DNA from: Alphaproteobacteria bacterium | GTDB taxonomy: Bacteria; Pseudomonadota; Alphaproteobacteria; SHVP01 | Direction: 5' to 3' | Length of the DNA: 41,489 nt | NCBI GenBank assembly: GCA_016869765.1 | Contig: VGES01000033.1 | Span: 1 to 41,489 of the forward strand | In this document: positions 1 through 41,489 of the stretch, one piece after another | How the letters are laid out: each line of letters begins with the position of its first letter | Numbering within the stretch: position 1 is the first letter of the stretch | Notes under the pieces: model-generated | Told to the model about the DNA's origin: nothing | Databases searched by the model: none | Seen by the model: the letters and a program-made list of their open reading frames with translations, nothing else | Program-made: the position numbers and the translations under genes

Positions 1-69
1 GGCGTCTGTTTCATCGGTCTCATCCTCATCCCCTTCAACGGTGACGATGAGCCGAAAATCCTCCGCTAG
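1..69 (+). other. Short open tail of an unidentified upstream reading frame
   Basis: Frame 1 is open from the window edge to a TAG at 67-69 and encodes a hydrophobic stretch (about GVCFIGLILIPF) followed by a polar tail ending KILR. This could be the C-terminus of a membrane protein that begins outside the window. With only 22 residues no family can be assigned, and it may equally be a chance open frame. I would have expected a membrane or hemB-type gene upstream of bpt in relatives, but nothing here confirms that. Confidence 0.2.
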
Positions 70-101
70 CCAAACACATCAATCTGTCTCAGGGGTGCTG
101 A

Positions 102-281
102 CGGGGAACAATCGGTTCGGGAGTCGAAACGGCACGCATCCAGCAAGTGGTGGGCAAGGCCGATCAGGAGCCGTTGCTCGAAGAGGACCCGACCCGACCC
201 GAGAACCGGCGAATTTCGGTCGTCCTGAAACGGCGGGCCACCGTGCTGCCCCCGGAACTGCATCAGCAGAAGAAACAGTAA
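102..281 (+). pseudogene. OmpA/MotB-like C-terminal remnant, 5' part broken
   Basis: Frame 3 encodes about 59 residues ending at TAA 279-281. They match the C-terminal end of OmpA/MotB-type peptidoglycan-binding domains: GVETARIQQVVGKADQEPL is followed by EEDPTRPENRRISVVLKRR. The G(K/M)AD..PL and NRRI.(V/I)VL elements are the usual last strand and helix of that fold in MotB and Pal-like proteins. The same frame is closed immediately upstream (stops at 42, 48 and 99), there is no ATG, and only two tandem GTG codons (147, 150) fall inside the motif. The rest of the domain is therefore missing or lies in another frame. It ends 54 bases before bpt. Either a decayed gene or a sequencing frameshift would explain it. 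Confidence 0.55.
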
Positions 282-335
282 GCGGCGCTTGGCAACGATC
301 GGCCGTCGCCGCAAGATGGACCGGCTGGTGCGGCC

Positions 336-1067
336 GTGAACAAGCTTCCCGACACTCCGCTCATTCGCTTCTACAAGACGCCGGCGATGCGTTGCCCGTA
401 CCTGCCCGACAGGCAGGAGCGCCTGGTCTTCGCCCATTTGCGTGGGGAGCAGGCGGATTCGCTACACAATGTCCTGGCGCAAGCCGGCTTTCGGCGCAGC
501 CACAATATCGTCTACCGCCCCGATTGCGACCACTGTACCGCCTGCGTTCCGGTTCGCGTTCAAGCGGCCCGCTTCACGCCCGATCGTCGCTTTCGCCGTG
601 TCCTGGCGCGAAACGCAAACGTGCAGGCCGTCGCCCTGCCGCCGCTCGCATCTCCGGAACACTTCCGGCACTTCGCGACGTATCAGGCGAGCCGCCATCA
701 AGACGGCAGCATGGCGCAGATGGATTTTGAGGAATACCGCGCGATGGTCGAAGACACGCCCGTCGAGAGCTTGATGATCGAGTACCGCGACCCCGACATG
801 AGCCTGTTCGGTGTCGCCTTGACCGACCGTCTCCAGGACGGCCTTTCCATGGTCTACAGCTTCTTCTCTCCCGATCGCGCCGAGCGAAGCCCGGGCACGT
901 TCATGATCCTCGATCACATCCAGCGGGCCCGAGAGCTGGGCCTGCCCTATGTCTATCTCGGGTATTGGATCGAGGACTGCAACAAGATGTCCTACAAGCG
1001 GCGCTTCCGCCCCATCGAGTTGCTCACCAAGACGGGCTGGCGCGTCGATCGCCAACCCACGCGCTAA
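336..1067 (+). CDS. bpt: Aspartate/glutamate leucyltransferase (bacterial arginyltransferase family)
   Basis: The 243-residue product transfers an amino acid from aminoacyl-tRNA to N-terminal acidic residues of proteins, feeding the cytoplasmic N-end rule pathway (ClpS/ClpAP). It shows the family signature RFYKTPAMRCPYLPDRQE near the N-terminus, a cysteine cluster CDHCTAC (C64, C67, C70), and the C-terminal acyltransferase-fold stretch YVYLGYWIEDCNKMSYKRRF. Length is typical (about 240-250). Translation starts at a GTG, because the MNKLPDTP start matches where family members begin and no better ATG lies nearby. Its TAA overlaps the bioY stop codon by 4 nt in a convergent arrangement. Whether it uses Leu (Bpt) or Arg cannot be told from sequence alone; Bpt is usual in proteobacteria. 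Confidence 0.93.
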   Translation: MNKLPDTPLIRFYKTPAMRCPYLPDRQERLVFAHLRGEQADSLHNVLAQAGFRRSHNIVYRPDCDHCTACVPVRVQAARFTPDRRFRRVLARNANVQAVALPPLASPEHFRHFATYQASRHQDGSMAQMDFEEYRAMVEDTPVESLMIEYRDPDMSLFGVALTDRLQDGLSMVYSFFSPDRAERSPGTFMILDHIQRARELGLPYVYLGYWIEDCNKMSYKRRFRPIELLTKTGWRVDRQPTR

Positions 1068-1654
1068 CGGCGGATCGCGGCGAGCGCGCGCCAGGCCATG
1101 GGCAGCAGCGCCGCGAGGATCCCGATTTTGACCGCATCGCCGAGCAGGAACGGCGCCACGCCACCCGCCCAAGCCTTGTCGATGCCGATATTGACGGCAA
1201 GCCAGCCGGCGCCGAGGGCATACACGATCAGATTGCCGATCACGAGGGCAACGAGCGCTAGGAGCGTCTTTCGATCCCAGCCGCGTTCCGCCAGCCATCC
1301 GACCACGAGGGCGGCCAGGAGAAACCCGTACAGGTAGCCGGCCGTTGGTCCGAGGAAATACGCCAAGCCGCCGCCGCGCGCGAACACCGGAACACCGAGC
1401 GCCCCGGCGATCAGGTAGGCGGCCAACGTCGCCGCCCCGAGGCGCGATCCATAGGCAAGCGCGATGGCAAACACGGCGAGGGTCTGCAGCGTCATCGGAA
1501 CTGGCCAGAACGGCACCTGCGCCCGCGCCGCAAGCGACAAGAGGACGACTCCGAGACCCACGAACACGAGCGTTCTCAGGACAGAGAGCGCGGCACCCGC
1601 CTCCTCGTTCACCGGCCAAAGCGCGCGGGCAAGCGTGGGGTTGGCAGTCGTCAT
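1064..1654 (-). CDS. bioY: Biotin transporter BioY (ECF S component)
   Basis: This 196-residue integral membrane protein has about six hydrophobic segments. It carries the BioY hallmarks VPFWPVPMTLQTLAVF (residues about 48-63), GARLG-like YGSRLGAATLAAYL, the glycine-rich LGPTAGYLYGFLLAALVVGWLAERG, and a C-terminal GGVAPFLLGDAVKI. BioY is the biotin-binding S component of energy-coupling-factor transporters; the shared ATPase/T components (BioMN) are not in this window. The ATG is preceded by GAGGT at suitable spacing. It lies 63 nt downstream of parC on the same strand and may be the last gene of that operon. No BioR-type operator was seen in the 63-nt gap, so its control is unclear. Confidence 0.93.
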   Translation of the reverse strand: MTTANPTLARALWPVNEEAGAALSVLRTLVFVGLGVVLLSLAARAQVPFWPVPMTLQTLAVFAIALAYGSRLGAATLAAYLIAGALGVPVFARGGGLAYFLGPTAGYLYGFLLAALVVGWLAERGWDRKTLLALVALVIGNLIVYALGAGWLAVNIGIDKAWAGGVAPFLLGDAVKIGILAALLPMAWRALAAIRR

Positions 1655-1717
1655 GGCATACCTCGTCGTTCTGCTGGTCGAACTCTACGTCAGCGCCGCG
1701 GTTGGCGACAACGCCGG

Positions 1718-3955
1718 CTAGGCAAATCGATTGGACTTGGGAAATCCCTTGGGCGGCAGACGGCCGGCTTGGCCGCGGCTGCCCGCCCAAGGCGCGAGCG
1801 CGGTTTCGCTGAACGTGCGGCCGGCATTGACCCACGTGAGGCCGTCCTTCCGTGTAAACGTCTTGAGGTCGGAAAGACCGCCATCGCGATAACGCTGGAG
1901 ACGGACGCCGCGTCCGCGATTGAGCTCCGGCACCTCGGCCATCGGCACCACCAGCAGCTTTCGATTTTCACCGATCAACGCAAGGGAATCGCCGTCCACC
2001 GCGGCACAGCCAGCGGCTTTGACCGCATCCTTGACGTTCAGCACCTGTTTGCCGGCGCGAGTCTGGGCGACGACCTGATCCTCGGGAACCATGAAGCCAC
2101 GTCCGTCTGAGGCCGCAACGACGAGCTTGCGTCCGGGGCGATGGACCAGCAATTGGACGATCTGCGCCTCGTTGGGCAGGTCGACCATCAGGCGAACCGG
2201 CTCGCCGTGTCCGCGGCCCGAGGGCAGTTTGTCGCCCGCCAGGGTGTAGAACCGGCCGTTGCTGGCGAAGACCAGGACTTTGTCGGTCGTCTCGGCTTTG
2301 AGCCAGAAGCGCCCCTGGTCTCCCTCCTTGTACTTGACGTCCTCGCTCGGCTCCTGGTGTCCCTTGAGCGCGCGAATCCAACCCATCGCCGAGCAGACGA
2401 CCGTGATCGGCTCCTTCTCGACGAAGGACTCGAGCGGCACCTCGACCTCCTTGGGAGCAGCGCCGATCTCGGTCCGGCGCTTGCCTTCGGCCAGGCCCTC
2501 GCCAAACTCTCTGCGCGTCTTGCGGATTTCCTCGGCGATCACCGCCCAACGACGATCGTGATCCTTGAGCAGCCGCTTGATCTCACGTCGTTCGGCCGAG
2601 AGCTTCTCATGCTCGCCGCGAATCTCCATCTCCTCGAGTCTGCGAAGAGCGCGCAAACGCATGTTGAGGATGGCTTCGGCCTGGTTGTCGGTCAGCTTGA
2701 AGGCCTTGACCAGCTTGGGCTTGGGCTCGTCGCTGTCGCGGATGATCCGGATCACCTTGTCGAGGTTGAGGTAGGCGATCAGGTAACCCTCGAGGATTTC
2801 GAGCCGTTCCTCGATGCGCTGCAGCCGAAACCGGCTGCGTCGCAGCAATACCGTGTGGCGGTGATCGAGGAACGCCTGGAGCACTTCCCGAAGGTTCATC
2901 ACCTTCGGGGTCCGCCCCTCCTCCAAGACGTTCATGTTGAGCGGGATCCGCGCCTCGAAGTCGGTGGAGCGGAACATCATCTCCATCAGGTGCTCCGGCT
3001 CGACCGAGCGGCTGCGCGGTTCGAGTACGATCCGCACATCGTCTGCCGACTCGTCCCGGATATCGGCGAGCAGGGGCAGCTTCTTGTCGTTGAGCTGTTC
3101 GGCGATCTTCTCGATCAGTCGTGATTTCTGGACTTGAAACGGGATTTCGGTGACGACGATCTGCCACGTGCCGCGCCCCAATTTTTCCACCGCCCATCGG
3201 GCCCGAAGGCGAAACGACCCACGACCGGTCGCGTAGGCTTCGCGGATCGACTCGGGCGCTTCGGCGAGCACGCCGCCGGTCGGAAAATCGGGGCCTGGGA
3301 CGAACTCGATCAGCTTGCCGATCGTGGCTCTGGGGAATTTGATGAGGTGGAGTAGCGCATCGCAAAGTTCGCCGGCGTTGTGCGGCGGGATCGACGTCGC
3401 CATCCCGACGGCAATGCCCGACGAACCGTTGGCGAGCAGGTTGGGAAACCGGGCGGGCAGGACGACGGGCTCCACTTCGGACCCGTCGTAGGTCGGACGA
3501 AAGTCGACGGCATCTTCCTCGATACCCTCGAGCATTGCTTCCGCGATCGCCGTCAGGCGAGCCTCGGTGTAACGCATCGCCGCGGCGTTATCGCCGTCGA
3601 TGTTGCCGAAGTTTCCCTGGCCGTCGACCAGCGGATAGCGAACCGAAAACGACTGCGCCAGACGCACCATGGCGTCGTAGACCGCCTGATCGCCGTGGGG
3701 ATGGTATTTGCCGATGACATCGCCCACGACGCGCGCACACTTCTTGAAGGCGCTCTGGGGATCGAGCCGCAGCTGACGCATGGCGTACAGCAGTCGGCGA
3801 TGGACGGGCTTGAGGCCGTCGCGCACGTCGGGGAGCGAACGCGAGGTGATCGTGGAAAGCGCGTAGGCGAGGTAGCGCTCGCCCAGCGCCTCCATGAGCG
3901 CCTGTTCCCGGATCGATCCGCCGCCCGCCGGCGGCAACGTGGCCACTTTCGCCAT
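1718..3955 (-). CDS. parC: DNA topoisomerase IV subunit A
   Basis: This 745-residue protein is the breakage-reunion subunit of topoisomerase IV, which decatenates chromosomes. The N-terminal winged-helix core contains [20 protein letters not shown] (residues about 40-59), the quinolone-region motif [14 protein letters not shown] (84-96), and the catalytic tyrosine Y129 in [10 protein letters not shown] long coiled-coil region follows (about 340-480), then a C-terminal beta-pinwheel. The length fits ParC (about 740-750) rather than GyrA (about 870-900), and there is no GyrA-box. At the position of E. coli ParC Ser80 there is Gln90, and at Glu84 there is Asp94. Start ATG at 3955; recO ends 22 nt upstream, so it is probably co-transcribed. 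Confidence 0.95.
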
Positions 3956-3977
3956 GGCCGGCTATCTAGCACAACAT

Positions 3978-4715
3978 CTAGTGGGTTTCAGCCCCGAAAC
4001 GATCTACCAATCGATAGCGGGCAGCGGGGACGGCGATGTTTTGCGGCCGTAGGACGTGCTCCGCCAAGAAGAAGCCCGTCAACTGGAGGCCGCGCCGTAT
4101 CTCGAGGCGATCGAATGGCACTCCGGCCGGTTGTCTCAGCAAGAACGCCGGCAGGGGCAGCAGGCGGTCACGATAGGGTGCTCCGGCGCTGGCCGATACG
4201 GCACGCCCGGATTTCGGCGACACGTAAACAAGGTCCGTCGTCGATCCCGTGGCCGCGCAAGCGCTGAAGTCCAACCCGAAGCCCAGATCAGCCAGCAGCG
4301 TCAGTTCCCAGTGCACATAGTGCTGCGGCCAGTCGGGCTGATCGTCATCGAGAGCGACGAGGAGCGCATCGAAACCATCGTATGCCGCGAGATGAGGCTC
4401 GCGCTCCGGTAGCGCCACCTCGCACAGCGCGCAGGCCGACGTGAGCGCCGCCAACCGCAACGGGTCCTCCAGCAGCGGCGCCGCCCGCGCATGTTCGAGT
4501 TCGACCGTCAGGTGGCCGAGGTGCTCTTCGAGGCGGGCCCGCCACGTCGCCGCCACCTCGTTTCCCGGCTGCAACACCCCGCGCAACCGGCGACCGCTAC
4601 CGCCGCGCACGAGCCCGGCATGGCGTCCGCGCGTTCGCGTCAGCAGGTGGACGATCGCGTTGTTCTCACCGTGTTTGCGCGCCGCCAGGATGATTGCGTG
4701 GTCGGTCCAGTCCAC
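3978..4715 (-). CDS. recO: DNA repair protein RecO
   Basis: The 245-residue product is the RecF-pathway mediator that loads RecA onto SSB-coated single-stranded DNA. The N-terminal OB-fold is clear (MDWTDHAIILAARKHGENN, then HAGLVRGG, then LQPGNEVAATWRARLEEHLG). It is followed by the helical domain with LLALDDDQPDWPQHYVHWEL and the family signature LLADLGFGLDFSACAATG around residue 145. One of the zinc-site cysteines seen in some RecO proteins is present (C153); a full CxxC set is not. It begins 9 nt after era stops and runs into parC, consistent with one operon. Confidence 0.93.
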   Translation of the reverse strand: MDWTDHAIILAARKHGENNAIVHLLTRTRGRHAGLVRGGSGRRLRGVLQPGNEVAATWRARLEEHLGHLTVELEHARAAPLLEDPLRLAALTSACALCEVALPEREPHLAAYDGFDALLVALDDDQPDWPQHYVHWELTLLADLGFGLDFSACAATGSTTDLVYVSPKSGRAVSASAGAPYRDRLLPLPAFLLRQPAGVPFDRLEIRRGLQLTGFFLAEHVLRPQNIAVPAARYRLVDRFGAETH

Positions 4716-4724
4716 CGCTGTCGA

Positions 4725-5630
4725 TCACTCGCCAAATTCGAGCCCGATCGCACGATAGCGTTCGGGATCATTGTCCCAGTCTTCACGTACAATCACGGTG
4801 AGAAACAGATGAACGCGGCGGCCAAGCACGTTCGTCAGTTCGCGTCGGGCCGCTTCGCTCAACGCCTTGATGCGTGTCCCACCCTTGCCCAGCACGATCG
4901 CCTTCTGCCCTTCACGGGCCACGATCACGGCCTGCACGATCTTCACGTCGCCATTCTTGAAGTCTTCCCAGCCCTCGGTCTCCACCGTTGCGGCATAGGG
5001 CAGCTCTTCGCGAAGCTGAAGATAGAGTTGCTCGCGGGTGATCTCGGCCGCCAACAGACGGAGCGGCAGGTGGGCCACCTGATCCGGTGGGTAGTGCCAA
5101 GGACCGGGTGGCGCTTGCGCGATCAGGTAGTGCCGCAAGTCGTCGAGGCCATCCCCCGTCAACGCCGAGACCATGAAAATGCGATCGAAAAGCCCTTCGC
5201 CGTCGAGCGAGGAGGCCAGCGGCAGGAGCGTTTCTCGAGCCGCGACGTCGACCTTGTTGAGCACCAGGATCGCGCGGCGCCCCTGGTCCTTGAGCCGCTC
5301 GACGATCGTTTGGGTCAGCGGATCCGGCTCGCCCTGCGCCCGCTCGGCATCGACCAGTAGCACGACCACATCGGCATCCCCCGCCCCGCTCCAGGCTGCG
5401 TTCACCATCGCGCGGTCGAGACGTCGGCGGGGCGCAAAGATCCCCGGGGTATCGATGAACACGAGCTGCGCGTCGCCCTCTTGGGCGATGCCGATGATTC
5501 GCGTACGCGTCGTCTGGACTTTGGGCGTGACGATCGCCACTTTGGCGCCAACCAGTGCGTTGACCAGCGTCGATTTGCCGGCGTTGGATGCACCGATCAC
5601 CGCGAAAAAGCCGCAGCGTTGGTCACTCAT
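4725..5630 (-). CDS. era: GTPase Era
   Basis: This is a 301-residue ribosome-assembly GTPase acting on 16S rRNA in the 30S subunit. All G motifs are present: G1 GASNAGKST (13-21), G2 in TTRTRIIGI, G3 DTPG (60-63), G4 NKVD (125-128) and G5 SAL (155-157). The C-terminal KH domain includes IVLGKGGTRIKALSEAAR. The frame stays open about 22 codons upstream, but I chose the ATG at 5630 because family members start just before the G1 strand and because this ATG overlaps the rnc stop codon (ATGAGTGA), the usual rnc-era coupling. Confidence 0.95.
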   Translation of the reverse strand: MSDQRCGFFAVIGASNAGKSTLVNALVGAKVAIVTPKVQTTRTRIIGIAQEGDAQLVFIDTPGIFAPRRRLDRAMVNAAWSGAGDADVVVLLVDAERAQGEPDPLTQTIVERLKDQGRRAILVLNKVDVAARETLLPLASSLDGEGLFDRIFMVSALTGDGLDDLRHYLIAQAPPGPWHYPPDQVAHLPLRLLAAEITREQLYLQLREELPYAATVETEGWEDFKNGDVKIVQAVIVAREGQKAIVLGKGGTRIKALSEAARRELTNVLGRRVHLFLTVIVREDWDNDPERYRAIGLEFGE

Positions 5631-6321
5631 CGCGCAAGATCTCATCGAGTAGGGCAGCGGCAGCCACTTGTTGCGCCCGGCGTTTGTTTGCCCCATCCCC
5701 CCGGTGGCGCGGAAACCCAGAGACCTCGACCTCGACCGTGAAGAGCGGGTCGTGGTCTGGGCCGGCGCGCGAGATGTCGTGGTAGGTCGGTGGCGCCAGC
5801 CCGCGAGCCTGCGCCCATTCCTGGAGCGCCGTCTTCGGATCTTTGGTGATGGCGGTCGCCTCTGCCATCACCTCGGACCATTGACGCTCGACGAAGGCCT
5901 CGGCGACCGCCAGTCCACCGTCGAGATAGAGGGCCCCGATCAACGCCTCGCAGGCGTCGGCCAGGATCGCAGGCTTGTTGGCCCCCCCGGCCTCGCGCTC
6001 GGCCCGCGAAAACCGAAGAAATTCGCCCAAACCAAGCGAACGGGCCACTTCGGCCAAGGCCTCTTCGCGGACCAGGGCGGCGAAGCGCCGCGCCAGCGCG
6101 CCGGCATCGGCGTCGGGATCCGCGCGCGTCAAGCGGTGGGCCACGACGAGACCGAGCACACGATCCCCCAGGAATTCTAGGCGATCGTTGTCGCGCCGAT
6201 CGTTCGTCGGACGCCGTTCGATACTCGAATGGGTAAGCGCCTCTTCGAGCAGCGCGGGATCGTTGAACCGGTAACCGATGCGAGCGGCGAGATCGTCGAT
6301 CGGGCGCGGGGCGCCGGTCAT
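5623..6321 (-). CDS. rnc: Ribonuclease III
   Basis: The 232-residue double-stranded-RNA endonuclease processes rRNA precursors and some mRNAs. The catalytic signature NDRLEFLGDRVLG (45-57) contains the metal ligands E49 and D53. The second acidic patch is in ILADACEALIGALYLDGG. A C-terminal dsRNA-binding domain follows (PKTALQEWAQARGLAPPTY and related). The open frame extends upstream to 6384, but the ATG at 6321 overlaps the lepB stop (ATGA), and the resulting length is typical. It sits between lepB and era, the common lepB-rnc-era order. Confidence 0.95.
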   Translation of the reverse strand: MTGAPRPIDDLAARIGYRFNDPALLEEALTHSSIERRPTNDRRDNDRLEFLGDRVLGLVVAHRLTRADPDADAGALARRFAALVREEALAEVARSLGLGEFLRFSRAEREAGGANKPAILADACEALIGALYLDGGLAVAEAFVERQWSEVMAEATAITKDPKTALQEWAQARGLAPPTYHDISRAGPDHDPLFTVEVEVSGFPRHRGDGANKRRAQQVAAAALLDEILRDE

Positions 6322-7088
6322 TTCACCGACATGAAGAAGCGACCAAAGCGGATGCGATCCGGCCGCCAATTCCAGAACTCCCAAAACGACGCCGTACCCG
6401 CGGTCGAGAAGAAGAGGACCTCGGCGCGACCGACGAGGTTCTCGGCCGGAACGAAGCCGACCCCGCCGAGGAGCGGAAAGCGCGAGTCCGACGAATCGTC
6501 GCGATTGTCGCCCATCATGAAATAGCGCCCCGGCGGCACGACATAAACGCTCGTGTTGTCGCCCGCCGTGTTGCCGGTATCGAGCGTCGTGTAGCTCCGT
6601 CCCCCGGGCAAAATCTCACGATACGCCTGCCCCCGGAGCGGCCCGTGTGAGCCCCCGACCTCGACCACCCCCAACGGCTCCCGACGAACGGCCTCGCCGT
6701 TGAGATAAAGGACGCCGTCGCGCACTTGGATGCGGTCCCCGGGAAGGCCGATCAGGCGCTTGATGTAGTCCGTCGAATCGTCGCCGGGCCATTTGAAAAC
6801 GACGACATCGCCCCGTTGCGGCTCCTGCCCGAGGAGGCGGCCCGAGAACAGATTCGGACTGAGCGGCAGCGAGTGTCGCGAGTAGCCGTAGGCGTACTTC
6901 GAAACGAACAGGTAGTCGCCGATCAGCAGCGTCGGCAACATCGATCCCGACGGGATATTGAATGGCTCGAACGCGGTCGAGCGAATGACCAAGGCGATCA
7001 GCACCGCCCACGCAAGCGTCGGAACGATCTCGCGCGTGCCGCCTTTGGCTTTTTTGCGTGTCGCGGTGCCGCGTTCCGTACCCACCAT
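6318..7088 (-). CDS. lepB: Signal peptidase I
   Basis: The 256-residue inner-membrane serine protease removes signal peptides from Sec- and Tat-exported proteins. A basic N-terminus is followed by one membrane segment (about 21-37, IVPTLAWAVLIALVIRS). The catalytic serine S49 lies in IPSGSMLPTLLIGDYL, the general-base lysine K110 in DYIKRLIGLPGD, and the structural box GDNRDDSSDSR is near residue 198. Only one N-terminal transmembrane helix is evident (E. coli has two), which is normal in alphaproteobacteria. Its stop overlaps the rnc start; acpS ends about 60 nt upstream. Confidence 0.95.
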   Translation of the reverse strand: MVGTERGTATRKKAKGGTREIVPTLAWAVLIALVIRSTAFEPFNIPSGSMLPTLLIGDYLFVSKYAYGYSRHSLPLSPNLFSGRLLGQEPQRGDVVVFKWPGDDSTDYIKRLIGLPGDRIQVRDGVLYLNGEAVRREPLGVVEVGGSHGPLRGQAYREILPGGRSYTTLDTGNTAGDNTSVYVVPPGRYFMMGDNRDDSSDSRFPLLGGVGFVPAENLVGRAEVLFFSTAGTASFWEFWNWRPDRIRFGRFFMSVK

Positions 7089-7149
7089 GGCGTCCTCTAC
7101 CTGACGGCCTGGGGGTTTAGCACGCCCGGGATTCCGAGGGCCAGCACCT

Positions 7150-7557
7150 TCACCGCGCGACCCGGGGAACGGCCGTAATGATGACGATCGCCTGGGCCAG
7201 CGGCGGCTCGTCGGTGATCGAGAGGTCGATCGAAACCTCGGTGCCCGGCGGCGTGATCTCCTGCAAGCGACGCAACGCCCCGCCGGTCAAACGCATGGTG
7301 GGCTTGCCCGACGGCAGGTTGACGACACCCATATCGCGCCAGAACACGCCACGCCGAAAACCGGTGCCCAGTGCCTTGGAGCAGGCCTCCTTGGCCGCGA
7401 ACCGTCGGGCATAGGATGCAGCGCGGTTGGCGCGCCGTTCGGATTTGGTCCGCTCGGTCGCCGTGAAGATGCGGGCAACGAATCGCTCGCCGAAGCGATC
7501 CAGCGTCTGCTCGATGCGCCGGATGTCGATCAAGTCGCTGCCGATGCCGATGATCAT
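7150..7557 (-). CDS. acpS: Holo-[acyl-carrier-protein] synthase
   Basis: The 135-residue phosphopantetheinyl transferase attaches 4'-phosphopantetheine from CoA to ACP for fatty acid synthesis. It has the diagnostic start [16 protein letters not shown] with metal ligand D8 and the second motif [16 protein letters not shown] with E57. The open frame continues far upstream through pdxJ, but the ATG at 7557 is fixed by the IGSDLID motif and by its one-base overlap with the pdxJ stop (TGATG). Length is typical for AcpS. Confidence 0.94.
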
Positions 7558-8315
7558 CAGGCGATCCGGATGCCGCTGCCGGCCGATCGCACACGATCCA
7601 TCAGGGAGCGCATGCGTTTGATCGCCGAATCCAGCCCTGAAAAGATCGCCTCGCCGATGAGGAAATGACCGATGTTGAGCTCGACGATCGTCGGGATCGC
7701 CGCGACTGGCCCGACCGTGTCGAAGGAAAGGCCATGCCCGGCGTGGCACTCGAGCCCGACCCGCTCGGCATCGGCGGCGGCCGTCACCAGGCGCTCGAGT
7801 TGAGCCGGGCGCGCCGCTTGATCGGAATGACAGTAAGCGCCGGTGTGCAGTTCGACGACGGCAGCACCCACGGCCTGCGCGGCTTCGATCTGGAGCCTTG
7901 CCGGCTCGACGAACAAGGACACACGAATGCCTGCTGCCGCGAGCTCAGCGACGAAGGGCCGGAGAAATTCCTGCTGTCCCGCCACGTCGAGGCCACCCTC
8001 GGTCGTGCGCTCCTGCCGGCGCTCCGGTACGAGGCAGACCGCGTGCGGACGATGGGCCAACGCAATCGCCCGCATCTCCGCAGTGGCCGCCATCTCGAGA
8101 TTCAAGGGCACGGAGATCTCGCGCCGAAGCCGGCGAATATCGTCATCCGAGATGTGGCGCCGATCCTCGCGCAGATGGGCCGTAATCCCATCGGCCCCGG
8201 CTTCAGCCGCCTGCCGCGCCGCCCGGACCGGATCGGGATGACTACCGCCGCGGGCATTCCGAATCGTCGCGACGTGGTCGATATTGACGCCGAGCCGAAG
8301 CCGCGCCGGGGTCAC
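7557..8315 (-). CDS. pdxJ: Pyridoxine 5'-phosphate synthase
   Basis: PdxJ condenses 1-deoxyxylulose 5-phosphate and 3-amino-2-oxopropyl phosphate to pyridoxine 5'-phosphate, the last ring-forming step of DXP-dependent vitamin B6 synthesis. The TIM-barrel motifs are complete: [66 protein letters not shown] and [14 protein letters not shown]. The frame is open well upstream, but the protein starts at the GTG at 8315. This GTG overlaps the pyrE stop (GTGA) and gives a normal 252 residues. pdxJ-acpS is a common pair. Confidence 0.94.
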
Positions 8316-8899
8316 TTGAGGCCCCGACTGCCCGGCTTGACCGCCGGCGTCCGCGCCAAGTCGGCTGGCAACGCGTCGGCGGCATAGGCGGGCACACGAT
8401 AGCCGGCCAACGAGACCAGTGGGACGCCGAGGTCGACCTCGCCGTCCGAACGATCGATGAGGCAGGCGGCGGCCACGGTGTGCCCCCCGTTCTCGGCAAT
8501 TGCGGCCATGCATTCGAGCGAACTCTTCCCCGTGGTGACCACGTCTTCGCACATCAAGACGCGGGCCCCTGGATCGAGTGAGAAGCCGCGACGGAGTTGG
8601 AACTTGCCTTCGACCCGCTCGGTGAACAGCGATTGCACACCCAGTTGGCGGGCCAACTCGTAACCCACGACGACCCCGCCCATCGCCGGGGACACGACAA
8701 TGTCGACGGCGTTTCGGCCGAGTCGCTGATGAATGCGGTCGGCGAGAGCTCGACACAGTGGTTCGGCCCGTTTGGGGTCCATGAGCACGCGGGCGCACTG
8801 AAAATAGGCGGGACTGTGAAGCCCCGAACTCAGGATGAAGTGGCCTTCGAGCAACGCGCCGCTATCGCGGAAGTGACGCAGTACTTCGTCCCGGGTCAT
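8312..8899 (-). CDS. pyrE: Orotate phosphoribosyltransferase
   Basis: This 195-residue type I phosphoribosyltransferase makes OMP from orotate and PRPP in pyrimidine synthesis. Visible motifs are the N-terminal [40 protein letters not shown], the flexible-loop region [13 protein letters not shown], and the PRPP-binding [16 protein letters not shown]. It is slightly shorter than E. coli PyrE (213), as in the relA-linked alphaproteobacterial version. ATG at 8899 overlaps the relA/spoT stop (ATGA), so expression is probably coupled to the ppGpp enzyme. Confidence 0.94.
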
Positions 8900-11067
8900 C
8901 CACGCACCCGATTGACGCTGTGGATCTGCGGCGCCGCCCGAAGGGCGGCCGATATGTCAGCCAAGTGCTTCACGTCCGTTACCTCGATATCGACCACGAT
9001 CTCGAAAAAATCCGGAGTCCGGTTTTCGATTCTCAGGTTGCTGATGTTGCCCATGTTCTTGGCGATGACCCCGGTCATCGCGTTGAGCGCGCCGGGCTCA
9101 TTGGCCAAGACCGCCTCGATCCGGCCGACGTGCATTGTCGCCGTTTCGGCGGCGGCGTCCCACGAGACATCGAGCCAACGCTCGGGCGCACTCTGTACCG
9201 CCTCCAAGCTCTCGCAGTCGATGGTGTGCACCGTCACGCCCTTGCCGGTCGCGACGATGCCGACGATGCGGTCCCCTGGCAGCGGGTGACAACATTCGGC
9301 CATGTGCACCGCGACCCCCGGGATGAGCCCTTTGATCGGGATCGCGTGATCGCCGCCCTTGATCTGGCCCGAACGGACGCGGTTGATCGCCGAACGCACG
9401 AACGAGGGGGCCCGTAGCCCGGCGAAGCGCCCCTCCTTCTCCCCCGGAAACACGGCGTCGAGCACCTGCTTGCCGGCCAACAAGCCTTCGCCGACCGTCG
9501 CGTAGAGATCGTCCTTTTCCTTGACCTGAAACAGCGTCAACGCCCGCTCGATTGCCTTGTCGTTCAGCTCGTGCCCGGCCTGCTCGAAGCTGCGTTCGAG
9601 GATCGAGCGACCGAGGTCGACGTACTGGCTCAGCCTTTGCGTGCGCACGAAGCGCCGGATTGCGGAGCGCGCTTTGCCCGTCGTAACGAAGTTCTCCCAG
9701 GTCGGGGAAGGGGTCTGGGCTTTCGAGCGAATGATCTCGACCTGATCGCCGTTCACGAGAGCCATGCGCAGCGGCGCAATGCGCCCGTTGATCTTGCAGC
9801 CAACGCACGTGTCGCCGACCTCGGTGTGAACGGCGTAGGCGAAATCGACCGGAGTCGCCCCGCGTGGCAAGGCGATCAAATCACCCTTGGGCGTGAAACA
9901 GAACACCTGGTCCTGGAACATCTCGAGCTTGGTGTGCTCCAGGAACTCGTCGGGGTTGGCGCCATGCTCGAGAATCTCCAGCAACTCCCGAATCCACCGG
10001 TATTGGCCGCCGTCGACGCTGGGCGCCCCTACCTTGTACTGCCAGTGGGCGGCGACACCATATTCCGCGACTTCGTGCATGGCGCGGCTTCGGATCTGAA
10101 CTTCAATGCGCCGTCGCTCGGGCCCGATGACGGTGGTATGCAGCGATCGGTAGTTGTTGGGTTTCGGCGTCGATATGTAGTCCTTGAAGCGATCGGGCAC
10201 CATTCGATAGTGACGGTGCACAACGCCGAGCGCGCGATAACAGTCACCTTCCGAGTCAACGATGACGCGAAAGGCCATGACATCGGATAGCTCTTCGAAG
10301 CTCACGTTCTTGCGCTGCATCTTGCGCCAGATCGAGTAGGGCCGCTTCTCGCGTCCCGTGACGTCCGCGGCGACGCCGTCGTCGCGCAACGTCTTGTCCA
10401 GAGCTACCGCAATTCGCGACACTAGGTCACCGCCCTGCGTGCGCAGGAACTCGAGACGCGTCAGCACCGAGTTGCGGGCCTCGACATTGAGTTCCGAGAA
10501 TGCCAGGTCCTGCAGTTCGTCCTTGACCTCGTGCAAGCCGATACGCTCGGCCAGCGGACCATAAATCTCGCTCGTCTCGAGGGCGATCCGGCGACGCTTG
10601 GCCGGATCCTTGATGTGCTGCAGCGTCCGCATGTTGTGAAGGCGATCGGCAAGCTTGACCAGCAATACGCGCAGGTCATGCGACATCGCGAGGAGCAGTT
10701 TTCGGAAGTTTTCGCCGGCCCGACTCTGCTCGTTGATTCGTTCGGCTTCGAGCTTCGAGAGTTTGGTGACGCCATCGACCAACTGGGCCACCTCGGAACC
10801 GAATTGCTGGTCGATCTGATCGAGCGTGGCGACGGTGTCTTCGACCGTGTCGTGCAATAGGGCGGTCGCAACGGTCGCGGCATCGAGTCGCATCTCGGTG
10901 ACGATTCCCGCAACCTCGAGTGGATGAGAGAAATAGGGATCCCCCGAGGCTCGTCGCTGGGCGCCGTGCGCCTTCATGGAGAACACGTAGGCGCGGTTGA
11001 TCAGATCCTCGTCAGCGCCGGGATCGTAGTGCCGCACACGCTCGATGAGATCCACCTGGCGGATCAT
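8896..11067 (-). CDS. rsh: Bifunctional (p)ppGpp synthetase/hydrolase (Rsh)
   Basis: This 723-residue RelA/SpoT homologue has all domains. The HD hydrolase domain has H72-D73 in LLHDTVEDT and HNMRTL. The synthetase domain (about 240-345) has [29 protein letters not shown] and GVAAHW. The TGS domain covers about 388-450, the zinc-finger/RIS Cys pair is C592-C593 in [10 protein letters not shown], and the ACT domain covers about 645-720. The RFKD sequence (293-296) is the RxKD form found in bifunctional enzymes rather than the ExDD of synthetase-only RelA, and the HD site is intact, so both activities are expected. It lies 70 nt downstream of rpoZ, behind an intrinsic terminator, so it may be made by read-through or from its own promoter. 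Confidence 0.95.
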
Positions 11068-11101
11068 GGTCCGTCATTCTAGGACCAACCGCCGCCCGAC
11101 G

Positions 11102-11133
11102 AAAAAGCCAGGCGCCCGGATACGGGGGGCGCC
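11102..11133 (-). terminator. Intrinsic terminator after rpoZ
   Basis: On the minus strand a 7-bp GC stem (GGCGCCC paired with GGGCGCC, 9-nt loop) occupies 11133-11111 and is followed four bases later by TTTTT at 11106-11102. It lies just beyond the rpoZ stop (11138) and before the relA/spoT start (11067). It should terminate or attenuate the rpoZ transcript. Confidence 0.6.
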
Positions 11134-11137
11134 GCGA

Positions 11138-11518
11138 TCAGCCGGCAGCGGGGTCGTCGGAACCGTCGTCCTCGGCTGCCGCATCCGCAGCCGCCGCCTG
11201 TTTGCCCTTCTCGGCAACGCTTTGCGCCGCGGCGACCCACTGATCGCCCGACATGAGCTGGGCCATATCGTCTTCCTCGGGCTCATCCGTCTCGACGTGC
11301 TTCTGAAGCCCGTGAATGACACTTTCGTGGAGCTGCTGGGCGTCGACGGTCCGATCGGCGATCTCGCGCAGAGCCACAACCGGGTTCTTGTCGTTGTCGC
11401 GATCGACCGTGAGGTTGGCCCCCGCCGAAATCTCCCGTGATCGCTGCGATGCCAGGATCACGAGGTCAAAGCGATTGGGAACGACCTCAACGCAGTCCTC
11501 GACGGTTACGCGCGCCAT
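11138..11518 (-). CDS. rpoZ: RNA polymerase omega subunit
   Basis: The 126-residue omega subunit helps assemble and stabilise RNA polymerase. The N-terminus [20 protein letters not shown], the motif [13 protein letters not shown] and VVALREIAD are diagnostic. The C-terminal 45 residues are Ala- and acid-rich ([15 protein letters not shown]) and low in complexity, a common extension in alphaproteobacteria. A GAGG ribosome-binding site lies 8 nt before the ATG. The rpoZ-relA/spoT order is conserved, and omega is itself a ppGpp target in several bacteria. Confidence 0.94.
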
Positions 11519-11548
11519 GGCTCAATCCTCTTGCTCGGAAGGAGGCCA

Positions 11549-11577
11549 TAGATAGTCCGCAAAACCCGAGAATTCAA
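11549..11577 (-). promoter_or_regulatory. Sigma70-type promoter of rpoZ
   Basis: On the minus strand a -35 TTGAAT (11577-11572) and a -10 TATCTA (11554-11549) are separated by exactly 17 bases. They lie about 30 nt upstream of the rpoZ ATG in the gap between the MFS gene and rpoZ. Match to consensus is good for a GC-rich genome; no upstream operator was recognised. Confidence 0.55.
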
Positions 11578-11595
11578 GGACAAACGCGTGACATC

Positions 11596-12774
11596 TCAAC
11601 GGGTTGCCGGCCGCCGCGCAAGCCACGCCAAACCGAGCATGGCCGCCAGGACGCCCAGGGCCGCTGCCAGGGCCACGAGGATCCCTGCCATCGGGCCACC
11701 GGTCTCCATCGCCTGGGCAAGCACGGCCGGAGCAGCCGCCGCGACGACAAAACTGGGCGCCACCAACCGTCCGACCCGGGCGCCGTAGCCGCTGGCGCCG
11801 AACAGAAACAACGGCAGGGCCCCACGGACGATCGTCGCCAAACCGTTGCCGGCCCCGTAGATGAGCGCAAAGATCGCCCCGAACCCCGTCCACCAGGCGC
11901 TCAGCCCGCCGGCGACCATTCCGAGCGGAAGGCATACCGCGGCCAGGATGCCGAGCACCGCAGGGTGTAGACGGGCTCCGAACAGCACTTCCGCCAATCG
12001 CGCGGAGGTCTGACCGACGCCGCGCAGGGCCGCTAGCCCCACCGCGACGCTGGTCGCCAATCCGAGCCCGATCAAGAGCGAGACCATGTGAGCCGACATG
12101 GCTGAGGCGAGAAACCCGATCAACGCCACCATGATTGCGAACAGAAGGCCGACGAAGCGATGCGGCGCAGGCCGGGTCGGCTCGGCGGAGATGGCTTCGG
12201 CGGGAGAAGCGTTGCGGGGCGCCCGGGGAATCAACCAGTGGAGTGGGACCGTGACCAACAGCGCAATCCCGGCGTAGGCGACCGCCGTCCCCCGCCAACC
12301 CCACCAGTCGGCGAACAGCATGCCAAGTGGCCAGAACACCGTCGACGCGAGGCCCCCCAGCAACGTGATCTGGGAGATCGGCCGACGAGCCTCCTGTCCC
12401 AGGATTCGCGTGAGGGTGGCAAATGCCGCGTCATAGAGCGTGAGCCGCATGGCGATCCCGAGGACGGTCCAAGCCAGGAAGAACACACCCCAATGGTGGG
12501 CAGTCGCCAACACGAGGCAGCCGAGCGCCGTGGTCAGCGATCCGACCAGCATCACCGGACGACCGCCGTGGCGATCGATGGCGCGACCGACCGCAGCGGA
12601 GACCACCCCCATGACCAAAAGCGCCCACGAAAAACCGCCGTAGACCACAGTGCGGCTCCAACCGAGGTCTTGGGCCATCGGTTCACCAAGAATCCCGATG
12701 AGGTAATAGCTGATCCCCCAACACACGAGTTGCGAGGGACCGAGGACCGCCACCGCTCGTCCCCGCGCGCTCAC
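11596..12774 (-). CDS. Major facilitator superfamily transporter
   Basis: This 392-residue membrane protein has about 12 hydrophobic segments. An MFS signature loop between helices 2 and 3 is seen as GRAIDRHGGRPVMLVG. The substrate is unknown; overall it resembles the monocarboxylate/oxalate-formate-like branch (N-terminal GWSRTVVYGGFSWALLVMG). The GTG at 12774 is preferred over upstream codons because it overlaps the folK stop (GTGA) and places the first transmembrane helix right after it. It follows folK on the same strand, and rpoZ has its own promoter downstream. Confidence 0.85.
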   Translation of the reverse strand: MSARGRAVAVLGPSQLVCWGISYYLIGILGEPMAQDLGWSRTVVYGGFSWALLVMGVVSAAVGRAIDRHGGRPVMLVGSLTTALGCLVLATAHHWGVFFLAWTVLGIAMRLTLYDAAFATLTRILGQEARRPISQITLLGGLASTVFWPLGMLFADWWGWRGTAVAYAGIALLVTVPLHWLIPRAPRNASPAEAISAEPTRPAPHRFVGLLFAIMVALIGFLASAMSAHMVSLLIGLGLATSVAVGLAALRGVGQTSARLAEVLFGARLHPAVLGILAAVCLPLGMVAGGLSAWWTGFGAIFALIYGAGNGLATIVRGALPLFLFGASGYGARVGRLVAPSFVVAAAAPAVLAQAMETGGPMAGILVALAAALGVLAAMLGLAWLARRPATR

Positions 12775-13280
12775 GCGTCCTCGGACTCCTCCAGGGCGAC
12801 AACGTCGTCGCGTCCCGGAACAACGGTGAGCAATTCGACGATCGATCGGCCCGTCACCGGATGACGCCACGTCGGCGCCACCTCCGCCATCGGCACCAAC
12901 ACGAAGGCGCGTTCCGCGAGACGGGGATGCGGCAGCCGCACCCCTTCTCCAGCGGTCGTAACCACCCCCGCGACATCAAGGAGATCGAGATCGATCACGC
13001 GCGCCTCCCAGCGCTCGCGTCGCACGCGCCCGAACATGCGTTCGATATCGTGAAGACGTTCCAACAGCGCTGCAGGCGGCAACTCCGATCGAACGACGGC
13101 GACGGCGTTCACGAACAACGGCTGATCGGATGGCGGTACGGGCGAAGACCGATAGAAACGCGAACGTCGAATGACCGCGAGCCCCGAAGCGTCCAGCAGA
13201 TCGAGGGCCGCCCGTAGCGTCGCTCGAGGGGTGCCGAACACCGGATGGGGAAGGTTGGCGCCAAGGCCGACGAGGATCAT
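12771..13280 (-). CDS. folK: 2-amino-4-hydroxy-6-hydroxymethyldihydropteridine pyrophosphokinase
   Basis: This 169-residue folate-pathway kinase transfers pyrophosphate from ATP to 6-hydroxymethyl-7,8-dihydropterin. Diagnostic stretches are GLGANLPH at the start, SRFYRSSPVPPSDQPLFVNAV, ERMFGRVRRERWEARVIDLDLL (the HPPK signature with the catalytic acidic DLDLL) and LPHPRLAERAFVLVPMAEVAP. It starts 54 nt from the divergent uracil-DNA glycosylase gene and overlaps the downstream MFS gene by 4 nt. Confidence 0.94.
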   Translation of the reverse strand: MILVGLGANLPHPVFGTPRATLRAALDLLDASGLAVIRRSRFYRSSPVPPSDQPLFVNAVAVVRSELPPAALLERLHDIERMFGRVRRERWEARVIDLDLLDVAGVVTTAGEGVRLPHPRLAERAFVLVPMAEVAPTWRHPVTGRSIVELLTVVPGRDDVVALEESEDA

Positions 13281-13334
13281 GGCGCGACCCTACCCCAGAC
13301 GTCCGCCCATTGGCGCAACTTGGTAAGATGGGGG

Positions 13335-13976
13335 ATGGCCACGTACGACCCGCCTCATGACTGTGCCCAGTGCCCACGACTGGCGAAGTTTCGGCGGCAG
13401 AACCGCGAGGCCCATCCGGGTTTTCACAATGGCCCCGTCCCCGCTTTCGGCGCGCTCGAGGCTCGGCTGCTGATCGTCGGCCTCGCCCCAGGACTCCATG
13501 GTGCGAACCGGACGGGCCGGCCGTTCACCGGCGACCATGCCGGCGACCTCCTGTACGGCACGATCGCCGAGTTGGGCTTGAGCGTCGGGCAATACGATCG
13601 CCGCGCCGACGATCTCTACGCGCTGACCGGCTGCCGGGTGACCAACGCAGTACGCTGTGTTCCCCCTGCCAACAAACCGACGCCCGACGAGGTCAAGACC
13701 TGCCGACAGTACCTCGAGGTCGAACTCGCCACGATGCCCAACCTTCGCGGCATCGTGGCGCTCGGACAAATTGCACATCGTGCCGTGATCTCGGCGCACG
13801 GTCGAAAGCAGAAGGAGTTTCCATTCCGCCATGGAGCGATCCATGACCTCGGCGCCGGGCGGTTCCTGGCCGACAGCTATCATTGTTCGCGTTACAACAC
13901 GAACACGGGTCGTCTGACCCCCACGATGTTCTACAGCATGCTGGACACGGCCACGCGTCGCGCCGAATTGCGGTGA
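13335..13976 (+). CDS. Family 5 uracil-DNA glycosylase (UDGb-type)
   Basis: This 213-residue protein excises uracil, and in this family also some other deaminated bases, from DNA. Motif A is GLAPGLHGANRTGRPFTGD (49-67), which lacks the catalytic Asp of UNG in the way typical of UDGb. The later motif SYHCSRYNTNTGRLT corresponds to the HPSxxN(x)NTGRL loop, with Cys instead of the usual Pro. C10, C13, C108 and C123 (CAQC, VRC and KTC) fit the [4Fe-4S] ligands of family 4/5 enzymes. The ATG at 13335 is used because the frame upstream runs into the folK promoter and N-terminus. It is divergent from folK and ends 1 nt from the convergent sulfite-oxidase-like gene. Confidence 0.9.
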   Translation: MATYDPPHDCAQCPRLAKFRRQNREAHPGFHNGPVPAFGALEARLLIVGLAPGLHGANRTGRPFTGDHAGDLLYGTIAELGLSVGQYDRRADDLYALTGCRVTNAVRCVPPANKPTPDEVKTCRQYLEVELATMPNLRGIVALGQIAHRAVISAHGRKQKEFPFRHGAIHDLGAGRFLADSYHCSRYNTNTGRLTPTMFYSMLDTATRRAELR

Positions 13977-13977
13977 G

Positions 13978-14625
13978 CTACTCGTATCGCTCCTCTTTCC
14001 AGGGGTCGCCGTCGTTGTGATACCCGCGGTTCTCCCAGAACCCTGGCTTGTCCACGGGGGAGAACTCGATGACCCGAAGCCATTTGGCGCTCTTCCAGAA
14101 ATAGCGCTTGGGAATCACGACCCGAACAGGTCCGCCGTGACGGGTGGTGAGTTCCTCCCCCTCCCACGAATGGGCGATCACGACGTCAGGAGCGGCGAAA
14201 ACCGCGAGCGGAACGTTCGTCGTATACCCATCGTAGGAATGGAAAATGACGAACCGGGCCTCTGGCTTCGGCTTCACGACCGACAAGAGATGCAGGGCGG
14301 AGACGCCTTCCCAGTTGTTGTCATAACGTGACCAAGCCGTCACACAATGGATGTCGCTGATGATCTTGACCTGCGGCTGCGCAAGGAACTCGCGCCAGTC
14401 CCAGCGCGTCGGATTCGCGATCGAGCCTTCCATGGTCAGCCGCCAGTCGCTCCGCGTCACGCCGGGAGTCACCCCCAGATCGAGCACCGGCCACTCCTTC
14501 ACCCGTCGTTGGCCTGGCGGCAATCGATCGGCGCTCGGTTGGCCGGTCAACAACCGGCCCTCGCGCGCCCATTGTTCTTTGCTGGCGATCAGCTTGTCTT
14601 TGGCACCCACGGGTCGTTCGCTCAT
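13978..14625 (-). CDS. Sulfite-oxidase-like molybdopterin-binding protein
   Basis: This 215-residue protein corresponds to the oxidoreductase molybdopterin-binding domain (YuiH-like; related to MsrP). Features are the molybdenum-ligating Cys94 in DIHCVTAWS, then FHSYDGYTTNVPL, LTTRHGGPVRVVIPKRYFWKSAKW and the C-terminal GFWENRGYH. There is no Tat signal, so it looks cytoplasmic, unlike periplasmic MsrP, and no MsrQ-like haem membrane partner is nearby. The ATG at 14625 is preferred because GAGG lies 8 nt upstream; TTG and GTG codons just before it are also in frame. The physiological substrate is unknown. Confidence 0.85.
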   Translation of the reverse strand: MSERPVGAKDKLIASKEQWAREGRLLTGQPSADRLPPGQRRVKEWPVLDLGVTPGVTRSDWRLTMEGSIANPTRWDWREFLAQPQVKIISDIHCVTAWSRYDNNWEGVSALHLLSVVKPKPEARFVIFHSYDGYTTNVPLAVFAAPDVVIAHSWEGEELTTRHGGPVRVVIPKRYFWKSAKWLRVIEFSPVDKPGFWENRGYHNDGDPWKEERYE

Positions 14626-14660
14626 CACCAAGTCCTCGCCGGATTAAAACCGAGGTCACC

Positions 14661-14690
14661 ATAGCCTGCTTGGGCCAAGGCAACGGCTAT
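14661..14690 (-). terminator. Weak hairpin after smpB
   Basis: ATAGCC (14661-14666) pairs with GGCTAT (14685-14690), and inner CTTG/CAAG can extend the stem. It lies just after the smpB stop on the minus strand. There is no immediate U-run (the first TTTT on the minus strand is about 17 nt further on), so it may be only a stabilising 3' hairpin. Confidence 0.25.
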
Positions 14691-14695
14691 CGAAT

Positions 14696-15166
14696 CTATC
14701 CACGCGCCCGGAGCAGCCGTGACTTTTCACGGTTCCACTCGCGCTCCTTGATTGCCGCTCGCTTGTCCGCAGCCTTCTTACCCTTGGCCAAGGCCAACTC
14801 GACCTTGGCGCGTCCCCGCGCGTTGAAATAGATCGACAATGGAACGAGGGTGATTCCCCCGCGTCGGACATCGCCCATGAACTTGTCGAGTTCCCGCCGA
14901 TGCAACAACAGCTTTCGTGCCCGAAGCGGTTCGTGGTTGAAACGGTTTGCCGACTTGTATTCGGGGATGTGGGCGTTCATCAAATAGAGTTCGCCGTCAC
15001 GCTCAGCAGCGAACGCCTCGGCAATCGACGCTTGGCCGAGGCGCAGGCTCTTGACTTCAGAGCCGGTCAACATGATCCCGGCTTCGATCGTCGATTCGAT
15101 GAAATAATTGTGTCGCGCCTTGCGATTAACGGCGACCTTGCGGCCACCGTCGTCAGCCGGGGCCAT
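14696..15166 (-). CDS. smpB: SsrA-binding protein SmpB
   Basis: The 156-residue partner of tmRNA works in trans-translation, rescuing stalled ribosomes. Motifs are [63 protein letters not shown], and the basic C-terminal tail [30 protein letters not shown] that enters the mRNA channel. (These stretches are discontinuous quotations of the family motifs: [17 protein letters not shown] and AHIPEY are the strongest.) The ATG follows the dapA stop directly (TAGATG), so translation is coupled. No ssrA (tmRNA) gene was found nearby. Confidence 0.94.
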
Positions 15167-16042
15167 CTAGTTCAGGAGGCCCGCGACACGCATCGCGGCG
15201 TCGACCTTCGCTCGCGTCTCGGTTTTCGGAGGAACTAGCGGAAGCCGCACCGATTCCGTGCAGCGACCCAGCTTGCTCACGGCGTACTTCACCGGTGACG
15301 GGCTTGTTTCCACGAACAGGCCGATGTGCAACGCCATCAGGCGGTCGTTGAGAGCCAATGCGTCTCGCGGACGCCCTTCCGCCCAGGCGTTCTGGAACTC
15401 GGCGCACAGACGGGGCGCGACGTTCGCCGTCACCGATATACAACCATGGCCGCCCTGCGCGAGATAGCCGAGGGTCGTCGCATCTTCCCCCGAAAGCTGA
15501 CAAAACTTGTCGCCCAGCAACAACCGGATCGCGGATGCACGTTCGATCTTGGCAGACGCATCCTTGATGCCGACGACATTCGGAAGATCGGCCAAACGCC
15601 CGAGCGTTTCGACTCCAATGTCGATCACCGTGCGACCCGGCACGTTGTACACGATGATCGGTATGTCTACGGCGTCGTTGATCGCCTTGTAGTGTTGGTA
15701 CAGTCCTTCCGGCGTCGGCTTGTTGTAGTACGGCGCCACGACGAGCACCGCATCGACGCCCGCATTCTTCGCGTGGCGCGTGAGTTCGATCGCTTCGTCG
15801 GTCGAATTCGACCCTGTCCCGGCAATCACCGGGACGCGACGGCCTGCGCTCTCGACGCAAAGCTCGATCACCCTTTTATGTTCATCGTGGCTCAAGGTCG
15901 GGGATTCGCCGGTGGTGCCACAGGGCACCAAACCGTGCGTCCCCTCGCTAATCTGCCAGTCGACGAACGACTGGAAGCCCTTTTCGTCGACCCCACCATT
16001 CTTGAATGGCGTAATCAGGGCGACGATCGACCCCTTGAACAT
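15167..16042 (-). CDS. dapA: 4-hydroxy-tetrahydrodipicolinate synthase
   Basis: This 291-residue TIM-barrel lyase condenses pyruvate with aspartate semialdehyde in lysine/diaminopimelate synthesis. Schiff-base lysine K160 is in NVVGIKDAS, the catalytic Thr pair is in CGTTGES (T43, T44), and Tyr132 is in [26 protein letters not shown] and [16 protein letters not shown] are also typical. The ATG at 16042 gives the normal start [13 protein letters not shown] and has GAGGG upstream. It is divergent from the lytic transglycosylase (90 nt between starts), a pairing that groups cell-wall precursor synthesis with wall turnover, and is coupled to smpB downstream. Confidence 0.95.
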
Positions 16043-16132
16043 GGGTGCCCTCACCGTCACAATGACTAGTTTGGGGGACCATAGCCTTCTCAACCAGTAG
16101 GCGGCAAGCTGCTGGTGAGGCATGGTCGTCCA

Positions 16133-18142
16133 ATGAAGCGACATCTGGGGGTTGTAGTGGCTGGTTCGCCACGCGGGCGCGTCATATTACGTTTGGTGGG
16201 CGCGACCGTCCTCGCCGGTTTCGTTGCGGGTGAGGTGCGAGCGGCGGACCTGCCGCCGATGGCCATTTCCGTCCAGGAGCGCAATCAGTTCGGCGAGGCC
16301 TACGCCGCCTACCGGCGGGGTGATGTCGCGGCCGCACGCCAGGCCATCAGATCGGATCGGATCGGCGGAAAGACCATCGACTGGCTGTACCTGAGCACGC
16401 GTGGTGCGCCAGCGTCCTTTGCCGACTACCGAGCGTTCATCGAGCAGAACGGGCATTGGCCTCGCCTCTCGGTCATTCGCCGAAACGCAGAAGTCACCAT
16501 CGAGGCGCTCCCCGATTCGAGCGACCACGTCGTCCTCGAATGGCTGACGCGCTATCCTCCGCTTTCGGCCGTAGGCAAGGCACGCCTCGCCGAGGCAAAA
16601 CTCCGCGGCGGGGCACGCGACGAAGGAATCCGATTGCTCCGTGACGCTTGGATCAACGGCGATCTCGGCGACAAACGCGAACGCGACCTGTGGCGACGCC
16701 ATCGCCAGCTGCTCACCCAGGAAGACCATAGCCTCAGGCTGACACGCCTGCTTTGGGACCGCGACCGAAGCTCCGCTCAACGCATGCTCGCCTATGTCGA
16801 CGAGCCGACACGGTCGTTCGGCAAAGCTTGGTTGGCCCTCCTGGGCGCCGGCGGCAACCCCGACACCCTGCTCGCCAAGTTGCCCGATGAGCTGCGTGCC
16901 CACCCGGGGATCGCGATCGAGCGAGCCCGGTGGCGGCGCCAGAAGGGCGACGATGCGCGGGCCCGGGCCGTCTTGCTCTCGTCGGTGGACGAGGTGCGTC
17001 CAACCGTGTGGTGGCAGGAGCGTCGCATCCAGGTGCGTCGGGCGCTGGCCGCTGGCCACGTCTCCGAGGCCTATACGATCGCGGCCCAGCACGACCTCTC
17101 GGAAGGTGGGGAGTTTGCCGAAGCGCAATGGTTGGCGGGGTGGATCGCGCTGCGTTTCTTGAACGATGCACGTTTGGCGGGGTTGCATTTTGCCGAAATG
17201 CATGCCGCCGTCCAATTCCCGGTCAGCATCGCCCGCGCCGCCTACTGGGCCGGTCGAGCCGCTGAGGCCCGTAACGACGACTCGGGCGCGCGCACCTGGT
17301 ATCAGGAAGCCGCGGAACACGCGCTGACCTACTACGGGCAACTCGCAATCCAAAAGTTGGGGCGCTCCAACGGCTACGCTTTGCCCAAGGATCCACAGCC
17401 GACACCCGAGGATCGGCAGCGATTTGCCAACGACGAATTGGCGCGAGCGGCCTTTCTGCTCGCGAGCGCCGGCGGGCAGAAAAGCATCGACAGCCTCATT
17501 CAGACCCTGGCGGTCGAAGCCGAGCGGCCTGGCCAGGCCACTCTTGCCCTATCGTTGGCCGAACGATTTGGTCGCCGTGATCTGGCGGTCGCCGCGGGAA
17601 AGAAGGCGGCCCAAGAGGGTGTTTACGTCGTAACGCACGCCTATCCGCTGATGGAAATGCCACGCGAGTTCGTCAACGATCTGGCGCTTCTGTTGGCGGT
17701 GGCTCGCCAGGAGAGTCAGTTCAACCCCGAAGCCGTAAGCCCTGCTGGGGCGCGAGGCTTGATGCAGTTGATGCCGGCAACAGCGGAAAGAACCGCGAAA
17801 TCGATCAACCTGCCATACAGCCAAGCGCGGTTGACCGAGGACAGCCGATACAACACCACGCTGGGAAGTGCACACCTTGCGGAACTCCTCCGGACGTTCA
17901 ACGGCTCTTACGTTCTCGCTGTCGCATCGTATAACGCGGGCGAAGGCCGTATCCGGAAGTGGATCAAGGACAACGGGGATCCGCGTTGGGAGGAGGTCGA
18001 TCACATTGACTGGATCGAACAGATCCCGTTCGAAGAGACACGAAACTATGTTCAGCGCGTGATGGAAGGGGTCCAGATCTATCGTGAGCGACTGACCGGG
18101 CGCCCGGCCCCGCTGCGGCTCAACCAAGACCTCAAGCGCTGA
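16133..18142 (+). CDS. slt: Soluble lytic murein transglycosylase (Slt-type)
   Basis: This 669-residue exported enzyme cleaves peptidoglycan between MurNAc and GlcNAc with 1,6-anhydro ring formation. It has an N-terminal signal-like segment (about 16-37, cleavage likely after VRA), a long superhelical alpha-domain with TPR-like repeats (about 60-480), and a C-terminal goose-lysozyme/SLT domain. The catalytic Glu527 is in [20 protein letters not shown], followed by LMQLMPATA and [14 protein letters not shown]. The ATG at 16133 is taken because GTGAGG precedes it; a GTG at 16115 in frame would add six residues. The adjacent hydrolase gene starts 20 nt downstream. Confidence 0.93.
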
Positions 18143-18162
18143 CGGCTGCGCGCGGAATTACC

Positions 18163-19050
18163 ATGGTGTTCTCAGCGGGCGCCGGCAGTGTCACAGCAAC
18201 GCCGCGCGAACATCGCATCAGCGCTCAGGACGGACGACGCCTCTACGTTCGAGACTACGACGCGGGACATGACCATGGCGCAGTTCTCTGCTTGCCCGGT
18301 CTTACCCGCAACAGCAAGGACTTCGACCCGATCGCGCGCCATCTGGCCGAGCGCCATCGCGTCGTTTGCCTCGACCTGCGCGGCCGCGGACAGTCGGAAT
18401 GGGACCCGAGCGGTGAAAGCTATCGACCAGATGTCTACGTCAGCGATGTTTTGTCCGTCCTCGCTGCACTCGGCATTCATCGCGTCGCCGTAATCGGCAC
18501 CTCCCTCGGTGGTATCGTCGCGATGGGAATCGCCGTCGCCCGACCGTCGACTCTGGCGGGCGTGACCCTCAACGACATCGGCCCAGAACTCGCTCGCGAG
18601 GGAATTCAGCGAATCGCGTCCTACGTCGGGCAACCAGCGATCTTCGACACCTGGGACTCGGCCGTCGATGCCTACCGCCAGCGTTACGCTGTGGCCTACC
18701 CCGACCTCCCCGGAGAGGCTTGGCCGCTTCATGCCCGCAACGCCATGACCGAGCGTCAGGGACGGATCGTCTTCGACTACGACCCTGGAATTGCGACCGC
18801 CCTCAGGGGGGCCGGTCCGCCGCAGGACCTCTGGCCACAGTTTCGGGCCATGGCCCACCTACCGGTCATGGTCTTGCGAGGCGGCCTGTCCGACCTCCTG
18901 AGTCAGGAGACGTGCGTGAAAATGGCCGCGGCGATGCCCGCAATGGAGGTCGTGGAGATTCCGAGGGTCGGTCACGTTCCCCTGCTCGATGAGCCAATCG
19001 CCGTCCGGGCGATCGACGCTTTCCTCGCCAAAGTGTTTCCCCATGGCTGA
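18163..19050 (+). CDS. Alpha/beta hydrolase (first of a tandem pair)
   Basis: This 295-residue cytoplasmic hydrolase has a complete triad: nucleophile S114 in GTSLGG, acid D244 in GLSDLLS, and H271 in VGHVPLLDEP. The oxyanion region is CLPGLTRNSKDFD, and DLRGRGQS follows strand 4. It belongs to the broad epoxide-hydrolase/haloperoxidase/lactonase-like group; the substrate cannot be predicted. GGAA lies about six bases before the ATG. It starts 20 nt after slt but probably forms a unit with the four genes downstream, each overlapping the next by 4-11 nt. The next gene is clearly a paralogue (shared TRNSKDF/SRNSKDF, LNDIGPE/LNDVGPE and LDEPxAVxAIDxFL). Confidence 0.85.
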   Translation: MVFSAGAGSVTATPREHRISAQDGRRLYVRDYDAGHDHGAVLCLPGLTRNSKDFDPIARHLAERHRVVCLDLRGRGQSEWDPSGESYRPDVYVSDVLSVLAALGIHRVAVIGTSLGGIVAMGIAVARPSTLAGVTLNDIGPELAREGIQRIASYVGQPAIFDTWDSAVDAYRQRYAVAYPDLPGEAWPLHARNAMTERQGRIVFDYDPGIATALRGAGPPQDLWPQFRAMAHLPVMVLRGGLSDLLSQETCVKMAAAMPAMEVVEIPRVGHVPLLDEPIAVRAIDAFLAKVFPHG

Positions 19051-19897
19051 GTACACCGAGCACCAACACCGTACGAGCGACGGCCTTGCCCTCTACTACC
19101 GCGAATACGGCGCGGACCACGCGAGGACGACGCCGCTGCTTTGCCTTACTGGACTGTCACGCAACAGCAAAGACTTCCACGCCCTTGCTGGTCGCCTCGC
19201 TGCCAAACGCCGCGTTCTCTGCCTCGACTATCGCGGCTGCGGGCGCTCGGACTATGACCCCGACTACATGAACTACGTGATCGAGGTCGATTGCCGGGAT
19301 GTGATTGGCCTGCTCGATGCGTTGGGGATCAGGCGGGCGATCATGATTGGCACCTCGCGCGGAGGCCTTGTCACGATGTCGCTCGCCGTCGTACGACCCG
19401 ACCTGGTTGCTGCTGCCGTGCTGAATGACGTCGGCCCCGAGGTGAAGGATGGGGGGCGAGCAAAGGTCGGCCGCTACTGGGATCTCGATTACGCCTACCC
19501 GGGATGGGCCGATGCTACCGCGACGTATTCCACCTACATGCGCCGTGTCGCCCCCGACCTCACCGACCGACAATGGCAAGAACGGGCGCGCATGACCTTT
19601 GTCGAGGCGCCGGATGGAAGGGTTCACTTCGACTTCGATCCGAACATGGCCAAGGCCTACCGCGAACGGCGAAGTTCGGGACACCGTTGGAACGAGTACG
19701 AGGCCCTCGCCCGCAAGCCGCTTCTCGTGCTGCGTGGGGCAACATCGGGGGTGCTCGCGGTCGAGACCGTCGCCAGGATGAAGCAGATGAAGCCAAACCT
19801 CGTTACGGAGACCGTCCCCAACCGCGGCCACACCCCATTCCTCGATGAGCCCGTGGCCGTTGCGGCAATCGACACGTTTCTCTCTGGTGCCGAATGA
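19043..19897 (+). CDS. Alpha/beta hydrolase (second of the pair, catalytic Asp not in usual place)
   Basis: This 284-residue paralogue of the preceding gene has nucleophile S105 in GTSRGG and H263 in NRGHTPFLDEP. At the position of the acid residue in its sister (LSDLLSQET) it has TSGVLAVET, so Asp244 is replaced by Gly236. The acid may be supplied from elsewhere (for example after strand 6) or the protein may act differently. The frame is open back to 18989, but the ATG at 19043 matches the start of the fold and overlaps the upstream stop by 8 nt. The next gene begins inside its stop (ATGA). A tandem duplication followed by divergence is the simplest history. Confidence 0.85.
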   Translation: MAEYTEHQHRTSDGLALYYREYGADHARTTPLLCLTGLSRNSKDFHALAGRLAAKRRVLCLDYRGCGRSDYDPDYMNYVIEVDCRDVIGLLDALGIRRAIMIGTSRGGLVTMSLAVVRPDLVAAAVLNDVGPEVKDGGRAKVGRYWDLDYAYPGWADATATYSTYMRRVAPDLTDRQWQERARMTFVEAPDGRVHFDFDPNMAKAYRERRSSGHRWNEYEALARKPLLVLRGATSGVLAVETVARMKQMKPNLVTETVPNRGHTPFLDEPVAVAAIDTFLSGAE

Positions 19898-20904
19898 ACG
19901 ACGAGGCGATACATCCCACGTTCGATCACGTCGCCGACGCTGCGGAGCGTCTGAGGGACGTCGCCGTACGAACACCGCTGCTCGAGGCGCCACTCCTGAA
20001 CGACCTCGTCGGTGGTCGCGTGCTGGTCAAGGCTGAAGTGCTACAGCGTACCGGATCGTTCAAGTTTCGCGGCGCCTACAATCGGGTCAGCAGGACGACC
20101 CAAGAAGAACGAACGCGCGGCGTGCTCTGTTTTTCGTCGGGAAATCATGCGCAGGGGGTCGCCGCAGCGGCTCAGCTGTTCAAGACCAGAGCGTACATCG
20201 TCATGCCGGCAACGGCGCCAGCGCTCAAGGTCGCCCGATGCAAGGCCATGGGGGCCGAGGTCATTCTGCACGATGGTGATCGCCGCAGCATGGAGCAGCG
20301 CACCGAGGCTTTGGCAAAGGAAAAGGGCCTCGTTCTTGTCCGTCCGTTCGACGATCGCTTTGTCATCGCCGGCCAAGGGACCGTGGGTCTGGAGATCGCT
20401 GCACAATTGGCCGAGCGGCAGACGTTCGCCGACCTCGTGTTGGTACCTTGCAGTGGTGGGGGGCTCGTGGCGGGCATCGCACTCGCACTCGAACGTCAGT
20501 CCCCGGCGACGGCCGTTTACTCGGCGGAACCAGCGGGCTTCGACGATATGGCTCGTTCGCTCGCGGCGGGCACGAGGGTCGCAAATGCTCCGGGGCGGTC
20601 CTCGATCTGTGATGCCCTGCAAGTTCCCGAACCTGGGGCGATCACGTTCGCCGTGAACAAACCGCGACTGCGGGGCGGGCTCGTCGTCAACGATGACGAG
20701 GTCCGACGGGCCATGGCCATCGCATTCGAGCACCTGAAAATCGTCGTTGAGCCGGGAGGAGCAGTGGGATTAGCAGCCATTCTGGCTGGGCGCGTGGACG
20801 TGCGAGGCCGCACCGTGGTCGTCGTGGCCTCGGGGGGAAACGTGGATCCGGCGGTGTTTCGCAGCGCGATTGGTGAGCGAGATCATCGGAGTTCCGTCGC
20901 ATGA
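19894..20904 (+). CDS. PLP-dependent threonine/serine dehydratase-family enzyme
   Basis: This 336-residue fold-type II PLP enzyme has the PLP lysine K57 in GSFKFRGA, an Asn-containing loop SSGNHAQG (81-88), the phosphate-binding SGGGL (187-191) and a C-terminal SGGNVD. There is no C-terminal ACT domain, so it is the short catabolic type (threonine ammonia-lyase, serine racemase or hydroxyaspartate dehydratase). Which of these it is cannot be settled by motif. Because it sits between two alpha/beta hydrolases and two uncharacterised genes, all overlapping, its substrate is likely a hydroxy-amino acid released or processed by this operon rather than bulk threonine; that is inference. Confidence 0.88.
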   Translation: MNDEAIHPTFDHVADAAERLRDVAVRTPLLEAPLLNDLVGGRVLVKAEVLQRTGSFKFRGAYNRVSRTTQEERTRGVLCFSSGNHAQGVAAAAQLFKTRAYIVMPATAPALKVARCKAMGAEVILHDGDRRSMEQRTEALAKEKGLVLVRPFDDRFVIAGQGTVGLEIAAQLAERQTFADLVLVPCSGGGLVAGIALALERQSPATAVYSAEPAGFDDMARSLAAGTRVANAPGRSSICDALQVPEPGAITFAVNKPRLRGGLVVNDDEVRRAMAIAFEHLKIVVEPGGAVGLAAILAGRVDVRGRTVVVVASGGNVDPAVFRSAIGERDHRSSVA

Positions 20905-21620
20905 CCCACCGAACATTGATCGGTCGAATCCAGTATTTGAGCGAAAAACCGGATCGCTTCGGCCAGGAGCGTGGGCGCGAGGTCTTTGCCATGACACACC
21001 ATGGCGACGGATCACGCACACTCACCGCGCACTGTGAAATCGACGACGCCCCCAGCGTCATCAGAGATGTCTCTCTGACCGTGGATTCGCAATGGCATCC
21101 GCAAGATTGCTCCGTGAGGCTGATGGTCGGCGGCGACTTCACGGGATCCGGTTGGTTTCGTTTCTCGACCCACGAGGCCGAGTGCGAGACGTTCACGCGC
21201 GCCGAGGGCCGGCTACGGCAACGAATCGGCCTCGCCCAGCCTCTAAGATGTTTTGGCAATCACGCCATATCCAGCGATGGCTGGCTCATGAACGTCTATG
21301 ACCTCGCGCAAGGAATCGGCACGCAGCGGATCGAGCGCGCCTTGATCTCTTCACCTGATCATCGTGGAGCTACTGGCCCAACGCTCTTTCAGCTTTCGTT
21401 TGGCGTGGGTTACTTGGGACGAGAGAAGATCACGGTGAAGGCTGGAACGTTCGACGCGCACCACTTCCAGGTCCTGGCACCGGACCTCCCGGAGGAACAC
21501 CCGCCCTATGACGTCTGGACCACGGCCGATGGCGACTACGTCATGCTCAAGGGACGGGTTACCGGCTATATGAAGACGTATTACGAACTGATTTCCCTGG
21601 AGCGCGTTCATGGCGGATGA
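20901..21620 (+). CDS. Conserved protein of unknown function (beta-rich)
   Basis: This 239-residue protein was not recognised with confidence. It has no signal peptide or membrane segment. Predicted secondary structure is strand-rich, and the C-terminal third (VKAGTFDAHHFQV, then YDVWTTADGDYVMLKGRV) resembles the pattern of DUF3108/lipocalin-like barrels, where a conserved aGtfd..h and a W....g.... strand recur. This similarity is weak. It starts by ATGA overlap with the PLP enzyme and overlaps the next gene by 11 nt, so it surely belongs to the operon. A binding or small hydrolase role is possible, but no catalytic motif stands out. Confidence 0.75.
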   Translation: MTHRTLIGRIQYLSEKPDRFGQERGREVFAMTHHGDGSRTLTAHCEIDDAPSVIRDVSLTVDSQWHPQDCSVRLMVGGDFTGSGWFRFSTHEAECETFTRAEGRLRQRIGLAQPLRCFGNHAISSDGWLMNVYDLAQGIGTQRIERALISSPDHRGATGPTLFQLSFGVGYLGREKITVKAGTFDAHHFQVLAPDLPEEHPPYDVWTTADGDYVMLKGRVTGYMKTYYELISLERVHGG

Positions 21621-22299
21621 GAAGGGAATGCTCGTGTCGTTTACCGGCGTCGACCCAGCGTTCGAAGTCGAGCACAACGAGTGGTTTAATCGCGAACATA
21701 TCGACGAGCGCGCCCTGGACACTCCCGGATTCTTCCGGGCGCGGCGCTATGCAGCCATCGAGGCGCCGATCAAGTATTTTGCCACCTACGAGACGGAATC
21801 CTGGCGCGTGCTCGCGTCGCCCCAGTACCTGGATCGGGTCGGAAACCAAACCGAATGGAGCCGACGCGTCATCAGAGAGCTGAGGACGCTCTATCGTATG
21901 ACCACGCGCATCACGATCGACGCCATGCATGGAATTGGCGGAGTCGCGACGGCTGTGCGCTTTTTTCCCTCGCCCAACGCAGGCCAGCAACACGCGCTAC
22001 GTGAAAGCTTGCGGACAACCTTTCCAACGCTCGTCAAACGGCCCGGCATGATCGGAGCCTGTCTCACGGAGAACATGCCCGAAGCCGCCAATGCCACAGG
22101 CGACAAGGCCCGGGCGGTGGGCGGCAACCCTATGCGCGCCGATCGCGTCGAGTGGTTGGCGGTGCTCGAGGGCGCCGAGGCGGAAGCCACAACGACGGCG
22201 GCAAATGACGTCTTGTCGCTCGGCGCGCTGCAACGCTTCGGCGTCGCGCAAGCCCCCGTGATCGGGACCTACCGTTTCGTGTACGGCATCTATCGCTAG
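21610..22299 (+). CDS. Two-repeat dimeric alpha/beta-barrel protein (DUF4286/EthD-like)
   Basis: This 229-residue cytoplasmic protein appears to contain two ferredoxin-like halves. The first (about 1-105) has MLVSFTGVDPAFEVEHNEWFNREHIDERAL-type features, quoted here in pieces: VEHNEWFNREHIDER and TPGFFRARRY. These are characteristic of dimeric alpha/beta-barrel (EthD/DUF4286-like) proteins. The second half (about 110-229) begins GGVATAVRFFP and ends TYRFVYGIYR. Conserved H36 in the first half is a possible proton donor. Such folds handle polyketide-like or ring-cleavage substrates, but the role here is unknown. GGAG lies 8 nt before the first ATG, which is why it is used rather than the Met seven codons in. 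It is the last gene of the overlapped operon and converges on the transporter 8 nt away. Confidence 0.72.
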   Translation: MADEKGMLVSFTGVDPAFEVEHNEWFNREHIDERALDTPGFFRARRYAAIEAPIKYFATYETESWRVLASPQYLDRVGNQTEWSRRVIRELRTLYRMTTRITIDAMHGIGGVATAVRFFPSPNAGQQHALRESLRTTFPTLVKRPGMIGACLTENMPEAANATGDKARAVGGNPMRADRVEWLAVLEGAEAEATTTAANDVLSLGALQRFGVAQAPVIGTYRFVYGIYR

Positions 22300-22307
22300 G
22301 CGTTGCC

Positions 22308-23540
22308 TCACACGATCGGCATCCACCCACCGGCCCACAACCAAACGATCGCCGCCATCATCGAGATCAAAGTCATCGGCACGCCGGCCCGCGCAAAGGC
22401 CACGAACGAGAGATGAACACCCGCCACCTTGGCACGCTCGGCCACGATCAGGTTCGCGATGCTCCCCACAATCAGGAAGTTGCCGGCAAGCGTCGACAAC
22501 AGCGCGAGACCATAGAGGTCACCCGTGGCCGGCGCTGGCCAAAGCGCCAACAACAAGACGTCGGCCGGCACATTGCCGATCGTATTGCTGAGGATCAGAG
22601 CGAGCGGCGCCATGATCACCAGTCGGTCAGGGAGGAATCCGGCGACCACCCCTTCGCGCACGAGCAGTTGGACCTCAGTCAATTGGGCTAACGCGCCCGT
22701 CACGATGAAGAGCCCGACGAACAAAATGAGCAGGTTCCAGTCAACGCGCGACAACAACGTCCGGCTCGGGGTCGTGCGACTAAGAAACAAAAACGCCGCG
22801 ACCGCGAGAGCGGCCAACTCTCGAGGGATCGGCGTCGCAAACAGGCCGAACATTACGGCGACCGCGGCGCCCGCTTTGATCAGCTGACGAGGAACGATTG
22901 GCGGCGGCGCCGGCGTCGAAACAGAGATTCGTGGCGAGGCGGTCAGTTCTTGCTTCCAAACCAGCCAAATCACGACAAACACGATGATCATAGCGAAGAT
23001 CGCGGGTGCGGCGTTGACCGCCAGAAACGACCAGAAATCTAGGGCGCCGACCTGGCCGATCAAAATGTTCTGAGGATTTCCAATGATAGTGGCGGCCGAC
23101 CCGGCGTTGCTGCCACCGGCAAGCCCTACGAGGTAGGGCCGTGGATCACAACCGCGCGCAACAAGCCCCGTGCACAGCAGGGGCGTCATGGCGAAGACGA
23201 CGATGTCGTTCGCCAGGACAGCCGAAAGAAAGCAGGAAATCGCGACGGTGGCACCGAGCAGCATTGCAGGGCGGGTTCGAGCCCTCGTAATGGCGTGGGC
23301 GCACCGGTCGTAGAACCCCGATCCTTCGAACTGGGCGGAGATCACCATCAAGGCGAACAACAGGACAACCGTCGATGCATCGATCATGCCACCCGCATCC
23401 GCCAAGGACAGAGCCCCAGAGAGCAGTAATACGGCAATCGCCATGACGATCCCGGTTCGATCGATGCGCAAGCCAGGAAACCGGCCCGCCGCCATACCCG
23501 CGTACGTGGCAACGAACACGACAACGACGAGCGTGGTCAT
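22308..23540 (-). CDS. SLC13/ArsB-type anion or sodium transporter
   Basis: This 410-residue integral membrane protein has about 11 hydrophobic helices. Two inverted half-repeats are visible. The first carries LANDIVVFAMTPLL and the re-entrant signature IIGNPQNILIG (about 151-161). The second carries LSNTIGNVPADVLLLAL and FLIVGSIANLIVAE. These are the ion-transporter superfamily patterns shared by SLC13 (dicarboxylate/sulfate), ArsB/ArsP and NhaD. The Asn-Pro/Asn-based hairpins are right for anion/Na+ coupling, and the substrate is open. It is transcribed towards the hydrolase/PLP operon and divergently from the ATP-grasp-like gene; it could import the substrate of either. Confidence 0.85.
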   Translation of the reverse strand: MTTLVVVVFVATYAGMAAGRFPGLRIDRTGIVMAIAVLLLSGALSLADAGGMIDASTVVLLFALMVISAQFEGSGFYDRCAHAITRARTRPAMLLGATVAISCFLSAVLANDIVVFAMTPLLCTGLVARGCDPRPYLVGLAGGSNAGSAATIIGNPQNILIGQVGALDFWSFLAVNAAPAIFAMIIVFVVIWLVWKQELTASPRISVSTPAPPPIVPRQLIKAGAAVAVMFGLFATPIPRELAALAVAAFLFLSRTTPSRTLLSRVDWNLLILFVGLFIVTGALAQLTEVQLLVREGVVAGFLPDRLVIMAPLALILSNTIGNVPADVLLLALWPAPATGDLYGLALLSTLAGNFLIVGSIANLIVAERAKVAGVHLSFVAFARAGVPMTLISMMAAIVWLWAGGWMPIV

Positions 23541-23618
23541 CGGTGGAGCACCACCGAGGGCTTGGTGACAGTCCGACCGGGCGCGCCTAGCATTCCAGCC
23601 CAGAGGTTTGTTTCAATC

Positions 23619-24596
23619 GTGGCCATCGTCGAACGCGATCCCTGGCGCCTGCAGTACTTCACCGGCATCCCATGTCCGGACGACGTGTTCGTGCCCACTG
23701 AGGATCCGGACGCCTATGACATCTACCCGATGCATCGCTGGGTCTACAACAAACTGAGAATCTGTGAGACTCAAGGGCTGCTGTGTGCGCCTCATGGCGT
23801 CACGCCTCCCGGGTACCCGGTGTTTTCCAAGCCGATCTACAACATGCGCGGAATGGGCGCCGGCTCCATGCTCGTGCAAACGGCAGAAGAATACCGCCGC
23901 GCGTACGCACCCGGTCACATGTGGATGCAAGTGCTCGACGGAGACCACGTCTCGACCGACGCCGCCGTCATCGACGGCGGAGTCGTTTGGTGGCGGCACG
24001 TGGTCGGGAAGTCGCTTGGCAACGGTATGTTCGACTACTGGACCGTGCTCGCCGAGCCGCACGACGTGGTCGAACGCTATTGCGGCGATTGGGTCGCGAA
24101 ACAGCTCCCTGGCTACACCGGAATGCTCAACTTCGAAACGATCGGCGGCCGAATCATCGAGGTGCACCTGCGTTTCAGCGACCAGTGGCCCGACCTATAT
24201 GGCGGGAGGCCGTGGGTCGAAAGCGTCGTCACGCTGTACAGTGAGGGACGTTGGCCTTTCAAAGATCAGGTGCGTCGAACCGGTCATTCGGTCATTCTGT
24301 TTGGCGCCCATGGGGTCCGCTATCGCGCACCGGATGACGAAATTCTCTCCGAAGCCCGAGCCACAGCCGGAGTCTCCAGCGTGCAGATAACGTTCCACCC
24401 CGACAAGGCTCCTGAGGATCATTCGATGCCTGTTGGGGGATTCCGCCTCGCCATCGTCAACTGCTGGGACCTCGAAACAGGATTTCGCGTACGCGAACAG
24501 CTGGCGCTCGCCCTTTGGTCAACACAGAGACTCGCTCGGCGCGTTCGGCGGAAAAAGATCGCGCCTCCCGTTCACTGGCGTTCGCCCGCGCAGTGA
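23619..24596 (+). CDS. Divergent ATP-grasp-like protein
   Basis: This protein of about 325 residues is usually left as hypothetical. I read an ATP-grasp layout: NKLRICETQG (pre-ATP segment, like the DK of ligases), VFSKPIYNMRGMGAGS (lysine plus glycine-rich loop), GHMWMQVLDGDHVSTDAAVIDG (like EY..G.E.S.D), and MLNFETIGGRIIEVHLRFSD (like the metal-binding E...E.N.R, with His in place of the final Asn). The order and spacing fit, but the last motif is degenerate, so catalytic activity is uncertain. An open frame begins at TTG 23562. I prefer GTG 23619 because AGAGG lies upstream and the protein-like part begins there. The start is divergent from the SLC13/ArsB gene, and the CocE hydrolase begins 29 nt downstream. 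Confidence 0.65.
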   Translation: MAIVERDPWRLQYFTGIPCPDDVFVPTEDPDAYDIYPMHRWVYNKLRICETQGLLCAPHGVTPPGYPVFSKPIYNMRGMGAGSMLVQTAEEYRRAYAPGHMWMQVLDGDHVSTDAAVIDGGVVWWRHVVGKSLGNGMFDYWTVLAEPHDVVERYCGDWVAKQLPGYTGMLNFETIGGRIIEVHLRFSDQWPDLYGGRPWVESVVTLYSEGRWPFKDQVRRTGHSVILFGAHGVRYRAPDDEILSEARATAGVSSVQITFHPDKAPEDHSMPVGGFRLAIVNCWDLETGFRVREQLALALWSTQRLARRVRRKKIAPPVHWRSPAQ

Positions 24597-24625
24597 CCCC
24601 CCGCTCAATCGTTGGCGTCTGAGCC

Positions 24626-26662
24626 GTGGCGCGAACGGTGGATAGCTTCCCCCGCTCGGTTCGCTCCATCGAGAACGAATGGATTCCGTTGCCGGATGGG
24701 GGGCAACTCGCCGCCCGCATCTGGCTTCCGGATGACGCCGACGCGAGACCGGTCCCGGCCGTCATCGAGGCCATTCCGTACCGCAAGCGTGATTTCACAC
24801 GGAGCCGCGATGAACCGATGCATCACTATGTGGCAGGCCATGGGTATGCCTGCCTTCGTATCGACATCCGGGGCTGCGGCGATTCCGACGGCACGATCAG
24901 CGACGAATACTCTGAGGAAGAACTCGGCGATATCGTAGATGCCATCGCCTGGGTTGCCCGTCAGACCTGGTGCACCGGTCGCGTCGGCATGATGGGAATC
25001 TCCTGGGGCGGTATCAACACACTGCAGGTCGCGGCCCGCCGACCACCGGCATTGAACGCAGTCATCACTCTGTGTTCGACCGATGACCGGTACGCCGACG
25101 ATGCCCATTACATGGGTGGGTGTCTACTCAACGAGAACTTTGCCTGGGGCTCTGTCTTCTTCAGCCACGCCGCATTGCCCCCCGACCCGGGGATGGTGGG
25201 TGAGCGCTGGCGCGCGATGTGGCTCGAGCGGATCGCTGCTCTTCGGCTCTATCCCGCGATCTGGATGAGACATTCGGCACGGGACGAATACTGGCGTCGT
25301 GGGTCGGTGTGCGAGAATCATGACCGGATCAGCTGTCCGGTATTCGCGATCGGTGGTTGGGCGGATGCCTACACCAACACTGTCCCCCGGTTACTCAGCG
25401 GCCTGAGGGTGCCGCGGCGGGGCATCGTTGGACCTTGGGGGCACGCTTTTCCGCACGAAGGGATACCGGAACCGGCCATCGGATTTCTCCAAGAGTGTAT
25501 CCGTTGGTGGGATCGCTGGCTCAAGGACATCGTCAACGGGGCAGACCAAGAGCCGATCCTGGTCGCATGGATGCCAGAGGGCCGAGGGCCGGCGACGACT
25601 CTTCAGCCAAGTGTCGGCCGCTGGATCACCGAGCGAGCGTGGCCGCCCCGAGAGCGCACACCGCTTCGTTGGCATTTCAGCAACGGGAGCCTCAGCGAAA
25701 CGCCGCAACCCTCGACGTCCGCTTCGATCTGCTCGCCGCCTTGGGTCGGCCATGTCGGGGGTTCGTGGTGCGCCTTTGGCGGGCGCGATGAAATGCCAGG
25801 CGATCAGCGGGCGGACGATCGCGGATCGCTAACATTCGACAGCGCGCCGCTCGCGCATCGGCTCGAGATCCTCGGCAACGCCCGTGTCACGCTCAGACTA
25901 AGCGTCGATCGCCCCCAAGCCATGATCGCGATTCGCCTGTCAGAGATCGACCAGCAAGGGACTGTTGCCCGAATCACCTATGGACTGCTCAACCTGACGC
26001 ATCGGGCCGGGTCTGATCAGCCGAAGCCTCTCGTTCCTGGTGAGGTCTTCTCCGTTCAAGTGCCACTCAAGTTCATCGGGCACGCGTTCGCCGCGGGACA
26101 CCGAATTCGGCTGAGTGTCTCGACGAACTATTGGCCGATCGCTTGGCCGTCTCCCCAGCCAGCGACCATCACGCTCGAACCGAGTGAGTGTTTTGTCGAT
26201 CTGCCGGTGCGCGCCGACGCCGGCGACGCAGACGACACATGGACAGTGCCTCCGCCCGAGCAAGCCACCGCTGGCCTCGAGTTGTCGCTGCAAGAAGGCC
26301 ACTACCGGCGGCGCCTCGTCCACGACAGCGGTACGGGAACGTGGGTTTTCGAAGCTGGTGCGACCGGAGTCGATGGCCGACAACCGCGATCGCGAATTGT
26401 CGACATCGAACTCGATGCCGGGCACACGGTTTCCTATCGCCTGACCGTCAGCGACCGTGACCCGGCGCTGGCGAGCGCTACCATGAATCAGGTTATCGTG
26501 TTTGCCCGCGACGACTGGTACTCACGCCTCGAGGTCACGACGAACCTCATCTCGGATGCCAATCACTTCGTCTTCCGAGCGGACGTTCGCGCCTTCGAGG
26601 GGGACGATGTGCTGCTGGCACAGCGACAATGGCAGGAAACCCTGCCGCGCGGCGCAGACTAA
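24626..26662 (+). CDS. CocE/NonD-type serine hydrolase (X-Pro dipeptidyl-peptidase family)
   Basis: This 678-residue protein has a fold seen in cocaine esterase, glutaryl-7-ACA acylase and Xaa-Pro dipeptidyl peptidase. The N-terminal alpha/beta-hydrolase has nucleophile S126 in GISWGG, the oxyanion/strand motif RIDIRGCGDSDG, and a later GGWADAYTNT carrying the acid Asp, with GPWGHAFPH supplying His. A C-terminal jelly-roll (about 430-670) includes the typical LTFDSAPL. and VSTNYWPIAWPSP stretches. No signal peptide is seen, so it is probably cytoplasmic. It starts at GTG 24626. It ends with a 4-nt convergent overlap with the reductase gene. Amide or ester substrate unknown. Confidence 0.88.
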   Translation: MARTVDSFPRSVRSIENEWIPLPDGGQLAARIWLPDDADARPVPAVIEAIPYRKRDFTRSRDEPMHHYVAGHGYACLRIDIRGCGDSDGTISDEYSEEELGDIVDAIAWVARQTWCTGRVGMMGISWGGINTLQVAARRPPALNAVITLCSTDDRYADDAHYMGGCLLNENFAWGSVFFSHAALPPDPGMVGERWRAMWLERIAALRLYPAIWMRHSARDEYWRRGSVCENHDRISCPVFAIGGWADAYTNTVPRLLSGLRVPRRGIVGPWGHAFPHEGIPEPAIGFLQECIRWWDRWLKDIVNGADQEPILVAWMPEGRGPATTLQPSVGRWITERAWPPRERTPLRWHFSNGSLSETPQPSTSASICSPPWVGHVGGSWCAFGGRDEMPGDQRADDRGSLTFDSAPLAHRLEILGNARVTLRLSVDRPQAMIAIRLSEIDQQGTVARITYGLLNLTHRAGSDQPKPLVPGEVFSVQVPLKFIGHAFAAGHRIRLSVSTNYWPIAWPSPQPATITLEPSECFVDLPVRADAGDADDTWTVPPPEQATAGLELSLQEGHYRRRLVHDSGTGTWVFEAGATGVDGRQPRSRIVDIELDAGHTVSYRLTVSDRDPALASATMNQVIVFARDDWYSRLEVTTNLISDANHFVFRADVRAFEGDDVLLAQRQWQETLPRGAD

Positions 26663-27648
26663 CGATGCGGAACGAGAATGATCTTGCCACCGCGATCGCG
26701 GTCCTGGTGACGGACGGCGTCGCGGACCTCGTCGAAGCTATAGACGCCGGCAACCTCTGAGCGAAGAACGCCGTCGACGACAAGGGACGAGAGGTCCCGG
26801 TAGATCGCCGCAAGCCGCTCGGCATCGACGCCAGCCTGCTGCATCTGATCCTCTGTGAGGAACCCGAACACCGTCAGGTGTCGGAACAGCAGGAGATCGA
26901 CGGGGACTGATGCCGGTTGTCCGCTGGCGTTTCCGTAACAGGCAATGCGCCCGCGATCGGTCAAACATGCGGCGAGCCGACCGGTCGACGGACCGCCGAC
27001 CATGTCGAACGCCACAGGGATCGGTGCTCCGCGCGTCAACTCGGCCACGCGCTCGGCAAGGCTATCGTCATCGACGAGAATTCTGCTGCCACCGACGGCT
27101 CGAACACGCTCAGCGCTCGATTCCCGGCGCACGACATTCACGAGGTTCAAGCCCATCCGGTTGGCCAGGGCAACGATATATTGGCCGCAACTCGATCCAG
27201 CACCGTTCTGGATCGCCCAGTCGCCGCGGCGAAGCGGGGCGGCAAAGTTGAGGAGTGCAAACGCGGTCACCACGTTGCTGTTGACGAGCGCCAATTGCAG
27301 GACGTCCCCTCCATCTGGGGCAACCTGCAGGCCATCGGCCTTGGCCCGCATGACGTCCCGCCAAGTGCCACCGGCCCTCGGAAGGAACACGCGCTGACCA
27401 TCGGATATCCCTGCCACCGACGGGCCGACGGCGATCACCCGCCCCACGCCTCGGCCTCCAGGAACCGCAGGGAGCGGCCGCTGAAACCCAGGTTTGCCGC
27501 GCATGCAGTAAAGATCGTTGAAAGTCAGGGGGGTCGCCTCAACCGCAATGAGCACTTCACCCGCCGCCGGCCCCTCCTCCTCGCGTTCGATCGGCTCGAT
27601 GACGCTCACGGGATCGCCGAAGCGCCTGTATTGAAGAATTCGCGACAC
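26659..27648 (-). CDS. Zinc-free medium-chain reductase (MECR/quinone-oxidoreductase-like), copy 1
   Basis: This 329-residue NADPH-dependent reductase belongs to the MDR superfamily. There is a GroES-like N-terminal domain (ATPLTFNDLYCMRG, then PAVPGGRGVGRVIAVGP) and a Rossmann domain with QNGAGSSCGQYIVALANRMG, then NVVRR. The zinc-ligand residues of alcohol dehydrogenases are missing. It resembles mitochondrial 2-enoyl-thioester reductases (ETR/MECR), for which FNDLY would supply the Tyr. A clear paralogue lies at 30127-31125. It is divergent from the ABC substrate-binding protein (104 nt gap) and converges on the CocE hydrolase. Confidence 0.85.
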   Translation of the reverse strand: MSRILQYRRFGDPVSVIEPIEREEEGPAAGEVLIAVEATPLTFNDLYCMRGKPGFQRPLPAVPGGRGVGRVIAVGPSVAGISDGQRVFLPRAGGTWRDVMRAKADGLQVAPDGGDVLQLALVNSNVVTAFALLNFAAPLRRGDWAIQNGAGSSCGQYIVALANRMGLNLVNVVRRESSAERVRAVGGSRILVDDDSLAERVAELTRGAPIPVAFDMVGGPSTGRLAACLTDRGRIACYGNASGQPASVPVDLLLFRHLTVFGFLTEDQMQQAGVDAERLAAIYRDLSSLVVDGVLRSEVAGVYSFDEVRDAVRHQDRDRGGKIILVPHR

Positions 27649-27682
27649 GGCCCCTCGCCCGATCCCAACATGCCAAAGTCCA

Positions 27683-27712
27683 TGGCACCTTCGGCTCGCA
27701 CACTTCTATACT
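27683..27712 (+). promoter_or_regulatory. Possible promoter of the substrate-binding protein gene
   Basis: TGGCAC (27683-27688) and TATACT (27707-27712) are separated by 18 bases, about 40 nt before the ATG at 27753 in the divergent gap. The -10 is a good sigma70 match, the -35 is poor. Confidence 0.3.
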
Positions 27713-27752
27713 ACCGCTGGCCAAGCGCCCAAACGCCAACCCGGGGACTACC

Positions 27753-29300
27753 ATGACATCCAAGGTGTTCCACGCCCTACTGGGTGTGACCGTGTTGACT
27801 GCGACGACTCTGACGTTCGACGTCAGGGCCCAAGTCGCCGAAACGTTGCGTTTTGCCGAGGCGCGAAACAACCCGACATTCGGTGATCCTGGGCAGTGGA
27901 CGGAATCGCCGTTCAGCTATTGGCTCTGGCCGATCTACGACACGCTGACTCAGTTGAAACAGGACGGCTCGATCGTGCCGCTGCTCGCGACCGAGTGGCG
28001 GGCGACCGCTCCAGACACCTGGGTCTACAAACTCCGGCCCAACATGAAGTTCCACAACGGCGAACCGCTGACGGCCCGGGCTGTCGTCGAGTTCCTGACG
28101 TTCATCACGTCCACGGACGATGGCAAAAAGTCCTCCGTCGGGCAAATCGTCAACGGCCAAGCGCGTGTCGCGTCTTCGCGCGCGATCGACGATCTTACGG
28201 TCGAGATCAAGACCAACGGCCCCAACCCGATCTTCGAGCGAACGGCCTCGCGATTCTGGGTGCCGGAACCGAAGGCTCGCGCCGAGATGGCGAAGGACGC
28301 CTACAACCGCAACCCCGTCGGCACTGGCCCCTTCAAGGTCGTCAATTGGGGCCCGAACGGCGCGGAGTATGAAGCGATCACTGGCGGACCGCGCACGGCC
28401 AAAATCCGCAAGCTCCAGGGCCTCGCGATTCCGGAAACGGCCGCCCGTCGCTCTGCGGTCATCTCCGATCAGGTCGACATCGCAATCGGCCTCGGAATCG
28501 ACGATGTCCCCACCGTGCAGGGGGCGGGACATGTCGTGTATTCGGCAGCGCGGCCAACCATCATGACGCTCAAGTTGTTCCAGACCTCGCGTGACAACAA
28601 CCCGTTCGCCGATCAACGTGTCCGCCTCGCGGCCAACATGGCGATCGATCGGGAAGCCATGGCGAAGCACATCATGAAAGGCATGGCGGTCGCCGCCTCT
28701 CAGTGCGCGTTCCCGGGCGTCGTGGGATACAACCCCAACATCAAGCCCTACGCCTTCGACCCCGATCGCGCCAAGAGACTTCTTGCAGAAGCCGGGTACC
28801 CCAACGGATTCGAAGCGACCATCGAAGCCGTGTTGCCAAGTACGTTCGCCGGCAATGACGACATCTACCAGATGGTGGCACAGCAGTGGAACGCCGTCGG
28901 CATCAAAACCAAGCTCGAAGGGATGACGTTACCCAATTGGCTTAAAGCTTGGTTCCCGCCGGGGGACGCAACGACGCTCGGGTTCAAGGGGCCGTTCCAG
29001 AACAACTGCAATCTGTTCAATCTCGACGGCCTGGACACGTTCGATATTCAATCGTGCAAGAAGAAGCCTTCCTACTACTGCGTCAAGGAGGAACAGGACT
29101 TGATCGAGCAGGCCGAGAAAGAATTGGACGGAAAGAAGCGCGAAGCCTTGATTCAGCGCCTCCATGCGCTGAACACCGACAACGCGGCGCAAATCTTCTT
29201 GATCCAGATGGTGGACCTGGTCGGCCTCAACAAGCGCGTTCAAGGATTTGCATTCGACATGATGCGGCCGAACTACCACGAGATGACCCTGGCCCGCTGA
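27753..29300 (+). CDS. ABC transporter substrate-binding protein, peptide/nickel family 5
   Basis: This 515-residue periplasmic solute receptor has a signal peptide (first 26 residues, cleavage likely after VRA, before QVAETLRF). The SBP family-5 (DppA/OppA) body includes WPIYDTLTQLKQDGSIVPLLATEWRA, quoted in parts as LTQLKQDGSIVPLLA and TWVYKLRPNMKFHNGEP, both characteristic. Further on, NPFADQRVRLAANMAIDR and YPNGFEATIEAV fit the second lobe. No permease or ATPase is present nearby, so it is an orphan component. The ligand is likely a peptide or another amphipathic solute. Confidence 0.9.
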   Translation: MTSKVFHALLGVTVLTATTLTFDVRAQVAETLRFAEARNNPTFGDPGQWTESPFSYWLWPIYDTLTQLKQDGSIVPLLATEWRATAPDTWVYKLRPNMKFHNGEPLTARAVVEFLTFITSTDDGKKSSVGQIVNGQARVASSRAIDDLTVEIKTNGPNPIFERTASRFWVPEPKARAEMAKDAYNRNPVGTGPFKVVNWGPNGAEYEAITGGPRTAKIRKLQGLAIPETAARRSAVISDQVDIAIGLGIDDVPTVQGAGHVVYSAARPTIMTLKLFQTSRDNNPFADQRVRLAANMAIDREAMAKHIMKGMAVAASQCAFPGVVGYNPNIKPYAFDPDRAKRLLAEAGYPNGFEATIEAVLPSTFAGNDDIYQMVAQQWNAVGIKTKLEGMTLPNWLKAWFPPGDATTLGFKGPFQNNCNLFNLDGLDTFDIQSCKKKPSYYCVKEEQDLIEQAEKELDGKKREALIQRLHALNTDNAAQIFLIQMVDLVGLNKRVQGFAFDMMRPNYHEMTLAR

Positions 29301-29341
29301 ACACGGGCACGACGCGGCGAGCAAAAATTTCAGGATCGTCC

Positions 29342-30130
29342 GTGGTTAGACGGGGCTACGTCGATACACCGGGCGGCCAGATTCATTTCTACGCCGCGGG
29401 GGACCGCGGGCCGCTCGTATTCTTGTTTCACGAGACAGCCCTGTCGGGGAACGAGTTCGAGAAAACTCTTCCGATCCTCGCGACCCGTTGTCGGGCGATT
29501 GCCTTGGACACGCCGGGATACGGAATGTCGGATCCGCCCCCCGGTCCACCGACCATGGATGACCTGGTAGAACCATTGCTTACGGCGATGGTCCACTTCG
29601 GACCGGGGCCATACGTTCTCGCTGGTGCCCACACCGGGGCCTCGCTGGCAATCGAGATGGCGGCCAACCGCATCCCAGCCGACGTCAGCCACGTGATGCT
29701 GACGGGCCTGGCACTCCTCAAACCCTCGGAGATTGACGCGTTCCGGCGCATCATCGGCACGCCGGTGATCGATCGCGATGGTAAGTACCTGATCGAGCAG
29801 TGGCAGAAACGGGTGAAGCGTTGGGGAGCCGACACGGACCTTGCGGGGCTCCATTGGGGGGCCGTGGAGCAACTCAAGGTCTACTCGCGCTTCCACTGGG
29901 CTTTCGAGGCCGTCTTCCAGCACGATGCCGAAGGGGCATTGGCGCGGCTACGTTGCCCAACATTTTTCCTGATCGGCGACCGGGACAGCTTGGTCGAGAG
30001 CGACCGCCGTGCGGCTGAACTGGTCAAAGGCGCTAAGCTCAAGGTTCTCTCTGAGGTTCGCGGGCGTCTCCCCTACTTCCACCCCGAGGTCTATGCCCAC
30101 GAATTGATCGCGTTCGCCGGCCTCGCTTAG
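29342..30130 (+). CDS. Alpha/beta-fold protein with His in the nucleophile elbow
   Basis: This 262-residue alpha/beta-hydrolase-fold protein has the usual landmarks: strand-3 loop FLFHETALSG, LDTPGYGMSDPP, and the acid loop LIGDRDSLVES. The elbow reads LAGAHTGASLA, so His97 takes the place of the serine in GxSxG. Related GxHTGA proteins exist in proteobacteria, so this is a recognised-looking subgroup rather than a damaged gene, but the chemistry is unclear. A C-terminal His may be in the LPYFHPEVYA stretch. Start: GTG 29342 follows the SBP gene by 41 nt; an open frame continues upstream through the SBP gene in another frame and is not used. It converges on the second reductase with 4 nt overlap. 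Confidence 0.82.
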   Translation: MVRRGYVDTPGGQIHFYAAGDRGPLVFLFHETALSGNEFEKTLPILATRCRAIALDTPGYGMSDPPPGPPTMDDLVEPLLTAMVHFGPGPYVLAGAHTGASLAIEMAANRIPADVSHVMLTGLALLKPSEIDAFRRIIGTPVIDRDGKYLIEQWQKRVKRWGADTDLAGLHWGAVEQLKVYSRFHWAFEAVFQHDAEGALARLRCPTFFLIGDRDSLVESDRRAAELVKGAKLKVLSEVRGRLPYFHPEVYAHELIAFAGLA

Positions 30131-31125
30131 CGTGGCGTGAGCAGCACCTTCCCTCGCCGCCCACCGGACTCGGCGGCGTGCCGCAAAGCGTCCCCAACGT
30201 GTGCAAACGGATAGACCCCGGCGATCCGCGAGCGAACCACCCCTTTGACGACGAGTTCAGACAGCTCGTCATAGATCGCATCGATCGCCGCCGGGGAGCG
30301 TTTGGATCGCTCGAGCCAGGGCCCGGTCAAGAACCCAACCACCCGCACTTGTCGAAAAAGCAAGACATGAACGGGTACGTCACATTCCTGACCACTGACC
30401 TGTCCGTAGACGGCGACCGTCCCGAACGGCGCGAGAGAGGCCGCTAGCCGGCCCGTTGTCGATCCGGCCACCATGTCCAGGGCCAGCCGTATCGGCGCAC
30501 GCCCCGTTGCCACCTGCACCCGCTCGGCTAGGTTTGGTCCGTCGACGACGACCGCGTCGGCCCCTTCCGCCGCCAGTTCAGCCTCGAGACCCGGTCGTCG
30601 AACCACGTTGACCGTTCGTAACCCGAACGCACGGGCGAGTTGGATGACGAAATTTCCACAGTTCGAGTTGGCGGCGTCCTGGATCACCCATTCCCCGGGA
30701 GAGAGGTCTGGCACGACGTCGCGCAGCATCACGTAAGCGGTCAAAAGATTGCCGTTGACCATGGCCAGCTGATACGGATCGGCGTGCTTCGGGGCACCGT
30801 GGAGCGCAGCAGCCGCACACCGCATGTGCTCGCGCCAGCAACCCCGGTTGTAGAACGGCAGATACACGCGGTCCCCAACCGCGACGCGCCCGACGTCAGG
30901 CGCAACGGCAATCACCCGGCCGACACCGCGATTCCCTGGAACGTCGGGCAACGGACGCGCAAACCCGGGGCGCCCAGAAATCCTATAGAAGTCTTGAAAA
31001 GCGATCGGGGCTGCCAACAGTTCAACGAGAGCCTCACCCTCGGACAACGGCCCCGGATCTTCGTCGACCACTTCGACCGTGTCCGCGGGCGGACCATACT
31101 GCGAGTGACGAACGACCAAGACCAA
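30127..31125 (-). CDS. Zinc-free medium-chain reductase, copy 2
   Basis: This MDR reductase of about 332 residues is clearly paralogous to the gene at 26659-27648 (shared PGNRGVGRVIAV, VNVVRRPG, DMVAGSTTGRLAASL and LLFRQVRVVGFLT patterns). The cofactor loop is QDAANSNCGNFVIQLARAFG, and the ETR-like Tyr equivalent is FQDFYRISG. No structural zinc site. Start: TTG at 31125 is preferred over ORF extension because GGGAG lies 7 nt before it and it follows the ATP-grasp stop by 2 nt; a second TTG is two codons on. It is the last gene of the SUMF1-ATP-grasp-reductase operon and converges on the His-elbow protein. Confidence 0.82.
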   Translation of the reverse strand: MVLVVRHSQYGPPADTVEVVDEDPGPLSEGEALVELLAAPIAFQDFYRISGRPGFARPLPDVPGNRGVGRVIAVAPDVGRVAVGDRVYLPFYNRGCWREHMRCAAAALHGAPKHADPYQLAMVNGNLLTAYVMLRDVVPDLSPGEWVIQDAANSNCGNFVIQLARAFGLRTVNVVRRPGLEAELAAEGADAVVVDGPNLAERVQVATGRAPIRLALDMVAGSTTGRLAASLAPFGTVAVYGQVSGQECDVPVHVLLFRQVRVVGFLTGPWLERSKRSPAAIDAIYDELSELVVKGVVRSRIAGVYPFAHVGDALRHAAESGGRRGKVLLTPR

Positions 31126-31127
31126 AC

Positions 31128-32138
31128 TCAGACTCCCAATCGCTTGCGAGACGATGTGACGATTCGCTCGAGCATCTGGGCGTAGGTCCACCCAGCAAAC
31201 CCCGCCATCATGGCGAGCTTTCCATCCCATGCCCAGGCTGGGTTTGGATTGACCTCGAGAAGCTTAACCTCGCCCTGCCGATCGGTGCGCCAGTCGAACC
31301 GCGCATAGTCGCGGCAGCCCAGGCGTTCGAACAGGACTCGACTCCACGATTCGAGCCGCTCGCGCGTCACGACATCGAGCGATGCCGCGCGATAGCCAAT
31401 GTCGGTCCAATAGGGAGAGCCCGGTATTGTCTTCGACTCATAGCCGAGAATTGGGGCATACCCCTCGGGGAGCCTGGAGTAGTCGACCTGCATCGCTGGC
31501 AGAGCGTGGAGATCGGCACCCGGATTGCCGACCAAGCCTATTCCGTACTCCTGGCCCGACAGATACTCCTGGACGAGAACGGCACGATCGGGCAGCAGCT
31601 GCGCTAGCTGCCGCAAGTAGCCATCCGCCGCGTCTCGATCGTGAGCAACCGACTCCTTGGTGATTCCGAGACTCCCGTCAGCTTGATTGGGCTTGATCAG
31701 GACCGGAAACGCGTTGATCTGCCCGATCGCCGCCATGGAACTCGGAAAGTAGCGCTCCACGGGAACGGCAATGCCCAACTCTTTGGCAATCACCCGCACA
31801 AGCGCTTTGTCGAAGCAAACGGCCATGCACGCAGGTGGTGCCCCGGTATAGGGCAGCCCAAAGACATCGAAGAGGGCCGCCACATGGAGCTCCAGAAACG
31901 GATCGTTGGAAAAACCGGTGTCGCAGAAGTTGACGATGAGGTCCGTTCGGATGCCTCGCAATGCTTCGACCAGCCGCCGATGATCGTCGAGAACCGTCAA
32001 CGCATATCCATCCACGGACGCGAGGGCATCGAGCATACGGCGACGCGCATCGATATCTTCGGGATTGAAGCGCTGGCCCGGCTTTGTACGATCGGGATGC
32101 CGCGGGTCGCCAAGCACGATGGCCAGGGAGAAACTCAA
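31128..32138 (-). CDS. ATP-grasp ligase, D-Ala-D-Ala ligase-like
   Basis: This 336-residue ATP-grasp enzyme has a Rossmann-like N-terminal domain with VNFCDTGFSNDPFLELH and LPYTGAPPACMAVCFDKAL (DK 110-111). The ATP-grasp core has PVLIKPNQADGSLGI (KPN 149-151 with glycine-rich loop), VQEYLSGQEYGIG (190-201) and the metal site RFDWRTDRQ, LLEVNPNP (D282, E295, N297). It is not Ddl itself: the Ddl serine/tyrosine signatures are missing and it lies far from mur genes. It probably joins a carboxylate to an amine. The TTG start at 32138 overlaps the upstream SUMF1-like gene (TTGA with TGA), so the two are coupled. Confidence 0.82.
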   Translation of the reverse strand: MSFSLAIVLGDPRHPDRTKPGQRFNPEDIDARRRMLDALASVDGYALTVLDDHRRLVEALRGIRTDLIVNFCDTGFSNDPFLELHVAALFDVFGLPYTGAPPACMAVCFDKALVRVIAKELGIAVPVERYFPSSMAAIGQINAFPVLIKPNQADGSLGITKESVAHDRDAADGYLRQLAQLLPDRAVLVQEYLSGQEYGIGLVGNPGADLHALPAMQVDYSRLPEGYAPILGYESKTIPGSPYWTDIGYRAASLDVVTRERLESWSRVLFERLGCRDYARFDWRTDRQGEVKLLEVNPNPAWAWDGKLAMMAGFAGWTYAQMLERIVTSSRKRLGV

Positions 32139-32998
32139 GGCATGTCTCGCGCGCAGCGAAAACCGATGTTGTGATGACCAGCTTGCGGGCTGCGCGAAAC
32201 TCCTTTTCCGCGCCAGGTCGCCGAAAGGCGAGCGGCTGAGCTGTCATGGGCTCCGCCCCGCGTGACTCGCTCTTCGCCCGAGTCGCGATCCTCCCGCCCG
32301 TCGTCGAAACGATAGGGGTAGGACCGGTATAGCGACGAGGTCCACTCATGGACATTGCCGGCCAGATCCTGGACTCCGTCCGGGGTAGCGCCGGCGGGGT
32401 GAGAACCGATCGGGGCCGTCTGGTTCCAACCACTGGCGAAACGCGCGCGACCTGGGTGCGGCGGCTCGCGGCCCCAGGGAAAATCGCGCCCTTCCAGATC
32501 ACGGGCGGCGAATTCCCACTCGGCCTCGGTGGGCAATCGAGCCCTCCGCCATGCGCAGTAGTTCCGTGCGCCAAACCACGAGGCCTCGACCACGGGATGA
32601 TCCGCGAAGCCGGGATCGGGCGTCAGCCGCCCCTCGCGACGGTGGATGCGGGCGTCGTTGTCATCGTCATCGTAGTGACGACGGCCGTCGGCAGAGCGCA
32701 AACCGGCCTGGTTGAGAAACTCCGAGAACTCTGCGTTGGTGACGGGAAAACGATCGATCAGGAATGTGGCAATCGAAACGTCGTGGCGCGGCTGTTCGTC
32801 GGGCTCAGCCCCACCGCCCATACGCAAAACGCCACCTCGAATCGTGACCACGTCCTCCTGGTGGGGCTGTGCCGATCCGGGCACGGTCACGAAGACGGCG
32901 AAAAGCCAGCAAAGCGCCAGCGTCCCAAATCCGAGGGCTCGTCTTGGCCAAAGCCCGGTGTCGAAGTATGACGGTACACGGTGTAACATCCGCCTCAT
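32135..32998 (-). CDS. Exported SUMF1/FGE-fold protein without the catalytic cysteines
   Basis: This 287-residue protein has a signal-like hydrophobic stretch (21-40, cleavage after about GSA) and a formylglycine-generating-enzyme-fold domain: LPTEAEWEFAAR (155-166), DLAGNVHEWT (211-220) and NIGFRCARD (277-285). An unusual acidic insertion DDDDND (110-115) follows. In true FGE a CxxxxC pair follows GGSY; here the segment RGGAHDSSAARLSATWRG has Ser and Ala in those places, so it should not make formylglycine. It may be a binding, C-type-lectin-like or pterin/ergothioneine-type scaffold protein. GGAG lies 9 nt before the ATG. It is divergent from the TAXI binding protein with only 24 nt between starts. 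Confidence 0.8.
   Translation of the reverse strand: MRRMLHRVPSYFDTGLWPRRALGFGTLALCWLFAVFVTVPGSAQPHQEDVVTIRGGVLRMGGGAEPDEQPRHDVSIATFLIDRFPVTNAEFSEFLNQAGLRSADGRRHYDDDDNDARIHRREGRLTPDPGFADHPVVEASWFGARNYCAWRRARLPTEAEWEFAARDLEGRDFPWGREPPHPGRARFASGWNQTAPIGSHPAGATPDGVQDLAGNVHEWTSSLYRSYPYRFDDGREDRDSGEERVTRGGAHDSSAARLSATWRGKGVSRSPQAGHHNIGFRCARDMP
32944..32972 (+). promoter_or_regulatory. Possible promoter for the TAXI operon
   Basis: TTGGCC (32944-32949) and TATGAC (32967-32972) are separated by 17 bases, inside the 5' coding end of the SUMF1-like gene about 50 nt before the TAXI start. The match is only moderate, but the 24-nt gap between starts cannot hold two promoters, so control sequences must lie within coding DNA. 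Confidence 0.25.
32975..32985. promoter_or_regulatory. Palindrome in the divergent control region
   Basis: TACAC-G-GTGTA is a perfect 5-bp inverted repeat around one base, directly after the proposed -10 of the TAXI operon and overlapping the start of the SUMF1-like coding region. It could be an operator half-site for a dimeric regulator; no regulator gene is adjacent. Confidence 0.25.
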
Positions 32999-33022
32999 AC
33001 TTGGTCACTCCAGGGGAAACGC

Positions 33023-33964
33023 ATGAATTTTCTTCGATTGCTCGGACCGGTCGTCGCTGTGGCGCTGTTCGCCAGCAACGCCCAGGCTCAGTTCATCAAT
33101 ATTCTGACCGGCGGAACTGCCGGGGTCTATTACCCCCTCGGGGTCGCGCTATCGAAGATCTATGCCGACAACTTGGCGGGAAGCCGCCCCTCCGTGCAGG
33201 CAACGCGCGCTTCGGTCGAGAACCTCAACCTGTTGCAGCAAGGAAAAGGGGAAATCGCTCTTACCCTCGGCGATTCGCTTGGATTCGCTTGGGCGGGCGA
33301 TGCCGACGCGGGATTCACTCAACCCCTAAACAAACTCCGGGGAATCGCGGCGGTCTATCCCAACTACATCCAACTCGTTGCGACGCGCGAATCTGGTATC
33401 CGGACGATCGCCGACCTCAAAGGCAAACGGATTTCGGTGGGAGCCGCCAAGTCGGGAACGGAATTGAACACCCGGGCAATTCTGAAGGCCGCGGGGCTCA
33501 CCTACACGGACATGGGAAAGGTCGAATATCTCGATTTCGCCCAATCGATCGAACTTATGAAAAACCGCCAGTTGGATGTGACACTTCAATCCGCCGGACT
33601 GGGGGTCGCGTCCATCCGCGACCTCGCAGCCACCAACGATATCGTGGTCGTCGCGATACCGGCCGAACTCGTCGGCAAGATCGGTGCTCCTTATGTGGCT
33701 GGGATCATCCCGGCAAACACCTACCGCGGTCAGGCCACTGACGTCCCCACGGCTGCGGTCGTCAATTTCCTCGTGACGCACGATGGTGTGCCCGATGACC
33801 TCGTCTATCGAATGACCAAAACGATGTATGACAACCTCGCGACAATGGTCTCGGCCCACGCGGCCGCGAGAGACATCAAATTGGAGGCGGCGATGCAGGG
33901 GATGCCTATTCCGTTGCATCCCGGCGCCGAACGCTTCCTGAAGGAGAAAGGCGTCGCCCGGTAG
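33023..33964 (+). CDS. TAXI-type TRAP transporter solute-binding protein
   Basis: This 313-residue periplasmic receptor has a signal peptide MNFLRLLGPVVAVALFASNA and likely cleavage after AQA (residue 22). The mature start FINILTGGTAGVYYPLG is the TAXI-family hallmark, and LQQGKGEIALTLGDSLG, LKGKRISVGAAKSGTE and GIIPANTYRGQATDVPT (in place of the typical tip) follow. It captures a carboxylate-type solute for the fused permease encoded 27 nt downstream. A strong AGGGGA ribosome-binding site precedes the ATG. Confidence 0.93.
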   Translation: MNFLRLLGPVVAVALFASNAQAQFINILTGGTAGVYYPLGVALSKIYADNLAGSRPSVQATRASVENLNLLQQGKGEIALTLGDSLGFAWAGDADAGFTQPLNKLRGIAAVYPNYIQLVATRESGIRTIADLKGKRISVGAAKSGTELNTRAILKAAGLTYTDMGKVEYLDFAQSIELMKNRQLDVTLQSAGLGVASIRDLAATNDIVVVAIPAELVGKIGAPYVAGIIPANTYRGQATDVPTAAVVNFLVTHDGVPDDLVYRMTKTMYDNLATMVSAHAAARDIKLEAAMQGMPIPLHPGAERFLKEKGVAR

Positions 33965-33991
33965 ATCGAGGCCGCTCGCCTTGTCATCACC

Positions 33992-36082
33992 GTGAACCGC
34001 ACGTCCGAGCGCGGGAACACAACCAGCGTCGAGACCCATGGCTTCGGCGAGGGGTTCGGTCAAGGCTTGGCCGGAAAGCTCGTCTATGGGTGCGCGATTG
34101 CGTTTTCGACGTTTCAGCTGTGGACCGCAGCGTTCAGCCCCCTACCGTCCGTCGTTACGCGCGCCCTGCACGTCGGGTTCTTGCTTCTTCTGACGTTTTC
34201 TCTCCTGAGCCGTCGTCACGAGGGTTTTGTCTCGAAGGCTTGGCACTGGACGCTCGCTGGGCTCGGCTTCGGGCTGAGCTTCTATCACTGGGTCTTTCAC
34301 GACGACTTGGTGGTCCGCGCCGGCGAACCGACCCTCGCAGACATCCTGGTAAGCGTGGCGATGGTCGTCCTCGTCTTCGAAGCTGGGCGCCGAACCATGG
34401 GCATCATTCTGCCGATTATTTGCGCCGCTTTCGTGTCGTACGCGTTGCTTGGTCATCTGCTGCCGGCGCCGTTCGATCACCGCGGTTACGATTTTCGCCA
34501 GGTCGTCGAGCAGATGTACCTGGGCACCGAAGGAATTCTCGGAATTCCGACGTTCGTGTCGTCGACGTACATCTTTCTTTTCATTTTGTTCGGCTCGTTC
34601 CTCGAGCGCGCCGGCATGATCCGGCTGTTTACGGATGTATCGCTGGGGACTGTTGGCCATCATCGCGGCGGACCGGCCAAGGTGGCTGTGGTCGCGTCGG
34701 CCATGATGGGAACGATCAACGGTTCCGGCGTGGCCAACGTGGTGACCACCGGTCAGTTCACGATTCCCCTGATGAAACGTTTCGGCTATCGCCCAGCCTT
34801 CGCTGGCGGTGTCGAAGCGACCGCCTCGATGGGCGGCCAGATCATGCCCCCCGTTATGGGAGCCGTGGCGTTCATCATGGCCGAGACCCTGGGCATCGGG
34901 TACACCGAGGTTGTCCAGGCTGCCGTTATCCCAGCGATTCTGTACTTCGCCACGGCGTTCTGGATGGTTCACCTCGAGGCCGGTCGGGCGGGGCTGCTCG
35001 GCCTACCCAAGTCGGAGTGTCCGAACGCGCTCGCCGCTTTGGTGAAGGGCTGGTACCTGATCATTCCCCTCGCCGGGCTCGTATATCTGCTCTTCGCTGG
35101 CTATACGCCACTCTTTGCCGGCACCATCGGGCTAGGATTGACGGCAATGCTCATTCTTGGCGTTCCCGTCGCGCGCATCCTGGGGCCGGTCGGTGCCCGG
35201 GTCGTGTTCTGGGTCGTGCTCGGTTTCGCCGCCGCCGCGTTCTTCCGCTTCGGAGTCGAAGTCGTACTCATCACGTTGGCCGGACTCGTCGCCGCAAATC
35301 TCGTCTTTCGCGACGGCCGAGCGACCCTCGTGCTAACTCGCGACTCGCTCGCGGATGGCGCGAAGAACGCGCTCTCGGTCGGTGTTGCATGCGCCCTCGT
35401 CGGTGTGATCATCGGCACCATGACGCTCACGGGACTCGGGAGCAATTTCGTGCGCGTCATCGTCGACATCGGTCGCGACAGCCTTTTCCTGAGTCTTCTA
35501 CTGACAATGGTCGCGTGCCTGATTCTCGGCATGGGCATCCCCACCATCCCGAACTACATCATTACGTCGTCGCTTGCCGGTCCCGCCCTGCTCGAACTCG
35601 GGGTACCCTTGATCGTAAGCCATATGTTCGTCTTCTATTTCGGCATCATGGCCGACCTGACGCCGCCCGTGGCTCTCGCGGCATTCGCGGCCGCTCCAAT
35701 CGCCAAGGCGTCAGGAATGAAGATCGGAGTGCAGGCCGTGCGAATCGCGATTGCCGGTTTCGTCGTACCGTTCATGGCCGTGTACACGCCAGCTCTGATG
35801 CTCCAGGACGGAGGCTCGATCGCGGCAAATCACGGCTATGTCATCGAGGTCGGATACGTGATCCTGAAGGCGCTACTGGCGATTGGCCTTTGGGGGGCAG
35901 CCACCATCGGTTATCTGATGGCGCCACTCCACTGGTCTGAGCGTATGTTGGCAACAGCCGCGGCCTTTCTTCTTGTCGCCGCGATTCCGGTCACAGACGA
36001 GATCGGGTTCGCACTCGCCTTTGTATTTCTGGCCGCCCATGGGTGGCGCTGGCGCACGAGCGATCGGGCGCAACAACGATGA
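33992..36082 (+). CDS. TRAP transporter permease, fused small (DctQ) and large (DctM) domains
   Basis: This 696-residue inner-membrane protein has many hydrophobic segments: about four in the N-terminal DctQ-like part, then the DctM-like part with GTINGSGVANVVTTGQFTIPLM, ATASMGGQIMPPVMGAVAFIMAE and, in the second half, LGMGIPTIPNYIITSSLAGPAL and PPVALAAFAAAPIAKASGMK (all quoted within family motifs). Such fusions always accompany TAXI receptors. It starts at GTG 33992. A long open frame in another phase across the same region is a shadow of its GC bias. Its stop overlaps the DUF1850 start (ATGA). Confidence 0.93.
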   Translation: MNRTSERGNTTSVETHGFGEGFGQGLAGKLVYGCAIAFSTFQLWTAAFSPLPSVVTRALHVGFLLLLTFSLLSRRHEGFVSKAWHWTLAGLGFGLSFYHWVFHDDLVVRAGEPTLADILVSVAMVVLVFEAGRRTMGIILPIICAAFVSYALLGHLLPAPFDHRGYDFRQVVEQMYLGTEGILGIPTFVSSTYIFLFILFGSFLERAGMIRLFTDVSLGTVGHHRGGPAKVAVVASAMMGTINGSGVANVVTTGQFTIPLMKRFGYRPAFAGGVEATASMGGQIMPPVMGAVAFIMAETLGIGYTEVVQAAVIPAILYFATAFWMVHLEAGRAGLLGLPKSECPNALAALVKGWYLIIPLAGLVYLLFAGYTPLFAGTIGLGLTAMLILGVPVARILGPVGARVVFWVVLGFAAAAFFRFGVEVVLITLAGLVAANLVFRDGRATLVLTRDSLADGAKNALSVGVACALVGVIIGTMTLTGLGSNFVRVIVDIGRDSLFLSLLLTMVACLILGMGIPTIPNYIITSSLAGPALLELGVPLIVSHMFVFYFGIMADLTPPVALAAFAAAPIAKASGMKIGVQAVRIAIAGFVVPFMAVYTPALMLQDGGSIAANHGYVIEVGYVILKALLAIGLWGAATIGYLMAPLHWSERMLATAAAFLLVAAIPVTDEIGFALAFVFLAAHGWRWRTSDRAQQR

Positions 36083-36447
36083 TCTGCCTCGCCGCAGGCG
36101 CCCTAGTCATCGCACTAGGCGTCGAGTCGTTTACGCTCGTATGGGAACACTCCGTGGAACGGACCCTCTGGGAAGAAGACTTCCGCCTGGTGGACGGTCA
36201 CCTCGCGGTTATCGAGGCACGGGTGAAAGGAAGTGGCGCGGGGATGGAGCCCGGGCACGAAGCCACTTTGTCCGGTGGATGGTGGCGATATCGGCCGAAC
36301 CTCCCACCGATCGATAAACTCACGCTGTCGAATTCCGCTACCAGGCCCGATTGGCGTCTTTGCTTGGTTGATGGCTGCCGTCCGCTGTCCTCTCGGCTCG
36401 GCACGGCGTCGACCGACGTCATCGAGTTGCGTGGATGCACCAACTAA
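36079..36447 (+). CDS. DUF1850 protein (TAXI-TRAP accessory)
   Basis: This 122-residue protein has an N-terminal membrane segment (MICLAAGALVIALG), then the DUF1850 motifs FTLVWEHSVERTLWEEDF, EARVKGSGAGMEPGHE and GGWWRYRPNLPP, ending with a Cys-bearing WRLCLVDGCRPL. The family is almost always next to TAXI-TRAP permeases; its function is unknown but it is probably a periplasm-facing helper. The ATG at 36079 overlaps the permease stop, which fixes the start over the longer frame from 36043. The amidohydrolase follows after 13 nt. Confidence 0.88.
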   Translation: MICLAAGALVIALGVESFTLVWEHSVERTLWEEDFRLVDGHLAVIEARVKGSGAGMEPGHEATLSGGWWRYRPNLPPIDKLTLSNSATRPDWRLCLVDGCRPLSSRLGTASTDVIELRGCTN

Positions 36448-36460
36448 GGGAACCTGATTC

Positions 36461-37498
36461 ATGGGATTCATCGACGCGGATGCCCATGTCTGGGAGAGCG
36501 AAGATACCTGGTCCTACCTGACCAGCGGAGAAAGACGCTGGAAGCCGGTGCTGCAAACCACGGACGGCGAGCAACACGAGTGGCGCGGCCTGAAACACTT
36601 CTGGTACGTGGACGGACAGTTACTTCCATCCGGACGCGACGCTGCACCGGACGCCCCTCCGGAGCACGATCGAACGCTCGCTGATCCGCGGGCCCGCATC
36701 GCCGCGATGGATCGGCACGGCATCGAAACCCAGGTGGTAATCTCGACCTTCTTCTTGGGGGCCGACATTCGGCAGGCGGAGGCCCAGGTTGCCCTCGCCC
36801 GGAGTTGCAATCGTTGGCTCGCCGATCGCTGCCGGGCGAGCAACGGACGCTTGCGATGGTCCATCGTTCCTCCTCTTCGCGACATCGCGGCAACGATCGA
36901 GGAGATTCATCATGGTGCAAAGAACGGCGCTGTCTCGATCCTGGTGCGCGGCGTCGAAGCTGGACGGCTTCTGACGGATCCCTACTTCCACCCGGTCTAC
37001 GCCGAGGCCGAGCGCCAGGGCTTGGCGGTTGGCGTTCACATCGGAAACGTCGATCGTGCGATTCACCATCAGCGCGCCGGGATCATCTTCTCTGTGCTAC
37101 CCGTGGTCGGCGCGTTCATTGGCCTCTTCGTCAGCGACATCCGGCAACGGTTTCCGTCCCTCAATTTCGCGTTTCTGGAAGCTGGCTCCGAGTGGCTGCC
37201 GTTCGCATTCCGGGAAATCTCTCGTGGTGCGGACACCGGGCGACGCAAGCACAACGTGCTCGGTTCGATGCCGCTGGCTGGTGCTCGGTTCTTCGTGGCG
37301 TGCACGATGGATGAGGATTTGCCTCATGTGCTGCGGTGCTCTGGGGCAGAGAACCTTGTCATCGGCACCGACTACGGTCACCAGGACCTCGGAACCGATG
37401 CTGCTGCACATGCGTTGCTACTTGCGCGACGGGACGTGCCTCGAGACGTCCTCAGCCAGATCAGCGACTCGAACGGCCGCGTCCTGTATCGACTCTAG
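36461..37498 (+). CDS. Amidohydrolase-family (ACMSD/amidohydrolase 2-like) metal-dependent enzyme
   Basis: This 345-residue TIM-barrel protein has an N-terminal metal motif FIDADAHVWESEDTW (D5, D7, H9), as in the D.D.H variant of amidohydrolase-2 proteins. A further His lies in AVGVHIGN (about 188). FAFLEAGSEWLPF has Glu in place of the His of many ACMSD proteins, as in several relatives, and the final Asp is in VIGTDYGHQD. It likely hydrolyses or decarboxylates a cyclic carboxylate imported by the TAXI transporter encoded just upstream; that link is inference. Its last 27 codons overlap the C-terminus of the convergent PaiB-like gene by 81 nt. Confidence 0.85.
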   Translation: MGFIDADAHVWESEDTWSYLTSGERRWKPVLQTTDGEQHEWRGLKHFWYVDGQLLPSGRDAAPDAPPEHDRTLADPRARIAAMDRHGIETQVVISTFFLGADIRQAEAQVALARSCNRWLADRCRASNGRLRWSIVPPLRDIAATIEEIHHGAKNGAVSILVRGVEAGRLLTDPYFHPVYAEAERQGLAVGVHIGNVDRAIHHQRAGIIFSVLPVVGAFIGLFVSDIRQRFPSLNFAFLEAGSEWLPFAFREISRGADTGRRKHNVLGSMPLAGARFFVACTMDEDLPHVLRCSGAENLVIGTDYGHQDLGTDAAAHALLLARRDVPRDVLSQISDSNGRVLYRL

Positions 37499-38131
37499 CT
37501 GTCCGTCTGTCGACGACCGAGTCATTGCAGCAGATATCTGCCGAGACTTGGCATCGTCTCGCTCGGCGAGCGCCCGAGCAACGGCTTCGCGGTCTCGCGA
37601 GTTGCGATTCTGCGAGAGCTTCGCCTTGCCCTCGACGCGTTCCACGTCGATCGCAAATCCGACAATTCCCCGGAGCATCACATCGAGGGACTCGGATGAA
37701 AGTTTTCCGATAGTCCAGACAGGCTTCGGCGCCAAACGCGCCTCATGGATGGCACTCAGTCGTTCGACGATGTGCTTCAACTCTGACCTGTCGCCAACGT
37801 GGCGTATTCGCCCCCGTAGGTGGATGACGACATAGTTCCAAGTCGGTACAAGGCCCTCACTCTCATACCAGTCCGGAGAGACATAGGCGTCGGGTCCACT
37901 CAAAACGACGAGGGACTCGCGTCCATCGAAGCAGCGACGAACCGGATTGGCCTGCGCAACGTGTCCTAGGAGCGTTCCGAGAGGGGTTGGGCCAGGAACC
38001 TGCACTAGGGGTACGTGAACCGCCTCGACCTCCCCGCGATCGGCGAGTGTCACGATGCCGAGGCCATGAGACGAGAGGAATTCGCCGACGCGACGAGTTG
38101 CATCGAACGCGAAAGCCGAGGGCGTGTACAC
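37418..38131 (-). CDS. PaiB-like FMN-binding protein
   Basis: This 237-residue split-barrel flavin-binding protein, annotated as a transcriptional regulator family, has the start MYTPSAFAFD, then VEAVHVPLVQVPG, GTLLGHVAQANPVRR, VVLSGPDAYVSPDWYES and VPTWNYVVIHLRGR. The closing signature KLSQNRNSRDREAVARAL is typical. It should bind FMN or haem-like ligands in the cytoplasm. The protein continues about 40 residues beyond the normal end, with TAG at 37418, and that extension lies antisense to the amidohydrolase end. It starts 2 nt after the DUF1501 stop on the same strand and may be its operon-mate. Confidence 0.88.
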   Translation of the reverse strand: MYTPSAFAFDATRRVGEFLSSHGLGIVTLADRGEVEAVHVPLVQVPGPTPLGTLLGHVAQANPVRRCFDGRESLVVLSGPDAYVSPDWYESEGLVPTWNYVVIHLRGRIRHVGDRSELKHIVERLSAIHEARLAPKPVWTIGKLSSESLDVMLRGIVGFAIDVERVEGKAKLSQNRNSRDREAVARALAERDDAKSRQISAAMTRSSTDGQLESIQDAAVRVADLAEDVSRHVPSRK

Positions 38132-38133
38132 GT

Positions 38134-39405
38134 TCAGGAGGCTCGCTGGCCGAACAGCTCCAAAGGAGCAAAGCCTCGTCTCGTGAACTCACTTTGCTCC
38201 AAACCCCACCATCCCTTCAGCACGCCGGCGTAGACCTGCCGGAAATCGACGTGGTGTTTGAGGTTGCCGAAGTCGAGATCCTCTAGCGACGGCTGACGAC
38301 CATGAAAGCCCCCCGCGACGGCGCCGCCGGTGACGAACATCGGTCCGGCGGTCCCATGGTCGGTGCCATTGCTCTCATTCTCCGCAGGCCGGCGGCCAAA
38401 CTCCGAGAAGACGACAACCAACGTGTTCTTCCAATACCCCATGTCGATCATCGCAGACCGGAAGCCCGCCAATGCCGCCCCGAGCTGGGTCATCAACGGG
38501 TCATGGCGCGGGCGCAACGAAATGTGATGGTCGAAACCCGGCAGAGTCACTTTGATCACCGGAACATCGACTCCGTCCGCAATAACGTCCGCGACGTTGG
38601 CCAGGCGACGCCCAAGGACGGTCCCCGGTAGGACCCGCCCGTAACGACCGGACCCGGTGATTTTTGCCCGGAGACGATCGGCCGTTGCCGCAGCGTCACG
38701 CTGAGTTCGAATGAGATGGGTTACGGCGGAACTAGCGGGACGATCAGCGACATCGCGAATCTGGCTCGCCCCAAGTACGTAACTGCGTGGGTCGACCATT
38801 GCAGCGATCCGTGTCGTCGGCCCCATGATGGTGCCTGCACTACCGTCGCCGATGACGATTGCATCGGCATCTCCCGAACGATGCGACAGGATCGGATGTG
38901 TACCGATCGCACGCGAGAGCCATCCCTCCTGTAGGAACTCCTCGCTATCGGACGCTGTCTCCCATATTTCGATCGACCGAAAATGCGAGAGGTTTGGCCG
39001 CGGGTAACCAACGCCCAAGACGATGGCCAACTCCCCCTTTTCCCACGCTGGTAACAGTGGGACTAGGCCAGGGTGCAGGCCCAATTGTTCGTTCAGGGGC
39101 GTGATCTCGTCAGCTGCTAGGGCAGAACGAGGCCGAAGCTTTGCATAGAGCGGATCCGCGTACGGAACGAGGGTGTTGAGCCCGTCGTTCCCCCCGGCCA
39201 ACTCAACGAGGACGAGTGTCCGACCTGGCGGTAGTCTAGGCGCAGGTCCGACCGCCAATTTGTTGGCGCCCTCTATCGCGTCGGGTGTCGCCGGAGCCGC
39301 CGCCCGAGGCGGCGCCACGGATCGCGGCGGCTCAACCCCTGCGCACGCCGCGAGGGTTAATGCAGTTCCGCTCGCGAGAAAAGTTCGCCGGCTAAGCCCG
39401 ATCAT
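38134..39405 (-). CDS. DUF1501 protein (Tat lipoprotein)
   Basis: This 423-residue exported protein starts with a twin-arginine motif SRRTFLASG (5-13) and a lipobox LAAC with C21, so it is probably a Tat-translocated lipoprotein. The DUF1501 domain (sulfatase/alkaline-phosphatase-like fold) shows LVELAGGNDGLNTLVPYADPLY at about 65, quoted as GGNDGLNTLVPY, then LGLHPGL, and a C-terminal NTLVVVFSEFGRRPAENESNGTDHGTAGP in pieces: FSEFGRRP and GTDHGTAG. It always pairs with DUF1800, whose gene is 7 nt upstream. Function unknown; the pair is often linked to outer-surface or polysaccharide-related processes. Confidence 0.9.
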   Translation of the reverse strand: MIGLSRRTFLASGTALTLAACAGVEPPRSVAPPRAAAPATPDAIEGANKLAVGPAPRLPPGRTLVLVELAGGNDGLNTLVPYADPLYAKLRPRSALAADEITPLNEQLGLHPGLVPLLPAWEKGELAIVLGVGYPRPNLSHFRSIEIWETASDSEEFLQEGWLSRAIGTHPILSHRSGDADAIVIGDGSAGTIMGPTTRIAAMVDPRSYVLGASQIRDVADRPASSAVTHLIRTQRDAAATADRLRAKITGSGRYGRVLPGTVLGRRLANVADVIADGVDVPVIKVTLPGFDHHISLRPRHDPLMTQLGAALAGFRSAMIDMGYWKNTLVVVFSEFGRRPAENESNGTDHGTAGPMFVTGGAVAGGFHGRQPSLEDLDFGNLKHHVDFRQVYAGVLKGWWGLEQSEFTRRGFAPLELFGQRAS

Positions 39406-39412
39406 GATTTCC

Positions 39413-41335
39413 TCACCTTAGCTGGTAGCTCAAGTCATCGAGGAAGGACCGAACGGCCTCGGCGCCGCTCGATCCCGACTCGAACACCATGGGAGCGGCA
39501 GGGCCGAGGCTGCGCCAAACCCCCGCCGGCTGACCCAATCCTGACGGGAGCGCCGCCAACCAGTCGTCGAAACTACGCGTCGTACGACGGCCTGCCAGAA
39601 CCCGCTCCCAAGCGGCCCTCGCCTTCATTGCCATACCGTCATCCATCGCCATACCCATGCTCATCTCGCTGTCGCTAGCCGTCTTCACGGGCTTGGCAAG
39701 GTCGAACGTCAGCGTTCCACTGCAAAACATGTTGCCCGGCCGCGGGCGGTTCGGACACCGATCGACTTGCTCGGCATCGGCGGCCGCGAGCAGCCGATCG
39801 CCAAGCTCGATCCAATCAACGTAGAGATTGCGGTCACATACCAGAACGCCGTCCGATCGCAGTGCAGAGTCGTTGACGAAATCGATCGAAATCTTCTGCA
39901 CGGCGGTTCGAGGCGACTTCAGCGGAAGCTCGATCATTCGGCGTTCGAGTTCCGCCGGATCCCCCGGGCGCCCGAGCGCTTCGCTATCGTGGCCGAATGT
40001 CAATGTCGTATCGGCAATCGTCGCCCCATCCGCCTTGACGACGATGCGCGGACCTCCTCGACAGTTCTCCGCCGCCAACCGAACCCTCAATCGTTGATCC
40101 TCGGGCAAAGCCATACCGGCAGACATGTCGATCGACACCGTCTGCCAGCCAACCAGACGATCGATGGTCTGACGTCTCACCAACAAAGTATGTGGCGTGA
40201 TCCACAGCGTACCGCCCGGCCAACCCTTCACGTTCGGTGGATCGAACACGTCTTGCCCGAGGCGCTTCGTCATCTGCGGGAGTGAATCGAGATCGGCAAT
40301 CGGCAGATCGAATGTACGGATCGTGCCGACGACAACGTCGATCGGCGACTTGATCAACGTCGTTCGATTGGCGTCCGCCCAGAACGCGTCCGAAACCAGC
40401 ATGGCCCGGAGGAGCGGCTTCAACTGCAGGCCGCTGTCACGAAAGACCTTCGCTAACCGCGCGACTTCCCGTTCTTCAGGCATATCGGAAACGAACTCGC
40501 GCCAGAGTTTGGTTACTACCAGTCGTGCGGCCTCGTCACGTTCGAGAATGATGTCGACGACCGATTGACCGTCGAATCGGCCAGTCTTGCCCAATACTGT
40601 TTTCTGACCGGCGTCGTGCTGCCCAGTGCTGACCAAGAACGTGTAGTTCTTCGCGCGATCGAGCGTCCAACCGCTAAAGGCGCGAGCAACCTCTCGGATG
40701 TCACCCTCCGTGTAGTTCCCTTCTCCCAGCGTGAAAAGCTCCAACAGCTCTCGCGCGAAGTTTTCGTTTGGCCGGCCACGCCGATTGTTGACGTTGTCCA
40801 GGTAGCGCAACATCATCGGATCACGAATCACGCGACCGACCAGGGACCGATAACTGCCGAGCGCATGCTCTCGAAACATGGCGTTCTGGTCGTAGAGCAT
40901 GTGCGACCAATTGATCCCCTCGAAACCCGACGTGAAATGGTTGTGCCAGAACAGCACCATCCGCTCCGTCAGCGGTGTCGGGGTCACCACCATCTCCGTG
41001 AGCCACCACGCCTTCAGCTGACGCACCTCGCTACGACGCACCTGTGTAAAAGCATTGCGCTGCTCAGCCGTCCAGTTCGCCTGATCCCAATAGCCCGGCT
41101 TCTTGTCGTGCACCCAGGCAGGTGGGGGCGTTCCGGCAACAGCGCCGACCTCTCCCAGAAGCAAATCCACCGCTTTTGTTCGGTCGAGCGGCAGGAGGCG
41201 CTTGACCTCAACCGGGTTTGCACCAAACCCCGTCCGCGATACCAAGTGACGTGCCTCTTCATAGGTTAGCGCCGCAGCCTCGCCCAAGAGAAGGCTTGTC
41301 ACGGCGAGCGCTATCGCAAGGCCCAATCTCAACAT
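39413..41335 (-). CDS. DUF1800 protein with embedded CBM60/CBM36-like module
   Basis: This 640-residue exported protein has a signal peptide (MLRLGLAIALAVTSLLLG, cleavage near residue 22). DUF1800 occupies about 25-400: EARHLVSRTGFG, MVLFWHNHFTSGFEGIN, ENFARELLELFTLGEGNYTE and FDPPNVKGWPGG. About 413-512 reads like a calcium-dependent xylan-binding module (IVVKADGATIADTTL, then ISIDFVNDS and DRNLYVDWIELG). A Met-rich stretch MSMGMAMDDGMAM (558-570) and a conserved C-terminal DUF1800-type tail follow. The ATG at 41335 is chosen because GGAG lies 6 nt upstream, although the frame is open to 41434. Gene order DUF1800-DUF1501 is conserved in bacteria. Confidence 0.88.
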   Translation of the reverse strand: MLRLGLAIALAVTSLLLGEAAALTYEEARHLVSRTGFGANPVEVKRLLPLDRTKAVDLLLGEVGAVAGTPPPAWVHDKKPGYWDQANWTAEQRNAFTQVRRSEVRQLKAWWLTEMVVTPTPLTERMVLFWHNHFTSGFEGINWSHMLYDQNAMFREHALGSYRSLVGRVIRDPMMLRYLDNVNNRRGRPNENFARELLELFTLGEGNYTEGDIREVARAFSGWTLDRAKNYTFLVSTGQHDAGQKTVLGKTGRFDGQSVVDIILERDEAARLVVTKLWREFVSDMPEEREVARLAKVFRDSGLQLKPLLRAMLVSDAFWADANRTTLIKSPIDVVVGTIRTFDLPIADLDSLPQMTKRLGQDVFDPPNVKGWPGGTLWITPHTLLVRRQTIDRLVGWQTVSIDMSAGMALPEDQRLRVRLAAENCRGGPRIVVKADGATIADTTLTFGHDSEALGRPGDPAELERRMIELPLKSPRTAVQKISIDFVNDSALRSDGVLVCDRNLYVDWIELGDRLLAAADAEQVDRCPNRPRPGNMFCSGTLTFDLAKPVKTASDSEMSMGMAMDDGMAMKARAAWERVLAGRRTTRSFDDWLAALPSGLGQPAGVWRSLGPAAPMVFESGSSGAEAVRSFLDDLSYQLR

Positions 41336-41423
41336 GCGAACTCCGTGAACTGACACCTCCGGACATACTACACCTGAGCTGGGGTGGATGCGTTCTCGGC
41401 GCCTTGAAGAGCCCTGTAGCGCC

Positions 41424-41489
41424 ATGTTAACCACGACCGCGATGGAAGCTTTGCTCGCGCACGAACCTTGGATTCGCGGAATTTGCTCA
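41424..41489 (+). CDS. Possible start of a sterol desaturase-family gene (3' cut by window end)
   Basis: The last 66 bases, divergent from the DUF1800 gene, encode 22 residues from ATG 41424 (or 16 from ATG 41442): MEALLAHEPWIRGICS at the end. This recalls the N-terminus of fatty-acid-hydroxylase/sterol-desaturase-like membrane proteins (a conserved LL..EP.IR pattern before the first helix). The evidence is short and no clear ribosome-binding site precedes either ATG, so it is a weak call; extension of the sequence will decide. Confidence 0.35.
   Translation, partial: MLTTTAMEALLAHEPWIRGICS

Follow-up and report, generated by a model that had tools for sequence, protein, structure and literature searches.

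The five genes at positions 18163–22299 of the window, by which we mean the whole 41,489-nt stretch of DNA analysed here, probably represent a lineage-specific remodelling of a conserved alphaproteobacterial gene cluster located at dapA/smpB, composed of slt, a type II HAD, an alpha/beta hydrolase and a fold-type II PLP dehydratase, combined with the chemistry outlined below. We are most confident in the evolutionary part, and consider it very probable on sequence grounds that this lineage lost the HAD, duplicated the hydrolase and gained two further genes (P4 and P5). The chemistry is more tentative, at somewhat under an even chance.

Layout of the gene run

14696–15166: smpB, beside dapA
15167–16144, minus strand: dapA, divergent upstream neighbour (name by sequence recognition)
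16115–18142, plus strand: slt, lytic-transglycosylase-like, kept directly upstream in relatives (name by sequence recognition)
18163–19050, plus strand: P1, alpha/beta hydrolase, 295 aa
19043–19897, plus strand: P2, sister alpha/beta hydrolase, 284 aa (ATG start at 19043)
19894–20904, plus strand: P3, PLP enzyme of fold type II (Ser/Thr dehydratase group), 336 aa
20901–21620, plus strand: P4, DUF3108-like protein, 239 aa
21610–22299, plus strand: P5, predicted tandem dimeric alpha/beta-barrel protein, 229 aa
22308–23540, minus strand: CitMHS/ArsB-like transporter (Pfam CitMHS, 1.2e-41)

P1–P5 start with ATG throughout, have lengths divisible by three and a GC content of 0.59–0.65. In agreement with the initial annotation, which had described five plus-strand genes each overlapping the next by 4–11 nt, the open reading frames and the sequence gave overlaps of 8, 4, 4 and 11 nt at the P1/P2, P2/P3, P3/P4 and P4/P5 junctions. 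For P2, the list of open reading frames contains a longer frame opening at 18989, and the true start of dapA is likely an internal ATG reading MFKGSIV. The stop codon of slt at 18142 is 20 nt ahead of P1, with no HAD gene in between, and the run probably begins with slt, which had been overlooked. The transporter had been said to start 8 nt after P5; convergence and spacing were correct, but it is the stop codon that lies there, since the gene is on the minus strand. It is probably a separate unit, and its homologue in the related genome G002 is also convergent, ~1.3 kb past P5. Between slt and P5, no terminator-like site was found on the plus strand except one within slt (17671), and a promoter and terminator scan gave no more sites than in shuffled sequences. 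A search against PHROGs returned zero matches. P1–P5 may be co-transcribed as a putative operon.

A parent locus in other alphaproteobacteria

A locus widespread among alphaproteobacteria contains smpB–dapA and, divergently, slt followed by a type II HAD, an alpha/beta hydrolase and a fold-type II PLP dehydratase, and by sequence P1 and P3 belong to it. In a class-wide search, a P3 homologue was adjacent in 20 of the best 30 P1 loci, and in 15 of the 25 outside the window's own family. We fetched 31 P1-type loci of other families, which are not a random draw: 24 of those 25 (all 15 with P3 adjacent and nine of the ten without; G234 was left out) and seven hand-picked places (G018, G049, G131, G151, G175, G204 and G307). 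Among these 31, 27 are at slt, most also have dapA divergent upstream, and 19 carry a P3 homologue; P3 homologues at the loci of other families are 47–62% identical to P3. A HAD gene was found directly upstream of the hydrolase in 18 of the 19 loci with P3, as against 0 of the 12 without it. Across the class, 47 of 385 genomes, from 23 families, had a HAD gene directly upstream of a P1-type gene on the same strand, and no other arrangement of the two within 3 kb was seen among the listed places; this count covers 121 listed P1 places (above ~208 bits) and 134 listed HAD places, and leaves aside weaker listed P1 places and unlisted ones. Long open frames in two loci (L255 and L264) had suggested a HAD–hydrolase gene fusion, which was rejected, the HAD being in a different frame.

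Within the window's own family, 10 genomes were searched and only G001 and G005 had a HAD over the cut-off, the G005 copy being at the slt/P1 locus; the profile search found none over the cut-off in the window's genome (G000). The window shares with the parent locus the slt/dapA/smpB surroundings and a hydrolase of the 3bwx type followed by a fold-type II PLP dehydratase, and differs from it in that the HAD is gone, the hydrolase is doubled and P4 and P5 are extra.

The hydrolases and the PLP enzyme

The enzyme classes given initially were confirmed by Pfam (Abhydrolase for P1 and P2, PALP for P3, CitMHS for the transporter). P1 matches Abhydrolase_6 (7.8e-21) and has a complete Ser-His-Asp triad by alignment (Ser114/Asp244/His271). 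The closest solved relative of P1 and P2 alike is PDB 3bwx, an alpha/beta hydrolase from Novosphingobium aromaticivorans, with a near full-length match (phmmer, 1.7e-69 for P1). To our knowledge, no function has been assigned to it, and function does not transfer from it to P1 or P2. P2 carries the nucleophile motif GTSRGG and retains Ser and His as well as the beta6 Asp; however, Gly occupies the acid position after beta7 in all four distinct P2 orthologues, whereas 41 of the 42 other members of the family carry Asp there, and 3bwx also has Asp at this position in the alignment. P2 thus lacks a Ser-His-Asp triad with the acid after beta7. In the tree, it groups with own-family paralogues (99/99).

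P3 matches Pfam PALP at 5e-73 (246.4 bits versus a gathering score of 35), is close to the PDB threonine deaminase 1ve5 (2.7e-60), and aligns with Lys57 and the motifs SSGNHAQG, SGGGL and SGGN. Its best NCBIfam model was threo-3-hydroxyaspartate ammonia-lyase (PRK07048; 296.4 bits, cut-off 452), and it also scored under the cut-off for threonine ammonia-lyase (TIGR01127; 289.7 bits, cut-off 378.75); no NCBIfam function model was passed. With these ammonia-lyases P3 has in common the fold, the PLP lysine motif and the glycine loops, but it scores under both cut-offs and is found in a conserved locus of its own.

The pairing of P1 and P3 could also be read as detoxification, with P3 or another PLP enzyme releasing reactive enamines such as 2-aminoacrylate, the hydrolase speeding their hydrolysis, and the HAD of the parent locus handling 2-halo or related acids. 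RutD has been proposed to speed hydrolysis of a reactive enamine, and P1 matches the RutD aminoacrylate hydrolase model weakly (41.7 bits), although far under its cut-off of 238.5. The third-best solved match of P1 is the enamide hydrolase 3kxp (1.2e-17), the adjoining of hydrolase and dehydratase is widely kept, and the HAD scores above the cut-off for type II haloacid dehalogenases (215 versus 125 bits). Against these points, the fold family of P1 spans many functions, and we regard detoxification as unlikely.

P4 and P5

P4 scored 18.4 bits against Pfam DUF3108 (PF11306), under the gathering score of 26. In a P4 family set of 73 sequences, comprising the window and 72 of 80 homologue loci (L132, with a stop codon, and L080, L088, L094, L106, L114, L120 and L140 were dropped), 34 matched DUF3108 at E ≤ 0.1 (best, 0.00072). 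The family has ~20 copies in the window's genome. The P4 sequence had zero matches in the PDB. Its structural model (pLDDT 92.3) aligned with 6ntr (Z 17.3 over 207 residues) and 2h1t (Z 15.4 over 165 residues), that is, EipB (DUF1849) and PA1994 (DUF1089), pointing to a predicted EipB/LolA-like beta fold, though identity was 6–9%. EipB is periplasmic, whereas inspection of P4 revealed no signal peptide, and its gene lies amid those of cytosolic enzymes. The structure list for P4 had no enzyme match above EipB and PA1994, which rules out no role; the predicted fold would permit P4 to be a binding or accessory component.

Homologues of P4 outside the window's own family were mostly away from P1, P2, P3 and P5. 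Of the 80 P4 loci, those with any of these genes were L061, L062 and L063, from same-family genomes (L030/L061, L032/L062 and L033/L063 each denote a single contig, counted once), and L106, where a P2-like hydrolase is ~2.5 kb from the P4 homologue on the opposite strand. Gammaproteobacterial homologues have other partners, MFS-like (by eye), MaoC-like and HapK-like, and because these differ, the neighbours do not fix the function of P4.

P5 had no match in Pfam and only chance-level sequence matches in the PDB. P5 itself matched no DUF4286/ABM profile, while 12 of 16 relatives matched DUF4286 at E ≤ 1 (best, 6.7e-06). Four sequences underlie its model, and a single model out of five reached confidence (pLDDT 79.1, the remaining four 47–54), which makes the fold a weaker prediction than that of P4. 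The best PDB alignments were sulfur oxygenase reductase (Z 16.8) and the anthrone-oxidase-like 5f9p (Z 14.8), duplicated dimeric alpha/beta barrels at 7–13% identity. This suggests that P5 is likewise a duplicated dimeric alpha/beta barrel, remotely DUF4286/ABM-like, in line with the initial fold assignment; the fold gives no function. Outside the family, P5 homologues are mostly apart from P1–P4.

Conservation of the set in related genomes

P1–P5 were complete, in identical order and at the same chromosomal place in three related genomes (G002, G003 and G006), and in G008 P4–P5 alone were visible, at a contig end. Protein identity of the block to these four relatives was 46–71%, and their blocks adjoin the same slt/dapA genes wherever the contig extends that far. 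G001, G007 and G009 fall outside the comparison for P1, P3 and P5 at this place. Since the same genes recur in the same order in three genomes, the arrangement is more than chance. The idea of a functional gene set is supported. Two observations had been named as speaking against it, scattering of homologues of the two uncharacterised proteins and a split of the transcripts, and the outcome is mixed: P4 and P5 are mostly away from the other genes outside the family, but occur with P1–P3 in the three relatives. The overlaps are not kept; in relatives, most junctions are short gaps instead. In G003 and G006, a DinB-like gene (Pfam) and an opposing KefB-like gene (by eye) separate P3 from P4, and because of this opposing gene a single transcript is not general.

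The same split would fit a pair of adjacent units that share no pathway, an inherited slt–P1–P2–P3 and a P4–P5 module that landed downstream by chance. Relatives of P4 and P5 do occur close together elsewhere, on one strand within ~3 kb, at second sites in G000 (C8) and G002 (C5) that lack P1–P3. However, all five genes are contiguous in the window and in G002, and G004 has P1, P3 and P5 in order, with P4 missing and P5 beginning within 12 nt of P3. Two such units seem to us rather unlikely, although less so than detoxification. Elsewhere, P4 and P5 are often found apart from P1–P3, an observation that counts against the explanation we favour.

A proposed pathway

In the remodelling that we favour, the window lineage very probably lost the HAD gene from the ancestral cluster and duplicated the hydrolase, with P1 retaining the standard triad and P2 losing its customary acid; downstream of P3, it gained P4 and P5. 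The set likely has a catabolic role in which hydrolysis is followed by PLP elimination. P1 may hydrolyse an ester, amide or enamine bond in a small amino-acid-like molecule, and P3 may then produce a 2-oxo acid by removing ammonia along with water or a different beta leaving group. As a cofactor-poor barrel, P5 could process or protect an intermediate, P4 could hold a hydrophobic or reactive ligand, and P2 would be a specialised partner hydrolase. Gene neighbourhood is no proof of a pathway, and slt and dapA may be unrelated bystanders.

The initial annotation had proposed catabolism of an ester- or lactone-linked hydroxy-amino acid. The enzyme classes are compatible with this and the gene order is conserved, but nothing favours an ester or lactone over amide, enamine or other acyl substrates, and in other families the parent locus lacks the extra genes P4 and P5; we consider so specific a substrate improbable. 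That interpretation was sound in its enzyme classes, functional set and P5 fold, and too narrow in its frame, the parent locus having been missed. The parent locus, the HAD loss, the acid change in P2 and the ~20-copy family of P4 all go beyond it.

Implications

Titles and abstract openings of the literature on DUF3108, 3BWX, EipB and the locus genes contained no naming or description of the HAD–hydrolase–PLP dehydratase trio that we could find. The trio has a constant order in many families and offers a definite target for assigning function; the window lineage provides a comparison in which one step is lost, another is duplicated with its acid changed, and two parts are new. P4 marks a family annotated at best as DUF3108-like and strongly expanded in the window's clade. 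As a more speculative reading, to which we give little credence at present, the trio would be an unnamed class-wide pathway for a common, unrecognised metabolite or damage product; in the window, its dehalogenase-like step would have been replaced by the altered sister hydrolase and P4/P5, with P4 from a cytosolic EipB-like family of ~20 copies serving as a general catabolic partner. If true, the window would be a natural experiment in replacing a dehalogenase-like step.

Organisation of the P1–P5 gene run

The gene run and three further features of the contig are:
18163-22299, plus strand: alpha/beta hydrolases P1 and P2, PLP dehydratase P3, then P4 and P5
23562-24596: 344-residue protein without a match in Pfam or NCBIfam
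31128-32998: D-Ala-D-Ala-ligase-like gene and sulfatase-modifying-factor-like gene, overlapping by 4 nt
38134-41434: DUF1501 gene adjoining a DUF1800 gene, whose protein carries a CBM60-like segment

ORF calls and the sequence confirmed the five genes and their coordinates. All start with ATG, are alike in composition and overlap (P1/P2, 8 nt; P2/P3, 4 nt; P3/P4, 4 nt; P4/P5, 11 nt), and the run would be co-transcribed. A lytic-transglycosylase-like gene (slt) ends 20 nt upstream of P1 and should be counted with it. The convergent transporter that the initial annotation had starting 8 nt past P5 does lie at that distance, but the end nearest P5 is its stop codon. Searching 40 related genomes for the 344-residue protein gave a single homologue (58%), which belongs to G020; the window's own family has none.

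A parent locus in other alphaproteobacteria

The P1 family occurs in 187 of 385 genomes of the class (E<=1e-30), and a P3 homologue adjoins a P1-type gene in 20 of the best 30 loci (15/25 outside the own family). Wider stretches share a common frame, namely UDG-like, smpB, dapA, slt, a type II haloacid-dehalogenase-like gene (HAD), hydrolase and P3, in which the first four genes were named by eye. Outside the own family, 31 P1-type loci were compared: 27 are situated at slt and 19 carry P3; by tblastn, HAD is directly upstream of the hydrolase in 18 of the 19 loci with P3 (HAD being present in L255 and L264), versus none of the 12 without. The trio was found at L250, L251, L253-L264, L273 and L276-L278. 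At L280, L282 and L283, which lack P3 and HAD, two TRAP-transporter-subunit-like genes (by eye) separate slt and hydrolase.

The HAD of this locus scores above the haloacid dehalogenase type II cut-off. When the class-wide lists were crossed, 47 genomes from 23 families had it as the gene immediately upstream of a P1-type gene, with match ends 64-136 nt apart in 45 of the 47; no other arrangement of the two was seen within 3 kb. The trio of HAD, hydrolase and fold-II dehydratase is class-wide, mostly behind slt and opposite dapA/smpB; our literature search found no description of it in print. Within the own family, HAD exceeds the cut-off in only two of 10 genomes (G001 and G005). This distribution argues that the window operon is a derived form of the parent locus, in which HAD was lost, the hydrolase doubled, and P4 and P5 added.

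Conservation within the family

Gene order, conservation, loss and duplication, like the residues discussed below, are established at the sequence level. A close P4 orthologue (at least 59% identity) occurs in 5 of 60 related genomes searched with P4; four belong to the same family (G002, G003, G006, G008) and one, G023, to a different family. G002 keeps the order P1-P2-P3-P4-P5, as do G003 and G006, where P3 and P4 are separated by two genes, one DinB-like and the other, on the opposing strand, KefB-like; in all three, dapA and slt precede the block. The G008 contig has P4-P5 only. G004 has P1-P3-P5 adjoining dapA/smpB, without P2 or P4 at that place. G005 carries HAD, hydrolase and P3 there, its contig ending inside P3, and a P5 relative elsewhere.

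The initial annotation had treated the five genes as one pathway set. In 80 P4 loci from the contig scan, P1-, P2-, P3- or P5-type genes were found at only four: L061, L062 and L063, all of the own family, and L106, where a P2-like hydrolase lies near the P4 homologue on the other strand. The P3/P4 separation in two relatives also counts against a common set.

Hydrolases and dehydratase

The nearest solved structure to both P1 and P2 is 3bwx, which to our knowledge has no assigned function. P2 groups with own-family paralogues (support 99/99); P1 lies near other own-family hydrolases of the same locus, the deeper fork being weak (84/90). All 46 hydrolase-family members compared share Ser114, His271 and Asp138 of beta6. 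At the acid position, Asp244, 41 of 42 non-P2 members have Asp and one G000 (own-genome) paralogue Ile; all four P2 sequences have Gly. These residues suggest either that P2 is a hydrolase using the beta6 Asp, or that it is a partner with changed chemistry. P3 belongs to the Ser/Thr dehydratase group of fold-II PLP enzymes and carries the motifs expected there; it scores below every NCBIfam cut-off among the 25 matches listed.

P4 and P5

P4 matched only DUF3108 in Pfam, below threshold; one of its homologues, on a plasmid, bears the label 'DUF3108 domain-containing'. The predicted fold of P4 is confident (pLDDT 92.3, pTM 0.89), and its best alignments are with DUF1849/EipB (Z 17.3 over 207 residues) and, at Z 15.4, with PA1994/DUF1089; VioE, LolA and RseB are among those that follow (Z about 8-9). 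The motif SPDHRGAT (residues 151-158), invariant across the 73 aligned members, is likely a ligand or active site.

The P4 family occurs in only 11 of 385 class genomes (E<=1e-8), with 20 matches in the own genome (E<=0.01). At E<=1e-6, the alignment profile found 19 there, 18 in G002, 10 in G003 and 11 in G006; of the 18 further genomes or records covered, one had 15 and the rest 1-5. The roughly 20 G000 paralogues (contigs C1, C8, C13, C21, C22, C26, C30, C32, C45, C68, C86, C97 and C132) often neighbour SBP_bac_5 solute-binding proteins, methyltransferases, and isochorismatase-like or hydrolase genes; an SBP_bac_5-cluster gene lies within 3 ORFs at 8 of 17 mapped places (raw count). Contig C17 of G002 (L057) has four tandem copies. 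In gammaproteobacteria (L103, L105, L116, L121), HapK-like (REDY) and MaoC-like genes precede the P4 homologue, and an exported-looking protein of ~320 residues follows with a few-nt overlap; that of L105 has no Pfam match. The sphingomonad plasmids pJE1 (L027) and pTomTYG65b (L029) share a cluster that looks catabolic, with LeuCD-like, CoA transferase, HMG-CoA lyase-like and TonB receptor genes, and in which P4 adjoins an alpha/beta hydrolase.

The P5 model (pLDDT 79.1, with four further models poor) predicts two beta-alpha-beta repeats and aligns best with sulfur oxygenase reductases, at Z 16.8, and with anthrone-oxidase-like proteins, at Z 14.8. Relatives, found in 46 of 385 class genomes (E<=1e-8), weakly match DUF4286 and ABM; their neighbours, read by eye, include SDR, hydantoinase-like and enolase-superfamily genes.

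In the proposed scheme, P1 would hydrolyse the substrate, P3 would carry out an elimination, and P4 and P5 may handle a ligand; the ester- or lactone-linked hydroxy-amino acid initially put forward as substrate is one possibility among several.

Follow-up and report, generated by a model that had tools for sequence, protein, structure and literature searches.

A CBM60-type module inserted in a DUF1800 protein, and what it may mean for the DUF1800-DUF1501 pair

Introduction

DUF1800 and DUF1501 proteins are commonly encoded by paired genes, and we know of no established function for either. Pairs of this kind in bacterial chitin-synthase operons were reported in 2016, and a functional link was proposed (PMC5122149). 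The locus described here has in common with those operons the same DUF1800-DUF1501 gene pair and a putative connection to polysaccharides, whereas no chitin synthase was found in its source genome and, conversely, no carbohydrate-binding module (CBM) in DUF1800 was described for the operons (PMC5122149). A preliminary description of this DNA held that its CBM gives the first clue to where the pair acts; this was overstated, as the 2016 link precedes it. No description of a CBM60 within DUF1800 was found in the searched literature, and the architecture may already be listed in domain databases, since it is visible with public profiles.

The second point of comparison is the CBM60 family (PF16841), of which CBM36 is a circular permutation. 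The vCBM60 structure was solved with cellobiose (PDB match), and 2xfd exemplifies calcium-bridged binding through adjacent equatorial hydroxyls (PMC4444583). The module discussed below shares with CBM60 (vCBM60; 2xfd and 2xhh) the fold of the whole module, the FxND and DRNL motif and a last LxxxGxLxF strand, but sits inside a DUF1800 protein instead of being appended to a xylanase.

The gene and its setting

The window analysed is an entire contig of 41,489 nucleotides. On its minus strand, an open reading frame spanning exactly 39413-41335, with its ATG at 41335, encodes a 640-residue protein in which Pfam recognizes DUF1800 and CBM60 and to which NCBIfam assigns no family. The N-terminus, MLRLGLAIALAVTSLLLGEAAA, reads as a probable Sec-type signal peptide (residues ~1-22, 41270-41335; helical over residues 2-17 in the model) and is followed by the DUF1800 helical core (residues ~30-396, 40148-41248), the CBM60 module (residues ~410-548, 39692-40108) and a C-terminal helical cap (residues ~566-640, 39416-39640). 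Pfam PF08811 matches residues 30-423 with an E-value of 8.4e-110 over profile positions 1-362 of 419. The AlphaFold2 model, built on an alignment of 56 sequences, has a pLDDT of 88.6 (mostly above 90 in the core) and a pTM of 0.89. When this model was compared with the PDB by Foldseek, the DUF1800 core being searched as part of the whole-protein model, no convincing match outside the CBM60 module was returned.

The DUF1501 gene lies at 38134-39405 on the same strand. The next gene in the run (37418-38131, minus strand) encodes an FMN_bind_2 (PaiB-like) protein by Pfam; the neighbourhood comparison found nothing similar next to the relatives' pairs, and it is probably not part of the system. 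The end of the window (~41240-41489) overlaps positions 1-250 of a further contig (C28, locus L026) by ~250 bases with one small difference, so the neighbour upstream of the DUF1800-CBM60 gene is readable: it is a divergent fatty acid hydroxylase-family gene. The other neighbours of the pair are an amidohydrolase and a TRAP transporter, and in the window no polysaccharide synthesis or breakdown genes were seen next to it. A second, ordinary DUF1800-DUF1501 pair without a CBM is present elsewhere in the same genome, in which a GH10 xylanase, BcsB and a chitin synthase were each sought and not found. Plasmid records hold DUF1800 homologues, none of them matching >80% of the DUF1800-CBM60 protein.

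A CBM60 module by profile and predicted fold

Pfam places CBM60 (PF16841) at residues 416-521 with 30.5 bits against a curated cut-off of 28.2 (E 5e-7), a match above threshold, so the quoted motifs are not chance; for the whole protein, the margin is 2.3 bits. Ten of ten relatives scanned pass the cut-off, mostly with higher scores than the window protein. In the predicted model, the module superimposes on 2xfd with a VIA Z of 12.5 (103 of 109 residues aligned, rmsd 2.3 Å) and on 2xhh with a Z of 12.2, while the next-best fold, the lipoxygenase beta sandwich, reaches at most 7.2, and 2xhh and 2xfd, both CBM60, are the only Foldseek matches of the protein below 1e-3. A PDB sequence search with the whole protein or with DUF1800-type modules returned no CBM60, 2xfd included, and neither did one with a single CBM60 sequence; a profile of ordinary CBM60s recovered 2xfd. 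The hhalign comparison with CBM60s of other proteins gives 99.1% and E 1e-18 and reaches the last strand of the module, FCSGTLTF, with profile and fold comparisons extending to ~residue 546. A profile made from other proteins' CBM60s also matches the module of the window protein and those of the remaining carriers, most weakly in L029. By Pfam profile and predicted fold, then, the module is of CBM60 type.

The DUF1800-type module departs from ordinary CBM60 in a ~15-residue extra loop (FGxLPDRxxWxW in relatives) and in a cysteine pair around the last hairpin, C527 and C538 (39722-39757, minus strand; alignment A4), which precedes the last strand; C538 is invariant, and its partner is slightly shifted or differently placed in relatives.

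These results bear on most of the preliminary description. The three strings that it quoted, IVVKADGATIADTTL, ISIDFVNDS and DRNLYVDWIELG, are all present in the protein, and the xylan-binding-like module that it saw inserted in DUF1800 is recognized as CBM60 by Pfam and by fold, with the DUF1800 C-terminus resuming behind it. It named both CBM36 and CBM60, of which the family matched is CBM60, and its span of residues 400-520 holds the module imprecisely, the profile and fold comparisons giving ~410-548. Neither of the two outcomes that it named as refuting was obtained: a carbohydrate-binding fold is matched (Pfam; VIA Z 12.5 to 2xfd), and relatives retain the Asp/Asn motif.

Insertion into DUF1800 and the lineage that carries it

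Where carriers have CBM60, homologues lacking it have a variable linker. Behind the module the DUF1800 C-terminal segment resumes, ending in DPxYQLK, and among 56 homologues, CBM carriers and non-carriers alike, its cap residues D634 and Q638 show conservation of at least 90%; because this conserved segment resumes, the module is, on alignment and model, truly inserted, splitting DUF1800 between core and C-terminal cap. The flanking linkers (residues 404-408 and 556-561) are modelled with low confidence, consistent with a tethered domain. A genome of the same family has a 54%-identical DUF1800 copy without the module, and no other inserted Pfam domain was found in eight long homologues scanned. 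Compared with DUF1800 (PF08811) and DUF1501 (PF07394) pairs outside the lineage, the full core, the C-terminal cap and the adjoining DUF1501 gene are shared, whereas the variable linker of those proteins corresponds to CBM60 in the carriers.

Twelve more carriers, two of them gammaproteobacterial and the others from Rhodospirillales, came from the genome scan with CBM60 at the same place (one of them, L066, is cut off by a contig end); a further one, L029, has in this position a divergent module with a degraded motif that is unmatched by Pfam. In the careful tree of 44 rows a single branch (98/95) sets all 14 carriers apart from the rest, and the quicker tree of 112 rows needs three changes for the distribution of the module; on these sequence trees a single origin of the CBM60-carrying DUF1800 lineage is thus well supported but not certain.

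The gammaproteobacterial DUF1800-CBM60 proteins (L067 1841-4441 and L068 188-2743; 867 and 852 aa) have a further region of ~200 residues after CBM60, with conserved WPDC and WPxC and no Pfam match, and in L067 a gene with a CBM9-like domain (518-1645, minus strand) adjoins the DUF1800-CBM60 gene in divergent orientation. A PhaC (poly-beta-hydroxybutyrate polymerase) gene lies directly upstream of the DUF1800-CBM60 gene in L057, L058, L060 and L062; it is absent beside the window gene, and the arrangement is probably lineage synteny.

The calcium and sugar motif

The alignment places the two halves of the CBM60 motif at N488-D489 (FVND; 39869-39874, minus strand) and D501-W508 (DRNLYVDW; 39812-39835, minus strand), a region whose residues N488, D489 and D501 are, by motif identity, putative calcium/sugar ligands. 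All five motif residues (N488, D489, D501, R502 and N503) are present in the window copy. Among the modules compared, D489 and D501 are invariant (12/12) and N488, R502 and N503 are kept in 11/12, the exception being L029, which has DTHLFIN where others have DRNLFVD. Mean identity over the five motif columns is 95% against 56% for the module; the random-column p of ~1e-5 is only a guide, because the compared sequences are related.

Several aromatics retained by relatives are missing from the window copy. Relative to most of them, W/Y/F425 has become Cys, W463 Leu, W465 Arg and F/Y516 Leu; with these conserved aromatics lost, the sugar binding of this copy may be altered, and its putative sugar site may have been modified or have disappeared. 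C425 (40061-40063, minus strand; W/Y/F in 10/11 relatives) and C500 (39836-39838, minus strand; Gly in 10/11 relatives), the latter adjoining the motif, make up a second cysteine pair, found only in the window copy, and may form a disulfide beside the putative calcium/sugar site.

The DUF1501 partner

The 423-residue partner, assigned by Pfam, carries SRRTFLASGTALTLAAC, by inspection a Tat signal with a lipobox. Its AlphaFold2 model (pLDDT 86.9) has 67 Foldseek matches below 1e-3, the best of which are all enzymes of the alkaline-phosphatase superfamily (LtaS, sulfatases, EptC), and the VIA Z reaches 17.7 (246 residues) against NPPs, PafA and sulfatases. DUF1501 is thus predicted to have an alkaline-phosphatase/sulfatase-superfamily fold; it shares with that superfamily (NPP, PafA, sulfatases, LtaS) the predicted fold and conserved DxH and DHG-type motifs, at an identity of ~8-15%. 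Residues S140, D292, H294, E335, D349 and H350 are invariant in 51 sequences.

Of 68 module-free loci, 67 were found to have DUF1501 next to DUF1800, as were all carrier loci that extend far enough for it to be seen. A separate clade (99/96) unites the DUF1501 proteins paired with the alphaproteobacterial carriers and with L029, and the pair therefore travels together; a DUF1501 tree in which all twelve carrier partners are held together is not rejected (p-AU 0.46).

Proposed function and alternatives

The reading favoured here, to which a probability of roughly 0.55 is given, is that CBM60 docks an exported, periplasmic DUF1800-DUF1501 metallohydrolase pair on a polysaccharide. One DUF1800 lineage would have acquired CBM60 in the variable loop between core and cap; export would be by Sec for DUF1800 and by Tat for DUF1501, which might be a lipoprotein. 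The two would cooperate in the periplasm or on the cell surface: DUF1501 would be a metal-dependent hydrolase or transferase of phospho- or sulfo-esters, with DUF1800 as its helical partner. The module would grip a polysaccharide through calcium and two neighbouring equatorial hydroxyls, as vCBM60 does with cellobiose, and bring the pair onto the bound glycan, where the docked DUF1501 would form or cleave a phosphate or sulfate ester. Profiles and predicted structures support the docking module and the partner fold, and we infer the complex, the ligand and the reaction. That the pair handles a polysaccharide is plausible; the ligand need not be xylan, given that vCBM60 was solved with cellobiose and that GH10 was not found in the genome. 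Caution is called for by the aromatics lost in the window copy, by the degraded motif of L029, by the fact that no polysaccharide gene was seen next to the pair in the window, and by the searches of this genome that found no GH10 xylanase, BcsB or chitin synthase.

A generic beta sandwich resembling CBM60 by coincidence of fold and motif is already disfavoured and very improbable: the narrow Pfam margin of the whole protein and the failure of DUF1800-type modules to find 2xfd by sequence would suit it, but the gap between CBM60 structures and other beta sandwiches (12.5 against 7.2), the mostly higher Pfam scores of relatives and the cross-match of an independent CBM60 profile to window and carriers down to L029 all point the other way. 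A genuine CBM60 fold might instead serve as a structural or protein-protein insert, perhaps with a structural calcium and no sugar binding, that holds DUF1501 or another envelope component. The loss of conserved aromatics, the new C425 and C500 at former aromatic and Gly positions, with C500 next to the motif, the DTHLFIN of L029 and the failure to find GH10 and BcsB in the source genome lend this some weight, but it is judged unlikely: the window copy and 11/12 modules compared have an intact motif, which ranks among the best-conserved regions of the module, and retention of the fold alone would hardly favour surface-loop columns so strongly.

The docking reading also has a more specific form, in which CBM60 binds the organism's own secreted polysaccharide in place of environmental xylan and the pair modifies this polymer during export. 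The published operon link to chitin synthases (PMC5122149), the second pair without a CBM and the missing GH10 xylanase speak for it, whereas no glycosyltransferase cluster was seen beside the pair and neither chitin synthase nor BcsB was found in the source genome, which leaves it a doubtful proposition, about as improbable as the structural insert.

Implications

More tentatively, and with odds somewhat below even, docking of the pair on a glycan may extend to the families as a whole: DUF1800-DUF1501 would be a widespread complex that modifies polysaccharides in the periplasm, with DUF1800 presenting the glycan and DUF1501, as an enzyme of the alkaline-phosphatase superfamily, hydrolysing or transferring phospho- or sulfo-esters. 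If so, the CBM60 lineage would show openly, through a sugar-docking module of its own, a polysaccharide role of the pair. The natural joining of DUF1800 to a module whose ligand chemistry is known, combined with the predicted fold of the partner, offers a concrete test of DUF1800-DUF1501 function, making testable which glycan the CBM60 module binds and which ester DUF1501 would cleave or make.
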